A stretch of 64,000 nt of DNA from a virus: positions 26,068 to 90,067 of IMG/VR virus record IMGVR_UViG_3300042888_000931. One strand, written 5' to 3'. Shown piece by piece: positions 1 to 64,000 of the stretch. Within the stretch, counting starts at the first letter, position 1, and every line of letters begins with the position of its first letter. The notes beneath the pieces are model-generated. The model saw nothing but the letters and a program-made list of their open reading frames with translations. It was not told where the DNA came from and ran no database searches. A program made the translations under genes and the position numbers.

Positions 1-2
1 GA

Positions 3-926
3 AATGTTATTATTAAAAAACTTTCTTATGCATCACAGGCATTGAATGAATCTGATGCCAGCCCAATTGGAACAAGGTTTGGAACTCCTATTTATCCTTA
101 TACAAAAACAGGAATATATTATGACTTCAAAAAACAAAATCCGTTTTCAATATATAATGGCTCATCTTCCTATTTGTATTTGACTAAAACAAGTGGAATA
201 CAGGTGAGAGGAAAACATGATCCTCTAGTAAACAGGGGTCTTTTAATTCCAATCAATAGCAGCAGAGCAAATGACTTTAAGGCAATTGCAATGCAGATGG
301 CAATTAGATTTGATGGAGAGTACTTCCCTTACGCACCTACACAAATATTTGAAATAGAAAGCAAAGATTCATACATAAAGTTCTACATGGTTGCAAGTGA
401 CCCAAGTGGAAGAAGAGCAAAAATTTATGCAATTGATGCAAAGACTGGCCTAGTCCAGAATGGTATAGGTTTTTATTGGAACGGAAAGATTGTTAAAGAG
501 CCAGTGCTGAGTCTTCAGGAGTGGGGATTCTTGGGTATAAGTTTTGCAGATAGCCTAGTGTTCTCATCTTTCGAGGGGGCCATAAGATTAACAGGGCCAC
601 TACTATTTAATAGCATTTCATATTACCAGTCAACAAACCTGCAGGAGGTTCAGAACGTTTCAGACAGACCCTGGTTTAGAGTAAAGGTATTGTCTGGGTC
701 TGTCCTAGATTGGGAGTTTTGGGATTCTCCTTCATTTAACTGGAATAAGGTTCTTGTTTTGGCAGAAACTAGTTATTATGGTGTCAATCCAGCAGAGGTT
801 TATAAGAGTTATACAGGAACCAATAAGTTGATTGTAGGGGATGATATACCTGTATCGTTAAAGAATTACGGATATTCTGTATATACGGATGTTAACTGGG
901 TCAAATACGTTGTCGATCCAGTTTAA
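3..926 (+). CDS. Partial phage structural protein, LamG-like region
   Basis: The reading frame is open to the left window edge, so the gene is cut and the TTG at 42 is not its true start. The visible 307 residues are rich in beta-strand-like Tyr/Ser/Asn sequence. A stretch around nt 440-620 (GIGFYWNGKIV, then FLGISFADS and GAIRLTGPL) looks like a LamG/concanavalin-type jelly roll of the kind found in minor tail or fibre proteins, and resembles a similar segment in the 1462-residue tail protein at 20606. It lies directly upstream of the portal region. A virion or tail-fibre role is inferred from composition and neighbours only. Confidence 0.55.
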   Translation, partial: NVIIKKLSYASQALNESDASPIGTRFGTPIYPYTKTGIYYDFKKQNPFSIYNGSSSYLYLTKTSGIQVRGKHDPLVNRGLLIPINSSRANDFKAIAMQMAIRFDGEYFPYAPTQIFEIESKDSYIKFYMVASDPSGRRAKIYAIDAKTGLVQNGIGFYWNGKIVKEPVLSLQEWGFLGISFADSLVFSSFEGAIRLTGPLLFNSISYYQSTNLQEVQNVSDRPWFRVKVLSGSVLDWEFWDSPSFNWNKVLVLAETSYYGVNPAEVYKSYTGTNKLIVGDDIPVSLKNYGYSVYTDVNWVKYVVDPV

Positions 927-931
927 TATGG

Positions 932-937
932 TATACT
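932..937 (+). promoter_or_regulatory. -10 element for a leaderless gene
   Basis: TATACT preceded by TGG (extended -10), with TTGTCG 16 bases upstream as a weak -35. The ATG at 945 lies 7 bases downstream, where transcription should begin, so the mRNA would start at its own initiation codon. Confidence 0.6.
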
Positions 938-944
938 TATGGAT

Positions 945-1331
945 ATGGATTCCTTAATAAACCCAAAAACTGGTGAACCGATTGTAAAGAATGTAAGACG
1001 ACAGGTCATTGAAAAGAACTATGACTGGGGCCTTTATGTGTACAAGAAGGCAAATGGCAAATGGTTTACAGATGGGAACGGCTCTGTGCTTAATATTCCT
1101 TCAGATAAAAACGATATTTCTAGAATGGCAGAATTAAAAAAGACTGCAATGTATTATGGAGATCCAGGAGATGGCACATGCGTGTTTGTTCCAGGACTAA
1201 CAAGAGTTTCTGAAGAAGAGTATTCTGAGCAAGTTGATAGGCTAAATGCTGGACTTATCCCTTCTCTAAATGACCTTGGAGCAGTACAAGCAGCCAAAGA
1301 CACTATTGCTAAATATGGGGATGAGGAGTAA
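945..1331 (+). CDS. Conserved hypothetical phage protein upstream of portal
   Basis: A 128-residue soluble protein of unknown function. An in-frame ATG also exists at 939, but that lies only one base past the -10 TATACT (932-937), upstream of the expected transcription start. The ATG at 945 is therefore preferred, read from a leaderless message. The sequence contains YVYKKANGKWFTDGNGSVLN and an Asp/Gly turn (YGDPGDGTCVF), with no recognisable catalytic motif, membrane segment or signal peptide. It ends two bases before the portal gene. A virion accessory role is possible but only positional. Confidence 0.7.
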   Translation: MDSLINPKTGEPIVKNVRRQVIEKNYDWGLYVYKKANGKWFTDGNGSVLNIPSDKNDISRMAELKKTAMYYGDPGDGTCVFVPGLTRVSEEEYSEQVDRLNAGLIPSLNDLGAVQAAKDTIAKYGDEE

Positions 1332-1333
1332 TC

Positions 1334-2926
1334 ATGGAAGACAACGATTATGAAATCTACGCAAGAATTGATGATCCAATAAAGAAGGATGACACATTCT
1401 CAAAGTCAGATCCATTTAGTGGTAACTGGGATACACTAAAATCTCTTGACGGACTAGAAGCAAATTTTAAAAGACGCATCAGCAGATCTTCAACTAAAAT
1501 GGTTGAACCAACAACACAATATACAACTGCAGCACTTGCTGGAAAAAGCGGTATTGATGGAGCACAATCAAAAGAGATCAACCCAGGACTAGTATATGTA
1601 AACGGCTATGGAATGTTCGATGTCATTACACCACCATGGAACCTTTATGAATTAGCAAACTACTACGATACTTCATTTGCAAACCACGCAGCAATTGATG
1701 CTAAGGTAGAGAACATCGTTGGTCTTGGTTATGAGTTCAAGGTTTCTCAAAGAACAATGATGAGACTTGAGTCATCAGAAGATAACAGTGCAACACAGAA
1801 GGCAAGAAAAAGAATTGAAAGAACAAAGATTGAAGCAAGAGACTGGCTAGAGTCACTTAATGACGATGACTCATTTACAGCCACAATGGAAAAGGTTTAC
1901 ACAGACCTACAGTCAACTGGAAATGGTTATCTTGAAATTGGAAGAACAACTCGTGGAGAAATTGGATACGTTGGACACATACCATCAACAACCATGCGAG
2001 TACGAAGACTGAAAGATGGTTATGTACAAATCATTGGAAATAAGATTGTTTACTTCCGTAACTTTGGGGCAAAGAATCAAAATCCACTAACAACAGATGC
2101 TAGACCAAACGAGATTATTCACTTTAAGCAGTACTCACCTCTCAACACATTCTACGGAGTGCCAGACATCATGTCGGCTATCAACTCACTTCATGGAGAC
2201 TCACTTGCTTCACAATACAATATTGACTACTTTGCAAACAAGGCAGTTCCAAGATACGTTGTAACACTAAAGGGTGCAAAACTTTCTGGAGATGCAGAAG
2301 ATAAGATGTTCCGATTCTTGCAGACAAATCTCAGAGGGCAGTCACACAGAACGCTATATATTCCACTTCCAGGTGATAGCGAAAATAACAAAGTCGAATT
2401 TAAGATGGAGCCCATCGAAGACGGTATACAGGACGGCTCATTTAAAGAGTATCGTAAGCAAAACCGTGATGATATCCTAGTAGCACATCAGGTGCCACTG
2501 TCTAAACTTGGAGGTGGCGATTCTGGTTCTATTGCAGCAGCACTTGCACAGGATCGCACCTTTAAGGAGCAGGTTGCAAGACCAGCACAGAGACAACTTG
2601 AAAAGATGATCAACAAGATTATTCGTGAAAAGACAGATATCATTGAGTTTGTATTTAACGAGTTGACACTGACAGATGAAATTGCACAGTCTCAAATTCT
2701 TGAAAGATACGTTAAGAATCAGATCATGACTCCTAACGAGGCAAGAGTTGTTTTGGACATGCCACAAAGAGATGGTGGTGATGAGGTCCTAGACCTTAAA
2801 CCAGAAGCAGCAGCAGAGGCAACTACTACAAGAGCCAGAGATGCTGAAAGAACAAACAACAACTCTGACAGTTCATCGACTGTCGCTGGACGAAACCCAA
2901 AGGGTGAAGGAAGAAAAACTCCTTAA
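1334..2926 (+). CDS. Portal protein
   Basis: 530 residues, a normal size for a dodecameric portal at the capsid vertex, through which DNA is pumped and the tail attaches. Family features of PBSX/HK97-type portals are visible: PPWNLYELANYYDTSFANH near residues 95-115, the segment YFANKAVPRYVV near 300, and the C-terminal block VPLSKLGGGDSGSIAAALAQ followed by RTFKEQVARPAQRQLEKMI. The tail is Ser/Asn/Lys-rich and probably disordered. The next gene is the capsid maturation protease, the usual order. The terminase genes lie about 38 kb away rather than directly upstream. Confidence 0.93.
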   Translation: MEDNDYEIYARIDDPIKKDDTFSKSDPFSGNWDTLKSLDGLEANFKRRISRSSTKMVEPTTQYTTAALAGKSGIDGAQSKEINPGLVYVNGYGMFDVITPPWNLYELANYYDTSFANHAAIDAKVENIVGLGYEFKVSQRTMMRLESSEDNSATQKARKRIERTKIEARDWLESLNDDDSFTATMEKVYTDLQSTGNGYLEIGRTTRGEIGYVGHIPSTTMRVRRLKDGYVQIIGNKIVYFRNFGAKNQNPLTTDARPNEIIHFKQYSPLNTFYGVPDIMSAINSLHGDSLASQYNIDYFANKAVPRYVVTLKGAKLSGDAEDKMFRFLQTNLRGQSHRTLYIPLPGDSENNKVEFKMEPIEDGIQDGSFKEYRKQNRDDILVAHQVPLSKLGGGDSGSIAAALAQDRTFKEQVARPAQRQLEKMINKIIREKTDIIEFVFNELTLTDEIAQSQILERYVKNQIMTPNEARVVLDMPQRDGGDEVLDLKPEAAAEATTTRARDAERTNNNSDSSSTVAGRNPKGEGRKTP

Positions 2927-2947
2927 TGTCCAATTTGTCCACAATGT

Positions 2948-2975
2948 GATACTTATATAAAACGGAGGGTATAAT
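2948..2975 (+). promoter_or_regulatory. Candidate promoter before the protease/scaffold gene
   Basis: TGTGATACTT at 2945-2954 resembles the extended -10 used elsewhere in the window, and its transcript would include the Shine-Dalgarno CGGAGGG (2963-2969) 9 bases before the ATG at 2979. A second TATAAT (2970-2975) lies just before the start and could drive a leaderless GTG at 2982. Which one is used cannot be decided from sequence. Confidence 0.45.
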
Positions 2976-2978
2976 ATA

Positions 2979-4316
2979 ATGGTGAGCAATATATCCAAGG
3001 CCCATTGGAACTCAGATGGGGAAAATTTACGTCTTTCCATGCCACTTACTAAGGTGGACAAGGAGCGTAGAGTTGTTTCTGGATTTGCATCTTTAGACAA
3101 TGTTGATAAGCAGGATGACATTGTAACAGCAGAAGCATCAATGGAGGCTTTTGCAAAATTCCGAGGGAACATTAGAGAAATGCATCAGCCACTAGCAGTA
3201 GGCAAGATGGTATCATTCAAAGCAGATAAGTATTTTGATCCAGAATCAAAGAAGTTTTATAACGGAGTATTTGTATCAGCATATGTTTCAAAGGGTGCAC
3301 AAGATACTTGGGAAAAAGTTCTAGATGGAACACTAACTGGTTTTTCTATTGGTGGACGTATGAACAAGTGGGATGAAGGGTTTGACGAGAAGTCAGACAA
3401 GGCAATTAGAATTATTAAGCAATATGATTTGATTGAGTTGAGTCTTGTAGATTCCCCAGCAAATCAATTTGCAAACATTGTATCTGTTGAAAAGGTTGAC
3501 GGAGTAGATGTTATTAAGGGTGACGAAACAGTTTTAGAGAATGTTTTTTATGATAAGGAATCAGGTCTCGTAATGGTTTCAGAAAATGAGTCAGAGGTAA
3601 GCCCAACTACTGGTGAGCAAATGGAAAACATAGGTTTCGTTGAAAAAACGGATAATGAAAAGACAGACATGATAAAATTCTTAGTTGATAGTGCTAAAGG
3701 CATTAATACTTCTAAGATTAACAAGGAGGTACAACCTATGACAAAATCAAAAACACAAGTTGAAAAGACAGACGTAATTGAAGATGTTGTGGTCGCTCCA
3801 GAGGCAGATGCAGCAGTTGCAGAGGTTACTGAAGAAATTACAAAGGCAGAAGAGACAGAAACAACAGAGGTTGTTGAAGTTGAGAAGGCACTTGTAGATA
3901 TCAACGGAGAGGCACCAGTTGCCGACTCAGTTGAAGCAGTAACAGAAGCAGTTGTAGAAGTATCTAAGTCAGAAGAGGTAATTGCAGAAGCAGTTACTGA
4001 AATGAAGAATACTCTAGAATCAGCCTTTAGCGATCTAGTGTCAACAGTAAAGTCTTTGCAAGCAGAAGTAGAACTTCTTAAGTCTTCAAAGGTCGATGTT
4101 GATACAGTAAAGGATTCATTTGCAGCAGTTGCAAAAGATATTGCAGCAGTATCAAATGAGTTTAATGAATTTGGAAAACGAGTAGACGCTGTGGAAGCAG
4201 ACACCGCATTCCGAAAGTCTGGAGATATCGGCGATATCTTTCAGAATCAACCTGAAACGGTTGAAAAATCCCTATGGGGCGGTAGTTTCCTCAAAACAGC
4301 CGATCTATTCAAATGA
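2979..4316 (+). CDS. Prohead protease with C-terminal scaffold domain
   Basis: 445 residues. The N-terminal ~165 residues form an XkdF/HK97-type prohead serine protease: VSGFASLDNVDKQDDIV, then His69 in REMHQPLAVG and Ser123 in LTGFSIGGRMN, followed by LIELSLVDSPANQFANIV. Such proteases cut scaffold and capsid during head maturation. Residues ~250-445 are Glu/Val/Ala/Lys-rich, predicted helical and coiled-coil, as in scaffold proteins, and end in an aromatic LWGGSFLKTADLF. A strong internal ribosome site makes the C-terminal part separately translatable (next entry). The stop overlaps an ATG at 4313, but the capsid start is placed at 4340. Confidence 0.87.
   Translation: MVSNISKAHWNSDGENLRLSMPLTKVDKERRVVSGFASLDNVDKQDDIVTAEASMEAFAKFRGNIREMHQPLAVGKMVSFKADKYFDPESKKFYNGVFVSAYVSKGAQDTWEKVLDGTLTGFSIGGRMNKWDEGFDEKSDKAIRIIKQYDLIELSLVDSPANQFANIVSVEKVDGVDVIKGDETVLENVFYDKESGLVMVSENESEVSPTTGEQMENIGFVEKTDNEKTDMIKFLVDSAKGINTSKINKEVQPMTKSKTQVEKTDVIEDVVVAPEADAAVAEVTEEITKAEETETTEVVEVEKALVDINGEAPVADSVEAVTEAVVEVSKSEEVIAEAVTEMKNTLESAFSDLVSTVKSLQAEVELLKSSKVDVDTVKDSFAAVAKDIAAVSNEFNEFGKRVDAVEADTAFRKSGDIGDIFQNQPETVEKSLWGGSFLKTADLFK
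3738..4316 (+). CDS. Nested in-frame scaffold protein (internal start)
   Basis: Inside the protease gene, AAGGAGGT (3723-3730) lies 7 bases before ATG 3738, which is in frame at codon 254. It would give a 192-residue protein, MTKSKTQVEKTDVIEDV onward, comprising just the helical scaffold-like domain. This matches the lambda C/Nu3 arrangement, where protease and scaffold share a C-terminus. The ribosome site and frame are seen directly; production of the short form is inferred. Confidence 0.65.
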   Translation: MTKSKTQVEKTDVIEDVVVAPEADAAVAEVTEEITKAEETETTEVVEVEKALVDINGEAPVADSVEAVTEAVVEVSKSEEVIAEAVTEMKNTLESAFSDLVSTVKSLQAEVELLKSSKVDVDTVKDSFAAVAKDIAAVSNEFNEFGKRVDAVEADTAFRKSGDIGDIFQNQPETVEKSLWGGSFLKTADLFK

Positions 4317-4339
4317 ACAAATCACTAGGAGGTGACAAT

Positions 4340-5473
4340 ATGTCAGAAGAAATAATCAAAAACCAGCCAGGCGAGAGTGCAAATCTAGGAGGAACAACTC
4401 CAGGTCTGTACCAAGGCCAAGGTGCTTTCGCATCAGGTGGAATTGGTGGAGTAAGTAACCCAGGTGCAGATACACTTGGAAATATTCCAACAGCAACTCT
4501 TGGATCTACAAGCGGAGCAAACGCTGTTAACCCTAGTGGTTCAGCGGCTTCTGGAATTTTGCGCCCTGAGCAGGCACGTCGTTTTATCGACTATGTTTGG
4601 GACGCAACAGTATTAGCAAAGGATGGCCGTCGTGTAACAATGAAGGCTAACTCAATGGAACTTGAGAAGGTAAACGTCGGTGAGCGTGTAATTCGTGCAG
4701 CAGCGCAAGCAGTTGGTAACTACACAAACACAGGTGCAACATTCTCTAAGGTCGAACTTACTACCAAGAAGATTCGTCTTGATTGGGAAGTAACAGCAGA
4801 ATCATTGGAAGATGGTGTAGAAGGTGACGCTCTAGAAGATCACTTGGTACGCTTGATGACCAACGCATTCGCAAATGATATCGAAGATCTCGCTATCAAT
4901 GGTGATGGTGCAACAGGAGCATTCTTGTCAATCATGCCAGGCTTTATCAACAAGGTAAAGACAAACGGAGATGCACATGAGTCAGTAGTGACCGTAGCAG
5001 ATAATGCTTGGACACCTGATGTAATGCAGGGCATCATCAATGCAATGCCACGTAAGTATCGTGCACTTAAGAACAATCTTAAGTTCTACGCAGGTACAGA
5101 TGCATTCGGTGGAATCGTTAAGAACAACGGTACACTTGCTGATGCAGTAGCAGAAGCATTTGCTGGACAGGTCCCAGGATCAACCCAGGCAAACCGCCAG
5201 TCATACCTTGATGGTATCGGACAGACATTCGGTGGAGCACGTACAACACGTGTTCTCGGAATTGAAGTTCAGGAAGTTCCTTACTACCCAGCAGGCTATA
5301 TCGATTTGACATTCCCTGCAAACCGTGTATGGGGATTCCAGAGAGATATCACTGTAAACCGTGAGTACGTAGCGAAGAAGGATACAATTGAATACACTGT
5401 ATTCGTTCGCTTCGGTATCAACTGGGAAGAAGAGGATGCAATCGCATTCGCTGACGCTGCTTCAGATTCATAA
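4340..5473 (+). CDS. Major capsid protein
   Basis: 377 residues from the ATG at 4340, preceded by AGGAGGTGA (4327-4335) with 4-base spacing; the upstream in-frame ATG at 4313 has no such site. An HK97-fold capsid subunit is indicated by the long central helix and beta-hinge pattern (RVIRAAAQAVGNYTNTGA, KKIRLDWEVTAESLEDGVEG, FANDIEDLAINGDG) and the late GFQRDITVNREYVAKKDTIE, with a Gly/Ser/Asn-rich N-terminal arm. It follows the protease/scaffold gene. Codon use differs from neighbours: nearly all Arg codons are CGT or CGC, whereas adjacent genes favour AGA, as expected for the most highly expressed gene. A strong terminator follows. Confidence 0.93.
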   Translation: MSEEIIKNQPGESANLGGTTPGLYQGQGAFASGGIGGVSNPGADTLGNIPTATLGSTSGANAVNPSGSAASGILRPEQARRFIDYVWDATVLAKDGRRVTMKANSMELEKVNVGERVIRAAAQAVGNYTNTGATFSKVELTTKKIRLDWEVTAESLEDGVEGDALEDHLVRLMTNAFANDIEDLAINGDGATGAFLSIMPGFINKVKTNGDAHESVVTVADNAWTPDVMQGIINAMPRKYRALKNNLKFYAGTDAFGGIVKNNGTLADAVAEAFAGQVPGSTQANRQSYLDGIGQTFGGARTTRVLGIEVQEVPYYPAGYIDLTFPANRVWGFQRDITVNREYVAKKDTIEYTVFVRFGINWEEEDAIAFADAASDS

Positions 5474-5494
5474 TCTGTAAACAGTACCTTTAAT

Positions 5495-5524
5495 GGGGGG
5501 CGGGAGTTCACTCTCCTGTCCCCC
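5495..5524 (+). terminator. Intrinsic terminator after the capsid gene
   Basis: A 12-bp stem, GGGGGGCGGGAG with CTCCTGTCCCCC (two G-U pairs), closes a 6-base loop and is followed by TTAATACTTTAAT. It separates the capsid gene from the next gene, which has its own promoter. Confidence 0.8.
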
Positions 5525-5536
5525 TTAATACTTTAA

Positions 5537-5545
5537 TGATATAAT
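5537..5545 (+). promoter_or_regulatory. Extended -10 promoter
   Basis: TGATATAAT is a perfect extended -10. Transcription would start near 5552, directly at the AAGGAGG ribosome site of the gene at 5564, giving a very short leader. It sits just after the capsid terminator. Confidence 0.6.
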
Positions 5546-5563
5546 ACAAACAAGGAGGATACA

Positions 5564-6010
5564 ATGGAAAATAATGATTACAACAAGCCATTTTCAGTAG
5601 AAAATGTAGAAGAGCCAGCACACGTTGAAGCCCCAGTGGTCGAGACACCAGCAGAGCCAGTAGTAGAGCCAGTCGTAGAGCCAGTAGTTGAGGCACCAGT
5701 TGAGGTAGCAGTCGAATCACCAGTTGTCGAAGCACCACCAGCAGAAGAGCCAGTTCAATCACTAGGATTTACAGAAACAGGTGCTATTGGATCAATGGCA
5801 GCAGATGGTCCAAAGAAAGATATTAAGCCAGAACTAGGCCTTGCAGACAAGGTTGCTATCTACTCAACAAGCAATGTTCGTTGGGAAGAAGCAAATGGAG
5901 CAATCTACAAGGGTGTTAATATTGTAACAAAAGACCAAGCAGACAAGTGGCTAACTCGTTCACATGTTCGCATCGCAACACCCGAAGAAGTCCAAAAGGT
6001 TTTAGGGTAA
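5564..6010 (+). CDS. Capsid-adjacent protein with Glu/Val/Pro repeats
   Basis: 148 residues in two parts. Residues ~15-65 are a low-complexity array of VEP/VVE/VEAP units (PAEPVVEPVVEPVVEAPVEV), probably an extended acidic linker. Residues ~90-148 form a compact domain containing VAIYSTSNVRWEEANGAIYK and DKWLTRSHVRIATPEEV. It has strong translation signals (AAGGAGGATACAATG) and its own promoter after the capsid terminator. The position between capsid and connector suggests a head accessory or decoration protein; function is inferred and no family name is certain. Confidence 0.7.
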   Translation: MENNDYNKPFSVENVEEPAHVEAPVVETPAEPVVEPVVEPVVEAPVEVAVESPVVEAPPAEEPVQSLGFTETGAIGSMAADGPKKDIKPELGLADKVAIYSTSNVRWEEANGAIYKGVNIVTKDQADKWLTRSHVRIATPEEVQKVLG

Positions 6011-6016
6011 TTTAGC

Positions 6017-6913
6017 ATGGAGATATTGAGAGTTTCGCCATATGCAGAAGTACCTGCTAATTTTGTAATTCCTGCGGGGATTGTAGATGCAGATATAACT
6101 GTTACCATAACGGATATGGCGGACCTTTCAATTTCAACATCAACATTTACAGAGTCTTCTTCTGGAGAAACATTAGAGATTTCTTTGCCAGGAAAATATG
6201 ACTCTTCATACAGAGTTGAGATTGTCAAAGATCTTGGAACATCAGATGAGCAAATTTTACAAGATGAGACATACGAGATAGTTAGACCGTATATTGATCC
6301 ATCAACAAAAGCAACAACAGCATCAGACATCGCAGCCTATGCATTAAATGAGGAAATTGCTAGAGCAATTATTGACTCAATAATCCCAGAAGGATTTTAT
6401 TATAAGAAAAAAGTTTTACATTTTACAGGAACAGGTGCCGACTATCTTCCAATCTGGGACGATGTTAAAAAAGTTTTAGCGGTATATGAAAACAATAAGT
6501 TAGTAGAAGATAGACAATACGAAGTATCATCAGACAAGACGGCGATTATAGAAAAGTCTTCTGATAACATCAATCGTGCAGAGTCTTCTCCACTAGTTTT
6601 ACCAGCAGCAGCATCAGATTCTTTGGACCCACAGTTTGTATATAGAGGGTTTGGCAAAACATGGGACTACCTAATAACTGTTGAGTATGGATATACAACA
6701 GTTCCATCAGACATTATCAGAGCAACAGAGATGCTAGTCCACGATTTAGAGTGTGGAAAGTTAGATTATTACAAGAGATTTATTTCTTCTTACAACACAG
6801 ATCAATACAGAATTCAGTTTGATAAGGGTCTTTTCGAAGGAACAGGAAATATAATTGTAGACAAGATACTTTCTAAGTATGCTAAGTCTATTACAAAACT
6901 TGGGGTGTTGTAA
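6017..6913 (+). CDS. Head-tail connector (adaptor) with N-terminal beta domain
   Basis: 298 residues. The first ~95 look like an Ig-like or other beta domain (ITVTITDMADLSISTST, YRVEIVKDLG). The rest resembles HK97 gp6-type adaptors: helical, with VPSDIIRATEMLVHDLECGK near residue 235 and a C-terminal IIVDKILSKYAKSI. Adaptors ring the portal and begin the neck. The following genes have the sizes expected for head-closure, gp10-like and tail-terminator proteins. Arg codons here are mostly AGA, unlike the capsid gene. Confidence 0.65.
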   Translation: MEILRVSPYAEVPANFVIPAGIVDADITVTITDMADLSISTSTFTESSSGETLEISLPGKYDSSYRVEIVKDLGTSDEQILQDETYEIVRPYIDPSTKATTASDIAAYALNEEIARAIIDSIIPEGFYYKKKVLHFTGTGADYLPIWDDVKKVLAVYENNKLVEDRQYEVSSDKTAIIEKSSDNINRAESSPLVLPAAASDSLDPQFVYRGFGKTWDYLITVEYGYTTVPSDIIRATEMLVHDLECGKLDYYKRFISSYNTDQYRIQFDKGLFEGTGNIIVDKILSKYAKSITKLGVL

Positions 6914-7362
6914 TGACAGTTTGCGAAACTCCAGACTTCATGTTTCCAATGCAGGCCTCTCTTTATCACCCAATCATTGAGCAGGGTGACTTTGGAGCAA
7001 TTAAAAAACAATGGGTTTTAGATAGAACCTTTGCCTGTAGTTTTTCATCAGGTGGATCAGCATTCAAAGAGGATGTAAAGCCAAATGTTAACATTACTCA
7101 GAACTCACTACTGGTCGGAAGAACAAAATCAGACATAAGAATATCTTCAAGAGACAATAAAAATGCACTAACAAACATATTAATAACGGATATCAAAGAC
7201 CAAGAAGGAAATCTAATATACATGGAAACCTCTGGCGTTAGATCTGGAAAGCCAACTCTTTTTGAAATAGCAACATGCGAACCATTCGTAGGCCCTTTCG
7301 GAGTTGTAGAGTCATTTAAGTTAGTTATTAGAAGATCAGAAAATCAATCAGGTGACCTATGA
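6913..7362 (+). CDS. Putative head-closure (stopper) protein
   Basis: 149 residues, translationally coupled to the previous gene through TAATG. It is beta-rich, with FACSFSSGGSAFKEDVKP, SLLVGRTKSDIRIS and a C-terminal VVESFKLVIRRSE. Small beta proteins at this position usually plug the connector before tail joining. The assignment rests on position and size; no diagnostic motif is visible. Confidence 0.5.
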   Translation: MTVCETPDFMFPMQASLYHPIIEQGDFGAIKKQWVLDRTFACSFSSGGSAFKEDVKPNVNITQNSLLVGRTKSDIRISSRDNKNALTNILITDIKDQEGNLIYMETSGVRSGKPTLFEIATCEPFVGPFGVVESFKLVIRRSENQSGDL

Positions 7363-8033
7363 AACCAGTATACAATTCTAAGAAGTTTAAAAAAGAAATG
7401 AACAACATTATGAACTACTCTATTGGTTTCTTGGACGGTGTTCAAAGAGGAAAGACTCCATTCTTAAGATCTTTAGGAGCACAAACCGTAGAAGTAATGA
7501 AGCAGTTTGTGGACTCAAATGCAAGGGTAAATCCAGAGATGCTTCACCATATATACGAGTGGAACAGAACAGGAAGCCCAGGGGCAAGACTATACGACAT
7601 AGAGTTTACAACTAGTAATATCGGACTATCTTTTAAATCATCTTTCCGTCAATCATCATCAATCAAGGATGGATCGAAGGTTCCTTTCTACGACAAAGCA
7701 AGAATTATTGAAAGCGGAGCCTCTGTATTAATTAAGCCAAGAACTTCAGAGGTTTTGGCTTTTGAAGAAAATGGAGAAACTGTGTTTACAAAAAAGCCAA
7801 TTAAGATTAGTAACCCTGGAGGAGAAGAAGCACAGGGTGGATTTGAAAAAACACTAGATCTATTCTTTAATAGATATTTTTCACAATCATTCTTGAGAAC
7901 TAGTGGAGTTGCAAAGTATCTTGAAAACCCACAGGTATATAAAAAGAATTTAAGAGCAGGGAAAGCAAGAGGAAGAAGCAAGGGCGTTTCAGTAGGATAC
8001 GTCTGGGTTGCTAATGCTGGAGTAGGTGCATAA
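7359..8033 (+). CDS. Neck protein, HK97 gp10-like (tentative)
   Basis: 224 residues, start overlapping the previous stop by four bases. The N-terminus is helical (NNIMNYSIGFLDGVQRGKTP, VEVMKQFVDSNARVNPEMLH), the middle is beta, and the C-terminus is very basic (LRAGKARGRSKGVSVGYVW). The helical start plus beta core resembles HK97 gp10-type tail-completion proteins, which lie between closure and terminator genes. Confidence is moderate because the sequence is divergent. Confidence 0.5.
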   Translation: MKPVYNSKKFKKEMNNIMNYSIGFLDGVQRGKTPFLRSLGAQTVEVMKQFVDSNARVNPEMLHHIYEWNRTGSPGARLYDIEFTTSNIGLSFKSSFRQSSSIKDGSKVPFYDKARIIESGASVLIKPRTSEVLAFEENGETVFTKKPIKISNPGGEEAQGGFEKTLDLFFNRYFSQSFLRTSGVAKYLENPQVYKKNLRAGKARGRSKGVSVGYVWVANAGVGA

Positions 8034-8644
8034 TGGCAGCAGCAATTCATCATCCACCAACAATTATTAATGCTTACTTAGCAGCCAAGATTGGTCCAAG
8101 TTTTGGTTCCTCTGGAACTACATACTTTTTCCCTACACTTCCTACCCAAATAGACGATCTCATAAACACGTTTCCTCAGAGTAACGGTGTCTTTGGAGTA
8201 TACGACAGAATGTTCAAGATGAGAAGAGAGGCTTTTCCATACATTAAGTGTGAGCAACTCTTATATTATTTTTATTCTGTAGGTGAGGATGCACAAAAGA
8301 ATATGATAATTACTCAGCAAGAGATAAGTGATCTGCTTGATAATGGTGATGACTCAGCAAAAGACCTAAATGAGTGGGCTGCAGCAAACATAGACTACGA
8401 AACAATAGACTCCAAGCCATGCTTCTTTCATAACTTCAAGATCTATCAATTAGAAGAGACACGAGATATTGTTGACTTTGCCACAGCCCGTACTTATGCG
8501 GGTAACAAGATAATTATTGACTATGACTGGCACCCAGAATATGTTTACCAGGGTGCCCCATGTGAAAAAATAGGCATTGTAAAAGGTAGTTTTACTTGCA
8601 TAAAGACAGATGAAAATAAGTTAGTCTGGGATAAAAACACCTAA
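8033..8644 (+). CDS. Putative tail terminator protein
   Basis: 203 residues, coupled by TAATG to the previous gene. It begins with a helix (MAAAIHHPPTIINAYLAAKI), contains QIDDLINTFPQSNGVFGVYD, and ends in beta-rich YVYQGAPCEKIGIVKGSFTC. It sits directly before the tail tube gene, where the tail terminator usually lies. Function is inferred from synteny. Confidence 0.5.
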   Translation: MAAAIHHPPTIINAYLAAKIGPSFGSSGTTYFFPTLPTQIDDLINTFPQSNGVFGVYDRMFKMRREAFPYIKCEQLLYYFYSVGEDAQKNMIITQQEISDLLDNGDDSAKDLNEWAAANIDYETIDSKPCFFHNFKIYQLEETRDIVDFATARTYAGNKIIIDYDWHPEYVYQGAPCEKIGIVKGSFTCIKTDENKLVWDKNT

Positions 8645-8655
8645 TAAAAAGCCTG

Positions 8656-8661
8656 TATAAT
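8656..8661 (+). promoter_or_regulatory. -10 element before tail tube gene
   Basis: TATAAT in GCCTGTATAATTAAGG, in the 66-base gap before the tube gene. It would give a leader of about 45 bases carrying the AGAGGTGAG ribosome site. Confidence 0.5.
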
Positions 8662-8710
8662 TAAGGTGAGGAAACAACCCCCTTTTAATAAAATGAAAGA
8701 GGTGAGATAT

Positions 8711-9364
8711 ATGGCATACAGCCGTGGTTCAAGTAGTAACATCATCGTGGGTGCAGCAGCACTATTTACGCATGATGCAGGTCCAATCGGACTAGATGAG
8801 GACGGAAAGATTACCGATGCTCAAGCAGCAACAGATCTTCCACCGTTAACAGCATCAGCAACATCATACAAGACAACATTGTCAGCAGACAATGCATACA
8901 CAAATATCGGTTACACATCAAATGGTCTAGAACTAGCGTTCGAACCAGATTTTGGTGAAGTAGCGGTAGATCAACTTCTCGACGTTGCTCGTTTATTCAA
9001 GCAAGGTATGACAGTTAACCTAAATACATCTTTCGCAGAGGCAACACTAGAAAACCTTCTAGTAGCAATTGCAGCAGATGAAGACGATCTATCTCCAGAG
9101 GCCCTAGGTCTTCAGACAATGAACATGTCAGCAGGAGATATTGGCGACGTTCCACTAGAGCGTGGTCTAGTAGCAGTAGGACCAGGTTCTGGTTCTTCAG
9201 CAGATCCAAAGGAAAGAATCTATGTTGCATACCGTGCACTCTCAATCGAGAGCGTAACAGTATCAGCAAAGCGTGATGAGGCTTCAATGTTTGAAGTATC
9301 ATTCCGTCTTCTTCCAAACGATGACGCATCATACGGTAAGATCGTAGATCGTTCACTCGCATAA
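8711..9364 (+). CDS. Major tail (tube) protein
   Basis: 217 residues from the ATG at 8711, preceded by AGAGGTGAG; the longer frame from GTG 8666 lacks a ribosome site. The sequence has the beta-rich pattern of siphovirus tube subunits, with SYKTTLSADNAYTNIGYTSN, LELAFEPDFGEVAVDQLLDV and a late ESVTVSAKRDEASMFEVSFR. Many copies polymerise around the tape measure. Position between terminator and chaperones fits exactly. It shares the CGT-favouring Arg use of the capsid gene in its second half. A strong terminator follows. Confidence 0.88.
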   Translation: MAYSRGSSSNIIVGAAALFTHDAGPIGLDEDGKITDAQAATDLPPLTASATSYKTTLSADNAYTNIGYTSNGLELAFEPDFGEVAVDQLLDVARLFKQGMTVNLNTSFAEATLENLLVAIAADEDDLSPEALGLQTMNMSAGDIGDVPLERGLVAVGPGSGSSADPKERIYVAYRALSIESVTVSAKRDEASMFEVSFRLLPNDDASYGKIVDRSLA

Positions 9365-9382
9365 TACAACTTAATACATGAG

Positions 9383-9408
9383 AGGCTCAATCCTTCGGGG
9401 TTGGGCCT
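9383..9408 (+). terminator. Intrinsic terminator with UUCG tetraloop
   Basis: AGGCTCAA pairs with TTGGGCCT, extended by T-G, C-G and C-G to a C(TTCG)G tetraloop, an 11-bp stem followed by TTCTGTTT. It ends the tail-tube transcript. The next -10 begins 11 bases later. Confidence 0.85.
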
Positions 9409-9418
9409 TTCTGTTTGG

Positions 9419-9424
9419 TATACT
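9419..9424 (+). promoter_or_regulatory. -10 element for leaderless chaperone gene
   Basis: TTGGTATACT, an extended -10 (TGG before TATACT). The ATG at 9431 follows after exactly 6 bases and there is no Shine-Dalgarno, so a leaderless transcript is predicted. Confidence 0.65.
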
Positions 9425-9430
9425 TATATA

Positions 9431-10111
9431 ATGGCAACAAGCATATATCAAAAACGAAAGTTCTATTTTGTAGATAGGACAGAGATTTCTGCGGGACCCC
9501 TTAAGATAAAATATCTTAGAGATTTTCTAGAAACCTTTGAACCAATTAAAGAAGCAAAAACAGATAGCGAATCAATAACTATTTTAGTTGACTGTGCACT
9601 AATTGCAATGAAGCAGTATGCTCCACACATAAAGACAATAGAAGATCTTGAGGACAACCTAGACCTTCCTACAATCTATGAGGTTTTAGATATTGCAGCA
9701 GGTATTAAGATTAATTCAAAATCAGAAGAACCAGTAAAATCTCAAGCCGTAGAAAGCGGATCATCATGGGAAACTCTAGACTTGGCAAAACTAGAGTCAG
9801 AAGTATTTGTTCTTGGAATATGGAAAGACTATGAGGAACTAGAGCAGTCTTTATCTATGCCAGAGTTAACTGCAACGCTTGAAATAAAAAGAGAACTAGA
9901 GTATAACGATAAAAAGTTTTTTGCTGCAATGAAGGGTATTGATTTAGACAAGAAATCAGGCAAGGGAAATGAATGGGAAGACATGAAAGCCAGGGTATTT
10001 AGCAAGGGCAAGGCAACAGATGGAAGCGACATTATGGCTTTACAGGGCAAGAATGCACAGAGGGCTGGTTTTGGAATAGGAAATGGACTCTCTTACGAGG
10101 TTTACGAATAG
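9431..10111 (+). CDS. Tail assembly chaperone, long form
   Basis: 226 residues from the leaderless ATG at 9431. Residues ~1-95 are a chaperone N-domain clearly paralogous to the next gene: here DNLDLPTIYEVLDIAAGIKI, there ENLDLPTVYKIIDAASGMKL. Residues ~115-226 add a second domain (SMPELTATLEIKRELEYNDK, KKFFAAMKGIDLD, NEWEDMKARVF, LQGKNAQRAGFGIG) typical of the extended, GT-like chaperone. Siphoviruses usually make this extension by programmed frameshift from the short form. Here it is one uninterrupted ORF, placed before the short one. These proteins bind tape measure and tube subunits during tail assembly. Confidence 0.82.
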   Translation: MATSIYQKRKFYFVDRTEISAGPLKIKYLRDFLETFEPIKEAKTDSESITILVDCALIAMKQYAPHIKTIEDLEDNLDLPTIYEVLDIAAGIKINSKSEEPVKSQAVESGSSWETLDLAKLESEVFVLGIWKDYEELEQSLSMPELTATLEIKRELEYNDKKFFAAMKGIDLDKKSGKGNEWEDMKARVFSKGKATDGSDIMALQGKNAQRAGFGIGNGLSYEVYE

Positions 10112-10131
10112 CCAAAAATAAGCCTGCACTA

Positions 10132-10140
10132 TGGTATAAT
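10132..10140 (+). promoter_or_regulatory. Extended -10 promoter
   Basis: TGGTATAAT, giving a start near 10147 and a leader of about 19 bases that contains the AAGGAGGA ribosome site of the gene at 10166. Confidence 0.65.
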
Positions 10141-10165
10141 TGACTAAACCTTATAAGGAGGACAG

Positions 10166-10489
10166 ATGTCTACAAAAGTTGAAGACAAAGAAGAACTATA
10201 TCTTATCGATGGAACAAAGTTTGAAGTAAGACCACTAAAGATCTCACTTCTAAAGCCATTTATGCAGAAGTTTAATGAGTTGCAGGAAGTGGCAGAAGAT
10301 AACGAAAAGTCAATGAACGTTTTGCTAGATTGTGTGCAGATTGCATTTAAGCAATATCTACCACTAGTAGCAGACAACAGAGAGGCGATTGAGGAAAATC
10401 TAGATCTTCCTACAGTCTATAAGATTATTGATGCAGCGTCAGGTATGAAACTGGCAGATGCAACTGGTCTTCTAAACTCAATCAAATAA
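10166..10489 (+). CDS. Tail assembly chaperone, short form
   Basis: 107 residues, paralogous to the N-terminal domain of the gene at 9431 (shared pattern LDC..IAxKQY and NLDLPT.Y...DAA.G.K). It has a strong ribosome site and its own promoter, so the short form can be made independently of the long one. It precedes the tape measure gene, the usual place of the G-type chaperone. Having both forms as separate genes could replace the frameshift that normally sets the ratio of short to long chaperone. Confidence 0.8.
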   Translation: MSTKVEDKEELYLIDGTKFEVRPLKISLLKPFMQKFNELQEVAEDNEKSMNVLLDCVQIAFKQYLPLVADNREAIEENLDLPTVYKIIDAASGMKLADATGLLNSIK

Positions 10490-10507
10490 AGAAGAGGGTG
10501 TTAATGA

Positions 10508-13500
10508 GTGGCTGATGTAAACTCAAATATTGGTATTAATTTTGATACCAGAGCAGCCCTCGCATCTCTTCGTAAACTCCAGGCTGGATTAAGCACATTT
10601 AATCAATCCCTGACTCAGGGTAACGTTGCAGCAATGAATGCCCAAAAGGGACTTAATGATTCATTGATGCAGTCTATCAATGCTACTGGCAAGTTTGTTG
10701 CAAGTCAAAAAGAGATAGCAACAAGTACGTCGTCATTCACAAGTGCTCTTGAAAAGAACCAACTCTCTATGCGAGAGTACTTTAGATATACAGCAGCAGC
10801 AGCGACGGCAAACACAAAAACCTTTAAGGGTATGTTTGCCCAAGAGCGTGAGATTATTAACCGTGCTCGTAGAGACAGAGTAAAACTTCTTCAGTCTCAG
10901 TACATACAATTGGGTAATGCCAATGGTGACCTTGTCAAGGTTTTGCAGGTAGTTCCAAAGCACCTACAAATGGCCAATGGCAAGTACGCTGACTATGCAA
11001 CAAGAGTTCAGATGGCTGCACAGCGTCAACAGTTCTTAAATCAGTTATTGAAGCAAGGATCAACAAACCTTCTAAACTTCGGTAAGAATACTCAGTGGGC
11101 AGGCCGTCAGTTGATGGTTGGTTTGACTATTCCTCTTTCCATTCTTGGATCTGCAGCAGCAAAAACATTTATGGAAATGGAAGAGGCAGTCCTCAAGTTT
11201 ACAAGAGTTTATGGAGATATAACAACCTCTGGAGATGCAACAAATAAAGCAGTTGCTAATATTCAAAGACTAGGTAAAGAGTTTACAAAATACGGTATTA
11301 CCGTAAAGGACACAATGGAAATGGCTGCAACTGCAGCAGCAATGGGTATGCAAGGAGATGCTCTAGAAGCCCAAGTAGTTCAAGCAACACGACTTTCTGT
11401 ACTTGGTCAAGTAGAACAGCAGCAAGCACTTGAGACTACAATCTCTTTACAAAATGCTTTTGGTATATCTTCAGAACAACTTGCACAGAAAATCAACTTC
11501 CTCAACGCAGTAGAAAACCAGACTGTTCTTTCTATCGAAGACTTAACGATTGCAATTCCAAAGGCTGGACCAGTTGTAAAGCAACTTGGTGGTGATGTTG
11601 AAGATCTAGCCTTCTTTATGACTGCAATGAAGGAAGGTGGAATTAACGCATCAGAAGGTGCTAACGCACTCAAGTCTGGTCTTGCATCTTTGATTAACCC
11701 TTCAAAAAAGTCAGCAGAATTCATGGCACAACTTGGAATCAACGTAAAGGGAATTGTAAATAATAATGCTGGAGATCTTAAAGGTACAGTAGTTGGTTTT
11801 GCTAGAGCACTTGATACTTTAGATCCACTTAACCGTGCAAGAGCAATTGAGCAGATGTTTGGTAAGTTCCAGTTTGCTCGTCTATCAACATTATTCCAGA
11901 ACGTTACAAAAGACTCTTCTCAAGCAGCAAGGGCATTAGGACTTGCAGGAGCATCAGTTGAAGAGTTAGCAATTCTGTCTGAGCGAGAATTAAAAAGAGT
12001 TGAAGATTCAACAGGGGCTAAATTCAAAAAAGCCATGGAAAATTTAAAGAATGAACTAATACCAGTAGGTAAAGCATTCTTACAAGCAATAACACCAGTC
12101 GTTGAATTTGTTGGAAGACTGCTAGAAAGATTTAATGGTCTCAGTGATGGAACCAAGAAGGTAATAACAATTATGATTGGAGTGCTTGGAGCAATTGCCC
12201 CAGTTGCACTTATGACATTCGGTGTTCTTGTTAACGGTATTGCAAACGTAATTAAGTTCTTTGCCATGTTGCGTGGTGGAATTGCTAAACTTAACGGACA
12301 GAACAATGTTCTTGGTGGAGGGTTTGACTATTTAAGTAATAAGCAGACTGAGTTGCTTGCAGAAACAAATGCTCTTCATACCTCTCACCAGCAATTAATC
12401 TCTACATTCAATGTTGAAAAATCTGCAGTTGATGGTTTGGCAGCATCATACGCTACCGCAGCAAGCCAAGCACGTGCCCTTGCAAGTTCATCACCAGGAC
12501 TGTTTAATTCAGTCCCAGGGGCAGCAGGAGCCGTAGCAGGGCTACCTCCTAAGAAGTTTGCAGAGGGTGGAGTTGTTCCAGGCACAGGAAATAAAGACAC
12601 AGTACCAGCACTACTAACCCCTGGAGAGGTTGTTCTTACAAAGCAGACTGCAAAAGAAAATCCAGAATTAGTTGCAGCACTTCAAAACGGATCTGTTATG
12701 AAGTACAATAACGGAACTGGTAAAAGACAGACCACAGGACAATCATCTAAGGGAGTAGCATTTGATGTTGGCGGACAACAACTTCGTTTAGCAATAAAGC
12801 CAGAATCAGAAAAGAATGTTACAGCAGTAACAAACCTTGTAAAAGCAATGCAAGATGGATCAATGGGTGTTGAAAATGGAGCAGAGGTTCTTCAAGAAGT
12901 CTTTGCAAGATTAGCAAAAGAAGGAAAGGTAAAACTTGAAACCTTCCTTGCAGAATTAAGAATTGTAACAGAAGAAATGAGTGGTGTTACTTTAGCATCT
13001 AATCAAATCAATGACAAAGCAGGATTTACAGGTAAGCAAAAAATTGCAGGTCACTCTCAAGGAGAATCTGAGGGTGGTGGTAGTAGTGTAAGAGATGACA
13101 TGTACGCAGCAGGTCGAGGTGCTGAGTATGAAAGAATGCAGAAAATTGCTAATGAGTCTGGAGACAGAATAGATCAAATACCTGGAATGAAACCACTTCA
13201 AAGGCCAGATGCATCAAAGGGCAAGAAGGGAAATGTTCAGTTAGACAGAGGTCATATTGCTTCTCCTGGTGCAACGGCAAAATCAGTTTCTGAAGGATGG
13301 GACCCAGACTTGTGGGATATCTCAACCCACTCAGAAAATGAACTATCTGAAATGCTTGCACCTAAGCAAAATGAAGACGGCACAGAAAAAGCAAATGCAG
13401 CAAGAGATCTTTATTTTAAAAAATTAGATGAACTTGAAGCAAAAAAAGCAGCAACAACAGAACAAATAAATTCTATAAAAGAAAAAATTCTTGTTAATGG

Positions 13501-16500
13501 AGCATTGAACGAAGAAGAACTTCAGATCCAAGCAGGAGTCCTTCAATCAATGCTGGATGACACAGAGTTTATGGCTAAAGAAACAACAGGAAAGAAAGGC
13601 AATAAAGGAACTGTTGCAACCCCTGGATTTAAAAGAGCAGCAACAGCAACAATTTTTGATGCCGAAGGAAGAGCAAAATATCCTAAAACAGATATTGCAG
13701 ACCAAAGACCTAAAGAAGAGCGTATTGCTTCTGGAATGGCAAAGGTTGAAAAAAGAAAAGGAAAGTTTAATGAAGACGGTGGTGATGGTTTTGTCCCACT
13801 ATCAGAAGCCGAAAAGAAAGCAAGACTTGATTCAATCACAGTTGCTGAAGATGTAGACGCAGACCTTACTGCTGCAGAAAAGAAAGCAGAGACAGCATCA
13901 CCATCAAAAAGAACTAAGCGTCTTGGAAAAGATATTGCAGACGGACTTGCACAAGGATTAGAAGAAGGAACTCCTGGGGTAAAGACAAAGTCTTCACAAC
14001 TTACTGATGCAGCGCTTCCATCAGCAGCAGAAACACAAGGCAAAGTTGACAAGATGGATCTTGCAAACAAAGCATTCTATGATGATATTGATACACCAGA
14101 AATGCGTGATGAAAGACAAGTTCTTAAGTCTCTAGATAGACAAAGAAGAAAGCGTGGTGCTACAGGAACGGTAGATTCAGTTTCATCAACACCAGTAGCA
14201 TCTCAAGCATCACTTCTAAATGCTTCAAAGACTAGCGCAGCAGCAGAAGAGTTAGCGGTAAGCACAGAGCAGGCAGCGACAGCACAAGCACAAGTTGTCC
14301 AGCAGATCAAGGATGAAAGCAGATCAAGAGTTACTGTTAAGGGTAACACCATTAATATTGGTAAGGCTCGTCAAGAAGCAGATAGATTAGACAAAGAAGC
14401 ATCTGAAGCAGAAGCAGCAGCAGCAAAAGTTAGAACTGAAGCAGCAAAGTGGGAAGAGGTTGCAGCCCGTGAAGGTGGCAAGAATATGCACACTGCTGAG
14501 AATGCTAGAGACCTTAAGAAACTGGCAGATGAAGCAGAAATCAGAGCAGCAGAAGCAAGAATAAGAGCAGCAGAAGCAGACATACAGGCAACTCAGTTAG
14601 AAAACGGTACTGAAGCGTCAAATGAAATTATCTCCAATGGAACACAAGAGCAAGGCGATGGCTTAAAGAGAATTGTTGAAGGTACAGAAGACACAGCAGG
14701 ATCAACACTTTTGGTTGCAGACCAAACTGACGAACTTGCAAATGTAACTGGTGATGCCCTTGACGCTCAAACAACAAATACAGAAAACTTAATAACCACT
14801 GGTCAGTTAACAGCAGCAGCAAATAATAACCTTGGAGAAATGCTTCCAGCAATGGATCAAACAGGAGTTGCACAGCAAGACCTTGCAGCATCTTCTGCAA
14901 ACATTGCAACTGTAAATGATCAAATAGAGGCAGAAAAAAGAGAGCAGTTAGCACAACTAAAAGCATATAACGCTCAAGAGGCTGCAAGACAAGCAGCAGA
15001 AAATGGAATTATCCCACCAGGAAGCCAGTCAGGAAACGAAGAATTGGGCAAGAACAGAATGGGATCTGTTGCGGCATATGAAGAAGCATCCACATATACC
15101 AGAGACAAGAATGGTCAAATTATCTTTGATCCAGAACTAGATGCAAATGGAAAGAAGCAACCAACAACTCTTTCAGAAAAGCAAGTTAAAGAAAAGAAAC
15201 GTGGAATGCGTAGAGAAAGGGCTGGCAGGTTTTCTGGAAAAGTTTCAGGCGGATTAGGTACCGCAGCGATGGTTGCTGGTATGGCAGGAGCACCAGCAGC
15301 AGTTACAGGAGGATTAGGAGCAGCAGCAACTGTTTCACAGTTTGCTCCTATGCTTGTAGGAATGACTGGACCTCAAGGAGTTGTCGTAGGTTTGGCAGCC
15401 CTTGCAGCAGGAGCATATGTTTTAAATAAAAAATTAGAAGGAACCGCAATAGCAATTGCAAAGTTTACAAGGTCTACAACTGTTGGTGCTGACCTGCTCA
15501 AAAAGATAGGAGAGCAAACTGGAAAGGTTGGCGCTTCTGAATTAATGAACAAGAAAAGATCTGGAGGGCAACTACAGAATTATAACGAAGCAAATAGAGA
15601 CAGCACCATGGAAGCAACCCAGTTCCTTGAAGGAGATGCAGGTAAGGCTCTTCAAGCAGCATTTGTTTCAAATTCAACAAAAAATGGAACAGAAGTTGCT
15701 GCTCAACAGTTTGCCCTACAACTTGCAGCAGCGATATCTGATGGAACAATTGCTCCAGAATTAGGACAAAAAATTGCATACCAGATGGGAATCAATCTTA
15801 AAGATTCAGTTGCTGCAACAAGAATTAATGTACAGTTAAGAAAACTTATCGGTCCAAATGGAGAAGATCTAGGAAAAGATCCTCTAGAGATTAGAGCAAG
15901 AATTGCACAGCAAGCATCTTCTCTATCTGAAGATTTAGTGAAAAAAATTAACTCAACCGATAGATCAGAAGTTGGTGGCAACAGCAAACTTTCTATGTTC
16001 GGAACACTTGGACTCATCGGAGCAGCATCTGGCTCTGATAAAACAGCAGCACTTGCAGTTGCTGGTTCTTCAGCAATTGAAACAGCACAGGCACAGGCTG
16101 ATGCAATGTCGTTATATTATGATGAGCAACTTAGAGTATTAAGAGCACAAAGAGAAACAACTACAGATAAAGCAAAGCAGTTAGAACTAGACACAAAAAT
16201 TAAAGACATGTTGGCAGAACAAGAAGCAGGAATGACTAGAATGAACTCGGCAGTTCTTGGTCAACTAGCAAGACAGAATGCAATTGCAAAAGATCTAATT
16301 GCTAATGGATCATTAAAGGTTAATGCTAGTAGCGGAGACGATTCAAGTAGGTCCTTCTTCCTTAATGATGGAGCAAGAAGAGAAGATGCATTCTTTGATG
16401 CTCAGAAGGCCGATGTTAAGGCTAAATTCCAGGGAACAGCACAAGAAGCCTCAGCACAAAGAGTATTAAACTTAGGTGCTAGAGCAGACGAAGATACGTC

Positions 16501-19500
16501 TTTCCAAAAAAATTATGATCCAGCAGCAGAAGGAAGCAAGTATGCACAAGGCAAGCAAGCAGGAAGAGCCTTTGAAGCAAAAGTTAATTTCTTGATGCAG
16601 TCTGGACAGATGCAGCCAGAACAAATTGAAACAATGATGAAGATGTTTAGTGGCGATTTGCAAAAAATGGATACTGTCTTGGCTGTTGGAATGAGACTTC
16701 ACGGTGGAGCAAAAATGGGAGAACTTGCCTCTATGCTGACTGGCGTTGATAAGAAAACTGCTAAGACAATTATGCTTAGAATGGCAAGAAAAAATCCAAA
16801 AGAGTTTGATGAAGTTGGAAATGCTATAGCCCTATTGCAAGCATCTGATGGTTTAGAAGTAGACATGGAAGCAGCAATCGAACTTCTTGGTGAAAAAGGT
16901 TTAGCCCAACTAGGTAAAGATCTTGCAGCAATTGAAGCACTGCCAGACCCAATAGAAAAAACAGGAATGATAAAGTTTATAGAAGAAAATCCTGATATGA
17001 ACTTACAAGGTGTAATAGATAATTGGGAGTATTACCAATCTCTTGAGCCAGCAGTCAGAAAAGAAGCAATTCAAACTTACAAAACTTTGTTTGAAACAGC
17101 AACTAACTTTAACACAGTAGCAGAAAGAGATGCATGGGCAAGGATTCAGGCAGAAAATGCAGGACTCTTAGCAGGAGACAAGGGCACAAAAGAATATAAC
17201 GAAAAATATAAAACAACATTTGAGGCTTTAACAATGATAAACGGAAAGCCTGCGACTCTAGAACAGATGCAAATTGTAGGTGCGGACTTTGCACAAGAAG
17301 GAACAGAAGCAAAATACAGAAGCAAGTCTACTGTAGGATCTAAAGATGGAGGGAAAGTTCCAAGCACTGGCGGAGGAGATAAGAAAAACCCTCTAGACTT
17401 CCTTGATTCACTTGCAATGAGAATTAAGAATGTTCGTGATGGAGCATTTGATGCAACAAAGCCATTAGAGTCTATGCTTGCTGCATTTAGTAATCCAAAA
17501 ATAAAGAAGGACATGGATAGTGCATTTAAGGCATTCGATGGTCTTCAGCAAAGAATGATTGGAATGAAGGTTCCAAAAGAATTTAGAGATATGATTGCTG
17601 GCATGTCTTCTGAAGATTTTAAAGACCTTGCAAACCTAACGGGCAAGAAGGCTATCTTTGAATTTGAAAAGGGTAAGCCAAAAACAAAGGCAAACATTAA
17701 GGGCCTTACCGACACTGGCAAAAAGATGATGAAGACATATAACGAGGCTATAGTTGGAGAAGGCAATGTTGTTAATAGAGAAGCAGTAGAGCAAGTTGCC
17801 AACCAAGAAAAAGCGTTTAATATATTAATTTCCGAAGGAGCAACTGCAACAGAAGCATTAGAACATGTTCAGGATGCAGCCCTTGCTGCAGCAATTGCAG
17901 CAGGTGCACTTGGTAAAAAGGGAAGCAAGGAAAGAAAGCAATATCTTGCAGATCTCAAAAAGGCTACTGATGAAACAGAAAGATTTGCTCTTAAACAAAA
18001 AATGATTCAGGCTAACGAAGACTTCAAACTTCTTCAACAAATGCCAAAACTTTCAACAGCGATGAAATCAGCAGGATTTACTGCAGATCAAATGAGCGAG
18101 GTATTGAATGACCCAGCACTTGCAAAGTCTTTAATTGAAGACCTCAAAGATGGAAAGGTTGACTCTAAAGAAATAGCAGACTACCTAAACTCTATTGAGG
18201 CTAGAAAAATGATTGACATTAAGGTAAACTACAACGCTGGAAAATACTCTGATTCCGCCAAGCCAGGAATGGAAATTGTAGATGAGATGTTTGCTGTTCA
18301 AGAACAGATGCTAAGAACAGGTGCTGACCCAAGAACAGAAGGCATGGTTGCACAATTCCAGGCTAACGAAGACCAGTTATTGGCACTAGAAAAAGCAGCA
18401 AAACCAATTAGAAGAGAAATTGAACTGCTTAATCGTGAGATTAGAGATATAGAGCAGGGTATTGAAAAGAACTACACAAGACCAATAGAAGGACTACAGG
18501 AAGAGATTAGCGACTTTGAGCGAACTCTAGAAATAGATCCAAAATTTGGTGATCGTGCAATGGAAGAAATTAACAAGGCAAATGCTAAGATGTCAAATGA
18601 TTCTGCGATTATGGCAAATCAAGCAGAAAAAATTAATGAAGAATATGACAAGCAAGCAGAGGCTCTTGAAAAGGTCGCACAAGTAAATGAAGAAATTACA
18701 AATCAGCAAAAGAGCCAACTTGATATTGCAGGGGCTTTAACTAGCGGAGACATAGCAGCAGCAGCAAGAGCAGCACAAGAGGCCCGTGCACAATCAGCAC
18801 AAAGGTTTGGTACAGCAACAGCAGATGCTTTGCAACAGTCTAGAGAAAATGAAATCAAGAATCTTAGATCTTCGGATGGTTTAACTCAAAAAGAAATTGA
18901 TGAAAAACAATTTGAAAATTCTCAAAAACTTTACAAAATGGAAAACGATCCAGCACGAATTACAATTCTTGAAAATATTAGGAAAAAGCAAGACGAGATT
19001 TATAGACTCGAAGAGTTGCGTGAAGAAGAACTTCTTAAGATTCAGAAAAAAGAAGATGCTATTCTTAAAATACAAAAAGAACAACTCCAACCTTTGGAAG
19101 ATAAGATTGCAGATCTCACATATGCTAATGAAAAGATACAGGAAGAAATAGACCTGCTTGTCAAGGGTATAACAGTTTTGGGCAACACTCAATTAGAGTG
19201 GGACAAGATCAAGGCTAAGATTGATGCCAACGCCCTTGCAAGTAAAAACCTTAATGGTGATCTTGGAGCGTTGCTTGCTTCAACTGCTGCTATAGATGAC
19301 AAGTGGCAATCTATTCTTGACAAGTTGGCAGAATACAATGGCACACCACAAGGCGTTCTTGATGCTCAGGCAGAGGTTGATGGAAGTGCAGAAGATTATG
19401 CAGCCTTTGATTCTTCAGTAGAAGCATTGTCAGCAGCAGAAGAGGCAATGTGGGCAGCAGAAGATGCACTTAACGCAGCAACCGATGCTGGACAATGGGC

Positions 19501-19972
19501 AAAGTTTGCAGAACTTCAAAGAGCACTTGCCGCAGCAAAGGCAAAAGTCGCTGATGCAACTGAGGCATATGACGCTGCTTCAGCGCAAATTAGTGGAAGT
19601 GCTGCAGAAGTAACTCCTGGTGCTGGTGGAGGTGGAGGCTCTACTTCAATGCAAATGATGTCTAAGGGCGGAATGGTAAAGCCAAACTACTTTGCAATGG
19701 GTGGATTTGCAAAGGGTACAGATACAGTGCCAGCAATGCTTACACCAGGAGAATTCATAATGAGCAAGTACGCTGTAGATGCTCACGGTATAAATACATT
19801 GAAGTCAATGAATAGCGGACAACCAGTTGGCGGAGCAGTGTATAATAATACATATACGTTAACAGTAAATGCCAAGACCGATGCAAACCCTAATGAGATT
19901 GCACAGGCAGTTATGTCAACAATTAAAAACGTTGAGGGCAGAAGAGTTAGAGGAGTGTCACTAAATGGCTGA
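10508..19972 (+). CDS. Tape measure protein
   Basis: 3154 residues from a GTG start after AAGAAGAGGGTG; it spans the tail lumen and sets tail length. The TP901-type core is visible at residues ~195-500 (TIPLSILGSAAAKTFMEMEE, AIPKAGPVVKQLGGDVEDLA). Hydrophobic segments lie near 552-590 and 1585-1640. Long Ala/Glu/Lys helical regions fill most of the rest. A motif pair frames the protein: DTVPALLTPGEVVLTK near residue 695 and DTVPAMLTPGEFIMSK near 3075. At about 1.5 angstrom per residue the tail would approach 470 nm, an estimate only. No peptidase or muralytic motif was noticed. Confidence 0.95.
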   Translation: MADVNSNIGINFDTRAALASLRKLQAGLSTFNQSLTQGNVAAMNAQKGLNDSLMQSINATGKFVASQKEIATSTSSFTSALEKNQLSMREYFRYTAAAATANTKTFKGMFAQEREIINRARRDRVKLLQSQYIQLGNANGDLVKVLQVVPKHLQMANGKYADYATRVQMAAQRQQFLNQLLKQGSTNLLNFGKNTQWAGRQLMVGLTIPLSILGSAAAKTFMEMEEAVLKFTRVYGDITTSGDATNKAVANIQRLGKEFTKYGITVKDTMEMAATAAAMGMQGDALEAQVVQATRLSVLGQVEQQQALETTISLQNAFGISSEQLAQKINFLNAVENQTVLSIEDLTIAIPKAGPVVKQLGGDVEDLAFFMTAMKEGGINASEGANALKSGLASLINPSKKSAEFMAQLGINVKGIVNNNAGDLKGTVVGFARALDTLDPLNRARAIEQMFGKFQFARLSTLFQNVTKDSSQAARALGLAGASVEELAILSERELKRVEDSTGAKFKKAMENLKNELIPVGKAFLQAITPVVEFVGRLLERFNGLSDGTKKVITIMIGVLGAIAPVALMTFGVLVNGIANVIKFFAMLRGGIAKLNGQNNVLGGGFDYLSNKQTELLAETNALHTSHQQLISTFNVEKSAVDGLAASYATAASQARALASSSPGLFNSVPGAAGAVAGLPPKKFAEGGVVPGTGNKDTVPALLTPGEVVLTKQTAKENPELVAALQNGSVMKYNNGTGKRQTTGQSSKGVAFDVGGQQLRLAIKPESEKNVTAVTNLVKAMQDGSMGVENGAEVLQEVFARLAKEGKVKLETFLAELRIVTEEMSGVTLASNQINDKAGFTGKQKIAGHSQGESEGGGSSVRDDMYAAGRGAEYERMQKIANESGDRIDQIPGMKPLQRPDASKGKKGNVQLDRGHIASPGATAKSVSEGWDPDLWDISTHSENELSEMLAPKQNEDGTEKANAARDLYFKKLDELEAKKAATTEQINSIKEKILVNGALNEEELQIQAGVLQSMLDDTEFMAKETTGKKGNKGTVATPGFKRAATATIFDAEGRAKYPKTDIADQRPKEERIASGMAKVEKRKGKFNEDGGDGFVPLSEAEKKARLDSITVAEDVDADLTAAEKKAETASPSKRTKRLGKDIADGLAQGLEEGTPGVKTKSSQLTDAALPSAAETQGKVDKMDLANKAFYDDIDTPEMRDERQVLKSLDRQRRKRGATGTVDSVSSTPVASQASLLNASKTSAAAEELAVSTEQAATAQAQVVQQIKDESRSRVTVKGNTINIGKARQEADRLDKEASEAEAAAAKVRTEAAKWEEVAAREGGKNMHTAENARDLKKLADEAEIRAAEARIRAAEADIQATQLENGTEASNEIISNGTQEQGDGLKRIVEGTEDTAGSTLLVADQTDELANVTGDALDAQTTNTENLITTGQLTAAANNNLGEMLPAMDQTGVAQQDLAASSANIATVNDQIEAEKREQLAQLKAYNAQEAARQAAENGIIPPGSQSGNEELGKNRMGSVAAYEEASTYTRDKNGQIIFDPELDANGKKQPTTLSEKQVKEKKRGMRRERAGRFSGKVSGGLGTAAMVAGMAGAPAAVTGGLGAAATVSQFAPMLVGMTGPQGVVVGLAALAAGAYVLNKKLEGTAIAIAKFTRSTTVGADLLKKIGEQTGKVGASELMNKKRSGGQLQNYNEANRDSTMEATQFLEGDAGKALQAAFVSNSTKNGTEVAAQQFALQLAAAISDGTIAPELGQKIAYQMGINLKDSVAATRINVQLRKLIGPNGEDLGKDPLEIRARIAQQASSLSEDLVKKINSTDRSEVGGNSKLSMFGTLGLIGAASGSDKTAALAVAGSSAIETAQAQADAMSLYYDEQLRVLRAQRETTTDKAKQLELDTKIKDMLAEQEAGMTRMNSAVLGQLARQNAIAKDLIANGSLKVNASSGDDSSRSFFLNDGARREDAFFDAQKADVKAKFQGTAQEASAQRVLNLGARADEDTSFQKNYDPAAEGSKYAQGKQAGRAFEAKVNFLMQSGQMQPEQIETMMKMFSGDLQKMDTVLAVGMRLHGGAKMGELASMLTGVDKKTAKTIMLRMARKNPKEFDEVGNAIALLQASDGLEVDMEAAIELLGEKGLAQLGKDLAAIEALPDPIEKTGMIKFIEENPDMNLQGVIDNWEYYQSLEPAVRKEAIQTYKTLFETATNFNTVAERDAWARIQAENAGLLAGDKGTKEYNEKYKTTFEALTMINGKPATLEQMQIVGADFAQEGTEAKYRSKSTVGSKDGGKVPSTGGGDKKNPLDFLDSLAMRIKNVRDGAFDATKPLESMLAAFSNPKIKKDMDSAFKAFDGLQQRMIGMKVPKEFRDMIAGMSSEDFKDLANLTGKKAIFEFEKGKPKTKANIKGLTDTGKKMMKTYNEAIVGEGNVVNREAVEQVANQEKAFNILISEGATATEALEHVQDAALAAAIAAGALGKKGSKERKQYLADLKKATDETERFALKQKMIQANEDFKLLQQMPKLSTAMKSAGFTADQMSEVLNDPALAKSLIEDLKDGKVDSKEIADYLNSIEARKMIDIKVNYNAGKYSDSAKPGMEIVDEMFAVQEQMLRTGADPRTEGMVAQFQANEDQLLALEKAAKPIRREIELLNREIRDIEQGIEKNYTRPIEGLQEEISDFERTLEIDPKFGDRAMEEINKANAKMSNDSAIMANQAEKINEEYDKQAEALEKVAQVNEEITNQQKSQLDIAGALTSGDIAAAARAAQEARAQSAQRFGTATADALQQSRENEIKNLRSSDGLTQKEIDEKQFENSQKLYKMENDPARITILENIRKKQDEIYRLEELREEELLKIQKKEDAILKIQKEQLQPLEDKIADLTYANEKIQEEIDLLVKGITVLGNTQLEWDKIKAKIDANALASKNLNGDLGALLASTAAIDDKWQSILDKLAEYNGTPQGVLDAQAEVDGSAEDYAAFDSSVEALSAAEEAMWAAEDALNAATDAGQWAKFAELQRALAAAKAKVADATEAYDAASAQISGSAAEVTPGAGGGGGSTSMQMMSKGGMVKPNYFAMGGFAKGTDTVPAMLTPGEFIMSKYAVDAHGINTLKSMNSGQPVGGAVYNNTYTLTVNAKTDANPNEIAQAVMSTIKNVEGRRVRGVSLNG

Positions 19973-20606
19973 TGAAGTAATAGACCCAAGAGTCACCTAT
20001 ATGCTAGGTCGTAAAAAGTATAGAAGACCAAGCGGTATGCTGTGGTCAGAAAACACTGGCACCCTACAAAATGGACTCTATGTCCCTAATGGCTATGAGG
20101 TCGGGGCAGATCCAGAAGGAGTTGACGATCCATCACTAGTAGACCAGTTCTTATTAATTACTGATGATAATAGACAGACCCTACAGTTTAAAAATGAAAG
20201 AATTGAAAAGCGTGAAAGAATGATTAATGGTCGAATGAGATCTTATCATATTGCTGACAAACTTACTCTAAGTACCAGTTGGACACTAATTCCATCTAGG
20301 TCTCATGATGATGTTCCAACATTTAATACAGTAACTGGTTTGTCTCCAAACAAATCATACACAACAGATGGAGGAGCAGGTGGTGCCGACATGCTCGAAT
20401 GGTATGACGCACACAAGGGATCTTTTTGGGTATTTCTTGCTTACGATAGAAAGGGTATATTCAAAGGAACTGCAGATCCTTATAACCATCTCCAGCAATA
20501 TAACCAACTAATTGAAATGTTTATTAGCGACTTTTCTTACTCTGTTGAAAAACGAGGAAACAAGTTTGACTACTGGAATGTATCAGTAACCTTGGAAGAA
20601 GTATAA
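19965..20606 (+). CDS. Minor tail protein, distal-tail-like
   Basis: 213 residues, start overlapping the tape measure stop by 8 bases. It contains MLGRKKYRRPSGMLWSENTG, a beta-rich middle (YHIADKLTLSTSWTLIPSR) and SFWVFLAYDRKGIF. The position immediately after the tape measure is that of the distal tail protein linking tube and tip. It is coupled to the next large tail gene by TAATG. Role inferred from synteny. Confidence 0.65.
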   Translation: MADEVIDPRVTYMLGRKKYRRPSGMLWSENTGTLQNGLYVPNGYEVGADPEGVDDPSLVDQFLLITDDNRQTLQFKNERIEKRERMINGRMRSYHIADKLTLSTSWTLIPSRSHDDVPTFNTVTGLSPNKSYTTDGGAGGADMLEWYDAHKGSFWVFLAYDRKGIFKGTADPYNHLQQYNQLIEMFISDFSYSVEKRGNKFDYWNVSVTLEEV

Positions 20607-23600
20607 TGTTTGAGGACAAAGACTTAAAAGCATTTTTAGAGACTGCTGATACTGTTAGAAATAAGTCAGCAGTTATCGCAGAAATAAATATGAATAGGGC
20701 AACCAATATTAAGCATATTGGAAACTACAGATACAGACCCACTCAACCAACATCCATATATTCTTCTTTGCCAACAAGTTTTGATATCAATGATGCTGGA
20801 AATTTTTATACAGGAGCAACTGATGCAGATGTTTTGATTGATGGAACATTTGAAAATGATAATACTCCAACTACATTTTTAACTAAAAAAGAAAAAACAC
20901 AAACCCTGTATTCTTTAGAAAGTTGCTTTGAAAGATTTAGACCAAGGTCTGGAATAAACAAGGCAGTTTATTTTGAAAATGGAAAACTTCACTATCCTAA
21001 TATGTTTATGGCAGATAGGCCTAGATACTATATGCCAGACAAAAAGGATAAGTTTAAATACTGGACATCCTACAGATCCGAAACTAGATACAAATACACA
21101 TACAATGATTCTTCTATTTCTTATGGGTTTAGTGAAAAATTTATTGACAAAGACAATACAGAGAAAAAGGGTGTGGCAGAAAATTCTGAGTATGGAATTT
21201 CTTCAAAGGTAAGTGGTGTTAGCAATGCAATAGAAGATGCTTGTCCTTTCGTGGTGTATAAAGATCAGATACCAACAAACAGAATTGTAGTAAAGATGCA
21301 AACTCATACTGGTACTGAAGACCTAGGACCATTCTCATCTTCAACAGGATCATTTACTGATCCATTTTATGGAGAGGTAAATCAAAAAGTTCCAAGCAGA
21401 TGGAAGATTCAATTCTTAAAAGATAATAACTGGCAAGATGTTATTTCTTTTGATCCATCAAAAAGAAGAAAAGATGGTTCTGCAATTATTAAAAGCGATG
21501 GCTATGTCGAGATTGCTTATGGGTTCATTGTCCCAGATGAATGGATAACTAGATTTGTTTTTGCAGAGGTATACTCAAGCGAGACACTCCTTCCTGAGCA
21601 GTCTGTAACTGGTTATGCATATCTTATTAAAGAAAATGAAAATGACATAGGCAAGTACTATATCTGGAACGAAACAGACTATGAAATCATAACTCCAAAA
21701 TATGGATGGTATGTACAGGATGAGACTGTTGACAGACTAACTAACTTTGTTACAGATGCTACATCTCCAGATAATTTTATAACACCTTTAAACAATAAAG
21801 TTCAGTATAGAGAGTTTGAGTATATTTCTGGAATTAGAATTGTTGTAGACACAATGACTTCAAAAGATTCGACATTCGATCTTATTGAAATGTCTCCAAG
21901 ACTTGTAATGAATCTTTCTGATAAGGTTATAAATTATTCAATTAACAAGAGTGCATCTGACCTAGGACTAAGCGGTTTGCCAGTTGGTCAACTAGTTGCA
22001 TCAAATGGAAGCGTAAGTATATTTGATCATGATCAAGCATTCAATGATAACAATCCAGCAAGCATCATAGCAAAATATGTAGATAGCCACGTACAGTTTA
22101 AGTTTTATGAAATTATCATAAACGTTAAAGGTTGGGACTACTGGGTTCCAATGAAGACGTTGTACTCAGATTCGTTTCCAAAAACAGATCTAGAAAATAA
22201 AAAAATCTCAATAACACTAAGAGATATGTATTGGTATTTAGAATCAATTACAGCACCAGAAATCCTAATGACAGAAGTGTCAGTTAGTTCTGCCGTATCT
22301 CTACTACTAGACAGTATTGGGTTTTCTAACTACACTTTTAGAAGAGTTTTAAATGAAAAGGAAATGATCATGCCATTCTTTTTTGTTGCTCCAGACAAAA
22401 GCGTTGCTCAAGTACTACAAGATTTAGCAGTATCAACACAAACAGCAATGTTCTTTGACGAATATAATAACTTTGTTATGATGAGCAAAGACTACATAAT
22501 GCCAACCAGGGAGCAGAGACCAACAACTTTTGCACTTAAAGGAACGAACGATCTATATGAAGACAACGAAATTAAGAACAAGACAACAGATGAATCTAAA
22601 CTGTCAAACATCATTTCAGTCTCAAATGAATCAAACGCTATTTACAACGGAGGATCGATAAACTATACTGTAAGACATATTCAGAGATCTATCGGAACTC
22701 TAAGACAAGCAAGTCTTTTAGAAGATGAAAGAATGTATGCTTATAAGCCAGCCCTGCTTTGGGAAGTATCTGGTACTGAAAATACAAAGTCAATCAACAA
22801 TGAAGTTGGAACACAGTCTTCATACGTCCTTGCTGCGATACCTTTAAACTCAAACCTGTCAGACAAGGTTCCAGAAGTAAAAAACGGTATCGTAATAAAT
22901 AATACCTTCAGCCTAGGAGAAGCAGTATACTGGATAACAAGATACAACGGATACTTCTACTCTAGTGGAGAGGTAATTAAATATGACGCAGTTCAATATA
23001 ATGTTACTGGGTTTGGCAATGTTTGGATCTCGTCCGTTGAAGAGTACCAGAATTATTTCTCTAAGTTGCCATTTAATGGAAAGATCTATCCTACTGGTCT
23101 TGTAAGAATTTACTCTGTGCCTAATTACTTTGAGCAAGAGGGAGTTATCAAACTTAAGAATGGCCCAGTAGCAAAGCATGGTCGTGGTCAGTTTGGAACA
23201 ACAGTTGTAGAACATTCTGCTGGAATATCTGATTACTGGAAATCTGATGACAACGTAAAGGGGTGCTCTATGGCCTCAGAATATTTGTTTGAAACAAAAA
23301 CTGATTCTCCAGTAACCACTGTTGCATCAGCAGGAAAGACATTAATCACTGGCATTTCATCAGATGCCCTAGCAAGAACTTCAACAAGAACAGGACTTAT
23401 CAAAAATTTCTTATCAACTTCTTTAACAGGAGAAATAACCACAAAGACTCAACAAGTTCCTGGCTCTGTGCAGTCATCAGCATTCTCTTTGACTGGTCCA
23501 AATTTTACAACAAAAGATAAGCCAAGAGATTTTATATCTTATGTTCACAAGCCTCTAACAGATAAAAAATACAAGCACTTTGGTACAAGAGTTAGACTAA

Positions 23601-24994
23601 TTGGTAAAATAGAAAACAATCAAGACAGAGGTCAAACTGCCAATGGCGCAGCAGCATACTATGTTGTAAATGGATCTACACCAGACAAGAATGTTACAAT
23701 CTCTGGAGGTTCTGCTGGAATAGCAGTAATGCTAAATCCAACCACAAATGTAGGGTATTACTTTGAAATTGCAGCACTTGGTTTGAACAAGTTGTCAGAA
23801 AGAGAAAAGCAAAATGTTCAAAATGTTTTATTCTATAAGGTTAAATCTGATGCTGGTAAAGCAATTCCAGTCCCCCTATACAAGGGTCTGGCTAAAATTA
23901 TTGTAGATGATGGTAGGTTCACTGGACAGTCAAGACTGTTTGCTGAAGAAAATCCGACGGTATATGATTTAGCAGTTGAGTATGAGAACATAGGAAAGAT
24001 AAGAAGATTCTACCTATACATAAACGGAACCATGGTAAAGACAGTGGATGATCCAGATCCGCTACCAGAGTACTCTGATATTGCCCTATTTACTAGAGGT
24101 TCCTCAAGAGCAATGTTTGAGAATGTCTATGCCTTGTCCAACAACTACTCTCAAAATACATCATTCTCTTTGGGCACAATCGCTAACTCTGTTTTTGCAG
24201 ACTCTGATATTGATGCAAGCAATTCTTTTAGAAAGTATGCCTTAAGTGGTCTTATCCAAAATACCTACCTTACTGGAATTGGATCTTCAGAGCCACCAAA
24301 ATACAATATTTATTTTGAAGAATTTGGAAGCATAATGCGAGAAGTAGCAGAATTTAGTTTTAGATATGACAAGGCCTTCCCAGCCCTTACTGCAAAAATT
24401 TCTCCTACCTTTAATAATATAAAAGGTTTTGTTATCTCTGGCTTCAGGGCAGGATCCTACGGAGCAGAGTTCTTGGTGTTTAATGCAACAGACACTGCCC
24501 TCAACCTAGATGAGACTAGTGGAAACTATTTAAGAATTCAGGGAATTACTTTTACTCAGCAGTCAAACAATACTTTGACAGTTGATCAATATTTTACAAA
24601 GAATAGTCTTATGTCAGATCCAAAGTTTGTTGCAGATAAGTTAATTTCAAATCCGTTCAAGTTTAAACTAGACTATGAAGATATCAAGTTTAGCAGAATG
24701 CAACACGGCAAAAAAGATTTTTCTTTAGACGCAGCCTATATTCAGTCACAAGATGAAGCATCAGAGTTGATGAAGTGGATTGTTACAAAAATATCAAAAC
24801 CAAGAAAGTCTTTAGGAGTTAAGATATTCTCTATCCCAACTATTCAACTTGGAGATATAGTAACTTTAGACTATAAAGAAAATGGAATAGACATTGCAGC
24901 AAATTCATCTAACCGATTTGTTGTATACAACATTGACTTTTCAAGAACTTCCAACGGCCCAGAAATGCAATTGTTCTTAAGTGAGGTGATCTAA
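20606..24994 (+). CDS. Large tail-tip / receptor-interacting protein
   Basis: 1462 residues, second only to the tape measure. The middle (~residues 480-620: SVSIFDHDQAF, FYEIIINVKGWDYWVPM, ISITLRDMYWYLESI) resembles tail-associated baseplate hub proteins. A segment near residues 1125-1200 (RRFYLYINGTMVKTVDD, YSDIALFTRGSSRAMFENVY) looks like a LamG/concanavalin module, similar to the partial gene at the left edge. The C-terminus has IFSIPTIQLGDIVTLDY, typical of hub proteins. It probably forms the tail tip and contacts the host surface. No lysozyme or protease motif was recognised. Confidence 0.75.
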   Translation: MFEDKDLKAFLETADTVRNKSAVIAEINMNRATNIKHIGNYRYRPTQPTSIYSSLPTSFDINDAGNFYTGATDADVLIDGTFENDNTPTTFLTKKEKTQTLYSLESCFERFRPRSGINKAVYFENGKLHYPNMFMADRPRYYMPDKKDKFKYWTSYRSETRYKYTYNDSSISYGFSEKFIDKDNTEKKGVAENSEYGISSKVSGVSNAIEDACPFVVYKDQIPTNRIVVKMQTHTGTEDLGPFSSSTGSFTDPFYGEVNQKVPSRWKIQFLKDNNWQDVISFDPSKRRKDGSAIIKSDGYVEIAYGFIVPDEWITRFVFAEVYSSETLLPEQSVTGYAYLIKENENDIGKYYIWNETDYEIITPKYGWYVQDETVDRLTNFVTDATSPDNFITPLNNKVQYREFEYISGIRIVVDTMTSKDSTFDLIEMSPRLVMNLSDKVINYSINKSASDLGLSGLPVGQLVASNGSVSIFDHDQAFNDNNPASIIAKYVDSHVQFKFYEIIINVKGWDYWVPMKTLYSDSFPKTDLENKKISITLRDMYWYLESITAPEILMTEVSVSSAVSLLLDSIGFSNYTFRRVLNEKEMIMPFFFVAPDKSVAQVLQDLAVSTQTAMFFDEYNNFVMMSKDYIMPTREQRPTTFALKGTNDLYEDNEIKNKTTDESKLSNIISVSNESNAIYNGGSINYTVRHIQRSIGTLRQASLLEDERMYAYKPALLWEVSGTENTKSINNEVGTQSSYVLAAIPLNSNLSDKVPEVKNGIVINNTFSLGEAVYWITRYNGYFYSSGEVIKYDAVQYNVTGFGNVWISSVEEYQNYFSKLPFNGKIYPTGLVRIYSVPNYFEQEGVIKLKNGPVAKHGRGQFGTTVVEHSAGISDYWKSDDNVKGCSMASEYLFETKTDSPVTTVASAGKTLITGISSDALARTSTRTGLIKNFLSTSLTGEITTKTQQVPGSVQSSAFSLTGPNFTTKDKPRDFISYVHKPLTDKKYKHFGTRVRLIGKIENNQDRGQTANGAAAYYVVNGSTPDKNVTISGGSAGIAVMLNPTTNVGYYFEIAALGLNKLSEREKQNVQNVLFYKVKSDAGKAIPVPLYKGLAKIIVDDGRFTGQSRLFAEENPTVYDLAVEYENIGKIRRFYLYINGTMVKTVDDPDPLPEYSDIALFTRGSSRAMFENVYALSNNYSQNTSFSLGTIANSVFADSDIDASNSFRKYALSGLIQNTYLTGIGSSEPPKYNIYFEEFGSIMREVAEFSFRYDKAFPALTAKISPTFNNIKGFVISGFRAGSYGAEFLVFNATDTALNLDETSGNYLRIQGITFTQQSNNTLTVDQYFTKNSLMSDPKFVADKLISNPFKFKLDYEDIKFSRMQHGKKDFSLDAAYIQSQDEASELMKWIVTKISKPRKSLGVKIFSIPTIQLGDIVTLDYKENGIDIAANSSNRFVVYNIDFSRTSNGPEMQLFLSEVI

Positions 24995-25530
24995 TGGCAG
25001 ATACAAGCATGCCAGCAACAGCAGGGATTCCATCCCCAGCCAAGACAAGCACATCTGATTCTGTAAAAATTGCAACACCTGATCTTCTTATATTTGGAGA
25101 GCAGGCTGTTGCTATTGAAATAATGACAGACCTTATCTTTGAAGATATAGGTGGGTTTGAACTTGCAACGATATCTAGACACGATTTGGTAAATGGTCAG
25201 ACAGTAATCTATGCACCAATTAAAAACTTAACAGATCTTTATCTGCAGTATAATCCAAATAACGTATTAAGGCTTCAGTCTGCAGACTCATTCTTTAATT
25301 CCTTGGCTATAACGCTTGCTAATTACCTTCCAAAGTATGGCAATGGATATGACTTGGTTGGAACCAACCCAGACTTAACAAAAAGAGTAAAGGTCTATAA
25401 TGGCAAAGCAATATACATCGATCCAATAAGCGGAGACCTTGTAATTAATCTAATAAACATAAAAGAAAATGAGCAGGTAGAGGTTGAAATCTTAACTGCT
25501 GGAGGTACTTTTGATGATACAATGTACTAA
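24994..25530 (+). CDS. Tail-associated structural protein
   Basis: 178 residues, coupled by TAATG to the tail-tip gene. An Ala/Ser/Thr-rich N-terminus precedes a compact region (FGEQAVAIEIMTDLIFEDIG, GQTVIYAPIKNLTDLYLQYN) and a beta-rich end (KVYNGKAIYIDPISGDLVIN). No family is recognised. It lies within the tail-tip operon, so a small baseplate component is likely. Confidence 0.6.
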   Translation: MADTSMPATAGIPSPAKTSTSDSVKIATPDLLIFGEQAVAIEIMTDLIFEDIGGFELATISRHDLVNGQTVIYAPIKNLTDLYLQYNPNNVLRLQSADSFFNSLAITLANYLPKYGNGYDLVGTNPDLTKRVKVYNGKAIYIDPISGDLVINLINIKENEQVEVEILTAGGTFDDTMY

Positions 25531-25541
25531 GGGAGCAATCA

Positions 25542-26705
25542 ATGATAACTAATGTAGGCAAAAATATCTTAGCAAAGTACCTTGTTGGACAGACAACATC
25601 TTATGCATCTCACATCGCTATAGGGTGTGGAACAAATCCAGTGGCATCTGACTACACATTTAGTCCTGCCGAGTTACTGGCAATGAAAAATAGAGAATCC
25701 CTAGAGTTTGAAATGATCCGCATGCCTATTGTTTCTAGAGGCTTTGTTGATGAGGACGGAATATCAAAGGTTGTTCTAACTGCAGAACTTCCAACTCAAG
25801 AAAGATATGAAATTACAGAGGTAGGTATATTTTCTGCAGCATCAAACCCAGTAGCAGGAGCATTCGATAGCAGAGTTGTTTATTCTTTTTCAGACACCGA
25901 CAACTGGCGATACAGTATTGATGGAGAATCTCCTACTAATATTTTTGTACAAAATGCTCCGCTAGATGGAGAAACAAATACTGGAAATATTATTCAGACA
26001 CCAAAAGTTTTTGCAACAAATGCAGACAATAGAATTTTTACAGACGAAGACAGAGTTGCCAGAAATGAAAGATGTAGATTTTTAAATAACATTATTGCAA
26101 TGAGAGGCGACACATCGAGCCTTGGCTATAACCCACAAGGAAGCATGGTTCCTCTAACTGGTTCAGACTACATTATATTAGATCCTACATCTATAGATTT
26201 TACAAAGAATAGCCCATTAGATGAACTTCGTCTTGCATTTTCTATTGCTAACAAGACTGCAAACTCTCTAACTGTTCCAGACAACGTTAAAATACTTTTA
26301 GAGTTTTCTCACCCTGGAGCAAACTCAAGCATACAGTATGCAAAGTTTCAAGTAGACATTGATGATACAGGATACGACAATGGGACGTCTGTAAACTCTC
26401 ATGATTTTGAAAACAATAGATACGTCGTAGTAAACAAAACTTTTCAAGAGTTAGACAAGAGTTTGAGATTTAGTTGGTCAGAAGTTAAAACAGCAAAGAT
26501 TTATGCCACTATTACTAAAAACAATCTTCCATCTGATTCCTATTATGTTTGTCTGGATGCTCTGAGGGTTGAAAATAATACAGCAACAAACTCTCTCTAT
26601 GGAATGACTGGGTACTCTGTAATTAAAAATGTACAGTCTAGACCAATTATTAAATCAGCAAACACAACAAACTATATTGAGTTTAGATTTGCATTGGATG
26701 TTTAA
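25542..26705 (+). CDS. Tail fibre / baseplate protein
   Basis: 387 residues. The N-terminus (MITNVGKNILAKYLVGQTTS, then YASHIAIGCGTNP) and the following ELPTQERYEITEVGIFSA resemble attachment domains of phage tail fibres. The central and C-terminal parts are beta-rich (IKILLEF-type strands, FQELDKSLRFSWSEVK), compatible with a jelly-roll or receptor-binding region. The ribosome site is GGGAGCAATCAATG. Fibre role is inferred. Confidence 0.6.
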   Translation: MITNVGKNILAKYLVGQTTSYASHIAIGCGTNPVASDYTFSPAELLAMKNRESLEFEMIRMPIVSRGFVDEDGISKVVLTAELPTQERYEITEVGIFSAASNPVAGAFDSRVVYSFSDTDNWRYSIDGESPTNIFVQNAPLDGETNTGNIIQTPKVFATNADNRIFTDEDRVARNERCRFLNNIIAMRGDTSSLGYNPQGSMVPLTGSDYIILDPTSIDFTKNSPLDELRLAFSIANKTANSLTVPDNVKILLEFSHPGANSSIQYAKFQVDIDDTGYDNGTSVNSHDFENNRYVVVNKTFQELDKSLRFSWSEVKTAKIYATITKNNLPSDSYYVCLDALRVENNTATNSLYGMTGYSVIKNVQSRPIIKSANTTNYIEFRFALDV

Positions 26706-26707
26706 CA

Positions 26708-27145
26708 ATGGCAATTACACCAGACCCTGGAATTAAAAATATTATTATTAAAAAGCAATCACTAGGAAAAGTGACAGAAAATAATAAAACTGTTTTAAGA
26801 TTTAGAATAGTTGCAGAAGATAAGAACAGAAAGTCTGCCTATTCTCCAATAGTTTTTACTCAATCAGAGCAGGTTGAGGATGGAACTGGAGACCTAAGAC
26901 AACTAGGAAACACTCTGATTCTCAGTTGGGATCCTGGCAACACTTCTACACAATTGCTATATGATGTTTTTGTTGGGTTTGACTCTGCTGAACCAACATA
27001 TAAAGCAACAACTGGATCTACAAGTTATTCATTTTTAAAAACTGGAACAACCTCCGTTCGTGCTATTGTTCAGGTATCTTCAATTAACCCAAAGATAAAT
27101 GTAGGGCTACAGATTTACGATTCTGGAACTGAGAGTCTGGTATAA
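26708..27145 (+). CDS. Small fibronectin-III-like tail protein
   Basis: 145 residues. The arrangement of strands (VLRFRIVAEDKNRKSAYSP, TLILSWDPGNTSTQLLYDVF, SYSFLKTGTTSVRAIVQ) fits an Fn3-type beta sandwich, a common surface module on phage tails that may bind polysaccharide. It starts two bases after the fibre gene. The family call is by pattern only. Confidence 0.55.
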   Translation: MAITPDPGIKNIIIKKQSLGKVTENNKTVLRFRIVAEDKNRKSAYSPIVFTQSEQVEDGTGDLRQLGNTLILSWDPGNTSTQLLYDVFVGFDSAEPTYKATTGSTSYSFLKTGTTSVRAIVQVSSINPKINVGLQIYDSGTESLV

Positions 27146-27146
27146 T
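27138..27146 (+). promoter_or_regulatory. Extended -10 for leaderless tail gene
   Basis: TGGTATAAT formed by the last codons of the upstream gene. Exactly 6 bases separate it from the ATG at 27153 and no Shine-Dalgarno lies between. Confidence 0.6.
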
Positions 27147-27152
27147 TATATT

Positions 27153-27599
27153 ATGGCAATTTTACCTGTACCAGAACGAGGACAGCCCTTAGATGTAACC
27201 TACATTTATCAGATTGTTAAGGCTGTTAATGATTTGTCAACTCAGGCTTCTACATCTATAAATAAGTATGTAACAGTAGACACTCCCAATGCAGGCAAGC
27301 AGAGTGTCAAGACTTCAGAGGCAAGAGTTATCGGTGGTTATGTTAGAGTTACAAATGGTGAAACCCAGACTGCTGGGTCAGCACTTCCATTTTCCTATTC
27401 TTTTCCAACTGAATTTAAGTTTACTCCAATCGTAACAGCAACCCCAGTGAACAATGCAATTGCCTCTACTGCAGGAAATGATGTTGTTGTCACCCTTTCT
27501 AGCGTAACTACCTCAAGCATAGAAGGATCAGTCAAGTTTAATGTTGGTGGAGTTTCAAGTGTTGGCGTTAACCTTATTGCAATAGGTATACCCAACTGA
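27153..27599 (+). CDS. Possible receptor-binding tail protein
   Basis: 148 residues with a predicted leaderless start. An N-terminal helix (DVTYIYQIVKAVNDLSTQAS) could trimerise; the C-terminal ~90 residues are pure beta (ARVIGGYVRVTNGETQTAGS, SYSFPTEFKFTPIVTATPV, SSIEGSVKFNVGG), resembling the H-type-lectin-like heads found on short fibre proteins. It is the last gene of the tail block and has its own promoter. Function is inferred from architecture. Confidence 0.55.
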   Translation: MAILPVPERGQPLDVTYIYQIVKAVNDLSTQASTSINKYVTVDTPNAGKQSVKTSEARVIGGYVRVTNGETQTAGSALPFSYSFPTEFKFTPIVTATPVNNAIASTAGNDVVVTLSSVTTSSIEGSVKFNVGGVSSVGVNLIAIGIPN

Positions 27600-27790
27600 T
27601 GATTTTTTGTAAAAAATGTAAAGGTAGAATGTTTATAGACAGACAGTATACCGAAATAAACAATTTAGAAATGTACTGTATGTCTTGTGGAGCACGAGCA
27701 TTCTTTCATCCACCAAGCAATTCTCAGGAGGGCCGATGGCTATTAAAAAGGGAACAATTGAGAGCGAAGGCTACAATGTCCTCCCTGTAA
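27599..27790 (+). CDS. Small zinc-ribbon protein
   Basis: 63 residues with two CxxC pairs (FCKKCKGRM near the start, MYCMSCGARAFF in the middle), typical of a structural zinc ribbon. It starts by TGATG coupling to the tail gene. Its 3' end overlaps the next ORF by 55 bases in another frame, and the ribosome site of that ORF lies inside it. Function unknown; it may bind nucleic acid or protein. Confidence 0.6.
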   Translation: MIFCKKCKGRMFIDRQYTEINNLEMYCMSCGARAFFHPPSNSQEGRWLLKREQLRAKATMSSL

Positions 27791-28278
27791 TTCAAGGGAA
27801 TAAAAAAGTCTGGTTCTTAAATGGAGACTTAGTAAGAGTCCATCACCTCAACAAGTCTAATGGGATTATGTCTGTTTACAATATCACAAAAGATCAGATT
27901 GAAAGTTGTTTAATTAGTGATTTTAAAAATAAAAGAGAACGGGCATACACTGTAGGGCAGACTGCTGATTTAGTTAATCGTCATAAAAAATATATGCCAT
28001 CACTAATGAAACGAAGAGTCATTCCTTTTCCAACGGGATCTCAAAAGGGTGGAGCAAGAGGATTTCAAGTAAGATCGTATTACTCAGAATCGCAAGTCAG
28101 AGAGATACGTGATATACTTGCTTCATACCATATTGGTAGACCAAGAAAAGATAAATTAATAACTAATGATATTACGCCCAGCAAGCAAGAGTTGACACGC
28201 AGGATGGGCGATGGTATACTTACATATACGAGAACAGAAGATGGACGGTTTGTTCCCATTTGGGGCGAATCTATTTAA
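27736..28278 (+). CDS. MerR-like helix-turn-helix DNA-binding protein
   Basis: 180 residues from the ATG at 27736, preceded by CAGGAGGG; the earlier in-frame ATG at 27685 has no ribosome site. The N-terminal half is beta (KKVWFLNGDLVRVHHLNK). Residues ~75-150 show YTVGQTADLVNRHKKYMPSL, MKRRVIPFPTG and YYSESQVREIRDILAS, the helix-turn-helix plus wing pattern of MerR-type or excisionase-like proteins. It stands at the boundary of the tail and replication blocks, so it may be a phage transcription regulator. A -10 for the next gene lies inside its coding region. Confidence 0.6.
   Translation: MAIKKGTIESEGYNVLPVIQGNKKVWFLNGDLVRVHHLNKSNGIMSVYNITKDQIESCLISDFKNKRERAYTVGQTADLVNRHKKYMPSLMKRRVIPFPTGSQKGGARGFQVRSYYSESQVREIRDILASYHIGRPRKDKLITNDITPSKQELTRRMGDGILTYTRTEDGRFVPIWGESI
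28212..28220 (+). promoter_or_regulatory. Intragenic extended -10 promoter
   Basis: TGGTATACT within the end of the MerR-like gene. It would start transcription near 28227, about 65 bases before the ATG at 28292. Confidence 0.5.
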
Positions 28279-28291
28279 CGAAGGGTATAAA

Positions 28292-28525
28292 ATGCAAAAC
28301 GATTCAGGATATGTAGTAACAAATGAACCAACAAAAGTATCCGTTACACTGGGATACACACTTAATCTAGGAAATTTTCAATCACTAAGACTTGACCTTG
28401 GTGTTGTAGACTCAAAGCGTGATGGAGAGAATACAGATCAGGCTTTTGAGCGTGTGTACAAGTTTGTTGAAGACAAACTAACTGCCAAGATTTTAGAAGC
28501 ACAATCCGAGGCTGAAGAAAAGTAA
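28292..28525 (+). CDS. Hypothetical phage protein
   Basis: 77 residues from the ATG at 28292 (AACGAAGGG upstream); the longer frame from 28211 overlaps the previous gene and lacks a site. It contains KVSVTLGYTLNLGNFQSLRL and a helical acidic end (FERVYKFVEDKLTAKILEAQ). Coupled to the next gene by TAATG. It opens the replication operon; function unknown. Confidence 0.65.
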   Translation: MQNDSGYVVTNEPTKVSVTLGYTLNLGNFQSLRLDLGVVDSKRDGENTDQAFERVYKFVEDKLTAKILEAQSEAEEK

Positions 28526-28833
28526 TGGCTGAACGCAAAGACCGTATGGCTTTGCTTTCAAGATACAGCAAGTATCATACCGCAAGGTACGAATCAAAGC
28601 CATCTCTAAACCTGAATGTAGAACAGTGGGCATCTGATGCTCTTATTGAATCCTACACACTGCCAGGATGCTACGATATACTTGAGTACTACTTTGCTGT
28701 TTCAGAAACCCCATCGTGGAATTACTTTGCATACAATGCAGAGAAAATATTACAGGCAAAAAAGGATAGACTAAAAGATAGTCAAGAAAGAGCAGAGCGT
28801 AGACGAATGGCAAAGGAGTGGCTAAGTGAATAA
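28525..28833 (+). CDS. Hypothetical protein upstream of DnaB-like helicase
   Basis: 102 residues, largely helical, with LNLNVEQWASDALIESYTLP and a charged C-terminal helix (KKDRLKDSQERAERRRMAKE). It overlaps the helicase start by 8 bases. The position suggests a replication accessory or loader role, but nothing in the sequence proves this. Confidence 0.6.
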   Translation: MAERKDRMALLSRYSKYHTARYESKPSLNLNVEQWASDALIESYTLPGCYDILEYYFAVSETPSWNYFAYNAEKILQAKKDRLKDSQERAERRRMAKEWLSE

Positions 28834-30046
28834 TACAGAGTCAAAACTAATTACTGCTGTTCTTCAGGATAAGCAGATCCATGTTCTGCTACAGGCAAAC
28901 GTAGATACATTACTTAGAACTCACGGAGATATTTGGAATTTTGTAAGACTTTATTTTGAGAATAACTCGTCTCTTCCTCCAGTAGATTTGGTAAGAGAAA
29001 AGTTTCGTGACTTTGATCCAGTTCCAGGTGTTGGTGCTACCAAGCATCACCTTGAAGAGTTGCAAGGAGAATACTTAAGGGATAGTCTAAAAGATATCTT
29101 AAGGTCTGCTGCAACTGATGTTCAGCAAGGCGAGGGTGGTAAAGCCCTAGAAGGACTTATTACAAAAACCTCAGAACTAAAAAAGAATACTGCTGCTATT
29201 CGTGATATTGATGTAACAGATCTAGAGTCTGCGATTGCTTACTTTGAAAATGTAAAGAAGCAACAAGCCCTAGGTCATATTGGCATCAAGACTGGCTTGC
29301 CAGGATTTGATAACTATCTGCCATCTGGAATTATGCCAGGGCAGTTAGGAGTCTTCTTGGCATACCCAGGTATAGGAAAGTCCTGGTTAGCCCTGTACTT
29401 CGCTGTACAGGCCTGGAAACAGGGTAAGACACCCCTTGTAATCTCTCTTGAGATGTCTGAGACAGAAGTCAGAAACCGTGTCTTTACCATTATGGGAGAA
29501 GGTCGTTGGTCTCACAGAAAGATTAGTAATGGCGAGATTGAGATTGATATGCTAAAGGAATGGCATGCAAAGAATCTTCAAGGCAAGCCAGAGTTTCACA
29601 TTATCTCAAACGATCAGGGTGGAGAAATTAACCCTTCTGTTCTTCGTGGAAAGATTGACCAGTACAAGCCAGACTTTGTAATCGTTGACTACCTTCAGTT
29701 GATGGCTCCTAATCAGAAGTCAGATAATGAAACGGTACGAATGAAGAACCTTTCACGAGAACTTAAACTAATGGCTATTGGTGAAGAGGTTCCTATTATT
29801 GCTATCTCATCTGCTACACCAGATGACGTTAATGACCTATCTACCGTCCCTACCCTGGGCCAAACGGCATGGTCTAGACAGATTGCCTACGATGCTGACT
29901 GGGTCCTTGCCCTAGGCCGTGGGACTAATAGTGACATCATTGAGTGTGCCTTTAGGAAGAATCGTAATGGTTTTATGGGAGACTTCTTAGTCCAGTGCGA
30001 CTTTGACAAGGGATACTACAGGTATAAAGACTTTGAAGATAAGTAG
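28826..30046 (+). CDS. DnaB-like replicative helicase
   Basis: 406 residues from GTG 28826. The RecA-fold ATPase is seen as Walker A AYPGIGKSW near residue 180, the following LVISLEMSETEVRNRV, Walker B FVIVDYLQLM near 285, and the later VPIIAISSATPDDVND with a conserved Gln/Arg region (GQTAWSRQIAYDADWVLALG). The N-terminal ~150 residues are helical. It should unwind DNA at the fork together with the primase and DnaE-type polymerase encoded just downstream. Confidence 0.88.
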   Translation: MNNTESKLITAVLQDKQIHVLLQANVDTLLRTHGDIWNFVRLYFENNSSLPPVDLVREKFRDFDPVPGVGATKHHLEELQGEYLRDSLKDILRSAATDVQQGEGGKALEGLITKTSELKKNTAAIRDIDVTDLESAIAYFENVKKQQALGHIGIKTGLPGFDNYLPSGIMPGQLGVFLAYPGIGKSWLALYFAVQAWKQGKTPLVISLEMSETEVRNRVFTIMGEGRWSHRKISNGEIEIDMLKEWHAKNLQGKPEFHIISNDQGGEINPSVLRGKIDQYKPDFVIVDYLQLMAPNQKSDNETVRMKNLSRELKLMAIGEEVPIIAISSATPDDVNDLSTVPTLGQTAWSRQIAYDADWVLALGRGTNSDIIECAFRKNRNGFMGDFLVQCDFDKGYYRYKDFEDK

Positions 30047-30047
30047 G

Positions 30048-30053
30048 TATAAT
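30048..30053 (+). promoter_or_regulatory. -10 element near the next start codon
   Basis: GGTATAAT ends 5 bases before the ATG at 30059. The spacing is slightly short for a leaderless start, so this is less certain than the 6-7 base cases. Confidence 0.4.
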
Positions 30054-30058
30054 ATGGT

Positions 30059-30430
30059 ATGTCAAAAACCAAGGAGAACATACCTCCAGATTTCTATCAC
30101 CACAAGCCACTTAAAAAGTTTTACATAAGTGGGATAATCCAAGATGAGGCCTTGCTTGGAAGATTAAAGATAGAGTACGTAAGACTATTAGTTTCAGAAA
30201 TGAGGTTGAGTGGGTATGTTCCAAGAATTGACCTTGACCCAGACTTCACCTTACTGTATAATGATAGTAAAGACTTTTTTGAATTTGAATTATCTGTACA
30301 CGGAGTTTACGCAGGGAAAAGGAAGAGCGAATGCATAGCAGGGGTAGACGGGACCAATCCAGTCCTTATACAGCCGAGCAAGTCAAGCGAGTCATCACTG
30401 GATCAGGCACAACAATCGAGTCAGAACTAG
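30059..30430 (+). CDS. Hypothetical protein between helicase and primase
   Basis: 123 residues: a compact region (YHHKPLKKFYISGIIQDEAL, YVRLLVSEMRLSGYVPRIDL, FFEFELSVHGVYAGKRKSEC) and a Ser/Gln-rich tail. The last 100 bases overlap the primase ORF in a different frame. The tail may therefore have arisen by overprinting, or the functional part may be the first ~90 residues. No family recognised. Confidence 0.6.
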   Translation: MSKTKENIPPDFYHHKPLKKFYISGIIQDEALLGRLKIEYVRLLVSEMRLSGYVPRIDLDPDFTLLYNDSKDFFEFELSVHGVYAGKRKSECIAGVDGTNPVLIQPSKSSESSLDQAQQSSQN

Positions 30431-31275
30431 ATGCTGACTTTATAATCTTTTGTCCATTTCACAACAATCATAGAACTCCAGCAGGAGAAGTGCACAAGAC
30501 CAACGGAATGTTCTTTTGTTTTTCATGTCAGAAGTCTGCAGATCTAATAGAGTTAGTAATGCACACATCTAACAGGACATATTTTGAAGCAGCAAGATTC
30601 ATAAAGAGCAAAGAAAAAGAAAGTAATCTTGCAGTCGAGATTGACCGTGCCTTAGTAAAAGAAGAACAGTACAAGCCATTTGATGAATTGATTATCAAAA
30701 GACTTCACAATAATCTTATTTCATCTGACAGGGCCAAGAGTTATTTTCAATATCGAAAACTAACTAAGCACTCTTGCGAGAAGTTTGTTTTAGGATATTC
30801 TGAAAAGCAGGATATGGTTACTGTACCAGTGCACAGTCCAGACGGAGTTCCTATTGGATTTGTTGGAAGGTCTATTGAGGGCAAAGACTTTAAGAATACT
30901 CCAGGGCTTCCTAAAAGCAAAACTCTTTTTAACTTGCATCGTGTCAAGAAATCTGATATAGTATATGTTGTAGAGTCTTCATTTGATGTGATCAGGCTTG
31001 ACCAATTAGGAATTCCTGCAGTCGCAACACTAGGTGCAAACGTTTCAGGAAAACAAATAGAATTGCTTCAAAAGTATTTCAATAACATTCTTGTTATTGC
31101 AGATAATGATGAGGCAGGAGGAAACATGAAAGACAGGATAATTGAAAAACTTGGATCTCGTGTATCTGTTGTACAACTAAATACAAAATATAAAGACATA
31201 GGCGATATGCCAGATGAAGAAATTAAAGACTTAAGTTCTTCGTTTGACAAAACCATAGAGTCTATGCTAAACTAA
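30331..31275 (+). CDS. DnaG-like primase
   Basis: 314 residues, start ATG 30331 preceded by GGAAAAGGAAGAG. The N-terminal zinc-binding domain has CPFHNNHRTP and FFCFSCQKSADLIEL (C-x2-H and C-x2-C). The TOPRIM domain shows VYVVESSFDVIRLDQLGIPA near residue 210 and ILVIADNDEAGG near 255. It is shorter than bacterial DnaG (~600) and lacks the helicase-binding domain, as phage primases often do. It makes RNA primers at the fork opened by the adjacent DnaB-like helicase. Confidence 0.85.
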   Translation: MHSRGRRDQSSPYTAEQVKRVITGSGTTIESELDADFIIFCPFHNNHRTPAGEVHKTNGMFFCFSCQKSADLIELVMHTSNRTYFEAARFIKSKEKESNLAVEIDRALVKEEQYKPFDELIIKRLHNNLISSDRAKSYFQYRKLTKHSCEKFVLGYSEKQDMVTVPVHSPDGVPIGFVGRSIEGKDFKNTPGLPKSKTLFNLHRVKKSDIVYVVESSFDVIRLDQLGIPAVATLGANVSGKQIELLQKYFNNILVIADNDEAGGNMKDRIIEKLGSRVSVVQLNTKYKDIGDMPDEEIKDLSSSFDKTIESMLN

Positions 31276-31299
31276 TACAAACACACAAAGGAGAAAAAT

Positions 31300-31956
31300 A
31301 TGAGCATTGTAAAGGGAATCAAGAACATCAACGCCCTGCTCGACAGACCAAAGTACGAAAACGAAGGACCAAAGGTTAAGTGGCTAAAACTTGCCGATGG
31401 GCAATCAGTAAAGATCCGATTCATTGAAGAACTCGATGAGGATTCTGCAAACTATAATGAAAAGCGTGGACTAGCACTTGTTGTTAAGGAGCACGTAAAT
31501 CCAAAGGACTACAAGCGTAAGGCTGTAGACACAATGGAATCAGAAGGCCGTGACTGGGCAGAAGAAATGCACCGCAAGGATCCAAAGGCAGGATGGCGTG
31601 GCCGTCTTCGCTTCTATTGCAACGTTCTTGTTGACGATGGAATTGAAGCACCGTATGTTGCAATCTGGTCAATGGGTATCAGCAAGCAGTCATCATTTAA
31701 TACAATTCGTGAGTATGCACTTGAAACAGGAAGCATCTCAAACGTAATCTGGAAGTTAAAGCGTAATGGTCAGGGAACTGAAACCAATTACACACTTATT
31801 CCATCAGCACCAGATAAGGAACCATTCGATTGGAAAGATATCGAACCTTATCCTTTGGAGTCAGCACTAAAGAAGATTCCATACGCAGAACAAGAAGCGT
31901 TCTACTTGGGCTTTGATGGCCCATCTACTACCTCAGCAACAAACGCTGATTGGTAA
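31300..31956 (+). CDS. Single-stranded DNA-binding protein, gp32-like
   Basis: 218 residues after an AAAGGAG site. The pattern KVKWLKLADGQSVKIRFIEE at residues ~25-45, a basic/aromatic core (GWRGRLRFYCNVLV, APYVAIWSMGISKQ) and an acidic-aromatic C-terminus ending NADW fit phage gp32-like OB-fold SSBs, in which the tail recruits replication partners. It lies between primase and polymerase. Arg/Lys codons are more CGT-rich than neighbours, consistent with high expression. Confidence 0.75.
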   Translation: MSIVKGIKNINALLDRPKYENEGPKVKWLKLADGQSVKIRFIEELDEDSANYNEKRGLALVVKEHVNPKDYKRKAVDTMESEGRDWAEEMHRKDPKAGWRGRLRFYCNVLVDDGIEAPYVAIWSMGISKQSSFNTIREYALETGSISNVIWKLKRNGQGTETNYTLIPSAPDKEPFDWKDIEPYPLESALKKIPYAEQEAFYLGFDGPSTTSATNADW

Positions 31957-31957
31957 T

Positions 31958-34900
31958 ATGAACTACGTAGGCTTACATGTCCACACCCATTTTAGTTTGT
32001 TTGATGGGATTGCTACTCCAGAAGAATACGTTGACCGTGCAGTTGAGTTAGGGATGCCTGCAATAGCCATCACTGACCACGGTACTTTATCTGGGCATAG
32101 GGAACTGCACCGTATTGCAAAAGCAAAGGGCATAAAGCCAATTCTTGGACTAGAGGGATACATGTGTGCAGACATATCTGATACACGAGATAAGTCTGAA
32201 AGAGAAGGTCAGCAAGATCTTGTCTACAACCACATTATCCTTCTAGCCAAGAATCAAATTGGTTTGGAAAACTTAAACAAGATTAGTGAACTATCTTGGA
32301 CAGATGGTTTCTTTAAGAAGCCACGCTTTGACTTTACTATTTTAGAAAAGTATAAAGAAGGAATTATCGTAACTTCTGCTTGCCCAAGTAGCGTTTTAGT
32401 TAAAGCACTTGAAGAAGAAGAGTTTGCTCTTGCTAAGAAATATATATCTTGGTTTAAGGAACGCTTTGAAGATGACTACTATATTGAAGTCATGCCTCAC
32501 AACGAAGCACATATTAATAAATATTTAATTGAACTTGCAGATGAGTTTGGAATTAAGGTTGTTGTAACACCAGACTGCCACCATGTAGACTCGTCACAAA
32601 AAGAAGTTCAAGAATTTAAGTTGCTTATGAACACCCACGGTAAGTTTGTAAAAGATGCAACATACGAGAAGTCAAAGAAAAAAGGCAACATGATGGAACG
32701 CCTTGACTATCTTTATGGCGAAGACCGTCAGATCACATTTAATAAATTTGATATCCACCTACTCTCATACGAAGAGATTAAAGCAGCGATGGAATCGCAG
32801 GGTATTGATAGACCAGACATATATTCAAATACACTTCTATTAGCAGATAAAGTAGAAGACTATGGCATTCAAGAAGGATTAAACCTACTACCAGTACAGT
32901 ATAAGAGTCCTGACAAAGAACTTGCAAAGGTAGCATTAGAAGGTTTGGCAGAGAGAGGTTTGTCAGAAAACCAAGAGTATCTCGATAGACTTGAAGAAGA
33001 ATTACAAATTATTAAAGATAAGAAGTTTGCTCCATACTTCCTTGTTGTGAGTAACATGATCAACTGGGCAAAAAAGGAAGGAATTATGGTTGGGCCAGGT
33101 CGTGGTTCATCTGCTGGCTCTCTTGTTTGCTACGCACTAAAAATTACAGACATTGATCCTATTGAACACAACCTTTTGTTCTTCCGTTTTATTAATCCAG
33201 AGCGTAATGACTTCCCAGATATTGATACAGATATTCAAGATACTCGTCGTGAAGAAGTAAAAGACTATCTTGTTAGACAGTATCGACACGTTGCATCCAT
33301 TGCTACCTTCCTTCAGTTTACTGGAAAGGGAATTGTTAGAGATGTCTCAAGAGTTCTAAATATTCCTTTGTCAGATGTAAACAAGGTTTTGAAAACTGTA
33401 GACTCATGGGATGATTTCTGTACATCAAAATCAACATACGAGTTTCGTGAGAAGTATCCAGAGGTAGAGGTTTACGGAGAACAACTTCGTGGTCGAATTC
33501 GTGGCACAGGTATTCACGCTGCTGGTGTTGTTACTGCAAAAGAACCAATCTTTAGGTATGCCCCACTTGAAACAAGATCATCTACTGGGTCTGACGAAAG
33601 AATTCCAGTAGTTGGTGTTGACATGGAAGAGGCTGAAAGAATTGGTTTAATTAAGATTGATGCACTTGGTCTTAAGACTTTATCTGTTCTTAAGAATACA
33701 ATTGACATTATTAAAGAACGAGATGGCAAAAAGATTGATCTTCTTAAGATTAAGATGGACGATGCCAATGTATATCAGATGTTATCAGATGGATATACAA
33801 AGGGAGTGTTCCAGTGTGAAGCAGCACCATACACAAACCTTCTTGTCAAGATGGGTGTCAAGAATCTAAATGAACTTGCAGCATCAAACGCACTTGTCCG
33901 TCCAGGTGCAATGAATACTATTGGTAAGGACTATGTTGATCGCAAGCATGGTCGTCAAAACATTTCCTATACTCACCAAGTACTAAAACAATTTACGGAG
34001 GACACATATGGCTGTATTCTTTACCAGGAACAAGTTATGCAAGCATGCGTACACCTTGGCGGTATGTCCATGTCGGAAGCAGATAAAGTTAGAAAGATCA
34101 TTGGAAAGAAAAAGGATGCTAAAGAATTTGATCAGTTTAAAGAAAAATTCGTAGAGGGAGCATCTAAATTCATTACTCCTCATGCTGCTTTAGATCTATG
34201 GCATGACTTTGAGGCTCACGCAGGGTACTCATTTAACAAGTCACACGCAGTAGCATACTCAACGCTATCATATTGGACAGCATGGTTAAAGTATTATTAT
34301 CCACTTGAGTTTATGTACTCAGTGCTAAAGAATGAAAAGGACAAGGATGCAAGAACTGAATATCTTATTGAAGCAAAGAGAATGGGTATTAGCGTTAAGT
34401 TACCTCACATTAACGATTCGGATATCGATTTTAAAATTGAGGGTAAGGGTATTCGGTTTGGGCTCACTGCTATCAAGTTCATATCTGACAAGATTGCAGA
34501 AAGATATATTGCAGCACGACCATTTAGTTCTTACAAAGAACTTGAAGAGTTTACATTCACCAAGGGTAACGGAGTAAACAGTCGTGCACTACAAGCACTA
34601 AGAGTAATTGGTGCTGCAACATTCAATGATAATCCTAGAAATGATCAGGATATTAAAGAGAACTTATATGAATACTTAAACCTTCCAGAGTTTAATATCA
34701 CTATACCTTCTCACTACTATGCCTTCATTCAAGATATTGTTGACTTTGAAGAAAAGGGATCATACATATTTATGGGTATGGTAAAATCAATTAAACGAGG
34801 AACAGGATGGTCACGAGTTGAAATTTTGGACAAAACTGGCAGTGTCGGTATATTTGACGACGAAAATACAACTATTGAGACGGGTCGTTCTTATCTTGTC

Positions 34901-35233
34901 TTGTGTAATGATAACAGGATTGTTTCTTTCATACCTTCAGATGAGATAAAAGAATCATCACATGCTCTTGTAAAGTTCTTAAGTTACAAGCAGTTGCCAT
35001 ACAAGGATGATGAAATGTTTGTTGTATCGTTTAAGCCAAGGATCACAAAGGCTGGAAAGAAGATGGCATCTCTTACACTTGCAGATACGAGCAGAGACTT
35101 GCATTCTATTACAGTTTTTCCTACATCTTTTGCAAAGGCGTATATGCATATTGAAGAAGGAAAGTCATACAAGTTTGATTTTGGAAAGACTAAAGACGGA
35201 ACAGTAACATTGGAGGATGTACATGTCAGTTAG
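31958..35233 (+). CDS. dnaE: DNA polymerase III alpha subunit (DnaE-like)
   Basis: 1091 residues from ATG 31958, two bases after the SSB stop. The N-terminal PHP domain has GLHVHTHFSLFDGI, AITDHGTLSGH and the metal site VVTPDCHHVD. The polymerase core shows VGPGRGSSAGSLVCYALKI and the catalytic NDFPDIDTDIQD near residue 420, with thumb and finger segments up to ~830. A C-terminal OB-fold-like part follows. Length is close to bacterial DnaE. No separate 3'-5' exonuclease was seen, so PHP-mediated proofreading is possible, as known for actinobacterial DnaE1. Confidence 0.92.
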   Translation: MNYVGLHVHTHFSLFDGIATPEEYVDRAVELGMPAIAITDHGTLSGHRELHRIAKAKGIKPILGLEGYMCADISDTRDKSEREGQQDLVYNHIILLAKNQIGLENLNKISELSWTDGFFKKPRFDFTILEKYKEGIIVTSACPSSVLVKALEEEEFALAKKYISWFKERFEDDYYIEVMPHNEAHINKYLIELADEFGIKVVVTPDCHHVDSSQKEVQEFKLLMNTHGKFVKDATYEKSKKKGNMMERLDYLYGEDRQITFNKFDIHLLSYEEIKAAMESQGIDRPDIYSNTLLLADKVEDYGIQEGLNLLPVQYKSPDKELAKVALEGLAERGLSENQEYLDRLEEELQIIKDKKFAPYFLVVSNMINWAKKEGIMVGPGRGSSAGSLVCYALKITDIDPIEHNLLFFRFINPERNDFPDIDTDIQDTRREEVKDYLVRQYRHVASIATFLQFTGKGIVRDVSRVLNIPLSDVNKVLKTVDSWDDFCTSKSTYEFREKYPEVEVYGEQLRGRIRGTGIHAAGVVTAKEPIFRYAPLETRSSTGSDERIPVVGVDMEEAERIGLIKIDALGLKTLSVLKNTIDIIKERDGKKIDLLKIKMDDANVYQMLSDGYTKGVFQCEAAPYTNLLVKMGVKNLNELAASNALVRPGAMNTIGKDYVDRKHGRQNISYTHQVLKQFTEDTYGCILYQEQVMQACVHLGGMSMSEADKVRKIIGKKKDAKEFDQFKEKFVEGASKFITPHAALDLWHDFEAHAGYSFNKSHAVAYSTLSYWTAWLKYYYPLEFMYSVLKNEKDKDARTEYLIEAKRMGISVKLPHINDSDIDFKIEGKGIRFGLTAIKFISDKIAERYIAARPFSSYKELEEFTFTKGNGVNSRALQALRVIGAATFNDNPRNDQDIKENLYEYLNLPEFNITIPSHYYAFIQDIVDFEEKGSYIFMGMVKSIKRGTGWSRVEILDKTGSVGIFDDENTTIETGRSYLVLCNDNRIVSFIPSDEIKESSHALVKFLSYKQLPYKDDEMFVVSFKPRITKAGKKMASLTLADTSRDLHSITVFPTSFAKAYMHIEEGKSYKFDFGKTKDGTVTLEDVHVS

Positions 35234-36233
35234 TATAGAAGAAGCATTAGCACAACTTGATCCTAAGTTGAGAAAAAGATTAGGCAGTGGAGTAGGTGTT
35301 AACTATGAGTACCAGCCAACCCCTAGTTATGGATTAAATCGTGCACTAGGTGGTGGACTTCCTTATGGTAGACAGGTACTTATCTGGGGTTCAAAGTCTT
35401 CGGCAAAGTCTTCTATGTGCCTTCAGATGATTGCTTTAGCACAGGCAGAAGGAAAGTTGTGTGCCTGGATTGACTCAGAGATGTCATACTCTGAAGACTG
35501 GGCCAGAACTCTTGGGGTAGATCCAGAAAAACTAATCTACTCACAAGCAAGAACTATCAGTGACATGGTAGACGTTGGTGTTGGACTTATGAATGCTGGT
35601 GTAGACCTAATCGTGGTAGACTCTATTACATCAATGCTTCCTGCAATCTATTTTGAAAAAGATACAGATGAAATGAAAGCGTTAGAAAATACAAAACAGA
35701 TTGGAGCAGAATCCCGTGACTTTAGTAACGCATGGAAAATGCTTAACTATGCAAACAATAAAGTTAAGCCAACTTTGCTTGTTCTTATTTCTCAGTCTCG
35801 TAATAATATTAATGCTATGTATACTAGCCAGCAGCCTTCTGGTGGTCAGGCTACTAAGTTTTATTCCTCATGTATTGTTAAACTCTTTTCTTCAGAGTCA
35901 GACAATCAAGCGATTAAGGGTAAGATCAAGGTAGGAGATAAATTAATTGAAGAAAAAATTGGCAGAACTATTAAGTGGGAACTCCAGTTCTCCAAAACCT
36001 CTCCAGGGTTCCAGTCTGGTGAGTATGATTTTTATTTTAGAGGTGACAATATTGGTCTTGATACCATTGGTGATCTGGTTACTACCGCAGAACTAAACGG
36101 CATTGTAGAACGAACAGGTGCCTGGTATATCCTTCCTGACGGAACAAAGGTGCAAGGCAAAGAAGCATTTGTTAATCGTGTAAGGGAGGATCTTGATTTG
36201 CAAGAATCAATCAAGGCTAAACTAAATGGCTAG
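35223..36233 (+). CDS. RecA-like recombinase with variant P-loop
   Basis: 336 residues. The ATG at 35223 follows GGAGG by 7 bases; an ATG at 35217 is too close to the site. The RecA ATPase core is visible: VLIWGSKSSAKSSMCLQM (Walker A at 56-63), CAWIDSEMSYSEDWARTLGV, LIVVDSITSMLP (Walker B), then LVLISQSRNNINAMY and the L2-type SGGQATKFYSS. The P-loop reads GSKSSAKS, with Ala61 where RecA has Gly. It overlaps dnaE by 11 bases and probably catalyses strand exchange or repair during replication. Confidence 0.87.
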   Translation: MSVSIEEALAQLDPKLRKRLGSGVGVNYEYQPTPSYGLNRALGGGLPYGRQVLIWGSKSSAKSSMCLQMIALAQAEGKLCAWIDSEMSYSEDWARTLGVDPEKLIYSQARTISDMVDVGVGLMNAGVDLIVVDSITSMLPAIYFEKDTDEMKALENTKQIGAESRDFSNAWKMLNYANNKVKPTLLVLISQSRNNINAMYTSQQPSGGQATKFYSSCIVKLFSSESDNQAIKGKIKVGDKLIEEKIGRTIKWELQFSKTSPGFQSGEYDFYFRGDNIGLDTIGDLVTTAELNGIVERTGAWYILPDGTKVQGKEAFVNRVREDLDLQESIKAKLNG

Positions 36234-36405
36234 TTATACTGTTTATCAGGGTCAGTGGGTTTGCCACACATGCAAAGCAATAGTTCCAACATTGAGATGC
36301 TATGCTGAAACAAAAACATTAACTTGGATGTGCAAAGATAAGCATCTAACCACTGTATATCTGGGCAGAAGAAAGAAGAAAGATTTTGATGACGGAGAAG
36401 AGTGA
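36226..36405 (+). CDS. Small putative zinc-finger protein
   Basis: 59 residues: ATG 36226 overlaps the recA-like stop. It has QWVCHTCKAIVPTLRC and LTWMCKDKHLTTVYLG, so four Cys and a His could bind one zinc, then a charged end RRKKKDFDDGEE. It overlaps the next gene by 17 bases, consistent with tight operon packing. Function unknown. Confidence 0.6.
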   Translation: MASYTVYQGQWVCHTCKAIVPTLRCYAETKTLTWMCKDKHLTTVYLGRRKKKDFDDGEE

Positions 36406-36670
36406 GTCTAAAAGGATTGGTGCTAAGCAGCACAAGAACTCTGGTCGTAATACCCAAAAGGGAGATGCTTCATGGAAAAACTTTGTCGTAGACTTTAAAG
36501 AGGTTGGCAAATCCTTTACTTTAAATAAAGAGGTTTGGGCTAAGGCTACTACAGATGCTATGAAGAATGGCAAGGACCCAGCCATAGTAGTCGTAATAGG
36601 CGAGGGTAACTCTAAGGTCAGACTTGCTATAATTGAGATGAGTATTCTAGAAGACATGGTGGAGGAATAA
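36389..36670 (+). CDS. Putative PD-(D/E)XK nuclease / resolvase
   Basis: 93 residues from ATG 36389. The pattern SGRNTQKGDASWKNFVVDFK followed by EVGKSFTLNKEVWAKATTDA and PAIVVVIGEGN matches small phage PD-(D/E)XK proteins: GD acts as the first acidic site, DFK as the D/E-x-K, then a helix with a beta strand. It could process recombination or packaging intermediates. The call is by motif order and its place in the recombination block. Confidence 0.55.
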   Translation: MTEKSESKRIGAKQHKNSGRNTQKGDASWKNFVVDFKEVGKSFTLNKEVWAKATTDAMKNGKDPAIVVVIGEGNSKVRLAIIEMSILEDMVEE

Positions 36671-36975
36671 TGGAACAGCAAGGAACAACAATAGATATGG
36701 TCAATGGTCTTTCAGAGATAGCAGACTATATGCAAGACGAAGAACTTACGGTAGCACTAACAATGATTGCTAAATTAATTATAAAGCCAGACATCCCAAT
36801 CAATGTTGCTCACGTAGAGATTGTAAGGCTTCAGGCAATTGCTGCAAAGATGGCTTTTAAGGCTACCTGGATGGCTAATGTTGACAAGTCGGATCGTGGA
36901 AAGAAGAATCTTTATTATACGGCAGCAGAGTCGCTTAATAATTTAGTGTCTGCACTCAAATATATTACACGCTAA
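36670..36975 (+). CDS. Hypothetical helical phage protein
   Basis: 101 residues, all-alpha, coupled to the previous gene by TAATG. It contains MVNGLSEIADYMQDEELTVA and HVEIVRLQAIAAKMAFKATW, and ends YYTAAESLNNLVSALKYITR. No catalytic motif. Its position among recombination genes suggests a DNA-metabolism accessory role, unproven. Confidence 0.65.
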   Translation: MEQQGTTIDMVNGLSEIADYMQDEELTVALTMIAKLIIKPDIPINVAHVEIVRLQAIAAKMAFKATWMANVDKSDRGKKNLYYTAAESLNNLVSALKYITR

Positions 36976-36980
36976 TCTGC

Positions 36981-36986
36981 TATACT
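36981..36986 (+). promoter_or_regulatory. -10 element
   Basis: TATACT in CTGCTATACTTATAC, 23 bases before the ATG at 37010. The leader would be about 16 bases, with a weak GAGAAACG ribosome site. Confidence 0.5.
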
Positions 36987-37009
36987 TATACTAATAGAAA
37001 CGAGAAACG

Positions 37010-37825
37010 ATGACGAAGAATTTACTGCACACTGTAATGATAAAGCCAGAAGAAAAGCCGATTCACCGCATGGATATAGCGGGACTTGAGGCAAAGATTA
37101 AAGAAGGCTATACGATTACTCGTGTAGACAAGCACACAACAAAGAAAACTTTTGCACCATCAACCATTGCTTATGGCCATGGAGAGTGTGCAAGATACTG
37201 GTACCTTGCATTTGATGGTCAGATTTTTGAAGATAATGCAGACGCATACGCATCAGCAAATATGACTGCTGGCACTCTATCACATGCAAGAATTCAAAAC
37301 GCAATGCTAAATGCTGGTATTGTTAAGGTTTTCCGTGATGAAAATAATGAAGCAACAACAGAGTTTAAGATTATAAATGAAGATCCTCCTATCTTTGGGT
37401 ATGGGGATGTCATGTTTAATTGGCAGGGAGAAGAACTCATTGGTGAAATTAAAACAATGATGAACGAAGGGTTTGAATATAGAAAGGCATCAGGCAAGGC
37501 CAAGACTGGTCACTTGATGCAATTACTTATCTATATGAAAATCTTAAAGAAACCAACAGGTGTTATGATTTATGAAAATAAAAATAATCATGAACTTCTT
37601 TTAATACCTGTAGATGTAAACGATCATTACCGTCGGTGGGTAGACCAGGCATTTGATTGGATGAGACTAGTTCGCAAGACATGGGAAGACAGAACCCTGC
37701 CAAACAAAAACTATAGATCAAATTCCAAGATATGCAAGTCATGCCCAATTAAAAAAGCATGTGAGTCTGCAGGTCCAGGCGTGTTAAAGATAGCACCCCT
37801 GGAGATTCTAAGTGAGACACTGTAA
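37010..37825 (+). CDS. Cas4/RecB-like exonuclease with Cys cluster
   Basis: 271 residues. The PD-(D/E)XK core is seen as FGYGDVMFNW near residue 130, EELIGEIKTMM near 145, and the QLLIYMKIL helix near 170. Cys60 (GECARYWYLAF) plus the C-terminal triplet in KICKSCPIKKAC (near 241-251) would ligate an iron-sulfur cluster, as in Cas4 and AddB-type nucleases. A stand-alone phage Cas4-like nuclease usually resects DNA ends for recombination; there are no CRISPR genes here. Cluster chemistry is inferred from the Cys spacing. Confidence 0.75.
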   Translation: MTKNLLHTVMIKPEEKPIHRMDIAGLEAKIKEGYTITRVDKHTTKKTFAPSTIAYGHGECARYWYLAFDGQIFEDNADAYASANMTAGTLSHARIQNAMLNAGIVKVFRDENNEATTEFKIINEDPPIFGYGDVMFNWQGEELIGEIKTMMNEGFEYRKASGKAKTGHLMQLLIYMKILKKPTGVMIYENKNNHELLLIPVDVNDHYRRWVDQAFDWMRLVRKTWEDRTLPNKNYRSNSKICKSCPIKKACESAGPGVLKIAPLEILSETL

Positions 37826-38096
37826 CTTTTGCGATAAACAATTTACTCAATCAGTATCGTATCAAATATACTGCTCTGTTGAATGTAGAGAACTTGCAAC
37901 AAAAGAAAAAATTGCTGCAAGGTATATGCAATCAAAAAGAGCAAAAAGAAAAGGAAAGACAAGACTTTGCAAGTCTTGCTCTATGCCACTTTCAATCTAC
38001 AATGATTTCCCAGTTTGCTCATCTTGTTCTATAAATCCAGACGCTGTGAGCAAAGCAATTAAAAAGATTAAGGATAAGACAGATGGTAAAAAATAA
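37812..38096 (+). CDS. Small double zinc-ribbon protein
   Basis: 94 residues from GTG 37812, overlapping the Cas4-like gene by 14 bases. Two zinc sites are visible: CNFCDKQFTQ with YCSVECRELA, and RLCKSCSMPL with VCSSCSINP. The linker and ends are Lys/Arg-rich (MQSKRAKRKGKT, KAIKKIKDKTDGKK), suggesting nucleic-acid binding. It overlaps the resolvase gene that follows. Confidence 0.65.
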   Translation: MRHCNFCDKQFTQSVSYQIYCSVECRELATKEKIAARYMQSKRAKRKGKTRLCKSCSMPLSIYNDFPVCSSCSINPDAVSKAIKKIKDKTDGKK

Positions 38097-38673
38097 GTGG
38101 GGGCTAGAAATAAAGCCACACAAGATCTGCGCCATTGACGCTAGTACAAACAGTCTTGCCTTTGCATTATTTTCTGGAGATGATCTTGAGTCTGTGGGAA
38201 AGATTAACTTTGAAGGAAACGATATATATGAAAAGGTTATGGATGCAGGTAAAAAGGTAAAAGCATTCTTTGATATATATGATGGGTTTGAAGCAATAAT
38301 TATTGAGCACACTGTTTTTATGAATAGCCCTAAGACTGCTGCAGATCTCGCATTGGTACAGGGTGCAATCCTTGGATCAGCAGGACAAACTGGAACTAAG
38401 GTTATAGGAAAAGTTTCTCCTATTACCTGGCAAAACTACATCGGTAATAAAAAAATATCAAAGGATGAGCAACTGTTCATTCGATCTCAAAATCCAGGAA
38501 AGTCTGTTTCTTGGTACAAGTCTTACGAAAGAAATATTCGTAAGGAGAGAACCATTAAGTTTATTAACACTATTTATGATAGATCAATTACTGATAACGA
38601 TGTTGCAGATGCATGCGGGATTGGGCACTGGGCACTAAAAAATTGGGGGAAAGCAATTGGAGTTGACAAATAA
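38083..38673 (+). CDS. RuvC-like Holliday junction resolvase
   Basis: 196 residues. The RNase H fold of RuvC-type resolvases is recognised from KICAIDASTNSLAFALF (Asp19), AIIIEHTVFMNS (Glu near 73), the KVSPITWQNYIG segment and the C-terminal TDNDVADACGIGHWALKNW with two Asp. Such phage enzymes resolve branched DNA before packaging. It lies in the recombination block next to the RecA-like and Cas4-like genes. Confidence 0.8.
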   Translation: MVKNKWGLEIKPHKICAIDASTNSLAFALFSGDDLESVGKINFEGNDIYEKVMDAGKKVKAFFDIYDGFEAIIIEHTVFMNSPKTAADLALVQGAILGSAGQTGTKVIGKVSPITWQNYIGNKKISKDEQLFIRSQNPGKSVSWYKSYERNIRKERTIKFINTIYDRSITDNDVADACGIGHWALKNWGKAIGVDK

Positions 38674-38677
38674 CATT

Positions 38678-38833
38678 ATGGCTGCTAAACTATATACATC
38701 AGAAGTCTTTATGCGTAAGAGATATCTTATGGATAAGAAGACTCCAGAAGAGATTGCAAAGGAATGTGGATGCTCACTAGAGACGATCTATGTTTACCTT
38801 GCTAAGTTTGGATTAAGGAAATCAAAACGATGA
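38678..38833 (+). CDS. Small helix-turn-helix protein
   Basis: 51 residues. The segment KTPEEIAKECGCSLETIYVY followed by LAKFGLRKSK is a classic helix-turn-helix of the resolvase/sigma-like type. Its small size suggests a DNA-binding regulator or a terminase-type recognition module. It lies between the resolvase and a small membrane protein and overlaps the latter by four bases (ATGA). Confidence 0.6.
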   Translation: MAAKLYTSEVFMRKRYLMDKKTPEEIAKECGCSLETIYVYLAKFGLRKSKR

Positions 38834-38964
38834 ATAAATTTGAAAAAGCATTAGTCGCACTTGCTGTAGCAGGTAGCGTGGGTTTTGCCTTTGCGTTTGC
38901 TGCACTAAAAGGAATTCCAGAAACATTTGATTGGGAATCTGACGAGGAGGAATCTTATGAGTGA
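38830..38964 (+). CDS. Small single-pass membrane protein
   Basis: 44 residues with one hydrophobic helix (ALVALAVAGSVGFAFAFAAL) and an acidic end (DWESDEEESYE). It is coupled by ATGA to the helix-turn-helix gene and overlaps the next gene by 8 bases; the GAGGAGG coding for its acidic tail is also the ribosome site of the DUF3310 gene. Function unknown. Confidence 0.55.
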   Translation: MNKFEKALVALAVAGSVGFAFAFAALKGIPETFDWESDEEESYE

Positions 38965-39199
38965 TAATCTAAACATAACCGTTGACCAAGTAAACAATCC
39001 ACGACACTACACATCAGATCCATCTGGTATTGAGTGTATTGAGATAACTCGTCATCGTAATTTTAATATTGGTAATGCTTTCAAGTATCTTTGGAGAGCA
39101 GGACTTAAGGATGAAGCAAAGACCATACAGGATTTAGAGAAGGCAATTTTCTATATTAAAGATGAGATAAACAGACTAGAAGGCAAGCATGTCAACTGA
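38957..39199 (+). CDS. DUF3310 family protein
   Basis: 80 residues from ATG 38957 after GAGGAGG. The sequence QVNNPRHYTSDPSGIECIEI, FNIGNAFKYLWRAGLKDE and ELEKAIFYIKDEINRL-type helix is diagnostic of DUF3310, a small protein common in phages, sometimes annotated as a nucleotide kinase without strong proof. The longer frame from 38927 lacks a ribosome site. It overlaps the small terminase gene by 11 bases. Confidence 0.8.
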   Translation: MSDNLNITVDQVNNPRHYTSDPSGIECIEITRHRNFNIGNAFKYLWRAGLKDEAKTIQDLEKAIFYIKDEINRLEGKHVN

Positions 39200-39725
39200 A
39201 GACGATCTAGTTAAGCATCTTGACCAAGTAAACTTGGTAGTGGAAGAATACCTAAAAGGTAATGATCCAACAGTAATATCAAAGCAACTTTCTATACCAA
39301 GACAAAGAGTGGTAACTCTTATCAATGAATGGAAGGTCATGGCCTCAGCCAATGACGCTATCCGTGCTCGTGCTAAAGAAGCACTAGCAGCAGCGGACAC
39401 ACACTACAGCAAGTTAGTATCTCGCACATACGAAGTTATTGATGAAGCATCTATGACTAACAACCTTAGCGCAAAGACTGCAGCAATTAAACTTGTAATG
39501 GATATTGAATCAAAGAGAATTGACATGCTTCAGAAGGCTGGCCTACTTGAGAACAAAGAACTTGCTGAAGAGATGATGGAAATTGAAAAGCGTCAGGAGA
39601 TTCTTGTTCTTATCCTTAAAGATATTGCCTCAGAGTATCCACAGGTTCGTGATGAAATTATGCGTAGACTTTCTGCATTTGCAAAAGACAATGAGGTGAT
39701 TACAGTTGTCCACGATGTTCAATGA
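39189..39725 (+). CDS. Putative small terminase subunit
   Basis: 178 residues. The N-terminal helix-turn-helix (DPTVISKQLSIPRQRVVTLI) could recognise the packaging site. A helical middle (AKTAAIKLVMDIESKRIDML) would oligomerise and the C-terminus is charged. It directly precedes and overlaps the large terminase gene, the usual order. Arg codons are CGT-rich in its second half. Confidence 0.75.
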   Translation: MSTEDDLVKHLDQVNLVVEEYLKGNDPTVISKQLSIPRQRVVTLINEWKVMASANDAIRARAKEALAAADTHYSKLVSRTYEVIDEASMTNNLSAKTAAIKLVMDIESKRIDMLQKAGLLENKELAEEMMEIEKRQEILVLILKDIASEYPQVRDEIMRRLSAFAKDNEVITVVHDVQ

Positions 39726-41502
39726 GTTTCTTGAAGCACTGCAGGATGATCACTTTCAGGAAATACCAGTAGACGCAAGAACATTTGTTGAGGGTGAAGC
39801 ATACCTTGGACAACCACCATTGTCTGATATCCAGTATGACATTGTTGAGGCAATGAGCCAGATCTATCGTAAAGAAGATTTGATTAGTATGATGGGTGAA
39901 GAAAAGGGTACTAAGTACTACAACAAATATACAAAGAATGAAATCATCCTGCAACTTGGCAAGGGATCTGGAAAAGACTTCACATCAACCGTAGCATGCT
40001 CATATATCGTATACAAACTGTTATGTTTAAAAGATCCAGCAAAGTATTTTGGCAAGCCATCTGGAGATGCTATCGACTTAATCAACGTTGCTATTAACGC
40101 ACAACAAGCAAAGAACGTTTTCTTTAAAGGTTTTAAATCAAAGATTGAAAGATCCCCATGGTTTGCTGGAAAGTATTATGCAAAGGCTGACTCAATTGAG
40201 TTTGATAAATCTATTACCGTTTACTCTGGTCACTCAGAGCGTGAGTCACATGAGGGTTTAAACCTTTTGCTTGCAGTCCTTGATGAGATTTCTGGTTTTG
40301 CATCTGAGGTTGGAACAGGAAATGAACAAGGAAAGACTGCTGATAACATCTACAAGGCTTTCCGTGGGTCAGTTGACTCACGCTTCCCTGATCTTGGCAA
40401 GGTAGTTCTTCTATCATTCCCCCGTTATCCAGGAGACTTTATTTCAGAAAAGTATGACGATGTTATTGCTGAGAAAGAAGTTATAGAAAGAACTCATCAG
40501 TTTACAATCAATCCACTTCTTCCAGAAAATAGTCCAGACAACAACTTTGAAATTTCCTGGGATGAAGATCAAATCATTTCATACAAATATCCAGGAGTAT
40601 TCGCATTAAAAAGACCTACATGGGAAGTAAACCCTACACGCAAGATAGATGACTTCATGATTGCATTCATGACGGACCTTGGAGATGCAATGATGCGCTT
40701 TGCATGTGTACCAACATTTGCTTCTGATGCATTCTTTAAGCAGGCAGACAAAGTAAGAGCCTGCATGACACTAATAAATCCAGTAGACAATTTTAGAAGG
40801 TTTGCAGAAAACTTTAAGCCAGATCCAACAAAAAAGTATTATGTACATGCTGACCTTGCACAAAAGCACGATAAGTGTGCTGTGGCAATTGCACATGTAG
40901 ACAAGTGGGTAAATATCCAGGTAATTAATAACTACGAACAAGTTGCACCAATTGTAGTAGTAGATGCAGTAGCATGGTGGGAGCCAAAGGTAGAAGGGCC
41001 AGTCAACCTGTCAGAAGTTAAGCAGTGGATTCAGAACCTAAGAAGAATAGGGTTTGATATTGGCATGGTTTCATTTGACCGTTGGCAATCATTTGATATT
41101 CAAAATGAGTTAAAGCAAGTAGGAATGAAAACTGATACTGTTTCTGTTGCCAAGAAGCACTACGAGGATATGGCTATGCTTGTATACGAAGAAAGACTTG
41201 CTATGCCTGCAATTGATTTATTGTTTGATGAACTAACACAGTTAAAGATTATGAAAAATGATAGAGTTGACCACCCCCGCAAAAAGTCAAAGGACTTGGC
41301 TGATGCTGTGTGTGGAGCAATATTTGGGGCAATATCACATACCCCAAAAAATATAGACACTGAAGTAGAGGTTCATACTTTTAAGGATAGACCAAAAACT
41401 CCAGAGGAGCAATTTGACTTAGAAAGTCGCAATGTGATACAATATAAACCTAGCCAAATAGAAGAAATAAAAGACTATTTGGACAGACTAAAAACACTAT
41501 AA
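39706..41502 (+). CDS. Terminase large subunit
   Basis: 598 residues. The TTG at 39706 follows GAGGTGAT by 5 bases; ATG 39715 is the alternative. The packaging ATPase has Walker A LGKGSGKDFTST near residue 85 and Walker B LLLAVLDEISGF near 190, followed by a Thr/Ser coupling region. The nuclease domain shows YYVHADLAQKHDKCAVAIAH near 380 and KSKDLADAVCGAIFGAIS near 530, carrying the RNase H-type acidic residues. It cuts concatemers and drives DNA into the prohead. It is separated from the portal by most of the structural and replication genes. Confidence 0.92.
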   Translation: MSTMFNEFLEALQDDHFQEIPVDARTFVEGEAYLGQPPLSDIQYDIVEAMSQIYRKEDLISMMGEEKGTKYYNKYTKNEIILQLGKGSGKDFTSTVACSYIVYKLLCLKDPAKYFGKPSGDAIDLINVAINAQQAKNVFFKGFKSKIERSPWFAGKYYAKADSIEFDKSITVYSGHSERESHEGLNLLLAVLDEISGFASEVGTGNEQGKTADNIYKAFRGSVDSRFPDLGKVVLLSFPRYPGDFISEKYDDVIAEKEVIERTHQFTINPLLPENSPDNNFEISWDEDQIISYKYPGVFALKRPTWEVNPTRKIDDFMIAFMTDLGDAMMRFACVPTFASDAFFKQADKVRACMTLINPVDNFRRFAENFKPDPTKKYYVHADLAQKHDKCAVAIAHVDKWVNIQVINNYEQVAPIVVVDAVAWWEPKVEGPVNLSEVKQWIQNLRRIGFDIGMVSFDRWQSFDIQNELKQVGMKTDTVSVAKKHYEDMAMLVYEERLAMPAIDLLFDELTQLKIMKNDRVDHPRKKSKDLADAVCGAIFGAISHTPKNIDTEVEVHTFKDRPKTPEEQFDLESRNVIQYKPSQIEEIKDYLDRLKTL

Positions 41503-41519
41503 ACAAGGAGAAATAAGTA

Positions 41520-42692
41520 ATGAATTCATTCAAGAAAATCGCACTAGCCGTGGTTGCAGCCATGACTTTGGGCATGGTCGCAGTAGCACCTGCAAATGCT
41601 ACAGTAATGACAGTGGCGGTAACGCTAGACGGAACAGCAAACACAACAAACGGTGTAATTGCTACCCCTGCCACACTACCAGTCCCAGCAGACAACACAA
41701 TCGATGCAGCAGATGCACTACGATTTGTGGCAACAGTTGCAGCAGGAACATCAGTTACTGCAGTAGCAACTAACGCAACAATCGTATCTGCACTACACAC
41801 ATCAGCAGCACCAGTCGGAGCATCGTCAGGATCATCATCTTTGACAATTGCAACAGGCACTGGAACAACTGCAACATTTTTTGTCTACACAAAGACAACA
41901 GCAATTGGCACAGTTGTAATCAACAACGGTGGAACAACTCTTACATACTATGTACAGGGTACTGCTGGTAAGATCAACAACCTAACAGTTTCAGCACCTT
42001 CAGCAGGTGCAGCAGGAACTAAGCAGGATATCGTTGTAACTGCAACAGATGCATTTGGTAACAAGGTATCTGGTAAGTCAATTACAGCAACCGTATTTGC
42101 TTCAACAGCAGTTATGGACACAGCAACAGTAACAACTGGTGCTACACTAACAGATTTTGGAACAGCAACCTTCAAGGCTACTCTTCCAACAACAGGAACA
42201 CGCTCACTAATTACTTTTGCACCAACAACATCATCAGATGCAGTTGCAGCAGCAGTAGTTGGTTTGACTGCTCCAACACTTGCACCATTCGCAGAGATTG
42301 CAGTTCGTGATCTAGTATCAGAACTTGCTGCACAGACTGCTGCAAAGATTGCTGCAGAGAATGCTCTTGCTGCTGCCGTTGCTAAGGCTGCAGCCGATGC
42401 TGCTGCTGCAAAGGTTGCTTCAGATGCAGCACTTGCTGCTAAGAATGCAGAACTTGCAAAGTTCAAGGACGACACAACAACAGCAGTTGCTCAGGCAAAG
42501 GCTGCTTCAGATAAGGCACTTGCAGATGCAAAGGTAGCATCAGATGCTGCTCTTGCTGCTAAGGATGCACAGATTGCTAAGTTGACTGCAGATAATGCAG
42601 CAGCACTTTCTTCTTTGAAGAAGTCATTCAATGCACTTGCTACAAAGTGGAACAAAAAGAATCCAAAGGCTAAGGTTACTCTAGTTAAGTAA
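41520..42692 (+). CDS. Secreted surface (S-layer-like) protein with Ala-rich coiled coil
   Basis: 390 residues. A signal peptide is evident (MNSFKKIALAVVAAMTLGMV, cleavage after PANA near residue 27). The mature part has Thr/Val/Gly beta repeats, an Ig-like segment near 160-230 (DIVVTATDAFGNKVSGKSIT), then ~110 residues of Ala/Lys coiled coil with the twice-repeated KVASDAALAAK unit. It ends in a basic ATKWNKKNPKAKVTLVK. It resembles host actinobacterial cell-surface proteins rather than virion proteins and may alter the host envelope or exclude other phages; that is inference. A strong terminator follows. Confidence 0.7.
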   Translation: MNSFKKIALAVVAAMTLGMVAVAPANATVMTVAVTLDGTANTTNGVIATPATLPVPADNTIDAADALRFVATVAAGTSVTAVATNATIVSALHTSAAPVGASSGSSSLTIATGTGTTATFFVYTKTTAIGTVVINNGGTTLTYYVQGTAGKINNLTVSAPSAGAAGTKQDIVVTATDAFGNKVSGKSITATVFASTAVMDTATVTTGATLTDFGTATFKATLPTTGTRSLITFAPTTSSDAVAAAVVGLTAPTLAPFAEIAVRDLVSELAAQTAAKIAAENALAAAVAKAAADAAAAKVASDAALAAKNAELAKFKDDTTTAVAQAKAASDKALADAKVASDAALAAKDAQIAKLTADNAAALSSLKKSFNALATKWNKKNPKAKVTLVK

Positions 42693-42705
42693 TTAGTCCA
42701 ACATT

Positions 42706-42735
42706 AAAGGGGTTGCCAATTACGGTAGCCCCTTT
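42706..42735 (+). terminator. Intrinsic terminator after the secreted protein
   Basis: AAAGGGGTTGCC pairs with GGTAGCCCCTTT (12 bp, G-U pairs included) around a 6-base loop, and the right arm runs into TTTTTTG. The next promoter follows within 20 bases. Confidence 0.87.
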
Positions 42736-42749
42736 TTTGTGCAATAAAA

Positions 42750-42758
42750 TGGTATAAT
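42750..42758 (+). promoter_or_regulatory. Extended -10 promoter
   Basis: TGGTATAAT just after the terminator. Transcription near 42765 would leave a leader of about 30 bases holding AAGGGGGAAAGG before the ATT start at 42797. Confidence 0.65.
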
Positions 42759-42796
42759 CATCCTATCAGACATGTCGTCTGCAAGGGGGAAAGGTA

Positions 42797-44944
42797 ATTA
42801 AACGACTACTAAGAATAGTAACAGCCACAGTTCTAGCCTTTGGCTGGCTACTTATAGCCCCCCAGGAAGCCCACTCTGATGATCCACTCACAGTAGCAGC
42901 CCAAGAAATACAGGAACTTAACGATAGCGTAGATGACCTTGGCTATCAAGATGATTTTATAGATCTTATAGAGATAGCAGAAAATAAGTTTGCCTCAGCC
43001 ACAAATGCGAAGGAACTTAAAGATGATGCCTATGATGCCCATGAAGATGCAGTAGAGGCAGAGGCCACAGCCTTAGAAGCAAAGAACCTTGCCCAATCAA
43101 ATGTGGATGGTCAGACAGCGACAGTAGCCTTGGCCCTTGAACATAAAGACAACGCTCTTGAAGAAAGAAACGATGCACAGGATGCTCTCAGCATAGCCAA
43201 CATAAATGTTCAAACCACCCAATCAAATATTCAGAGTGCTGGGGGACAGGGTTTGGCATATACGGTTTATCATTTAACTAGAACATTTCCTGGCATAGCA
43301 ACTCCAAGTGGAGTTATCTGTTCTGGTACATGGAATTCAAATTCTATGCAACTGCCAGTTTGCGGTAATAGATATGAAAACTTTGTAGTTAAATTTACTG
43401 GGAGAATTACTGTTCCAGATCACTGGACACAAACATATTTTGCAGGATCCACAGACGATGGTTTTAGAATGTATGTTGATGGACAACTTGCTGTCAATAA
43501 CTGGGTGGAACAGGGTGTTACCTGGAGTGATTACTCGCCAGTGTATGATGTTAGTGAAGACAAGACTTTAGATGTAGAAATTTGGTGGTATAACGGAGGA
43601 GGCCCAGGCTCTTACCATCTTGGATGGGCAATTCCTGGAGGTTGGACTGGAGCAGGTTGTGATTATACTGGTGGATGGGGAGTAGGTTTTAGTTGTAACC
43701 TTGGAACATTCTCTTCTGGACCAGGACCAACTCAATCACAGTTAAATGCATATGATGAAGCACTTGCAGCAAGGGCTACAGCACAAACAAATTATAATAA
43801 TAAGTTAGCAGTTTACAATGACAAACTAAGCGTATACAACTCTGAGAATGCAACACTGTCATCAATGAATCAGGTTTTGCAAACCAAAACACAGGAACAT
43901 CTTGATGCAGTTGCAGATACAGAAGATGCTTTAGAGTTGAAGAATAGCAGAATAGAAATATACAATCAGTCAATCGTTGACTTAAATAATTCTATTAATG
44001 ATGCATGGGAATATTACTACGAGCAAGCACAAAGAGAACTTAATGCTGCTATTGCTCAAGCAGCAGCAAATGCTGCAGCCAATCAGCCTACCCCAGAACC
44101 CACACCAGAACCTTCTCCAGAACCAACTGAAGAGCCAACAGATGAACCAAGCCCAGAGCCATCCCCAGACCCAACAGATGAACCAACTGAAGAACCAACT
44201 GAAGAACCTACACCAGATCCTTCTCCAGAGCCTACAGGAGACCCTACAGATGAGCCTACACCTGAACCTACCCCAGAAGTTACCCCAGATCCAGAACCAA
44301 CTGAAGAGCCAGTTGTAGACCCAACTGAAGAGCCTACTCCAGAGCCTTCCCCAGAACCTGGACCAGATCCAGAGCCAGAAGATAATCCTTGGACTGAACC
44401 AGATGTAGAAATCAAAGATGAAGTATTAGAAGCCCTCATTCCTGAAAAGGGAACTGGTACATCAGAAGATTTATCTGGAGTTATTGCTAACCTTACAAGC
44501 AAAGATAATAAGTTAGTTACTCTTTCCCCTGAACAAATTACAGCAGTAAGTCAAACACTCAAAGCATTGACGCAAGAAGCAAAAGTAGAAGTTGCAGAAG
44601 ACCTTGGTATTAAGCCGTCAGAAGTTGCAGAGATTGCTGAGCAGATGAAGTCTAACCCAGCACTTGCCGAAGCATTTGTTGAGTTTACTGACAGAGCAGA
44701 ATCAGCAGGAGAAACCCCAATGCCATTTACATTAGCAGATGCAGTAACAGAAGTACAGACAGAAGCATTTTTAGCAGACCCACTTGGTGCAGTATTTGAA
44801 GTGGATGTTACAGAACTCCTATCCAATTTCTCTGAGTTGGGTATGGATATGACAGATGATCAGAGAGAAAAAGCCCAAGAAGTCATTATCCCAGTAATCA
44901 TTGTTTCACAGATTGCAAATGTAATGATTGGGATGAGGAGGTAA
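42797..44944 (+). CDS. Secreted PA14-domain protein with Pro-Glu repeats, ATT start
   Basis: The frame stays open well upstream of the first conventional start (GTG 43103). Read from ATT 42797, just behind AAGGGGGAAAGG, it begins with a textbook signal peptide: Met-KRLLRIVTATVLAFG, WLLIAPQEAHS. No ATG, GTG or TTG exists in frame before that peptide. The 715-residue product has an Ala/Glu coiled region (~30-150), a PA14 lectin-like domain (~155-310: FVVKFTGRITVPDHW, STDDGFRMYVDGQLA), a second coiled region, a long PTEEPTPEPSPEP linker (~430-530), and a helical end with a hydrophobic VIIPVIIVSQIANVMIGM. It is likely an extracellular glycan-binding protein. Confidence 0.72.
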   Translation: MKRLLRIVTATVLAFGWLLIAPQEAHSDDPLTVAAQEIQELNDSVDDLGYQDDFIDLIEIAENKFASATNAKELKDDAYDAHEDAVEAEATALEAKNLAQSNVDGQTATVALALEHKDNALEERNDAQDALSIANINVQTTQSNIQSAGGQGLAYTVYHLTRTFPGIATPSGVICSGTWNSNSMQLPVCGNRYENFVVKFTGRITVPDHWTQTYFAGSTDDGFRMYVDGQLAVNNWVEQGVTWSDYSPVYDVSEDKTLDVEIWWYNGGGPGSYHLGWAIPGGWTGAGCDYTGGWGVGFSCNLGTFSSGPGPTQSQLNAYDEALAARATAQTNYNNKLAVYNDKLSVYNSENATLSSMNQVLQTKTQEHLDAVADTEDALELKNSRIEIYNQSIVDLNNSINDAWEYYYEQAQRELNAAIAQAAANAAANQPTPEPTPEPSPEPTEEPTDEPSPEPSPDPTDEPTEEPTEEPTPDPSPEPTGDPTDEPTPEPTPEVTPDPEPTEEPVVDPTEEPTPEPSPEPGPDPEPEDNPWTEPDVEIKDEVLEALIPEKGTGTSEDLSGVIANLTSKDNKLVTLSPEQITAVSQTLKALTQEAKVEVAEDLGIKPSEVAEIAEQMKSNPALAEAFVEFTDRAESAGETPMPFTLADAVTEVQTEAFLADPLGAVFEVDVTELLSNFSELGMDMTDDQREKAQEVIIPVIIVSQIANVMIGMRR
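44086..44393 (+). repeat. Pro/Glu/Thr-coding tandem repeat
   Basis: Degenerate 12-18-base units such as GAACCAACTGAA encode repeated TEEP/TPEP/SPEP in the PA14 protein. The DNA repeats could expand or contract by slippage and change linker length. Confidence 0.75.
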
Positions 44945-44946
44945 AA

Positions 44947-45153
44947 ATGAAAATAATCAAAAAGGTTGTGAAGGGATTCTTCACATGGCTTAAAGATGCA
45001 GGGGTGGAAGTGATTGCACAGGCCTTTACTCTCCTTGGCTTCTTCATCGCATGGCTAACTTTGACGGGATCAGCAAGGGATATTGTTGGTATTGCAGTGC
45101 TTGCAACAACAGTAATCTGGCTAATTACAATCCCACTAAGAAAGGAGGACTAA
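44947..45153 (+). CDS. Small membrane protein, holin candidate 1
   Basis: 68 residues: a basic amphipathic start (MKIIKKVVKGFFTWLKDAG) then two hydrophobic helices (VIAQAFTLLGFFIAWLTL, IVGIAVLATTVIWLITI) and a charged end RKED. It starts two bases after the PA14 gene behind GAGGAGG. Size, topology and proximity to a second small membrane protein and the endolysin support a holin role; no specific family is claimed. Confidence 0.6.
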   Translation: MKIIKKVVKGFFTWLKDAGVEVIAQAFTLLGFFIAWLTLTGSARDIVGIAVLATTVIWLITIPLRKED

Positions 45154-45155
45154 AT

Positions 45156-45440
45156 ATGGCAACTAAAAAGGTAGTAGAGCCTCCTAAGAAGGAGCACCCA
45201 CAAAAGGCAATCACTAATATCTTGATGAGAATCGTAGCAGTCTTTGCAGCATCTGGTCTATCAGTACTTGGTGCTGGAGCAGTAGTAGGAATTGACACAG
45301 TTCAGGCAGTATTCTTAGCAGGACTATTAGGCGTAGCAACAGTCATTGAAAGACTGGCAAGGGCTTTTTTGGACGATGGAAAACTCACATTGGCAGAGAT
45401 CAATGATGCGTTTAAGACGGTAGACAAAAAGGCTAATTAG
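45156..45440 (+). CDS. Small membrane protein, holin candidate 2
   Basis: 94 residues from ATG 45156 behind AAAGGAGGA; the longer frame from 45051 overlaps the previous gene without a site. A Lys-rich start (ATKKVVEPPKKEHPQKA) precedes two hydrophobic helices (MRIVAVFAASGLSVLGAGAV, VQAVFLAGLLGVATVI). A cytoplasmic FLDDGKLTLAEINDAF follows, resembling an EF-hand-like loop seen in some actinophage holins. It pairs with the gene at 44947 and could act with it in lysis. Confidence 0.6.
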   Translation: MATKKVVEPPKKEHPQKAITNILMRIVAVFAASGLSVLGAGAVVGIDTVQAVFLAGLLGVATVIERLARAFLDDGKLTLAEINDAFKTVDKKAN

Positions 45441-45456
45441 TCATTATTGACGGTAG

Positions 45457-45512
45457 TTGACAGCCCTCTCTGGGTAATGGTATACTTAAGTATCACCTAT
45501 CTGGAGAGGGCT
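45457..45512 (+). promoter_or_regulatory. Promoter with nested palindromes
   Basis: TTGACA (45457-45462), 18-base spacer, TATACT (45481-45486) preceded by TGG. A perfect 12-bp palindrome, ATACTTAAGTAT (45482-45493), covers the -10 and start site. A 9-bp inverted repeat, AGCCCTCTC (45462-45470) with GAGAGGGCT (45504-45512), brackets the whole promoter. This looks like a repressor site. The right arm also carries the ribosome site of the gene at 45520. Confidence 0.65.
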
Positions 45513-45519
45513 TTATGCC

Positions 45520-46044
45520 ATGACTTGTATTGCAGTTGTACGCCATGAAGATAAAATTTACATGGCTGGAGATCGTGGGGCATCAGATGATGGCACCATT
45601 CTAGCACTTGAAGCACCAAAGGTTTGGAAGATAGGTCCATACTTAATTGGATATGCTGGATCAATGGACGGAGAAAGAATCCGTTACAACTTTAAACCAA
45701 CTGCACCCAACATTAAAGACACAGACAGATTTATGCAGACAAGGTTTATTAAAGAACTAAAAGAATTCTACAATGAGTTTTGGGTTGACACATCAAAAGA
45801 TGGAGACCTTGGTTTAATTATTGCAGTTCGTGGAAACATCTATGAGCATAGTTCTGCGGACATGTCTTTATCTAAGTATACACTCCCATACCTTGCTATG
45901 GGGTCTGGAGCAGAGTATGCATATGGAGTTTTATATGCAACGGATAAGCAGAAAAATGCAAGGAATAGAGTAGTCCAAGCAGTAAATGCTGCAATTAAAT
46001 TTAACCCATCATGCATGGGCCCAGTTGACATCGTCAGTCTATAG
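45520..46044 (+). CDS. Proteasome-beta/HslV-like Ntn-hydrolase
   Basis: 174 residues. After Met removal the N-terminus is TCIAVVRHEDKIYMAGDRGA, matching the HslV and proteasome-beta pattern TTIVxVR...hAGDgq: Thr1 as nucleophile (Cys2 next to it), Asp in AGD near position 17, Lys in KVWKIG near 33, and the GYAGSMDG turn near 47. Such enzymes cleave peptides in multisubunit chambers and normally need an ATPase partner, which is not encoded here. It could degrade host or phage proteins, or be an orphan amidase. The length is near that of HslV. The promoter is bracketed by inverted repeats, so it is probably controlled. Confidence 0.75.
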   Translation: MTCIAVVRHEDKIYMAGDRGASDDGTILALEAPKVWKIGPYLIGYAGSMDGERIRYNFKPTAPNIKDTDRFMQTRFIKELKEFYNEFWVDTSKDGDLGLIIAVRGNIYEHSSADMSLSKYTLPYLAMGSGAEYAYGVLYATDKQKNARNRVVQAVNAAIKFNPSCMGPVDIVSL

Positions 46045-46053
46045 GAGTATACT
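46025..46053 (+). promoter_or_regulatory. Consensus promoter for a leaderless gene
   Basis: TTGACA (46025-46030), 17-base spacer, TATACT (46048-46053), then exactly 6 bases to the ATG at 46060. The -35 lies inside the end of the Ntn-hydrolase gene. It is the clearest example of the leaderless promoter type in the window. Confidence 0.75.
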
Positions 46054-46059
46054 TAGTAT

Positions 46060-46278
46060 ATGAGCGAAGAATTTGAAGAGATTCTAAAGGACATACAGAA
46101 TATGGAATCAGACTTTGACGAGTTTGAAATCTGGCTTGATAACGGTATTCAGCGTGGCTGGATAACGGAACCGTTCTGCAATACTCATGATGGAGATCCG
46201 TATATGAGTGAAGAAGAGCAACAGGAATGGGAAGAGGGCGGAGACCCTTGCCAAGTAGTTTTAAAAATCAAACAATAA
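46060..46278 (+). CDS. Small acidic phage protein
   Basis: 72 residues with a predicted leaderless start. Very acidic N-terminus (MSEEFEEILKDIQNMESDFD), then NGIQRGWITEPFCNTHDGDP and EEGGDPCQVVLKI. This pattern recurs in many actinobacteriophage small proteins, from memory, with unknown function. Two Cys and a His could bind metal. Confidence 0.65.
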   Translation: MSEEFEEILKDIQNMESDFDEFEIWLDNGIQRGWITEPFCNTHDGDPYMSEEEQQEWEEGGDPCQVVLKIKQ

Positions 46279-46298
46279 CAACAAAAAGGAGAAACAAG

Positions 46299-47177
46299 AT
46301 GAAGAAAACACTACTAGCACTACTATCAATTGCAATTGCATTTACAGCAATTGCCCCAGCACAAGCACAAGATGAGAGAGTCTTGGCAATTATAGACACA
46401 GCAATTAACTCAAATAACTTTCCATCAATCATTCATGAAGTATGCTTCACAGCAAATGACAAGTTTGCCATCAATGTTGGTGGCTCTGTACTATGTCCAA
46501 ATGGTAGCACCTTCATGGAGGGCAAAGGTGCAGCAGGAAACTCAGCATGGCCAAAAAGTGGGTGGAGTAATGGCGTTTTCCACGGAGATACAATGGTTAA
46601 GTCTGCGTTAACAGTTAATCCCAACCTTAAGATTGTTTTTGTAAGAATTGCAAATATTGGCAAAGATGGCGGAACCAATCAACATTCTAATCGAACAATT
46701 GATTTAGCAATTGAGTGGGTCTCAAAGAATGCATCAAAGTACAGCATTGATGCTGTATCAATTAGCCAATCAAATCTTGCTCTTGATCGATGCTCAAAAG
46801 ATTTTAGAACTATCAATTCTATTTCATCTCTAACCGCTAATAATGTTGCAGTTTTTGTTGCAACAGGAAATGATAGACGACGAGATGTTGTAGGGTTTCC
46901 ATCATGTGTTCCTGGAGCAATTGGTGTAGGAGCACTAAGCAATGCAACACAACTAGAAACAGCAACCAATACAGGTCCTGGACTTGACATGGTTGCACCT
47001 GGCAAGGTAAGCATTACTAAGTATAATGGTTCACCAACAGACACTGCTGGAAGTTCTGTAGCAACTGCAGTCTCTGCAGCATCATATGTAAACCGTAACA
47101 CCTTTAAAACATTTGGAGAGTATCTCTCATCTCTTCCAAAGATTTTAATTGGTACCACATCATACATTCGTAACTAA
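46299..47177 (+). CDS. Secreted subtilisin-like serine protease
   Basis: 292 residues from ATG 46299 behind AAAAAGGAG. Signal peptide MKKTLLALLSIAIAFTAIAP with cleavage after AQA (residue 23). The S8 catalytic set is visible: Asp33 (LAIIDTAIN), His95 (NGVFHGDTM), oxyanion Asn191 (FVATGNDRR) and Ser253 in TAGSSVATAVS, where the usual GTSMA reads GSSVA. There is no propeptide domain and no long C-terminal anchor, so it is compact. It could attack cell-surface proteins at lysis or disarm superinfecting phages; this is inference. It follows the lysis-region genes and precedes a tRNA. Confidence 0.8.
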   Translation: MKKTLLALLSIAIAFTAIAPAQAQDERVLAIIDTAINSNNFPSIIHEVCFTANDKFAINVGGSVLCPNGSTFMEGKGAAGNSAWPKSGWSNGVFHGDTMVKSALTVNPNLKIVFVRIANIGKDGGTNQHSNRTIDLAIEWVSKNASKYSIDAVSISQSNLALDRCSKDFRTINSISSLTANNVAVFVATGNDRRRDVVGFPSCVPGAIGVGALSNATQLETATNTGPGLDMVAPGKVSITKYNGSPTDTAGSSVATAVSAASYVNRNTFKTFGEYLSSLPKILIGTTSYIRN

Positions 47178-47212
47178 ATAATAGTCCTAGGCATGACTTA
47201 AAACTGCCCCAA

Positions 47213-47285
47213 TGCCCTATAACTCAGATGGTAGAGTGCCGAACTGTTAATTCGGATGTCCCTGGATCGAGGCCAGGTGGGGCAG
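47213..47285 (+). tRNA. tRNA-Asn (GTT)
   Basis: Full cloverleaf: acceptor TGCCCTA with TGGGGCA, D-stem ACTC/GAGT, anticodon stem CCGAA/TTCGG with loop CTGTTAA (anticodon GTT), T-stem CCTGG/CCAGG with loop ATCGAGG. 73 bases including discriminator G; CCA is not encoded. Confidence 0.93.
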
Positions 47286-47287
47286 CG

Positions 47288-47296
47288 TGATATAAT
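47288..47296 (+). promoter_or_regulatory. Extended -10 promoter for endolysin
   Basis: TGATATAAT directly after the tRNA. It gives a leader of about 22 bases with AAAGGAGG before ATG 47325. Confidence 0.6.
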
Positions 47297-47324
47297 TATA
47301 TAAAGATTCCTAAAGGAGGATATC

Positions 47325-47960
47325 ATGGCAGCAAAAGGCAGTCTAGAAGCAATCATTGAGGTTGCAAAGAAAGAGTTGGGCACAATCGAAGGCCCTAAAG
47401 ATAATGAAACAAAGTACGGTGCATGGATTAAGGTTAACTTCCAACCATGGTGCCAGTCCTTTGTTTCTTGGTGTGCATTTACTGCGGGAGTAAAATCATT
47501 CCCTAAGTCTGCATCAACAGTAGCAGCATCAGATCAATTCAAGAAAGAAAAGCGTTGGTCAGATGCTCGTAATGATGATCCACAGCCAGGAGACTGGATC
47601 TATTTTGATTTCCCAGATGATGGTGTAAATCGTATTTCACATGTTGGTCTTTGCATTAAGAACAACGGTGATGGAACTATCCAAGTTATTGAAGGAAATA
47701 CTTCAGGAACTGCAAAGGGAGACCAGCGCAATGGCGGAATGTGCGTAGAGAAGACTCGTGCATATGTAAAGAATAACAAGAAGAAGTTAGTTAATGCTGT
47801 TGTTGGTTGGGGCCGTCCAGTTTACACTGGTGAAGAAAACGCTCCACTACTAAACAAGTTAGCAGCAACACCTGCCAAGTCAACATCTGCCGATGCTGCG
47901 AAGAAGGCTGCAAAGAAACCATCTGGTGGTGGTGGAGGAAAGCCACAGGTAGCACTATAA
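47325..47960 (+). CDS. CHAP-domain endolysin
   Basis: 211 residues. The CHAP (NlpC/P60-like) catalytic set is visible: Cys in FQPWCQSFVSWCAF near residue 47, His in RISHVGLCIKN near 107, and Asn/Glu in VIEGNTSG near 125. The domain spans ~5-165. The C-terminal ~45 residues are Ala/Lys/Gly-rich (ADAAKKAAKKPSGGGGGKP), a basic tail that may bind the anionic cell wall in place of a folded binding domain. It would cleave peptidoglycan cross-links once holins open the membrane. It carries its own promoter and ribosome site. Confidence 0.85.
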   Translation: MAAKGSLEAIIEVAKKELGTIEGPKDNETKYGAWIKVNFQPWCQSFVSWCAFTAGVKSFPKSASTVAASDQFKKEKRWSDARNDDPQPGDWIYFDFPDDGVNRISHVGLCIKNNGDGTIQVIEGNTSGTAKGDQRNGGMCVEKTRAYVKNNKKKLVNAVVGWGRPVYTGEENAPLLNKLAATPAKSTSADAAKKAAKKPSGGGGGKPQVAL

Positions 47961-48178
47961 TGGAGTCAAGAAGAAAGTCATTGCTAAAGACTATAAGTTG
48001 GCCATTCGTTCACTTTACTTTTGTTTCTGGAATAATTTATTTCGTTCTAAAGTACTATACTGGAGAGGCAGAGTGGGAGTATGTTGGTCTATACGGACTA
48101 TCATATCTAACACTAGAAATGACTTTCTTCTATCTTCATGAAAGAATTTGGGCCAAGTTTGGAAAGAAGGTAAAGTAA
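47960..48178 (+). CDS. DUF2061-like membrane protein 1
   Basis: 72 residues with two hydrophobic helices (FVHFTFVSGIIYFVLKYY, YVGLYGLSYLTLEMTFFYL) and the ending FYLHERIWAKFGKK, as in DUF2061 membrane proteins. It is paralogous to the protein at 51486 (ILYYFHERGWNKVKWG). It starts by TAATG coupling to the endolysin gene, so it could be a lysis accessory such as an antiholin; function is not known. Confidence 0.65.
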   Translation: MESRRKSLLKTISWPFVHFTFVSGIIYFVLKYYTGEAEWEYVGLYGLSYLTLEMTFFYLHERIWAKFGKKVK

Positions 48179-48288
48179 TGCGTATTAAGATAATTAGAGC
48201 AGTAGTAAAATTACTTGGATATGAGTGGGGTGGAGACAAACTTAATGCCCCTATCTGGACTGTAAAAGAAAAGAAAAAATCTAAGTAA
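48178..48288 (+). CDS. Very small basic protein
   Basis: 36 residues, MRIKIIRAVVKLLGYEWGGD then KLNAPIWTVKEKKKSK. It is coupled by TAATG to the previous gene. An amphipathic basic helix followed by a short charged tail; it may sit on the membrane. No function can be assigned. Confidence 0.5.
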   Translation: MRIKIIRAVVKLLGYEWGGDKLNAPIWTVKEKKKSK

Positions 48289-48474
48289 ATGGCATTATAC
48301 GAATACGATTGTATGCCTTGCGGTCAAAGGTATACAAAAGAAAGATCAATTAAAGAAGACGACCCAGGGTATGGTTGCGAAACTTGCAATCTGCCTCTGG
48401 TTCGTGTATACTCTAATGTAGGAGCAGTATTCAACGGTAGTGGATTTTATTCCACTGATAACAGAAAGCGGTAG
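48289..48474 (+). CDS. FmdB-like zinc-ribbon protein
   Basis: 61 residues. MALYEYDCMPCGQRYTKERS and GCETCNLPLVRVYS give the CxxC/CxxC ribbon of the FmdB family, whose members begin with (M)P-x-Y-x-Y-x-C-x-x-C. It is called a putative regulator in databases, but the role is unclear. It starts one base after the previous stop. Confidence 0.7.
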   Translation: MALYEYDCMPCGQRYTKERSIKEDDPGYGCETCNLPLVRVYSNVGAVFNGSGFYSTDNRKR

Positions 48475-48480
48475 TATAAT
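48475..48480 (+). promoter_or_regulatory. -10 element for leaderless gene
   Basis: TATAAT in GGTAGTATAATG. The ATG at 48488 lies 7 bases downstream; an in-frame ATG at 48479 overlaps the -10 itself and would precede the transcript start. Confidence 0.55.
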
Positions 48481-48487
48481 GTTTAGT

Positions 48488-48706
48488 ATGATCAAAGACA
48501 AGACTGAAGAAAAGCAATGGACTCTAACACCTCATGATCGTTGTGACAGATGCAGTGCTGAAGCCTTAGTCAAGGTTACTGGAATAACTGGAGATTTATT
48601 CTTCTGTGGTCACCACTACAACAAGGTTATGGCTATTCCAGATGGATACAATAGCATGATGTCTTTTATGATCAGCGTAGTTGATGAGCGAGAAAAACTA
48701 ACTTAG
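48488..48706 (+). CDS. Zinc-binding protein, DUF7455-like
   Basis: 72 residues from the leaderless ATG at 48488. The motif PHDRCDRCSAEALVKV followed by DLFFCGHHYNKVM provides three Cys and two His, the pattern of the actinobacterial DUF7455 family. That family is found in actinobacteria and their phages, supporting the host assignment. Function unknown. Confidence 0.7.
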   Translation: MIKDKTEEKQWTLTPHDRCDRCSAEALVKVTGITGDLFFCGHHYNKVMAIPDGYNSMMSFMISVVDEREKLT

Positions 48707-48708
48707 TA

Positions 48709-49548
48709 ATGAATATCCACTATATGCTGAGAGATGCACACTGTGATGTAGATCAATTAAAAGATCTCTCAGACAGACTAGAGGACTCTGGATATAACTC
48801 AGTCTTGCTTACCTTTCATTCGGCCCAAGCAGACTATTTTATAAAGTCTGCTGCTGCACTTACGCCAGGCCATAAACTAAAGTATATGCTTGCTTTAAGG
48901 CCATACCATGTAAGTGCTCAGTATGCTGCGATGATGACTAGAGGGTATAGCGAAATAGATAAAGACAGACTTGTTTTTAATTGGGTTGCTGGAGACTTTC
49001 ATGGAAGAGATGACGAGCCAGATATTGAATTTGATATCTTTGGAGAGTCAGAAGAAATAGATAGCATTCAAAAAAGAACTACCTACTTAAGAAAGTTTAT
49101 GGATATGTACAAGTTGTACTGCCCAACAGCAGTAGTTCCACGAATGGTTTTTAGTGGTGCCTCTGACTATGCCATAGAAACGGCAAAAATGTTTAAGGGA
49201 ACAACCTTATGCATGTTGGACACATATAGAGAGGGTCCAGAAAGGTTTGACGGACTTGCTGGCATAATGGTTAGTGCTGGAGTTGTTATCTTAGAATCAA
49301 ATAAAGATATTGAAGAGTATAAGAGTAAACTTATTAATGTTAACCCTAGGCTATTAAGTTACTCAATAATTGGAGACCGTGAAACAGTCAAACAAAAAAT
49401 AATTGAACTTGAAAATGAAAAGATAACCGATCTATTATTGTTTACAAATAACTTATTCTTTGGTTTAGACTGGAGCAAGAAAAATGATATTGCTGTAAAC
49501 AATTTAGTTAAAGAAATAAACAGTGAGGCCAAACAGAATGATAATTAA
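48709..49548 (+). CDS. Luciferase-like flavin monooxygenase 1 (SsuD-like)
   Basis: 279 residues, TIM-barrel pattern of alkanesulfonate monooxygenase-type enzymes: SGYNSVLLTFHSAQADYFI, KLKYMLALRPYHVSAQYAAM, YSEIDKDRLVFNWVAGDF (compare SsuD ALRPG...D...GRL.IN.V.G), then YAIETAKMFKGTTLCMLDTY. Family members use reduced FMN and O2, for example to release sulfite from alkanesulfonates. It is shorter than SsuD (~380), having lost C-terminal parts. It heads the tailoring cassette and has a paralogue at 56219. Substrate unknown. Confidence 0.75.
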   Translation: MNIHYMLRDAHCDVDQLKDLSDRLEDSGYNSVLLTFHSAQADYFIKSAAALTPGHKLKYMLALRPYHVSAQYAAMMTRGYSEIDKDRLVFNWVAGDFHGRDDEPDIEFDIFGESEEIDSIQKRTTYLRKFMDMYKLYCPTAVVPRMVFSGASDYAIETAKMFKGTTLCMLDTYREGPERFDGLAGIMVSAGVVILESNKDIEEYKSKLINVNPRLLSYSIIGDRETVKQKIIELENEKITDLLLFTNNLFFGLDWSKKNDIAVNNLVKEINSEAKQNDN

Positions 49549-50122
49549 TCAAAAAGAATATGACTCAATCCTGTTTGTACATATACCAAAGACTGCTGGA
49601 TCTTCAATTTCTAAAATATTAAATGATAATAATTTAGACAATTGGAAGAGAGAATGGCCAAGGCACCATGATCCATACTCATACTTAAAAGAAGCAAACC
49701 CAGTAGATGAGAAAGTGTTTTCTTTTGCTGTTGTAAGAAACCCATACACAAGAACATACAGTTGCTACAAGCAATACAACAAGGCTAATCAAACAAATAT
49801 ATCTTTTGCACAGTACCTAGACAATATTAAACAAGGAAAAATATCTCCAATAAGCCCACTACTTCATCTACCCCAGTCATTTTATATCATGGATCAAAAT
49901 AATCTACAGGTAGAAAGACTTTATAAGTTTGAGAACCTAAAAGAACTAGAAGACGAACTTGGATGGACTCTTGGATTTTACAACGTGGGCAACTATGTGG
50001 TAGAATCGTATATAGAAGACTATACAGATGAGGCAATAGAAATGACTAAGTACTTTTACAGTTCTGACTTTGCAAACTTTGGATACTCTAAAGATTTTAA
50101 TCAGACCCTGGAGACAAAATGA
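49538..50122 (+). CDS. Sulfotransferase-like protein 1
   Basis: 194 residues from ATG 49538 behind GTGAGG, overlapping the previous gene by 11 bases. The PAPS-binding signatures are present: 5'-phosphosulfate loop SILFVHIPKTAGSSISKIL at ~10-28 and the 3'-phosphate motif FAVVRNPYTRTYSCYKQY at ~68-86. This is the small sulfotransferase-2/carbohydrate type. The predicted APS kinase two genes downstream could supply PAPS. The acceptor (glycan, lipid or small molecule) is unknown. Confidence 0.78.
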   Translation: MIINQKEYDSILFVHIPKTAGSSISKILNDNNLDNWKREWPRHHDPYSYLKEANPVDEKVFSFAVVRNPYTRTYSCYKQYNKANQTNISFAQYLDNIKQGKISPISPLLHLPQSFYIMDQNNLQVERLYKFENLKELEDELGWTLGFYNVGNYVVESYIEDYTDEAIEMTKYFYSSDFANFGYSKDFNQTLETK

Positions 50123-50682
50123 GAAAGATGCTAGAAGATTTTAACTTTAAGCAACATGGCAAGTACGATGTTGATCCAATCAGAAACTATATAGATAGTT
50201 TTTCTGAAGAATGGTTTATCAATACATCAAGACAAGACAACTACTATGTCCATAAGGATACAAACTCATACTTCGTGTACACCGCAAATCTTGGGTGGAA
50301 AGAAGGAGAAGACTTTTCTACTCAGACAACATCTAACGACAAGGATCTACTTGAACTTCTTGAGCCAATAATTTCAGACCTTGAAAAAATACACGATGGT
50401 GTTAGAGGCATGGTCCTTTTAATTAAGTTAAAGGCAGGACAAGATATTGCACCGCACCATGACTCAGGAGACTACCTTATGCTTTCAAAAAGAAATCATA
50501 TACCAGTAGTAACTTCTGACAGCGTATTCTTTGGTGTGGGAGATGAAAAAGTCAAGATGGGTACTGGAGAATGCTGGGAAATAAATAACTCAAGACTTCA
50601 TTTTGTAAATAATGGAAGTAAAATAGATAGGGTGCATTTGTTAATTGACATTATGCCAAACATAGAGATAGGTAAAAAATGA
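50119..50682 (+). CDS. Aspartyl/asparaginyl beta-hydroxylase-like dioxygenase
   Basis: 187 residues, coupled by ATGA. The double-stranded beta-helix of this family is visible: QDIAPHHDSGDYLMLSKR with His113/His114, NHIPVVTSDSVFFGVGDEKV, TGECWEINNSRLHFVNNGS with His161, and IDRVHLLIDIMPN with Arg171 to bind 2-oxoglutarate. Such Fe(II)/2-oxoglutarate enzymes hydroxylate protein Asp/Asn or lipids (LpxO). Its neighbours suggest a joint modification pathway. Substrate unknown. Confidence 0.75.
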   Translation: MRKMLEDFNFKQHGKYDVDPIRNYIDSFSEEWFINTSRQDNYYVHKDTNSYFVYTANLGWKEGEDFSTQTTSNDKDLLELLEPIISDLEKIHDGVRGMVLLIKLKAGQDIAPHHDSGDYLMLSKRNHIPVVTSDSVFFGVGDEKVKMGTGECWEINNSRLHFVNNGSKIDRVHLLIDIMPNIEIGKK

Positions 50683-51437
50683 TTATTCAGATTATTGGTC
50701 TGCCAGGTGCAGGCAAGACAGAGTTAGCCAAGGCACTCAAAGAAAGAATTAACGCTATTCATCTTAATGCAGATGAGGTTCGTGCAACAGTAAATTCAGA
50801 CCTAGGCTTTAGCCCTGAAGACAGAATTGAACAGGCAAGACGTATGGGAGACATGGCTAGGCTTATTTCTAAGCAGGGAGTTGCTCCAGTAATCGTTGAC
50901 TTTGTATGCCCTACCGACTTGACTCGTGCAGCATTTGGCAAGCCAGATATTTTAATTTGGGTAGACAGAATTGAGTCTGGAAGATTTGAAGATACAAATA
51001 AGATGTGGGAAGATCCAGAGTCATGCGATGTCAGAATCCCCTGTGGGATGACCGTAGAAGAAGAGGCTGACCTTATCATTGCTGCTTGCCAGTTACACGA
51101 TTGGACAGCCCCTACAACCCTTATGCTGGGCAGATATCAGCCATGGCATGAAGGCCATCATGCTCTCTATAAAGAAGCGGGGAAAAGAACAGAGCAGGTA
51201 CTTCTTGGAGTTCGTAATACCTACAATACAAGTGAGAAAGATCCACTTAAGTTTGATCAGGTAAAAGAATATATTGCCAAGGATGAATTTATGGACGGGG
51301 CATTAGTACTAAGATTACCAAACATAACCAACATTGTATATGGTCGTGATGTAGGTTATAAGATTGAACAAGTAGATTTGGGGGCAGACATTCATGCTAT
51401 ATCGGCTACGCAAAAGCGTAAAGAGATGGGTATCTAA
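50679..51437 (+). CDS. APS kinase / nucleotidyltransferase fusion
   Basis: 252 residues, coupled by ATGA. Residues 1-~140 are CysC-like: P-loop IIGLPGAGKTELAKAL (7-14), NADEVRATVNSDLGFSPEDR with the DR/RR pattern of APS kinases, and VAPVIVDFVCPTDLTRAAFG. Residues ~145-252 are an HxGH nucleotidyltransferase: TLMLGRYQPWHEGHHALYKE (His157, His160) and a closing ISATQKRKEM like the ISSTxxR motif. The first domain could make PAPS from APS. The second may be an adenylyl- or cytidylyltransferase rather than a true ATP sulfurylase, which has QxRNP...HRGH. Neither activity is proven. Confidence 0.75.
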   Translation: MIIQIIGLPGAGKTELAKALKERINAIHLNADEVRATVNSDLGFSPEDRIEQARRMGDMARLISKQGVAPVIVDFVCPTDLTRAAFGKPDILIWVDRIESGRFEDTNKMWEDPESCDVRIPCGMTVEEEADLIIAACQLHDWTAPTTLMLGRYQPWHEGHHALYKEAGKRTEQVLLGVRNTYNTSEKDPLKFDQVKEYIAKDEFMDGALVLRLPNITNIVYGRDVGYKIEQVDLGADIHAISATQKRKEMGI

Positions 51438-51485
51438 GGTTTGGAAAGTAATTAGTAAAGGCCCTGACAATATGGAGTGGCCAGC

Positions 51486-51689
51486 ATGAATGTATCCAAA
51501 CAAAGATCAGCACTAAAGGCCATTACATGGCGTATAATTGGAACAGCAGATACATTTGCTATTGCTTGGCTTATAACCAAAGAGCCAGTTACAGCAGGTG
51601 CAATCGCAAGTTTCGAGGTAGTTACAAAAACAATCCTTTATTACTTCCATGAGCGTGGTTGGAATAAGGTTAAATGGGGAAGAAAATAA
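51486..51689 (+). CDS. DUF2061 membrane protein 2
   Basis: 67 residues from ATG 51486 (GGAG 8 bases upstream; the in-frame GTG at 51477 is inside the site). KQRSALKAITWRIIGTADTF, AIAWLITKEPVTAGAIASF and ILYYFHERGWNKVKWG are characteristic of DUF2061. Two membrane helices. In bacteria this family has occurred near CysC-type sulfate genes, from memory, and here it directly follows the APS-kinase fusion, so a link to sulfur metabolism is possible. Paralogue at 47960. Confidence 0.75.
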   Translation: MNVSKQRSALKAITWRIIGTADTFAIAWLITKEPVTAGAIASFEVVTKTILYYFHERGWNKVKWGRK

Positions 51690-53212
51690 TGACTAAGAGT
51701 ATAGTTGTTGTTGGTGGTGGTAGTGCTGGATGGCTTACTGCTTTAACTGCAAAAAAGAAGTACCCTAAAGCAAATGTAACAGTAATAGAATCAAAAGACA
51801 TTGGTATCTTAGGAGCAGGAGAGGGGTCTACCCCATACCTTCCTGCATTCTTGGAGACTTTAGATATAAGTTTTGAGGATTTAGTTAAGAACTGTGACGC
51901 AACTATAAAGAATGGTATTAGGTTTACTAACTGGAATAGCCAAGATGACTTTTACTACCATGGTTTTGCATTCACTGATGAGGCACTTGGAACGGAAACA
52001 TTTTCCTCTAAGTTTTTATCTGCAAGCCCAATGCTTGTATCGAGTGTAGTATTAAATAATGGTGTGAAAGAAGTAGACTTTACAGAAACAATTTCAGAAA
52101 ATAGCAAGGTCCCGTTTGTCCTTGAAAAAAATAAAGAAGGCAAAACCCTTTCAGATTATAAAAAGATAGGACATATTTCTTTTCATTTTAATGCTACAAA
52201 ACTTGCAGCAAGATTTAAAGAGATAGGTGTTGAAAGAGGTATTGAGGTATTTGAAAATACTATAACCAATGTTCATCTAGATCAAGATAATAATGTCACA
52301 AGTTTAGACTTGGACAATGGATCTAAAATCCTGTGCGACTTTGTGTTTGACTGCAGTGGATTCCACAGGCTTATTATTGGAAAAACGTTTAATTCAAAAT
52401 GGAAGAGTTACACAGACTTCTTGCCTACAGACTCTGCTATCCCATTCTTTCTTGACATGACAGAAAAGATTCCACCATACACAGAAGCAATTGCTATGAA
52501 GTATGGATGGATGTGGAAGATTCCTCTGCAGAATAGATTTGGTTGTGGATATGTATACGATTCATCTTTGATATCTGAAGAGGAAGCAATCAAAGAGGTT
52601 GAAGAGTTTCTAGGGTTTGTTCCTCACTACCCAAGAAAAGATAAGGGTGGCTTCAGTTTCAGTCCAGGAGCATTCGAAGAGCCTTGGCAAAACAATTGTA
52701 TAGCAGTAGGTTTGGCAGCAAACTTTGTAGAGCCACTTGAGGCGACATCTTTGTGGGTAAGCATGGTAGAGTTGACAGAAATATTTGCCAGTCCAGACTT
52801 CCTGATCAACAACTGTCCTGAGATCAGAGCAGAGTTTAATAAGATTATTGTAAATATGAATGATGACATTCTTAATTTCATATACTTTCACTATATGTCC
52901 TTAAGAAAAGATACACCGTTCTGGGATAAGTTCTCTTACGAAAATGCACCAGAAGCACTGAAGAAAAAACTAGATGTTTGGCAAAAAAGAATGCCAGGCA
53001 GCAGAGACAACGGGGATCACTGGAACTCTAAGAGTTGGTTCTTAGTTGGTTCAGCACAAGATAAAATAAATAAAGATCTTGCAAAAGAATACATAGAACT
53101 TTCTGATGAGTACAAAAGGGGAATAGATATGTACGACTATCACAAAAGTTATAGGACCTATAAGGTTTCAGAATGTGTAGATCATAGACAATTTTTGGAG
53201 GGATTAAAATGA
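51689..53212 (+). CDS. Flavin-dependent tryptophan-halogenase-like protein
   Basis: 507 residues from ATG 51689, coupled by TAATG. The FAD site is SIVVVGGGSAGWLTAL (GxGxxG at 9-15) with GAGEGSTPYLP at 43-51. Lys74 in CDATIKNGIRFTNW aligns with the catalytic Lys79 of PrnA (K-x7-W spacing kept). The halogenase signature WxWxIP is present (GWMWKIPLQ, near 273), and FVEPLEATSLWV near 348 matches the EPLEST region carrying the second catalytic residue. It should form hypohalous acid from FADH2, O2 and halide, and halogenate an unknown aromatic substrate. Length (~500-540) fits. A flavin reductase was not seen. Confidence 0.85.
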   Translation: MTKSIVVVGGGSAGWLTALTAKKKYPKANVTVIESKDIGILGAGEGSTPYLPAFLETLDISFEDLVKNCDATIKNGIRFTNWNSQDDFYYHGFAFTDEALGTETFSSKFLSASPMLVSSVVLNNGVKEVDFTETISENSKVPFVLEKNKEGKTLSDYKKIGHISFHFNATKLAARFKEIGVERGIEVFENTITNVHLDQDNNVTSLDLDNGSKILCDFVFDCSGFHRLIIGKTFNSKWKSYTDFLPTDSAIPFFLDMTEKIPPYTEAIAMKYGWMWKIPLQNRFGCGYVYDSSLISEEEAIKEVEEFLGFVPHYPRKDKGGFSFSPGAFEEPWQNNCIAVGLAANFVEPLEATSLWVSMVELTEIFASPDFLINNCPEIRAEFNKIIVNMNDDILNFIYFHYMSLRKDTPFWDKFSYENAPEALKKKLDVWQKRMPGSRDNGDHWNSKSWFLVGSAQDKINKDLAKEYIELSDEYKRGIDMYDYHKSYRTYKVSECVDHRQFLEGLK

Positions 53213-53493
53213 AATTTAGAACAGAATGGATTAATGCTCTAAAGACAATGAGGCATAAATCTTATTGGAACCTACCTAATACGGTAGAGTTCTTTGCATT
53301 TATGACCAAGGCAGCAATCATTATCCCAGGTCTTATTTTTGGTGTTCAGTTTTGGTGGCTATATATATTTGCATTAGTAACTAGCCTATCTTTAATTTGG
53401 TCATCAACAGTTAAAACATTACCAACAATTATTTGGTTTAATATAATCTGGTCAATTCTTGCAGCAACTGCTATAATTAAGTATTGGGTCTAA
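53209..53493 (+). CDS. Membrane protein, three helices
   Basis: 94 residues, start overlapping the halogenase stop (ATGA) behind GGAGGG. Hydrophobic segments: FFAFMTKAAIIIPGLIFGV, WWLYIFALVTSLSLIW, and IIWFNIIWSILAATAII. The N-terminus is basic and aromatic. It is translationally linked to the halogenase and may localise or export its product; function unknown. Confidence 0.6.
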   Translation: MKFRTEWINALKTMRHKSYWNLPNTVEFFAFMTKAAIIIPGLIFGVQFWWLYIFALVTSLSLIWSSTVKTLPTIIWFNIIWSILAATAIIKYWV

Positions 53494-53503
53494 GGGGGCA
53501 CAA

Positions 53504-53911
53504 ATGTTTGAATATTATGTAAAGAAAGTAACAAAGGTCGTTGATGGAGACACCATCGATGTCGAAATTGATTTAGGGTTTGATATTTCTTTTAGTTCAA
53601 GAGTCAGACTGGCTGGTATTGATACACCTGAGTCTCGTACAGCAGACAAGGCTGAAAAGGCTTTAGGACTGGAAGCAAAGGCTTATTTGAAGGCTGCTAT
53701 TGACAGTGCTAAGTCTGTAGTGATCAAGACAGAGAAGATGGACTCTTCAGAAAAGTATGGCCGTATTCTTGGTTGGGTTTATCTTGATGGGGATACCGTT
53801 TCAATCAATGACAAGATGATCAATGATGGCCATGCCTGGGGCTATATGGGAGAGACAAAAGTTAAAGACTTTGTTGCACTTGCTAAGGCTAGAAAGAAGT
53901 CTGGTAAGTAA
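53504..53911 (+). CDS. Thermonuclease (SNase) family protein
   Basis: 135 residues. TKVVDGDTIDVEIDLGFD, SSRVRLAGIDTPESRTADKA, EKYGRILGWVYLDGDTVSIN and MINDGHAWGYMG are the staphylococcal-nuclease-like domain with Asp, Arg (RVRLAGID), Glu/Asp and the second Arg (YGRILGWV). No signal peptide, so it acts inside the cell, probably degrading host DNA or RNA for nucleotides. Ribosome site AAGGGGGCACAAATG. Confidence 0.85.
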   Translation: MFEYYVKKVTKVVDGDTIDVEIDLGFDISFSSRVRLAGIDTPESRTADKAEKALGLEAKAYLKAAIDSAKSVVIKTEKMDSSEKYGRILGWVYLDGDTVSINDKMINDGHAWGYMGETKVKDFVALAKARKKSGK

Positions 53912-54132
53912 TGAACCTAAGAAGCCAAGCAATGGTAGAGCATTTAATTATGCAAGGTGCCATAGAGATGGCTGGGATAGATGAAAAAGGCGAGATGCTT
54001 TATTCAATCACAGACAAACTAGAACTGGTTAATCCAACACTATATGCAGAACTAACAGAACAATATAAGCATCACATATTTCAAATGGTTAAGCAAGGCC
54101 CAAAGGCCATGACCTGGAAAATACGTGTTTAA
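53911..54132 (+). CDS. Hypothetical small protein
   Basis: 73 residues, coupled by TAATG to the nuclease. It has a helical start (MVEHLIMQGAIEMAGIDEKG) and an amphipathic end (LYAELTEQYKHHIFQMVKQG), with no cysteines or motif. Function unknown. Confidence 0.6.
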   Translation: MNLRSQAMVEHLIMQGAIEMAGIDEKGEMLYSITDKLELVNPTLYAELTEQYKHHIFQMVKQGPKAMTWKIRV

Positions 54133-54190
54133 ATATATTGACATTTTCAATTTATGACAAAAGTGATACAATGGTTACCTGGGGGTATTT

Positions 54191-54604
54191 ATGAACAACG
54201 TGTACGGAGCATTGGCTTTAACTATTCCCTTATTATTAGTAATAGGATATGTAGTATTCTTTAGAAACAGGACAGTTTATGAGCCTATGATGACTCAGTC
54301 TATGATTCATAATCAGTACTCTGTTAGAAGAAAGCATATTGAAAAAATAAATAGAAAAAGCCAATCAAAAATTCGTCAAGAAAAAGAAAATGTAAGAGTT
54401 ATTATTGTTGAAAATGAAGCGTATTGGATCAAAGACAATACCTTTTATACAGCACCAATGGTAAACAACTTGATCGGAAAAGATTATGCTATGCAAGTTG
54501 ACACGAGCACTATGGATAAGGTACAATTAGACAAGATGTTATTCATATTAGACAAACTAAGAGAAGGGATAAGCAATGATAGTAGGGGTGCAGGGAACGA
54601 CTAG
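54191..54604 (+). CDS. Membrane-anchored hypothetical protein
   Basis: 137 residues. One N-terminal hydrophobic helix (ALALTIPLLLVIGYVVFF) is followed by a basic helical stretch (RRKHIEKINRKSQSKIRQEK) and a small domain (VRVIIVENEAYWIKDNTFYT). A GGGGGT ribosome site lies before ATG 54191, and a weak -10 (TACAAT, 54167-54172) lies upstream. It overlaps the next ORF by 29 bases. Function unknown. Confidence 0.6.
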   Translation: MNNVYGALALTIPLLLVIGYVVFFRNRTVYEPMMTQSMIHNQYSVRRKHIEKINRKSQSKIRQEKENVRVIIVENEAYWIKDNTFYTAPMVNNLIGKDYAMQVDTSTMDKVQLDKMLFILDKLREGISNDSRGAGND

Positions 54605-54926
54605 TTTCAACAACTACAACATTTTTCTTAGAGCAATGGCAGTTGCATTATCTGAACTAGAAGAAAATGACAAGGAGTTTTACTTGTACACGGCTGGTCC
54701 AGCAAACATTAGTGCAATGGCATCTGAATTTGTCAATCTTTCTGAAAGAGGGATGAAGTCTAGAGGAAAGTCAATCAAGTTATTCAGAGTTACGCCTGAA
54801 TGGATTGAAGAAAACATGAGCAGTTTTAATCATTTTGCTTTTGTTTCTAATCCAAAAGAGCAGGCTTCTCGAATAGTAGGTTTATCAAAATCAAAAAACA
54901 TCAACACAAACGTATACAACTTCTAA
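54576..54926 (+). CDS. Rossmann-like hypothetical protein
   Basis: 116 residues with alternating strands and helices: MIVGVQGTTSFNNYNIFLRA, FYLYTAGPANISAMASEF, KLFRVTPEWIEEN and FAFVSNPKEQASRIVGLSKS. This resembles SLOG-type nucleotide-binding proteins (start VGVQGT..FN, core YTAGP) but is too divergent to name. It overlaps its upstream neighbour by 29 bases. Confidence 0.6.
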   Translation: MIVGVQGTTSFNNYNIFLRAMAVALSELEENDKEFYLYTAGPANISAMASEFVNLSERGMKSRGKSIKLFRVTPEWIEENMSSFNHFAFVSNPKEQASRIVGLSKSKNINTNVYNF

Positions 54927-54938
54927 GGAGTAGACACA

Positions 54939-55151
54939 ATGGTATCAATCAGTTCTCTTGAAAAAATGGAAGCAATTGTTTCCAAAAACAGCAACCTTTC
55001 CTGGGATGGATGGGATGTTGTAGAGATGACAAGGTCAGATAAGGCCTTTACATCAAAGCAAGGAGCATTAAAAGATAATGCTTGGCACTTAAAAAAGATC
55101 TTTGTCGTTTCTAGAACTGGATGGGAAATACCTGACAAGTATGTAAGGTAA
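54939..55151 (+). CDS. Hypothetical small protein
   Basis: 70 residues behind AAGGAGTAG. LEKMEAIVSKNSNLSWDGWD and GALKDNAWHLKKIFVVSRTG; the Trp-rich pattern is common in small phage proteins located before WhiB-like genes, from memory. No function assigned. Confidence 0.6.
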   Translation: MVSISSLEKMEAIVSKNSNLSWDGWDVVEMTRSDKAFTSKQGALKDNAWHLKKIFVVSRTGWEIPDKYVR

Positions 55152-55152
55152 A

Positions 55153-55434
55153 ATGAATAAGTATGAGTGGAAAGATAATGCCTCATGCCTTGACTACGAT
55201 ACAAATGTATTTTTTGACAAGTATGAAGAAGATGAAATCTTAAGACCTGCAGTAGATCTAATATGTTCTAACTGCCCTGTAAGAAAAGAATGTTTTTCTG
55301 TAGGTATCTCTGGAAAAGAGTGGGGAGTTTGGGGTGGAGTCTACTTGGAAAATGGGGAAATATCAAAAGAGTTTTCTAGCCATAAGACAAAGACAGACTG
55401 GGGAATAACATGGCAGTCCCTAACAATGGAGTAA
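55153..55434 (+). CDS. WhiB-family transcription regulator
   Basis: 93 residues. Four cysteines for a [4Fe-4S] cluster: Cys12 (NASCLDYDTNVFF), Cys38 and Cys41 (LICSNCPVRKEC) and Cys47. The GVWGG turn (58-62) that binds the sigma factor is present. WhiB proteins are restricted to actinobacteria and their phages; phage versions such as TM4 WhiBTM4 can interfere with host WhiB genes. The basic C-terminal DNA-binding end is weak (SSHKTKTDWG). It is the best regulator candidate of this accessory region. Confidence 0.85.
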   Translation: MNKYEWKDNASCLDYDTNVFFDKYEEDEILRPAVDLICSNCPVRKECFSVGISGKEWGVWGGVYLENGEISKEFSSHKTKTDWGITWQSLTME

Positions 55435-55435
55435 T

Positions 55436-55675
55436 ATGTATACAGATAAAATGAGAAGAGCGTTCAGATCTCTTAGATGTCCTGAAGGATTTTCTTTAGA
55501 GTTAGTAGATAATGACACATTCATAACCGTTAAGGCAAAAGAAAAAGTCTTTATGTCTCTTGAAACAGTTGAAAAGAAAAAGCAGGCTATAGAATATATG
55601 ATCCGTGTAAAAAAGGCTTTGGAAGATAACGGAGCAATAGTTCTTTTGGTTAGAGAGGGTGGCAAAGAACTGTGA
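55436..55675 (+). CDS. Hypothetical small protein
   Basis: 79 residues starting one base after whiB. RSLRCPEGFSLELVDNDTFI and ETVEKKKQAIEYMIRVKKAL; a beta start and helical end. No recognised family. It overlaps the next GTG start by four bases. Confidence 0.6.
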   Translation: MYTDKMRRAFRSLRCPEGFSLELVDNDTFITVKAKEKVFMSLETVEKKKQAIEYMIRVKKALEDNGAIVLLVREGGKEL

Positions 55676-56073
55676 TTGAATTAATTTTTATATGCATCTT
55701 GTCTTCTCTAACTTTGCTTTTCTTGTCTCTTTATATTATACAAAAAAAGGCTAACAAGGTTATTATTCAAAAGACTTTAGAGGCCATGCTAATCCAGCAA
55801 TTAAGCAGCAACACAAACAAAACAGACAAAGATCAGTCCAATGAAGATTTTTTAAAATTTGTTTCAGATTCTCGTGACTGGGCGTACCAATATATAGAAG
55901 AGGTTCAAGAAGGATTAAATAATTTTATTACTGATATTGAGCCTGAGATAGAATACTTCAAAGAGTACGGAGACCTGGGCTCTATGGCACCAAACTATCA
56001 CTCTATGAAAAAAATTGCTGGGGCTTATGAAGAACTAAAGAAACTGCTACCAGAAGACTATGATAGAATATAG
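55672..56073 (+). CDS. Membrane-anchored helical protein
   Basis: 133 residues from GTG 55672. An N-terminal hydrophobic helix (IFICILSSLTLLFLSLYII) is followed by a soluble helical domain with FLKFVSDSRDWAYQYIEEVQ and FITDIEPEIEYFKEYG. The domain faces the cytoplasm if the basic KKANK stays inside. Function unknown. Confidence 0.6.
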   Translation: MIELIFICILSSLTLLFLSLYIIQKKANKVIIQKTLEAMLIQQLSSNTNKTDKDQSNEDFLKFVSDSRDWAYQYIEEVQEGLNNFITDIEPEIEYFKEYGDLGSMAPNYHSMKKIAGAYEELKKLLPEDYDRI

Positions 56074-56075
56074 TA

Positions 56076-56222
56076 ATGATAACACTAAAGAGCACAAACA
56101 ACATTAATATGTTTATGTGTGAAGAAGAATCCTGCGAAGAAGAGAGCACCCGCATTTGGGCTAGTTCACAAAGCAGAATTGCTGACCTGTGTGATTATCA
56201 TTATAGTAAGGCAACAGAATGA
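56076..56222 (+). CDS. Small putative zinc-binding protein
   Basis: 48 residues. MFMCEEESCEEESTRIWASS and RIADLCDYHYSKATE place three Cys and one or two His for a possible zinc site, similar in spacing to the CDRC...CGHHY protein at 48488. The stop overlaps the start of the second luciferase-like gene (ATGA). Function unknown. Confidence 0.55.
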   Translation: MITLKSTNNINMFMCEEESCEEESTRIWASSQSRIADLCDYHYSKATE

Positions 56223-57127
56223 AATTTTATTATTTTGGTGGAGTAATGGGTGATACAGAAAACATAAAGTCTCCATCAAACCTAAATAAGAATAACTTCT
56301 CTGGAGTAATGTTTACGCATGATATTCCAGAAGGCGATATGTTTGTTAAAACTGCAAAAGATATAAAGCAGGGTGAAGATATAAAATACTTAGTTGCTAT
56401 TCGTCCATACACAATTTCCCCTCAGTATCTTTCTATGATTAATAGATCAATGGACAAGATAGATAGAGGGAGACTCCAGATCAATTTAATTTCTGGATAT
56501 ATAAAAGACCACGAAGACGGTGTTGGTGGTGTTGTTGGAGATGTCAATGATAACTCCAGTGCTGTTGATAGATCAAACTATATGATAGAGTTTCTTAACG
56601 TATTAAACGATATGAACCAAGATAAGGAGTCTCCAGGATACTGGCGTGACCCAAACCATAAAAACAAACTAGATGTATATGTTTCAACAACTAACAGTTA
56701 TGTGTTTGAAACAGTAAAAAAGTATGGCCATAAAATTATTCTGCCATACCATATCTATGCTCGTGGTGGATGGTCTGATTTCTTAAAAGATTCCTCTATA
56801 TCTATTCCTTTGGAACTAGACGGTATAGAAGTGATGATTGCAATTACTCCCATTCTTAGAAAAACAGAAGAAGAACTTGACCTATTAACAAACCACGTAG
56901 TTCGACCAGTGTGGAGAAAGGGAGAGATCCCGCAGCCCGTTTTAGATGCTGCCTACTTTACATACGAACAGTTTGATGATCTCGTAAAGACTCTTGAAAG
57001 CAGGGGCATAAACCATATGCTTATTAATGCTGTTCCATCTGAAGAAGTAGATGTAATAGTGCCATTTATTAACCAGTATGTAGAATCAAGAAAAGGTTTT
57101 GTTAGTAACAAACTAACAAATGAATAA
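56219..57127 (+). CDS. Luciferase-like flavin monooxygenase 2 (SsuD-like)
   Basis: 302 residues, paralogous to the gene at 48709. KFYYFGGVMGDTEN start, DIKYLVAIRPYTISPQYLSM, NRSMDKIDRGRLQINLISGY and YVFETVKKYGHKIILPYHIY follow the SsuD/LLM barrel order and keep the RPY..S.QY...M pattern in common with its partner. Both may accept related substrates with FMNH2 and O2. It closes the accessory region whose other end carries gene 1. Substrate unknown. Confidence 0.75.
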   Translation: MKFYYFGGVMGDTENIKSPSNLNKNNFSGVMFTHDIPEGDMFVKTAKDIKQGEDIKYLVAIRPYTISPQYLSMINRSMDKIDRGRLQINLISGYIKDHEDGVGGVVGDVNDNSSAVDRSNYMIEFLNVLNDMNQDKESPGYWRDPNHKNKLDVYVSTTNSYVFETVKKYGHKIILPYHIYARGGWSDFLKDSSISIPLELDGIEVMIAITPILRKTEEELDLLTNHVVRPVWRKGEIPQPVLDAAYFTYEQFDDLVKTLESRGINHMLINAVPSEEVDVIVPFINQYVESRKGFVSNKLTNE

Positions 57128-57147
57128 ATATCCTAGGAGGAAAAAAA

Positions 57148-57447
57148 ATGAACCAACAAATCAAAAACGCACTAGCGTCATACGGAAGATCAGTTCTTGG
57201 AGCAGCAACAGCAATGTATGCTTCTGGAGTTACAGATCCCCAGACACTGGCATACTCACTACTTGGAGCACTTGTGCCCGTTGTATTGAGAGCAGCCAAC
57301 CCTAACGATCCTGCATTCGGCAAGATGCCATCTGTAGAAGAGGTAGATAAGGTAGTTAAGTCTGCAAAGGTTGTTAAGAAGACCGCAAAGAAGGCTCCTG
57401 CAAAGAAGTCATCTGGCGGAGGCAAGACAACTAATCAAGTAAAGTAA
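57148..57447 (+). CDS. Small membrane-associated protein with basic tail
   Basis: 99 residues behind AGGAGGAAA. A moderately hydrophobic helical part (LGAATAMYASGVTDPQTLAY, SLLGALVPVVLRA) precedes a strongly basic tail (KKTAKKAPAKKSSGGGKTT). The tail resembles the AKKPSGGGGGK end of the endolysin at 47325. A structural or holin-like role is possible. A terminator follows. Confidence 0.6.
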   Translation: MNQQIKNALASYGRSVLGAATAMYASGVTDPQTLAYSLLGALVPVVLRAANPNDPAFGKMPSVEEVDKVVKSAKVVKKTAKKAPAKKSSGGGKTTNQVK

Positions 57448-57462
57448 TCTTACTATAGACTG

Positions 57463-57488
57463 GCAGGCTTGTTATTTGACAGGCCTGC
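57463..57488 (+). terminator. Intrinsic terminator overlapping the Hsp20 promoter
   Basis: GCAGGCTTGT pairs with ACAGGCCTGC (10 bp, one G-U), 6-base loop, then TTTTCT. The right arm contains most of the -35 TTGACA of the following promoter. Confidence 0.82.
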
Positions 57489-57504
57489 TTTTCTATGTTA
57501 TAAT
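57476..57504 (+). promoter_or_regulatory. Consensus promoter for Hsp20
   Basis: TTGACA (57476-57481), 17-base spacer, TATAAT (57499-57504) with TG two bases before it. All elements match sigma-70 consensus. Leader of ~50 bases holds GGGGGG and AAAGGGG tracts before ATG 57562. No CIRCE or HAIR repeat was seen. Confidence 0.85.
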
Positions 57505-57561
57505 ATTATTACCTGCCCATATGGGGGGTAAATTAACTTATTCGCTTGAAAGGGGAATAAT

Positions 57562-57966
57562 ATGGTAAAAACAGCACTGGATCTTTTTAATGATCCATTT
57601 TTTAATACCTTCTCAAACTTACAGAAGGTAACAACAACAACAAACTATCCACCTTATAATCAGGTTAAACTAAATGATAAAGAGTATATTCTTTCATTTG
57701 CTTTGGCTGGGTTCTCTAAGGATGATGTCTCAGTATCGCTAGATAATCGCAAACTTACAATCAAGGGCGAGAAGCAGGATGCTGAGTTACCAGAGGGTGC
57801 GGAGTATCTACATAAGGGCATTGCTGCTCGTAAGTTTACTGATATCTTCACTCTTCCTGAGTTTGTCGAAGTTGTTGGGGCTGAATTTAAGGACGGTATC
57901 TTAGATATCAGACTTGAAAAGCAGATCCCAGAAGATAAACTACCAAAAACTATTGAAATTCAATAG
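57562..57966 (+). CDS. Hsp20 small heat-shock protein
   Basis: 134 residues. The alpha-crystallin domain spans ~35-130: EYILSFALAGFSKDDVSVSL, DNRKLTIKGEKQDAE, HKGIAARKFTDIFTLPEFVE and AEFKDGILDIRLEKQIP, ending with the usual PKTIEIQ. It holds unfolding proteins, perhaps during virion assembly. The promoter is the strongest in the window. A perfect inverted repeat, AATAGTAT with ATACTATT, sits at its stop codon. Confidence 0.9.
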   Translation: MVKTALDLFNDPFFNTFSNLQKVTTTTNYPPYNQVKLNDKEYILSFALAGFSKDDVSVSLDNRKLTIKGEKQDAELPEGAEYLHKGIAARKFTDIFTLPEFVEVVGAEFKDGILDIRLEKQIPEDKLPKTIEIQ

Positions 57967-57982
57967 TATAATAGATACTATT
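57962..57982 (+). repeat. Inverted repeat at the Hsp20 stop codon
   Basis: AATAGTAT, 5-base loop AATAG, ATACTATT: a perfect 8-bp inverted repeat including the stop codon. It could be a weak terminator hairpin, an operator for the following RNA, or protect the Hsp20 mRNA end. Confidence 0.6.
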
Positions 57983-57994
57983 CCGTCATGATAC

Positions 57995-58192
57995 ATGCAG
58001 TTGCTTATAGCAACCCTATTGCTGAGTACGGATAAGCCAGGGTCGCACCCTGGGAGACCTGAGCAAGTCCATAAACTGCTCCATTACTATGCTACAATAT
58101 AATTGTCCCACACAGGACCTTAGTGATGGAGTAGTTACCCATTGGATAGAGACCGTGGCGCAAGTCAGGTGAATTGCCTGTGTGGGGCCTAA
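57995..58192 (+). ncRNA. Structured RNA candidate with pseudoknot
   Basis: About 200 bases without a credible ORF, richer in G+C than the flanks. Hairpins: GTTGC/GCAAC (58000-58014); CCAGGGT/ACCCTGG (58037-58053), enclosed by TTGCT/AGCAA (58019-58023, 58062-58066). A 16-bp stem pairs 58074-58089 with 58121-58136 (two G-U). A 12-bp stem pairs 58105-58116 with 58177-58188 (one G-U). The last two interleave, so they form an H-type pseudoknot if present together. A -10-like TATAAT (58098-58103) inside could instead start a separate smaller RNA. No match to tmRNA, RNase P, 6S or a known riboswitch was recognised. Confidence 0.6.
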
Positions 58193-58202
58193 TATTTTGC
58201 GG

Positions 58203-58208
58203 TATAAT
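58203..58208 (+). promoter_or_regulatory. -10 element for leaderless HNH gene
   Basis: CGGTATAAT ends 7 bases before ATG 58216, with no ribosome site between. Confidence 0.6.
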
Positions 58209-58215
58209 AATAACA

Positions 58216-58482
58216 ATGACTGACAAAGAGTTGGACCATTATAATAAGCAGCAGTATAAGAAGATGCTTGCTAAGATAAAAGAGGATTCTGGCTGTGTAG
58301 ATTGTGGTGTTGGTAACCATATAATCCTAGACTTTGATCACATAAGAGATAAGAAATACAATATTTCAAGAATGATACACGATGGTTTTTCTTGGAAGGC
58401 TATCAAGAAAGAGATTGAAAAGTGTGAGGTGGTTTGTGCTAACTGCCACAGGATCAGGACTCATAACAGGCTTGCAGGTTAG
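58216..58482 (+). CDS. HNH endonuclease
   Basis: 88 residues from the leaderless ATG at 58216 (an upstream in-frame ATG at 58174 lies in the RNA candidate). The zinc-stabilised HNH fold is visible: GCVDCGVGNHIILDFDHIRD (CxxC, then DHI carrying the catalytic His) and EVVCANCHRIRTHNR (CxxC-H and N). It is small and free-standing. It could be a homing-type or packaging-associated nicking enzyme; neither terminase nor an intron is adjacent. Confidence 0.85.
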   Translation: MTDKELDHYNKQQYKKMLAKIKEDSGCVDCGVGNHIILDFDHIRDKKYNISRMIHDGFSWKAIKKEIEKCEVVCANCHRIRTHNRLAG

Positions 58483-58484
58483 TA

Positions 58485-58493
58485 TGGTATACT
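58485..58493 (+). promoter_or_regulatory. Extended -10 for leaderless gene
   Basis: TGGTATACT, then 6 bases to ATG 58500, no ribosome site. Confidence 0.65.
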
Positions 58494-58499
58494 ATTAAT

Positions 58500-58940
58500 A
58501 TGTTAAAAGAAGGCGATTTCGCAATGACCTCCCACGGTGGAGAAGGAGATACACACATAGGGCAAGTAGTACATGTTATGTATGAAGGTGCTCTTGGTAA
58601 TCCAGGAACAGAATATTATATGGAAGCAAGTGCAGAAAATCCTGCGGTAATGATTCAATTATTTGAACAAGAAGAAAGCGGATTATGGGAAGCAACAAGA
58701 TTATATACTGCATGTGCAATGTCTATGTATGTACAGATCCCACCACTAATGGTTGAGCCTGAAGATTCAGAAGTTGCTATGGCTATGTATGATGCACAGA
58801 TGGGCAAGGCTGCTCCTTGCTGGGATGGCTATGTACAAAGAGGCATGAAGCCTGGTGCAGATGGAAAGCCAGTTCCAAATTGTATTCCAGTTGCTAAGTC
58901 AGATAGTTGGATTGACTCTCCATTTAAGGTAGCAAAGTAA
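58500..58940 (+). CDS. Hypothetical phage protein with C-terminal PNCIP motif
   Basis: 146 residues, predicted leaderless. It begins with a small beta domain (GDFAMTSHGGEGDTHIGQVV) and has DAQMGKAAPCWDGYVQRGMK followed by GKPVPNCIPVAK. The CWDGYVQxGMK...G..VPNCIP motif recurs in actinophage head or accessory proteins, from memory, with unknown role. Two Cys could pair or bind metal. It is coupled by TAATG to the next small gene. Confidence 0.65.
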   Translation: MLKEGDFAMTSHGGEGDTHIGQVVHVMYEGALGNPGTEYYMEASAENPAVMIQLFEQEESGLWEATRLYTACAMSMYVQIPPLMVEPEDSEVAMAMYDAQMGKAAPCWDGYVQRGMKPGADGKPVPNCIPVAKSDSWIDSPFKVAK

Positions 58941-59068
58941 TGCCAAAGAAAAAAGCAGCAGCGTTTAATCCTATTCAGATTAAAGATGGATGGATTGTTA
59001 GATTATATAAAGATGGTCGTATTAAGTCTAAGATCGCACCTTACGAAGTAAAGCATCCAAAGAAATAA
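58940..59068 (+). CDS. Very small basic protein
   Basis: 42 residues: MPKKKAAAFNPIQIKDGWIV then RLYKDGRIKSKIAPYEVKH. Lys-rich, with a short beta-hairpin-like core. It is coupled by TAATG upstream and ends two bases before the sulfotransferase-like gene. Function unknown. Confidence 0.55.
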   Translation: MPKKKAAAFNPIQIKDGWIVRLYKDGRIKSKIAPYEVKHPKK

Positions 59069-59070
59069 CT

Positions 59071-59814
59071 ATGTCAAAGTATAACAAAGTATACTTTTTG
59101 CATATTCCAAAAACTGGTGGTAGATTCCTAACCAAGTATATCTTTAGACCAATGGAAACTGTATTGGCAGACAACGGAATAGAACTTGTAAAGTCTCCAC
59201 AAGACATGAGGCAGCATGCTGGATGGCCTACTTGGATAGACGATAAGACATACATTGTTTCAGTTTTTAGAGATCCATGTGAGTTCTTTGTTAGTGCAGT
59301 TTGTCATGCTGTGGCAATCAAAAATGAATTAGTAGATCAGAACAATTGGGACGTAATAAAAGAAGGTAATGATTCATTTACTGTTGATAAAGATGAACTA
59401 TATGGAGCACTAAGCAGATGGGAATACATCAAGGACTTTCAGTCTCAAAACTTTGCTTTAAGTCCTGACCCTGAGCGTATGTCGGTACTACATGAATCTA
59501 TGGCCAAGCATAAGAACAATGAGTCATTTGATACAGAAGAAATTTACAAAAGAATTAAAAGAGTTAATCTAATGATCAGGCACAAAGATTTAAAGTTTAT
59601 GGATTACAATTTATTAGTAGATAAAATTGCAGAAGATCTAGGAATAGAAATAGACATTAACATTTCAAGTGCTGATAAAGAATATTTTAAAAATAAGTCC
59701 TCAGAAGTTCTTTTTAATTCATTAAACCAAGAAGACAAAGACTTTATAGGCAAGCATTTTCCTTTAGATAAAGAGATATACGATGATGATTCTTTATTTT
59801 GGGCAGGGAAATAG
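59071..59814 (+). CDS. Sulfotransferase-like protein 2
   Basis: 247 residues. YFLHIPKTGGRFLTKYIF near 8-25 matches the PAPS 5'-phosphosulfate loop and TYIVSVFRDPCEFFVSAV near 70-87 the 3'-phosphate motif (R-D-P in place of R-N-P). The rest is helical and acidic, divergent from the gene at 49538, so this is a distant relative rather than a recent duplicate. Acceptor unknown. It runs toward katG on the opposite strand. Confidence 0.7.
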   Translation: MSKYNKVYFLHIPKTGGRFLTKYIFRPMETVLADNGIELVKSPQDMRQHAGWPTWIDDKTYIVSVFRDPCEFFVSAVCHAVAIKNELVDQNNWDVIKEGNDSFTVDKDELYGALSRWEYIKDFQSQNFALSPDPERMSVLHESMAKHKNNESFDTEEIYKRIKRVNLMIRHKDLKFMDYNLLVDKIAEDLGIEIDINISSADKEYFKNKSSEVLFNSLNQEDKDFIGKHFPLDKEIYDDDSLFWAGK

Positions 59815-59844
59815 GGTAGTTTTAAGTCATACCCAGGACTATTT
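59809..59844. terminator. Possible bidirectional terminator between convergent genes
   Basis: An imperfect hairpin, AAATAG/CTATTT and GGGTA/TACCC with a bulge, fills the 39-base gap between the sulfotransferase-like gene and the katG end. Weak stem, so low confidence. Confidence 0.35.
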
Positions 59845-59853
59845 GTCTTTATG

Positions 59854-61935
59854 TTAGAACATATCTAAGTTCATTACCTTTGTCCATACAGAAGCAAAAT
59901 CATTTAAAAACTTTTGCTTAGCATCATCAGATGCATATACTTCTGCAATTGCACGAAGTTCTGAGTTTGAGCCTACGATTAGGTCAGCACGAGTTGCACT
60001 TCCTGCATCTTGTCCATCTCTTGTTGCTAGGTAAGAATCTTCGCTTACCTTTGTCCAAGAAAACTTTCCAGATACCATTGCGTTTAGGTATCCAGTATGC
60101 AGGGTTTGTCCAACAAGAGTTCTCATACCACCTAATAGAACAACCATTTCAACTGGAGTAAGTCCAAGCATGTTTGCTTTTTCTACCAACAGTACTTCGC
60201 TAGGAACAGTTGTGTCTTTCTTAAGATAGTTAATAAATCCATCAGCAATTGGCTCAAGAACTGCGAATGACTCAACATCTGTCTGCTCTTGAGTTGCATC
60301 AGTTCTTCCAGGAGTAAATTGAACCTTAACTAATTCTTCAGATGCCTTTTCAATAGCAGCAGAAGCAGCAAGAACGATCAGATCAGCAAGAGACATGCCC
60401 TTCGCAACTGTTTGTTGCAACCCTTCAAGGTATGCTAATGTATCCCATACTCTTGGAGTGTTAACAGTCTCCCAATTACCCTGTGGTTGTAGTCTAATTC
60501 TAGAACCATTTGCACCACCACGCTTGTCTGTCTTGCGGAATGTTGATGCAGAAACCCATGCAGTATAAACAAAGTTATACAGCGAAAGTTGTGATGATTT
60601 AATTTCTGATTTGATTTGATCTATATCTAAATCAACAGGCTCATACTTTGGAACTGGGTCCTGCCAAATTAGTTCTTCAGAAGGAACTTCCTTACCAAGG
60701 TATCTTGAAATAGGTCCCATGTCTCTGTGCGTTAGTTTAAACCATGCACGAGCAAAGGCATCTGAGAAGTAATCAAAGTCTTCAAGGAATCTGCGAGAGA
60801 TCTTCTCATACTCTGGATCAAACCTCAATGCAAGGTCTGCTGTTGTCATAACTGGAGCATGGAACTTTCCTTCGATGTGTGCATCTGGAACTAAATTAGC
60901 AGCAGATTCATCTGTTGGAATCCATTGTGTTGCACCAGCAGGTGACTTTGTTTGTGTCCAATCATACTTAAACAATAACTTAAGGTATGAGTTGTCCCAC
61001 TTGGTAGGTGTTGCAGTCCATGCACCCTCAATACCACTTGTGATTGTATCTTCTGCATTACCCTTACCAAACGAGTTCTTCCATCCAAGCCCCTGCTCTT
61101 CAATAGGTGCACCCTCTGGTGCAGGACCTACATGAGATGGATCTCCAGCCCCGTGTGCCTTACCAAATGCGTGTCCACCAGCAATTAGTGCAACTGTTTC
61201 TTCATCATTCATTGCCATTCTTGCAAATGTTTCACGAATGTCTTTTGCAGAAAGAACTGGATCAGGATTTCCATTAGGTCCTTCAGGGTTAACATAAATT
61301 AATCCCATCTGCACAGCAGCAAGTGGATTTTCTAACTCACGATCTCCGCTATAACGGTTATCTTCAAGCCATTCCTTTTCTGCACCCCAGTATGTGTCAT
61401 CAGATTCCCAAACATCTTCACGACCACCACCGAAACCGAATGTCTTGAAGCCCATGTTCTCAAGAGAAACATTGCCTGCAAGAATCATTAGGTCTGCCCA
61501 TGAAATCTTTTTACCGTACTTCTGCTTAATTGGCCAAAGAAGTCTACGAGCCTTATCTAAGTTACCATTATCTGGCCAAGAATTTTGTGGAGCAAATCTG
61601 TGTAGTCCTTCTCCAGCACCACCACGACCATCGCTTACCCTGTAAGTACCCGCAGAGTGCCACGCCATACGAATAAAGAATGGACCATAGTTACCATAGT
61701 CTGCAGGCCACCAATCTTGCGAGGTAGTTAGAAGTGTATTGATGTCACCCTTAAGAGCATCAAGATCTAAACTATTAAACTCCTTGGCATAATCAAAGTC
61801 TTCTCCCATTGGATCTGACTTAGAAGAATTCTTTCTAAGTGGAGACAGGTCTAGTTGGTTTGGCCACCAGTCTTTGTTTGTTGTAGCCTCTGTTGTGTAT
61901 GTCTTACCAGTGTATGGACACTTTGCTTCACTCAT
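59854..61935 (-). CDS. katG: Catalase-peroxidase KatG
   Basis: 693 residues, slightly shorter than typical KatG (~720-740), both domains present. Distal haem residues Arg89, Trp92 and His93 ([14 protein letters not shown]), proximal His255 ([15 protein letters not shown]), and the Met240-Tyr214-Trp92 adduct residues ([22 protein letters not shown]) needed for catalase activity are intact. It breaks down H2O2. In a phage it would be an auxiliary metabolic gene guarding infected cells from oxidative stress; the role is inferred. It is a complete gene, on the minus strand, with its own promoter and folded leader. Codon use favours GCA and CTT like the phage genes. Confidence 0.95.
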
Positions 61936-61975
61936 GAGTTTCTCTTTCTGCTAGTTATGTATTACAAAAGTTAGG

Positions 61976-62038
61976 AGGGTGTGGTGTTGCAACATAGGCT
62001 ATATATGTTTCCCGACACATATAGGCTAACCACACCCT
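61976..62038 (-). promoter_or_regulatory. Folded 5' leader of katG
   Basis: On the minus strand the leader contains AGGGTGTGGT...ACCACACCCT (10-bp outer stem, 61976-61985 with 62029-62038) and an inner TATATGT/ACATATA stem (62002-62008, 62017-62023). TAGCCTATATGT and TAGCCTATGTTG also form a direct repeat. It may be an RNA switch, attenuator or binding site for an oxidative-stress regulator. The ribosome site before ATG is only weak (AAAGAGAAA). Confidence 0.55.
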
Positions 62039-62045
62039 TACTACT

Positions 62046-62051
62046 ATTATA
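62046..62051 (-). promoter_or_regulatory. -10 element for katG
   Basis: TATAAT on the minus strand, placed so that transcription starts near 62039, at the foot of the leader hairpin. No clear -35; the upstream region is the tRNA-Arg gene. Confidence 0.55.
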
Positions 62052-62052
62052 G

Positions 62053-62124
62053 CATCCCTGGTAGGATTCGAACCTACGGCCTACACCTTAGAAGGGTGTC
62101 ACTCTTCCGCTGAGTTACAGAGAT
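62053..62124 (-). tRNA. tRNA-Arg (TCT)
   Basis: Cloverleaf on the minus strand: acceptor ATCTCTG/CAGGGAT, D-arm CTC...GAG, anticodon stem CACCC/GGGTG-type with loop CTTCTAA (anticodon TCT), T-arm GTAGG TTCGAAT CCTAC. Discriminator G, no encoded CCA. It reads AGA, the dominant Arg codon of most genes here. Confidence 0.92.
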
Positions 62125-62130
62125 AAACCT

Positions 62131-62601
62131 TTAGTTACCCGAATTTGCTCGTTCCTTAGCAATAACATCAAGTTCTTCTTGAACACCAGGAATAAGTGAA
62201 GGATACTCAGCAGCAAACCTAAGAAACTTAGAAAATGCCCAAGTTGGAATCATCAGAAGCAACCATGCGTAGCCAACCCACTCATGAATAAAGGCTCCAA
62301 GGAAAATCCAGGGGATGACAACCATAAAGATACTAACATTTGGAATGTCTTCTTTAGATGTAGTAATAGGAAGAACTTCATTTGTAGTAGTCTTAGTACT
62401 ATTAGACTTAGACTTTCCATTAAGCATTGTAGTACTTGATAGACCAGTGCCGTTTAGACCAGCAGTACCTCTTACTTGCCCCTTAGAGTTAACGCTGACT
62501 CGTGCACCATTGGTGCCAAGTGATCCACTAATGCCACTCTTGCCAAGTGTAACTCTAACTCCTGGCATAATCTTCATGCTCTTTCTGAATCTGATTGCCA
62601 T
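62131..62601 (-). CDS. DUF4236 membrane protein
   Basis: 156 residues from the ATG at 62601. The first ~55 residues, MAIRFRKSMKIMPGVRVTLG then KSGISGSLGTNGARVSVNSK and RGTAGLNGTGLSST, are the DUF4236 signature. A Ser/Thr/Lys linker follows, then a membrane region (IFMVVIPWIFLGAFIHEWVG, YAWLLLMIPTWAF) and a soluble helical end. Start follows the upstream gene's stop (TAATATG). DUF4236 is common in bacteria, so this may be a host-derived gene. Function unknown. Confidence 0.75.
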   Translation of the reverse strand: MAIRFRKSMKIMPGVRVTLGKSGISGSLGTNGARVSVNSKGQVRGTAGLNGTGLSSTTMLNGKSKSNSTKTTTNEVLPITTSKEDIPNVSIFMVVIPWIFLGAFIHEWVGYAWLLLMIPTWAFSKFLRFAAEYPSLIPGVQEELDVIAKERANSGN

Positions 62602-62602
62602 A

Positions 62603-63424
62603 TTATTTGTTCCCTGGAGTAAGTGTACCCTTGATAAGAGCACAAGATGGATTGTCTGGTGTTTGTCTTAGATGACCTGAAGCAACATAGTACTCAATCA
62701 TATTACGCATTGGACCATTAAACACTTTTTCAGCAGCATATCCAGCATTTGCAAGGCTTTGCTCACAAATTATAAATCCTTGGCAACCATTTGGCTTTGT
62801 GTAGGTTCCACCAAACTCGTTACAAATCACAAGATTGGTTGATGCAACCACATATTGTCTTGGATTATTAGGATTTAATTGTTTTTCTTGCTTTGCTAAT
62901 AAAATTGCATTGTTAGCAGCAGCAAGTTTATCCTGTGCAGCAACTCTTTCTGCATTTAACTTATCTTCTAAAATTTTAGCATTTTGAATTCGCAATATCT
63001 CGGCATCTGTTTCAGCCTTAATCCTTGCAATTTCCAACTCCGCTTCAATTAGTTCCTGCTCAGCCTTTTCAGCAGCAATTCTTTTTTGCTCTGCAATTTT
63101 TTCTGACTGAACTTTATCTGCTGCGTTTTTAAATCCAAGCAGTCTTGCTGCTGCATCTGCTTTGGCCTTAATTACTTTATCTGCTGCTGCTTTTGCTGCA
63201 GCCTGTGCTGCTATTTCTTTTTGTCTTTTTAGGTTTGCTTCTACTGCTGCCTTACTAATTGATTTAACAGGAGCATTTCCCCATGATGCGACACCACCAT
63301 GTCCAGAACATGTGCCTCTTCCAGTAGAGAAAGAGTACGTTCCATCTTTGCACTGTGCTGCCTGTGCTGGAGTGAAGCCCCCAGAAAATACAAGCAATGA
63401 TAAAATAAAAGCAATTTTCTTCAT
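62603..63424 (-). CDS. Secreted coiled-coil protein with DUF3761-like N-terminus
   Basis: 273 residues. Signal peptide MKKIAFILSLLVFSGGFTPA, cleavage after QAA. Mature start QCKDGTYSFSTGRGTCSGHG, then GVASWGNA, matches the DUF3761 Cys/His pattern. About 130 residues of Ala/Lys/Glu coiled coil follow (AAQAAAKAAADKVIKAKADA, AEKAEQELIEAELEIARIKA). A Cys-containing C-terminal domain (VICNEFGGTYTKPNGCQGFI) ends it. It probably sits in the host envelope. The architecture recalls the secreted protein at 41520. Confidence 0.75.
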   Translation of the reverse strand: MKKIAFILSLLVFSGGFTPAQAAQCKDGTYSFSTGRGTCSGHGGVASWGNAPVKSISKAAVEANLKRQKEIAAQAAAKAAADKVIKAKADAAARLLGFKNAADKVQSEKIAEQKRIAAEKAEQELIEAELEIARIKAETDAEILRIQNAKILEDKLNAERVAAQDKLAAANNAILLAKQEKQLNPNNPRQYVVASTNLVICNEFGGTYTKPNGCQGFIICEQSLANAGYAAEKVFNGPMRNMIEYYVASGHLRQTPDNPSCALIKGTLTPGNK

Positions 63425-63453
63425 TTTGATCCTTTGTTAGTAGGTATGTTATA

Positions 63454-63482
63454 AGTATACCGAATTCTGCACGGTATGTCAA
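63454..63482 (-). promoter_or_regulatory. Consensus minus-strand promoter
   Basis: TTGACA (63482-63477), 17-base spacer, TATACT (63459-63454) preceded by GG, on the minus strand. It drives the secreted coiled-coil gene, whose leader holds AAAGGATC before ATG 63424. Confidence 0.8.
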
Positions 63483-63483
63483 G

Positions 63484-63558
63484 TACACCAGGTAGGACTT
63501 GAACCTACGAATAGCCGAATTATGAGTTCGGTGCCTTAACCAACTTGGCTACTGGTGC
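63484..63558 (-). tRNA. tRNA with CAT anticodon (Met or Ile2)
   Basis: Cloverleaf: acceptor GCACCAG/CTGGTGT, D-stem GCC/GGC, anticodon stem CGAA/TTCG with loop CTCATAA, T-arm GTAGG TTCAAGT CCTAC, discriminator A, no CCA. Position 1-72 is G-U. Not an initiator (no C1-A72 mismatch). Elongator Met and lysidine-modified Ile (reading ATA) cannot be separated by eye; ATA is frequent in this window. Confidence 0.88.
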
Positions 63559-63564
63559 TAGTCC

Positions 63565-63708
63565 TTATTTAATTAGTAATCCAAAAAAAGTTCCAAGAAG
63601 GAAGCATAGGATACCAATGGTGGTATGGTAATATGTTTTCATATGCTGTTTGATGATATAGCGTTTTAGTTCTTTTGATATTTTATTTAACTCTTCATGA
63701 TCTACCAT
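63565..63708 (-). CDS. Small single-pass membrane protein
   Basis: 47 residues from the ATG at 63708, seven bases past GGAG; an ATG at 63714 is too close to the site. MVDHEELNKISKELKRYIIK is a charged helix and TTIGILCFLLGTFFGLLIK a membrane helix. Function unknown; possibly a lysis or membrane accessory. Confidence 0.55.
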   Translation of the reverse strand: MVDHEELNKISKELKRYIIKQHMKTYYHTTIGILCFLLGTFFGLLIK

Positions 63709-63722
63709 GAACATCTCCAGTT

Positions 63723-63884
63723 TTAGTTAGGTACTGACTTAAGTGCTCCAAGAATAATTGCTTCTCTAATCCTTTTTTGTTTACGCTCAAACTTTGAAAG
63801 GTATGGCTTAGCCTGTGTTCTTTTCTTATTCTTAATTGCTCTCTTAATTTTATGTTGAGAGGCTTTGTTGTTAGACTTTCTCAT
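63723..63884 (-). CDS. Small basic protein
   Basis: 53 residues, MRKSNNKASQHKIKRAIKNK, KKRTQAKPYLSKFERKQKRI, ending LGALKSVPN. About a third of residues are Lys or Arg, so nucleic-acid binding is likely. Start overlaps the upstream stop (ATGA). Function unknown. Confidence 0.55.
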   Translation of the reverse strand: MRKSNNKASQHKIKRAIKNKKRTQAKPYLSKFERKQKRIREAIILGALKSVPN

Positions 63885-64000
63885 TTTGCACCCTGATTTT
63901 CTGCTACGCTGTCACATGGACAGATAATTGACTCTGGTAGTTCGTGAACCTTAGTTACAATAGTAATCATAGTCTCACACTCAACGCACTTATAAATTTT
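63881..64000 (-). CDS. Partial zinc-ribbon protein
   Basis: The frame is open to the right window edge (start missing). The visible 39 residues include KCVECETMITIVTKVHELPE and IICPCDSVAENQGAK, with two Cys pairs for zinc. Stop overlaps the next minus-strand start. Function unknown. Confidence 0.5.
   Translation of the reverse strand, partial: KIYKCVECETMITIVTKVHELPESIICPCDSVAENQGAK

Follow-up and report, generated by a model that had tools for sequence, protein, structure and literature searches.

A modular cargo slot of probable freshwater actinophages that links a hydroxylase to sulfotransferases, an APS-kinase-like fusion protein and a halogenase

Halogenase, Fe(II)/2-oxoglutarate (2OG) hydroxylase and cysC genes of phages have for years been catalogued one by one as auxiliary metabolic genes, their roles being guesses. 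A stretch of viral DNA of 64,000 nucleotides (positions 26,068 to 90,067 of IMG/VR record IMGVR_UViG_3300042888_000931; hereafter, the window) carries such genes side by side, together with a sulfotransferase gene, and raises the question of whether they form one system and what this system might modify. The phage genes are known individually; their combination appears to be new, and we found no sulfotransferase reported together with a phage halogenase or auxiliary metabolic genes in the literature.

The cassette (positions 48,709-53,493) consists of seven coupled genes, coding for a luciferase-like oxidoreductase (LLM1), a sulfotransferase (ST), a 2OG hydroxylase (2OG), an APS-kinase-like protein fused to a nucleotidyltransferase (APSK-NTase, or APSK), a DUF2061 protein, a halogenase (HAL) and a small membrane protein (MEM) (Table 1). 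All enzyme types named in a first-pass annotation of this DNA, including the APS kinase fusion, were recovered by profile matches (LLM1 by TIGR03565 and fold), and the embedded membrane proteins that it mentioned correspond to DUF2061 and MEM. It had also described the run as translationally coupled and strand-uniform. Short overlaps indeed join the cassette genes, but nearly all genes across positions 1-59,814 of the window are located on the plus strand, and strand uniformity is therefore uninformative and was dropped as evidence. The ST start is probably the ATG at 49,538, as in homologues, and the open reading frame itself opens at a GTG at 49,523. A promoter scan of the region gave matches at chance level. 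Based on the presence of WhiB and DUF7455, the host is probably actinobacterial. A search of the phage collection revealed no close DNA relatives, and annotated phage records contained no homologues of ST or MEM.

Table 1. Features of the cargo slot and its surroundings (positions in the window)
Feature	Position	Strand	Evidence and remarks
DUF7455 gene	48440..48706	+	Left border of cargo slot; Pfam PF24254 1.1e-14
LLM1, compact luciferase-like (LLM) oxidoreductase, optional cassette member	48709..49548	+	TIGR03565 1.8e-8
ST, Sulfotransfer_2-type sulfotransferase	49538..50122	+	PF03567 2.4e-7; phrog_3347 3.4e-12
2OG, Fe(II)/2-oxoglutarate hydroxylase, Asp/Asn/Pro-hydroxylase type	50119..50682	+	PF05118 (Asp_Arg_Hydrox) 1.3e-12
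APSK-NTase, APS-kinase-like + HxGH nucleotidyltransferase	50679..51437	+	PF01583 (APS_kinase) 5.5e-15; phrog_10255 6.9e-62
DUF2061 small membrane protein, APSK partner	51477..51689	+	PF09834 4e-23
HAL, flavin-dependent halogenase, PrnA/VirX1 family	51674..53212	+	PF04820 (Trp_halogenase) 2.5e-106
MEM, 94-aa membrane protein accompanying HAL	53209..53493	+	HAL linkage among relatives
SNase (staphylococcal-nuclease-like) gene	53504..53911	+	Right border of cargo slot; PF00565 3.7e-16
LLM2, second LLM gene outside slot	56219..57127	+	TIGR03565 6.9e-9; aligned with LLM1 family
Terminator-like hairpin, may end the run	57462..57489	+	12-bp stem, then T run; consensus match only

Linkage was counted in hundreds of IMG/VR relatives, and since these phages are related, the counts are not statistically independent. 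The interval between the DUF7455 and SNase genes is a cargo slot, for which 88 distinct contents or sites were compared. The slot is empty (10-235 bp) at 7 of these sites, and the rest are filled with interchangeable modules, i.e., ST-2OG, APSK-DUF2061, halogenase-MEM and an optional LLM. Conserved gene order, which the first-pass annotation had proposed to look for in related phages, was evident: the exact order LLM-ST-2OG-APSK-DUF2061(s)-halogenase-MEM occurs at 19 of the 88 sites. Because the linkages recur in many distinct relatives, the cassette genes are not chance neighbors; halogenase, sulfotransferase and 2OG genes also co-cluster in unrelated phages. Catalytic residues of the cassette are intact across homologues and median dN/dS values are 0.08-0.19, consistent with purifying selection, and the search for active-site decay thus revealed none. 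On the other hand, the idea of a single five-enzyme system did not hold as an obligatory arrangement: APSK-DUF2061, ST-2OG and halogenase-MEM were each found without the other two, some at other sites, and the occurrence of genes singly and at unrelated sites, named in advance as an argument against one system, was thus partly observed. As we see it, the region most probably serves freshwater actinophages as a modular slot for tailoring-gene cargo; it is not one fixed pathway.

ST and 2OG would form the core of the slot in this phage. ST carries 5'-PSB (HIPKTAGSS, TxGSS-type) and 3'-PB (RNPYxRxYS, following RxxxxRxxS) motifs conserved in 15 diverse homologues, in which columns H20-G26, S28, R72-Y75, R77, Y79 and S80 are invariant, and is predicted to be a PAPS-dependent sulfotransferase; its PF03567 match exceeds the profile cutoff. 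Likewise, 2OG is a PF05118-type oxygenase with a match above the cutoff, and its predicted HxD...H iron triad and 2OG-binding Arg (H113, D115, H161 and R171) are invariant in 12 homologues. 2OG adjoins ST in all 51 ST relatives with at least 50% identity. Conversely, 74 of 78 2OG relatives share their locus with a sulfotransferase, 61 of the window type and 13 of an unrelated family. Thirteen of the 17 2OG loci lacking the window ST type hold a second sulfotransferase-like family, c7, and further sulfotransferase-like genes (c9 and c11) are paired with 2OG genes in loci L052, L066, L202, L208 and L198; the assignment of c7, c9 and c11 as sulfotransferases is based only on motifs or weak profile matches. 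That the hydroxylase is almost never found without a sulfate-attaching enzyme, even one from an unrelated family, is our strongest result.

APSK is a possible source of PAPS. Residues 1-84 of APSK match the APS kinase profile, and sequence similarity ends at residue 84, with no profile similarity to the C-terminal lid region of APS kinase beyond this point. In the AlphaFold model, a single kinase-like domain continues past residue 84 to about residue 140, and the top 50 PDB matches in a Foldseek search were all APS kinases or PAPS synthases. Together with an invariant P-loop (GLPGxGKT), the modeled fold suggests an APS kinase. In APS kinases, APS is contacted by the Arg, Phe, Arg, Asn and Ser of DGDxxR, LGFxxxDR, ENxRR and FISP. 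D32, R35, F44, R49, R54 and R55 of APSK are invariant, the contact Asn is replaced with Gln52, and at the position of the Ser there is mostly Cys77. The second half (residues about 145-252, HxGH type) is closest in sequence to NMN adenylyltransferase (NMNAT 2qjt, 3e-4) and had no match to ATP sulfurylase; the ATP sulfurylase profile PF01747 also had no matches in 23 phage records.

These features could be explained by a fusion that is not a sulfate enzyme, but makes or repairs some other activated nucleotide (an NAD-like or CDP/ADP donor) and shares a site with ST-2OG by chance. The NMNAT-like half and the two altered APS-contact residues would fit such a function, as would a Casjensviridae phage homologue that adjoins a NADAR gene, and there are homologues of APSK, Campylobacter Cj1415 among them, whose substrates are other nucleotides. 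We find this explanation quite improbable, in view of the exclusively APS-kinase-type fold matches among the top 50, the presence of APSK in nearly all ST loci, and the neighbors of DUF2061, which immediately follows APSK in 74 of 80 loci. In Bacteroidota, DUF2061 of the window subtype is located directly upstream of sulfate-activation genes (cysH-cysD, cysC-cysD, cysD-cysN or cysC) in 22 of 29 loci, and in three loci a bacterial DUF2061 is upstream of an APS kinase. This linkage ties the APSK-DUF2061 module to sulfate. An exact-motif scan of 84,980 bacterial genomes for the kinase-NTase fusion yielded one match (L383), adjacent to a 91% identical DUF2061; it is probably a misbinned phage contig, and thus no host copy of the fusion was found in these genomes.

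The relationship between ST and APSK is one-way: APSK lies within 8 kb of ST in 48 of the 51 close relatives, and of the remaining three, two are located at contig ends, whereas ST is present in only 13 of 80 APSK loci. This is a consumer-supplier asymmetry and, along with the bacterial DUF2061 linkage, it backs the earlier suggestion that APSK supplies PAPS to the sulfotransferase. A relative of 120 kb has ST-2OG and lacks APSK. Some detected sulfotransferase is near APSK in 23 of 80 loci; being mostly without one, APSK must have other uses. Profile PF01507 (PAPS reductase/CysD) was not detected in any of 22 large relatives, while a control matched in 14 of 14, which argues that PAPS is not used for phage-encoded assimilation; at the profile level, these phages appear to lack the PAPS reductase that a cassette for assimilatory sulfate reduction (cysC together with cysH) would call for.

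Alternatively, a recombination hotspot may gather unrelated auxiliary genes that each act alone, with APSK serving host sulfur assimilation and the halogenase and LLM acting on separate metabolites. Such loose cargo would account for single occurrence and reshuffling of modules, for APSK being usually without ST, and for the poor HAL-MEM and HAL-APSK distance correlations, and it agrees with the assimilatory reading of freshwater phage cysC (PMC10914622). Nevertheless, we regard it as unlikely: close ST relatives always have 2OG and nearly always APSK, sulfotransferase-like partners of 2OG are drawn from different families, clusters of ST, 2OG and HAL recur in further lineages of phages, and PAPS reductase was absent from the 22 relatives.

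The halogenase and LLM modules are separable. HAL belongs to the flavin-dependent tryptophan halogenase family, as judged from its GxGxxG and WxWxIP motifs and putative catalytic Lys (K79) and Glu: GGGxAGWLTA, K79, WxWxIP and F351xE353PLE356ATS are conserved in 22 homologues (one row is N-terminally incomplete). PDB profile matches included PyrH, PrnA, RebH and VirX1, and of 74 distinct copies, 73 keep an uninterrupted reading frame. MEM relatives have HAL within 3.5 kb in 79 of 80 cases, directly upstream in 76. Distance-based co-variation of HAL and MEM is weak (0.16), indicating that MEM is not allele-matched to HAL; HAL-APSK gene distances also correlate poorly, as expected from recombination. 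LLM1 accompanies ST in 27 of the 51 close loci. It has no Pfam match, and assignment as an alkanesulfonate monooxygenase equivalog was rejected, since it scored 33.8 bits against the TIGR03565 cutoff of 518 bits. Its AlphaFold model (mean pLDDT 75) shows an LLM TIM barrel, with Foldseek matches to F420 and FMN LLM enzymes, the best in PDB being KvPepI F420 oxidoreductase and MsuD/SsuD. When the family is aligned, LLM1 and LLM2 share 20% identity.

Overall, we think it probable that the slot carries a hydroxylation-sulfation pair with phage-boosted PAPS, to which halogenation is a separable add-on. In this scheme, 2OG would install a hydroxyl on the target, and the adjacent ST would move sulfate from PAPS onto it, an order of reactions that we infer; PAPS would be the common currency and the hydroxyl the sulfated group. 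APSK-NTase and DUF2061 would draw on APS or sulfate of the host to increase the amount of PAPS, and a halogen or a redox step may be contributed by halogenase-MEM and LLM, perhaps on the molecule that is sulfated. A bolder version, which we consider improbable, is a self-sufficient hydroxylate-then-sulfate system, wherein the fusion is a miniature PAPS synthase specific to phages, whose NTase half makes APS without being homologous to ATP sulfurylase, DUF2061 is a sulfate-handling membrane partner, swappable sulfotransferases act on the 2OG-made hydroxyl, and an optional halogenase helps alter the virion or host surface.

With regard to the target, a host-envelope molecule and a phage virion or secreted protein are our two leading and equally weighted, though tentative, candidates, ahead of a small molecule, with a slight chance of something else; as a target, a virion protein is equally possible as the host surface or metabolite proposed previously. 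Post-translational decoration of the phage's own tail fibers or secreted proteins, which is compatible with the modular slot, is conceivable but doubtful. Elsewhere among phages, structural genes are the neighbors of halogenase, 2OG and sulfotransferase genes: such enzyme genes follow tail-fiber-like genes in L144/L145 and collagen-like genes in DSL-LC01, lie between structural genes in Sf-CH11, and are found among neck, sheath and terminase genes in HTVC008M; a weak kinship of the 2OG family to Pro and Asp hydroxylases is consistent with this idea. However, the window slot is near lysis genes and terminase, outside the tail module, and no upstream protein is specifically tied to the cassette. 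Associations of upstream PA14/PT-repeat, secreted and S8 protease proteins with ST (p 0.001-0.09) and HAL (p 0.002-1) are weak and confounded by relatedness, and we do not claim these proteins as substrates.

The linkage data lead to a testable proposal that freshwater phage cysC serves sulfation, not cysteine synthesis, and that phages couple the latter modification to hydroxylation. If this is correct, it would be a target-sulfating system of phages, with a bearing on receptor blocking, defense escape or virion adhesion. DUF2061, a family with no assigned function, also gains a link to sulfate activation.

Comparison with known systems places each component. LLM1 resembles SsuD/MsuD in its N-terminal half and TIM-barrel fold, but is about 100 residues shorter than SsuD. 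Like PAPS synthase (PAPSS), which joins APS kinase and ATP sulfurylase, APSK-NTase begins with an APS-kinase fold and continues with an HxGH nucleotidyltransferase, and PAPSS1 kinase domains are its best PDB fold matches; unlike in PAPSS, the NTase half is about 105 aa, NMNAT-like and without an ATP-sulfurylase match, and the lid region is unmatched. Full-length fusions, 37-40% identical, also occur as the phrog_10255 "kinase" of Stenotrophomonas, Xanthomonas and Clavibacter phages, but their neighbors are NADAR, MazG and topoisomerase genes rather than ST, 2OG or DUF2061. Freshwater phages of the COBRA survey (PMC10914622) carry an APS-kinase-like gene, interpreted there as assimilatory sulfate reduction; the window gene differs in being a kinase-NTase fusion with DUF2061, located beside sulfotransferase-hydroxylase pairs in phages without PAPS reductase. 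Finally, HAL is in the same Trp_halogenase family as the VirX1/cyanophage halogenases (phrog_2928), of which VirX1 is a broad-substrate member, matched by HAL at the profile level (6qgm, 3.8e-61); the catalytic Lys, Glu and WxWxIP are kept, and identity to phage records is 25-39%. In some cyanophages 2OG genes are found beside the halogenase (PMC3037559), and the VirX1/cyanophage halogenase literature that we checked made no mention of a sulfotransferase. In contrast to these halogenases, HAL belongs to a freshwater actinophage, has a fixed MEM partner, and is linked to a sulfotransferase and APSK.

Seven genes overlap or nearly abut in the window, which belongs to a virus record of 90,067 bases (see the table). 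They encode a luciferase-like oxidoreductase (LLM1), a PAPS-type sulfotransferase (ST), a PF05118 Fe(II)/2-oxoglutarate hydroxylase (2OG), an APS-kinase-like half joined to an HxGH nucleotidyltransferase half (APSK-NTase), DUF2061, a PrnA-type halogenase (HAL) and a 94-aa membrane protein (MEM). All except MEM matched known families in profile searches. WhiB, an actinophage marker in the literature (PMC6802176, PMC10202952), and DUF7455 point to an actinobacterial host.

Coordinates of the gene run and neighboring features (window positions)
Feature	Position	Remarks
Ala/Thr-rich protein	41520-42692	signal peptide
PA14 protein	43103-44944	Pro/Thr/Glu-rich repeats
Proteasome-subunit-like protein	45520-46044	PF00227, 2.8e-5
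Subtilisin-like protease	46227-47177	secreted; near proteasome-subunit-like gene
tRNA-Asn	47213-47286	lysis region; sole + strand tRNA found
CHAP lysin	47325-47960	near proteasome-subunit-like gene
Seven-gene run	48709-53493	LLM1 to MEM
ST	49538-50122	
LLM2, second LLM gene	56219-57127	outside slot

Alignments with diverse homologues revealed conserved motifs in ST (PAPS-binding), 2OG (HxD...H and Arg), APSK-NTase (P-loop and HEGH/YGRD/ISAT) and HAL (Lys, WxWxIP and Glu). Median pairwise dN/dS was 0.08-0.19 across the seven genes, and only one of 74 distinct HAL copies, a remote 22% match, was not full-length; none of these three analyses gave a sign of decay. Gene identities, integrity and linkage in modules are established.

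The relatives, which are metagenome-derived, came from IMG/VR scans that yielded overlapping loci, several hundred in all. The slot bounded by the conserved DUF7455 and SNase genes had 88 distinct cargo contents: APSK-DUF2061 in 15, ST-2OG in 8, HAL-MEM in 2, the complete window set in 15 (with DUF2061 duplicated in 4 more), nothing in 7 (spacing 10-235 bp) and mixtures in the remainder. Since these modules are swapped in the slot and otherwise arranged in loci L054, L071 and L073, the run, described in the first-pass annotation as a tailoring cassette, is an assembly of modules, and HAL, MEM and LLM are separable from the sulfation genes. At the LLM2 site outside the slot, some relatives (L003, L005, L061) have two LLM2 copies in tandem. 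The PA14 and Ala/Thr-rich genes lie between terminase and lysis genes; their products are possible surface or virion proteins.

Linkage counts were drawn from related phages and are not independent events: HAL lies within 3.5 kb of MEM in 79/80 MEM relatives, and DUF2061 is directly downstream in 74/80 APSK loci, only 13 of which contain ST. Among 51 ST relatives (at least 50% identity), 2OG is adjacent in all and APSK within 8 kb in 48; two of the three exceptions are truncated by contig ends. ST of the window type accompanies 61 of 78 2OG relatives (at least 50% identity), and 13 of the other 17 carry c7, a distinct sulfotransferase-like gene with the motifs HIPKTAG...IREP. In profile comparison, c7 aligns with ST solely at the PAPS loop. 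Three of these 13 (36% identity, different context) are immediately 3' of 2OG. Families c9 and c11, candidate sulfotransferases with weak Sulfotransfer_1 matches and PAPS-type motifs, are likewise paired with 2OG-family genes. That one hydroxylase family recurs beside sulfotransferases of different families gives the strongest support for joint action of hydroxylation and sulfation. With moderate confidence, we infer hydroxylation followed by sulfation, with PAPS boosted by the phage. In phages lacking other cassette genes nearby (L369-L371), a c7-like sulfotransferase gene follows 2OG by 11 bp.

The kinase half of APSK-NTase is nearest to APS kinases by sequence and fold; two APS contacts are changed, and the similarity ends at residue 84. 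The other half, for which the predicted model is of low confidence, resembles NMN adenylyltransferase, not ATP sulfurylase. In Bacteroidota, relatives of the window DUF2061 were directly upstream of cysH-cysD(-cysN), cysC-cysD, cysD-cysN or cysC (APS kinase) in 22 of 29 loci, which also included weakly similar DUF2061 proteins without such neighbors. These neighborhoods lend independent support to a putative sulfate role of APSK and suggest that DUF2061, an uncharacterised family, functions in sulfate uptake or activation. Loci L401-L423 are Bacteroidota loci centred on DUF2061 of the phage-like subtype. In Casjensviridae, APSK-NTase homologues occur near MazG-like genes (OR797045.1, L374; OR548257.1, L376), in the former adjoining NADAR, a context in which a link to NAD or nucleotide chemistry is possible. 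One contig of the window phage group (CANGYR010000020.1, L383) has probably been assigned in error to a Chitinophagaceae MAG (isolate RE-18aug17-154).

Our literature search, outside which many subscription journals fell, found no paper joining these gene types, each of which is known from phages: a 2010 catalogue lists 2OG and prnA genes of cyanophages (PMC3037559), and VirX1 is a halogenase of cyanophage Syn10 (PMC8407142). In other phages, the neighborhoods of remote ST relatives (33-45%) include genes for tryptophan halogenase, Sulfotransfer_3, DUF2061 and further 2OG oxygenases; HTVC008M and Sf-CH11 have halogenase-2OG neighborhoods amid structural genes, and actinophage DSL-LC01 has collagen-like genes followed by a halogenase. 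Freshwater phage cysC has been interpreted in print as a sulfate reduction gene (PMC10914622). In the window phage group, PAPS reductase/CysD was found in 0/22 large relatives and ATP sulfurylase in 0/23 records, so that, in contrast to the reading given for those cysC phages, phage-made PAPS would not serve the phage's own sulfate reduction, though host CysH might nevertheless draw on it.

Follow-up and report, generated by a model that had tools for sequence, protein, structure and literature searches.

A 27-nucleotide pseudoknot ends a candidate phage small RNA and recurs behind genes in phages of diverse bacteria

Results

Two adjacent RNA modules follow a phage hsp20 gene

The DNA analysed here, a stretch of 64,000 nucleotides that we refer to as the window, is taken from a 90,067-base IMG/VR virus contig. 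Between its hsp20 gene and a small HNH-type gene lies a region (57995-58192) that, in agreement with its preliminary description, holds no plausible genes; the features of the locus are collected in Table 1. The name of the HNH-type gene is that of the preliminary description, and a Pfam search of the gene gives no HNH match. We note a sigma-70 promoter of perfect consensus (TTGACA, 17 nt, TATAAT, extended TG) upstream of hsp20, at 57476-57504. The region had been described as a single structured RNA in which two long stems interleave. Both stems are present in the window, 58074-58089 with 58121-58136 over 16 of 16 pairs and GUCCCACACAGG with CCUGUGUGGGGC (P1 in Table 1) over 12 of 12, one of them G-U, as are the two further hairpins it listed, which fall within the left RNA of Table 1, and an internal -10 that ends at 58098. 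The plus strand of the stretch folds modestly better than shuffled sequence (z -2.0, 8/200), and the opposite strand no better than shuffles (z -0.6).

Table 1. Features of the locus and other copies of the pseudoknot in the window
Feature	Position	Strand	Basis or remark
Second knot copy	47183-47209	+	Model R1, 37.8 bits, E 5e-8
hsp20 gene (134 aa), upstream neighbour	57562-57966	+	Pfam HSP20, 5.7e-17
Predicted -10 (TATAAT) of left RNA	57967-57972	+	Sequence; retained in aligned homologues
Left RNA (type A), putative standalone phage small RNA	57979-58085	+	Conserved module with its own -10; ends approximate
Left RNA, 5' domain	57982-58032	+	UCCGU 57982-57986/ACGGA 58028-58032 around hairpin GUUGCU 58000-58005/AGCAAC 58009-58014
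Left RNA, middle hairpin	58039-58051	+	AGGGU 58039-58043/ACCCU 58047-58051; both sides changed in 2 pairs, 74% of cells paired
Predicted 27-nt H-type pseudoknot ending left RNA	58055-58081	+	Model R1, 36.9 bits, E 8.5e-8
Knot S1 and L1	58055-58058/58067-58070	+	L1 CU, 58059-58060
Knot S2 and L3	58061-58065/58077-58081	+	GAGCA/UGCUC; L3 AUAAAC, 58071-58076
Predicted extended -10 (TGcTACAAT) of right RNA	58090-58098	+	Sequence; conserved beside right RNA where both RNAs abut
Right RNA, putative standalone phage small RNA of about 85 nt	58105-58190	+	P1 58105-58116/58177-58188; 90 distinct homologues
Predicted -10 (TATAAT) of HNH-type gene (near-leaderless)	58203-58208	+	Sequence
Small HNH-type gene, 3' of right RNA in nearly all relatives	58216-58482	+	Homologue loci
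Third knot copy, 13 nt past katG stop	59814-59840	-	Model R1, 34.7 bits, E 3.3e-7

Searches with Hsp20 and the HNH protein yielded 160 viral loci, and on alignment to these the region splits into a left and a right module, which are often 0.5-1.2 kb apart with genes between them. In many phages hsp20 itself separates the two, and in relatives the left module lies on either side of it. A separate -10 precedes each of the modules, and the downstream HNH-type gene has a third. The region is thus very probably made up of two adjacent, transcription-unit-like small phage RNAs and not of one pseudoknotted RNA, where transcript starts and ends are taken from -10 boxes and conservation alone. That the region instead forms a single RNA of 198 nt, its 16-bp and 12-bp stems interleaved in a pseudoknot, or two RNAs joined in trans through the 16-bp complementarity, is very unlikely. 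The 16-bp stem does retain 16 of 16 pairs in the window record and its closest relatives, but in the other combinations of arms from abutting modules it falls to 9-14 of 16, uncompensated, and so is not a conserved cis structure; breakage of this kind is what the preliminary description had itself said would speak against its pseudoknot. The separation of the modules by genes in many relatives also argues against both stems lying in one RNA, as does the overlap between the 5' arm of the 16-bp stem and a strand of a conserved pseudoknot (its 3' strand, 58077-58081). Judged by its homologues, therefore, the cis form of the single-RNA reading fails. The trans alternative comes close in proposing two RNAs, of which 58105-58188 is a unit of its own by virtue of the internal -10. 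We also considered, and rejected, the insertion of cargo inside one RNA, because the modules occur independently of each other and have no more than a -10 box in common at their junction. A BLAST search of the whole region against known phages gave no match.

The compensatory changes that had been proposed as a check on both stems are found in the 12-bp stem and not in the 16-bp one. Across 26 right RNA sequences the 12-bp stem (P1, 11-12 bp) is paired in 99.7% of cells and both sides have changed in three of its pairs, which supports the view that it closes the right RNA. The core of this RNA, GGACCUUAGNGAUGGNNUAGUUACCCA, is nearly invariant among homologues, and a search of 84,980 bacterial and archaeal genomes for the core pattern found none. 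The right RNA is best explained as an independent phage small RNA that has a promoter to itself, and it nearly always precedes an HNH-type gene in homologue loci. Across diverse phages the RNA and the small HNH-type gene (58105-58482) are almost inseparable, L290 being an exception, hinting at a functional link between them.

The left RNA occurs as two main types, A and B, which have a common start (UUCCG), -10 and 3' end and which both terminate in the same pseudoknot. Type B is common in relatives and its helices covary, with double changes in 8 pairs and 96.5% of cells paired (slid controls all fall below 46%). Type A, the type found in the window, shows less variation than type B; its 5' domain has 100% of cells paired in 11 sequences, with changes to GU only. 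Searches of Rfam 15 at gathering and at permissive thresholds returned nothing for the stretch itself, and only tRNAs and chance matches for the window and the homologues. Neither the right nor the left RNA (about 85 and 105 nt) matched any of 4227 families, in the window or in homologues, and it is accordingly correct, as first proposed, that a structured phage RNA outside any recognised family occupies the region. On comparison of the sequences, however, the genuine pseudoknot of the region is a different one from that first described, and lies at 58055-58081, inside the left RNA.

Both helices of the pseudoknot covary

From 5' to 3' the knot comprises helix S1 (4 bp), L1 (CU), helix S2 (5 bp, usually GAGCA/UGCUC), a single nucleotide, the second strand of S1, L3 (NUAAAC) and the second strand of S2, giving the consensus NNNC-CU-GAGCA-W-GNNN-NUAAAC-UGCUC. 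The spacer between S2 and the second S1 strand is 3 nt in left RNA type B instead of 1 nt, and in the window copy that ends the left RNA the outer S1 pair (A-C) is not formed. The loop letters are highly conserved.

Each helix was examined in a scan that left its own pairing free. With S1 unconstrained, 93 of 115 distinct copies had all four S1 pairs and 113 had the inner three, and all four Watson-Crick types (AU, UA, GC, CG) occurred at the outer three positions; when the 3' arms were re-dealt among copies, the observed 92 of 112 compared with a shuffled mean of 12.7 and a maximum of 23. With one S1 fixed and S2 left free, 144 copies were obtained, 114 of which had all five S2 pairs, among them variants such as GGACA/UGUCC, AAGCA/UGCUU, GGUCA/UGACC and GGGCA/UGCCC, and re-dealing of the 3' arms gave a mean of 48 and a maximum of 63 against an observed 116 of 147. 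A set of copies selected for pairing had 96.1% of cells paired, 96 double-change cells and a covariation of 0.609, compared with 0.216 when shuffled. Two interleaved helices, each with compensatory change, are what is expected of an H-type pseudoknot, and we regard the predicted pseudoknot and its wide occurrence as real with near certainty. A descriptor scan over 4.6 Mb found 681 copies, as against 6 in the reversed sequence, a number that is not a prevalence since most of the scanned DNA had been fetched because it bears the motif. We also observed that within one phage (L519, L457, L384, L439, L217) the copies mostly have the same S1 but differ in S2, a pattern that homogenisation of S1, or its recognition by a phage-specific partner, could produce.

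The pseudoknot occurs in phages of distantly related hosts

A bacterial-genome search with the 3' tail of the left RNA gave matches in metagenome-assembled genomes (MAGs) of unrelated bacteria. Among Bacteroidota, 2 of 296 other genomes matched, and the 15 matches of the remaining genome sit on two contigs, which we take to be binned phage. One contig in a Chitinophagaceae MAG (L354:4600-5600) belongs to the freshwater family of the window phage and is a phage binned with the bacterium. The knot is also found in intergenic regions of known phages. We checked the pairing in phages that infect Arthrobacter, Mycobacterium, Bacillus, Lactobacillus, Staphylococcus, Moorella, Roseobacter, Lentibacter, Celeribacter, Paracoccus, Escherichia coli, Vibrio, Synechococcus, Nostoc and Microcystis, as well as in the thermophilic phage D6E and the crAss-like cr7_1; a BLAST match in S-CRM01 lacked S2 pairing and was excluded from the count. 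Carriers include Mycobacterium smegmatis phage Labelle, Bacillus megaterium phage Page and Escherichia coli K-12 phage flopper, in the last of which S1 is imperfect. In all, knot phages have hosts in at least four phyla (Actinobacteria, Firmicutes, Proteobacteria and Cyanobacteria) and include gut crAss-like phages, with hundreds of viral contigs represented; the majority of the copies analysed were retrieved by motif searches, and counts are not to be read as prevalence across phages.

The knot lies on the coding strand, and phage contigs have it in several copies, which in the nine contigs tested all share one strand. Relatives of the window phage of 115-119 kb have 4-7 knots each and the window record has three. 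One of these lies 5 nt past the stop of the gene at 46227-47177 and 3 nt before the tRNA-Asn at 47213, and another follows katG (59854-61935, minus strand), a catalase-peroxidase gene that is unusual phage cargo and is also found in related viral contigs such as L148. In an Ignavibacteria CRISPR array (CP054675; L353:1774-1799, about 2895-2921, and 3035-3060) three spacers contain the knot with different flanks, which implies that the phages targeted carry several copies. In cr7_1 an unannotated gap of about 600 nt with tRNA-like pieces (L355:987-1600) ends in the knot; the gap has no Rfam match at gathering score and may encode a large non-coding RNA. In flopper the knot lies in a gene-free stretch of 1.2 kb (L587:639-1860) with tmRNA-like scores of 17.8-20.3 bits, below threshold.

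The pseudoknot keeps a fixed distance from stop codons

Leaving the left RNA aside, we examined the position of 432 non-redundant copies. The gap between the preceding stop codon and the knot peaks at 5 nt (81 copies) and 6 nt (42 copies), together 123 of 432, behind long upstream frames; single copies lie at 2 nt and at -2, and no copy has a gap of 0, 1 or 3 nt. The upstream proteins form 42 distinct clusters at the 5-nt gap and 31 at the 6-nt gap, so that the spacing is not a trait of one gene family, and the genes concerned include those for DUF932, Hsp20, RNR, DNA polymerase A and katG. When a stop codon occupies the A site, the mRNA entry of the ribosome is at about this distance downstream, which suggests that the knot sits as close to the stop as it can without being melted. 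From the end of the knot to the next start codon the distance is commonly 20-23 nt, which is about where the back of an initiating ribosome would lie, and this spacing is broader across protein clusters than the stop spacing.

Behind the knot, positions +2 to +9 are poor in G (4-8%, compared with 21% in the background), and this holds in every context class, including those that have no near downstream gene. A run of at least five T lies within 12 nt of the knot in 54 of the 432 copies. Four contexts recur: a gene followed by the knot, a U-run (ATATATTTTTTG) and a -10-like box, in L217 and L264; knots with the next gene about 20-24 nt on and no U-run, as in L519, which has eight knots in 13.8 kb; a gene followed by the knot and, within a few nucleotides, a tRNA, in the window (47183-47213) and in Amigo; and the end of a non-coding RNA, the left RNA, where UUU-rich sequence follows the knot. 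All four place the knot in the 3' flank of something transcribed, and we therefore propose that it is a transcript-end element. A position in the 3' flank followed by an unstructured tail is also what would be expected of a protected end.

Discussion

We have described a 27-nt pseudoknot whose recurrence, covarying helices and fixed placement behind stop codons suggest that phages share a means of ending or protecting their transcripts. That the knot is a transcript-end element of some kind, acting in protection or in termination, seems to us fairly likely, and we give about an even chance to the blocking of nucleases being its main role. In such a mechanism S1 and S2 would stack, the two short helices giving phage messages and small RNAs a rigid knot at their 3' ends or close to them, with CU bridging the deep groove of S2 and the A-rich NUAAAC strand running along S1. 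Placed where a ribosome that terminates at the stop just fails to reach it, the knot would remain folded and could halt 3'-to-5' exoribonucleases, the G-poor, single-stranded tail of about 9 nt being the remnant gripped by the stalled nuclease. Decay from the 3' end would then be blocked however that end arises, be it by termination, by RNase P cleavage or by trimming, and where a U-run follows, the same knot may act as a terminator structure. The groove contacts, the nuclease blocking and the terminator function are all inferred. Bacterial mRNA ends are protected by 3' structure (PMC3997798), and compact pseudoknots of viral RNAs are able to halt an exonuclease unassisted by protein (PMC6299227). 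Against a transcript-end role, a U-run is missing after most copies, and many copies lie 20-23 nt before the next start in apparent operons, a position that would also be apt for an element acting on translation of the gene that follows. We suggest only tentatively, and with some doubt, that the knot is a standard, modular device for transcript ends common to tailed phages of many phyla, set as near the stop as the terminating ribosome permits and resisting the common bacterial 3'-to-5' RNases, and that it is thus a prokaryotic counterpart of viral exonuclease-resistant RNAs.

It is unlikely that the knot is mainly an intrinsic terminator with a pseudoknot in place of the usual hairpin. The arrangement of gene, knot, U-run and -10-like box in L217 and L264 and the UUU-rich sequence behind the knot of the left RNA would be explained in this way, and at about 9 nt the G-poor stretch is as long as the RNA-DNA hybrid within RNA polymerase; but structure followed immediately by a U-run, the rule in L217 and L264, is found in 58 of 488 copies overall (T-runs of at least five), and C is not depleted in the tails of the others. 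Moreover, a strong terminator in L519, where the next gene starts without an intervening T-run, would silence that gene. Such start-proximal copies would also suit an element that serves translation of the downstream gene, either by docking protein S1 or the ribosome or as a protein-controlled operator like that of T4 gene 32. We consider such a role quite unlikely, even though the knot-to-start distance has its peak, many copies occupy minimal stop-to-start intergenic gaps, and several unrelated phages have the knot immediately before the scaffold gene, since the copies in the left RNA, near tRNAs and at the ends of units have no near downstream gene and since, across protein clusters, it is the stop spacing that is the more sharply defined of the two.

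Two further readings appear very improbable. A spacing of 5-6 nt is typical of recoding pseudoknots and falls within the 5-9 nt that stimulation of stop readthrough or frameshifting would call for, and at these spacings the TGA and TAA within the knot are out of frame. Stop usage is, however, ordinary (TAA 157, TGA 55, TAG 42), and the frame comparison of knot copies gave no sign of an open frame past the stop, in-frame extensions of at least 20 codons (35%) being scarcely commoner than those in the other frames (26% and 30%); nor is the left RNA copy behind any gene. Still less credible is a ligand-binding riboswitch akin to the small preQ1-I pseudoknot, which the knot resembles in its H-type size and architecture and its A-rich L3, and to which its strongly conserved loop letters might be attributed: the genes upstream are functionally unrelated, there are several copies per genome, and no Rfam riboswitch, preQ1-I included, scored above threshold. 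We thus continue to favour a transcript-end element.

In a search of the open-access literature we found no description of the knot family. The H-type architecture is known, and it is the family, its placement rule and its breadth that appear to be new. Recoding pseudoknots of plant luteoviruses and of retroviruses are likewise about 27 nt long, with a short L1 over the deep groove, an A-rich L3 and similar spacing downstream of the decoding site, but the phage knot stands behind ordinary stops and, in the left RNA, closes a non-coding transcript, and nothing points to extended products. The preQ1-I riboswitch is also a tiny H-type pseudoknot with an A-rich 3' loop, from which the knot differs in its conserved letters and gene contexts. 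T4 gene 32 mRNA provides a phage example of an H-type knot with a 2-nt L1 and a long L3; it is, however, a single 5' operator of one gene, whereas the knot described here flanks many genes on their 3' side in multiple copies. Intrinsic terminators and 3'-stabilising hairpins (PMC3997798) also stand directly behind genes, and some knot copies share with them a structure followed by a U-run, but the knot is a covarying pseudoknot with fixed loop sequence and not a free hairpin. Like the phage knot, xrRNA-D, a class of exoribonuclease-resistant RNAs, is a compact viral RNA with conserved loop letters and covarying helices, whose pseudoknot is required to stop the exonuclease (PMC6299227); it is built of a stem-loop plus a pseudoknot, with a sequence unlike that of the phage knot, and it stops the 5'-to-3' nuclease Xrn1, whereas the direction proposed here is 3' to 5'. 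As for the two small RNAs, GOLLD, ROOL and other phage RNAs in Rfam are similarly non-coding and often lie near tRNAs (PMC12286853), and the GOLLD and ROOL models matched neither the left nor the right RNA in the window or in homologues.

Since the knot has no Rfam match, annotation pipelines will overlook it. The presence of the knot in flopper, Labelle and Page, whose hosts are laboratory strains, makes the mechanism directly testable, and the 27-nt element could be used as a 3'-end stabiliser in synthetic constructs.

Lastly, we considered a GP20-linked RNA motif for the knots that precede GP20/scaffold genes in Staphylococcus and Lactobacillus phages and rejected it, there being no Rfam match at these sites. 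In five phages in all, of Bacillus, Lactobacillus, Staphylococcus and a thermophile (L466, L467, L469, L586, L591), the knot lies between the portal or head-morphogenesis gene and the scaffold gene (or the gene preceding the capsid).
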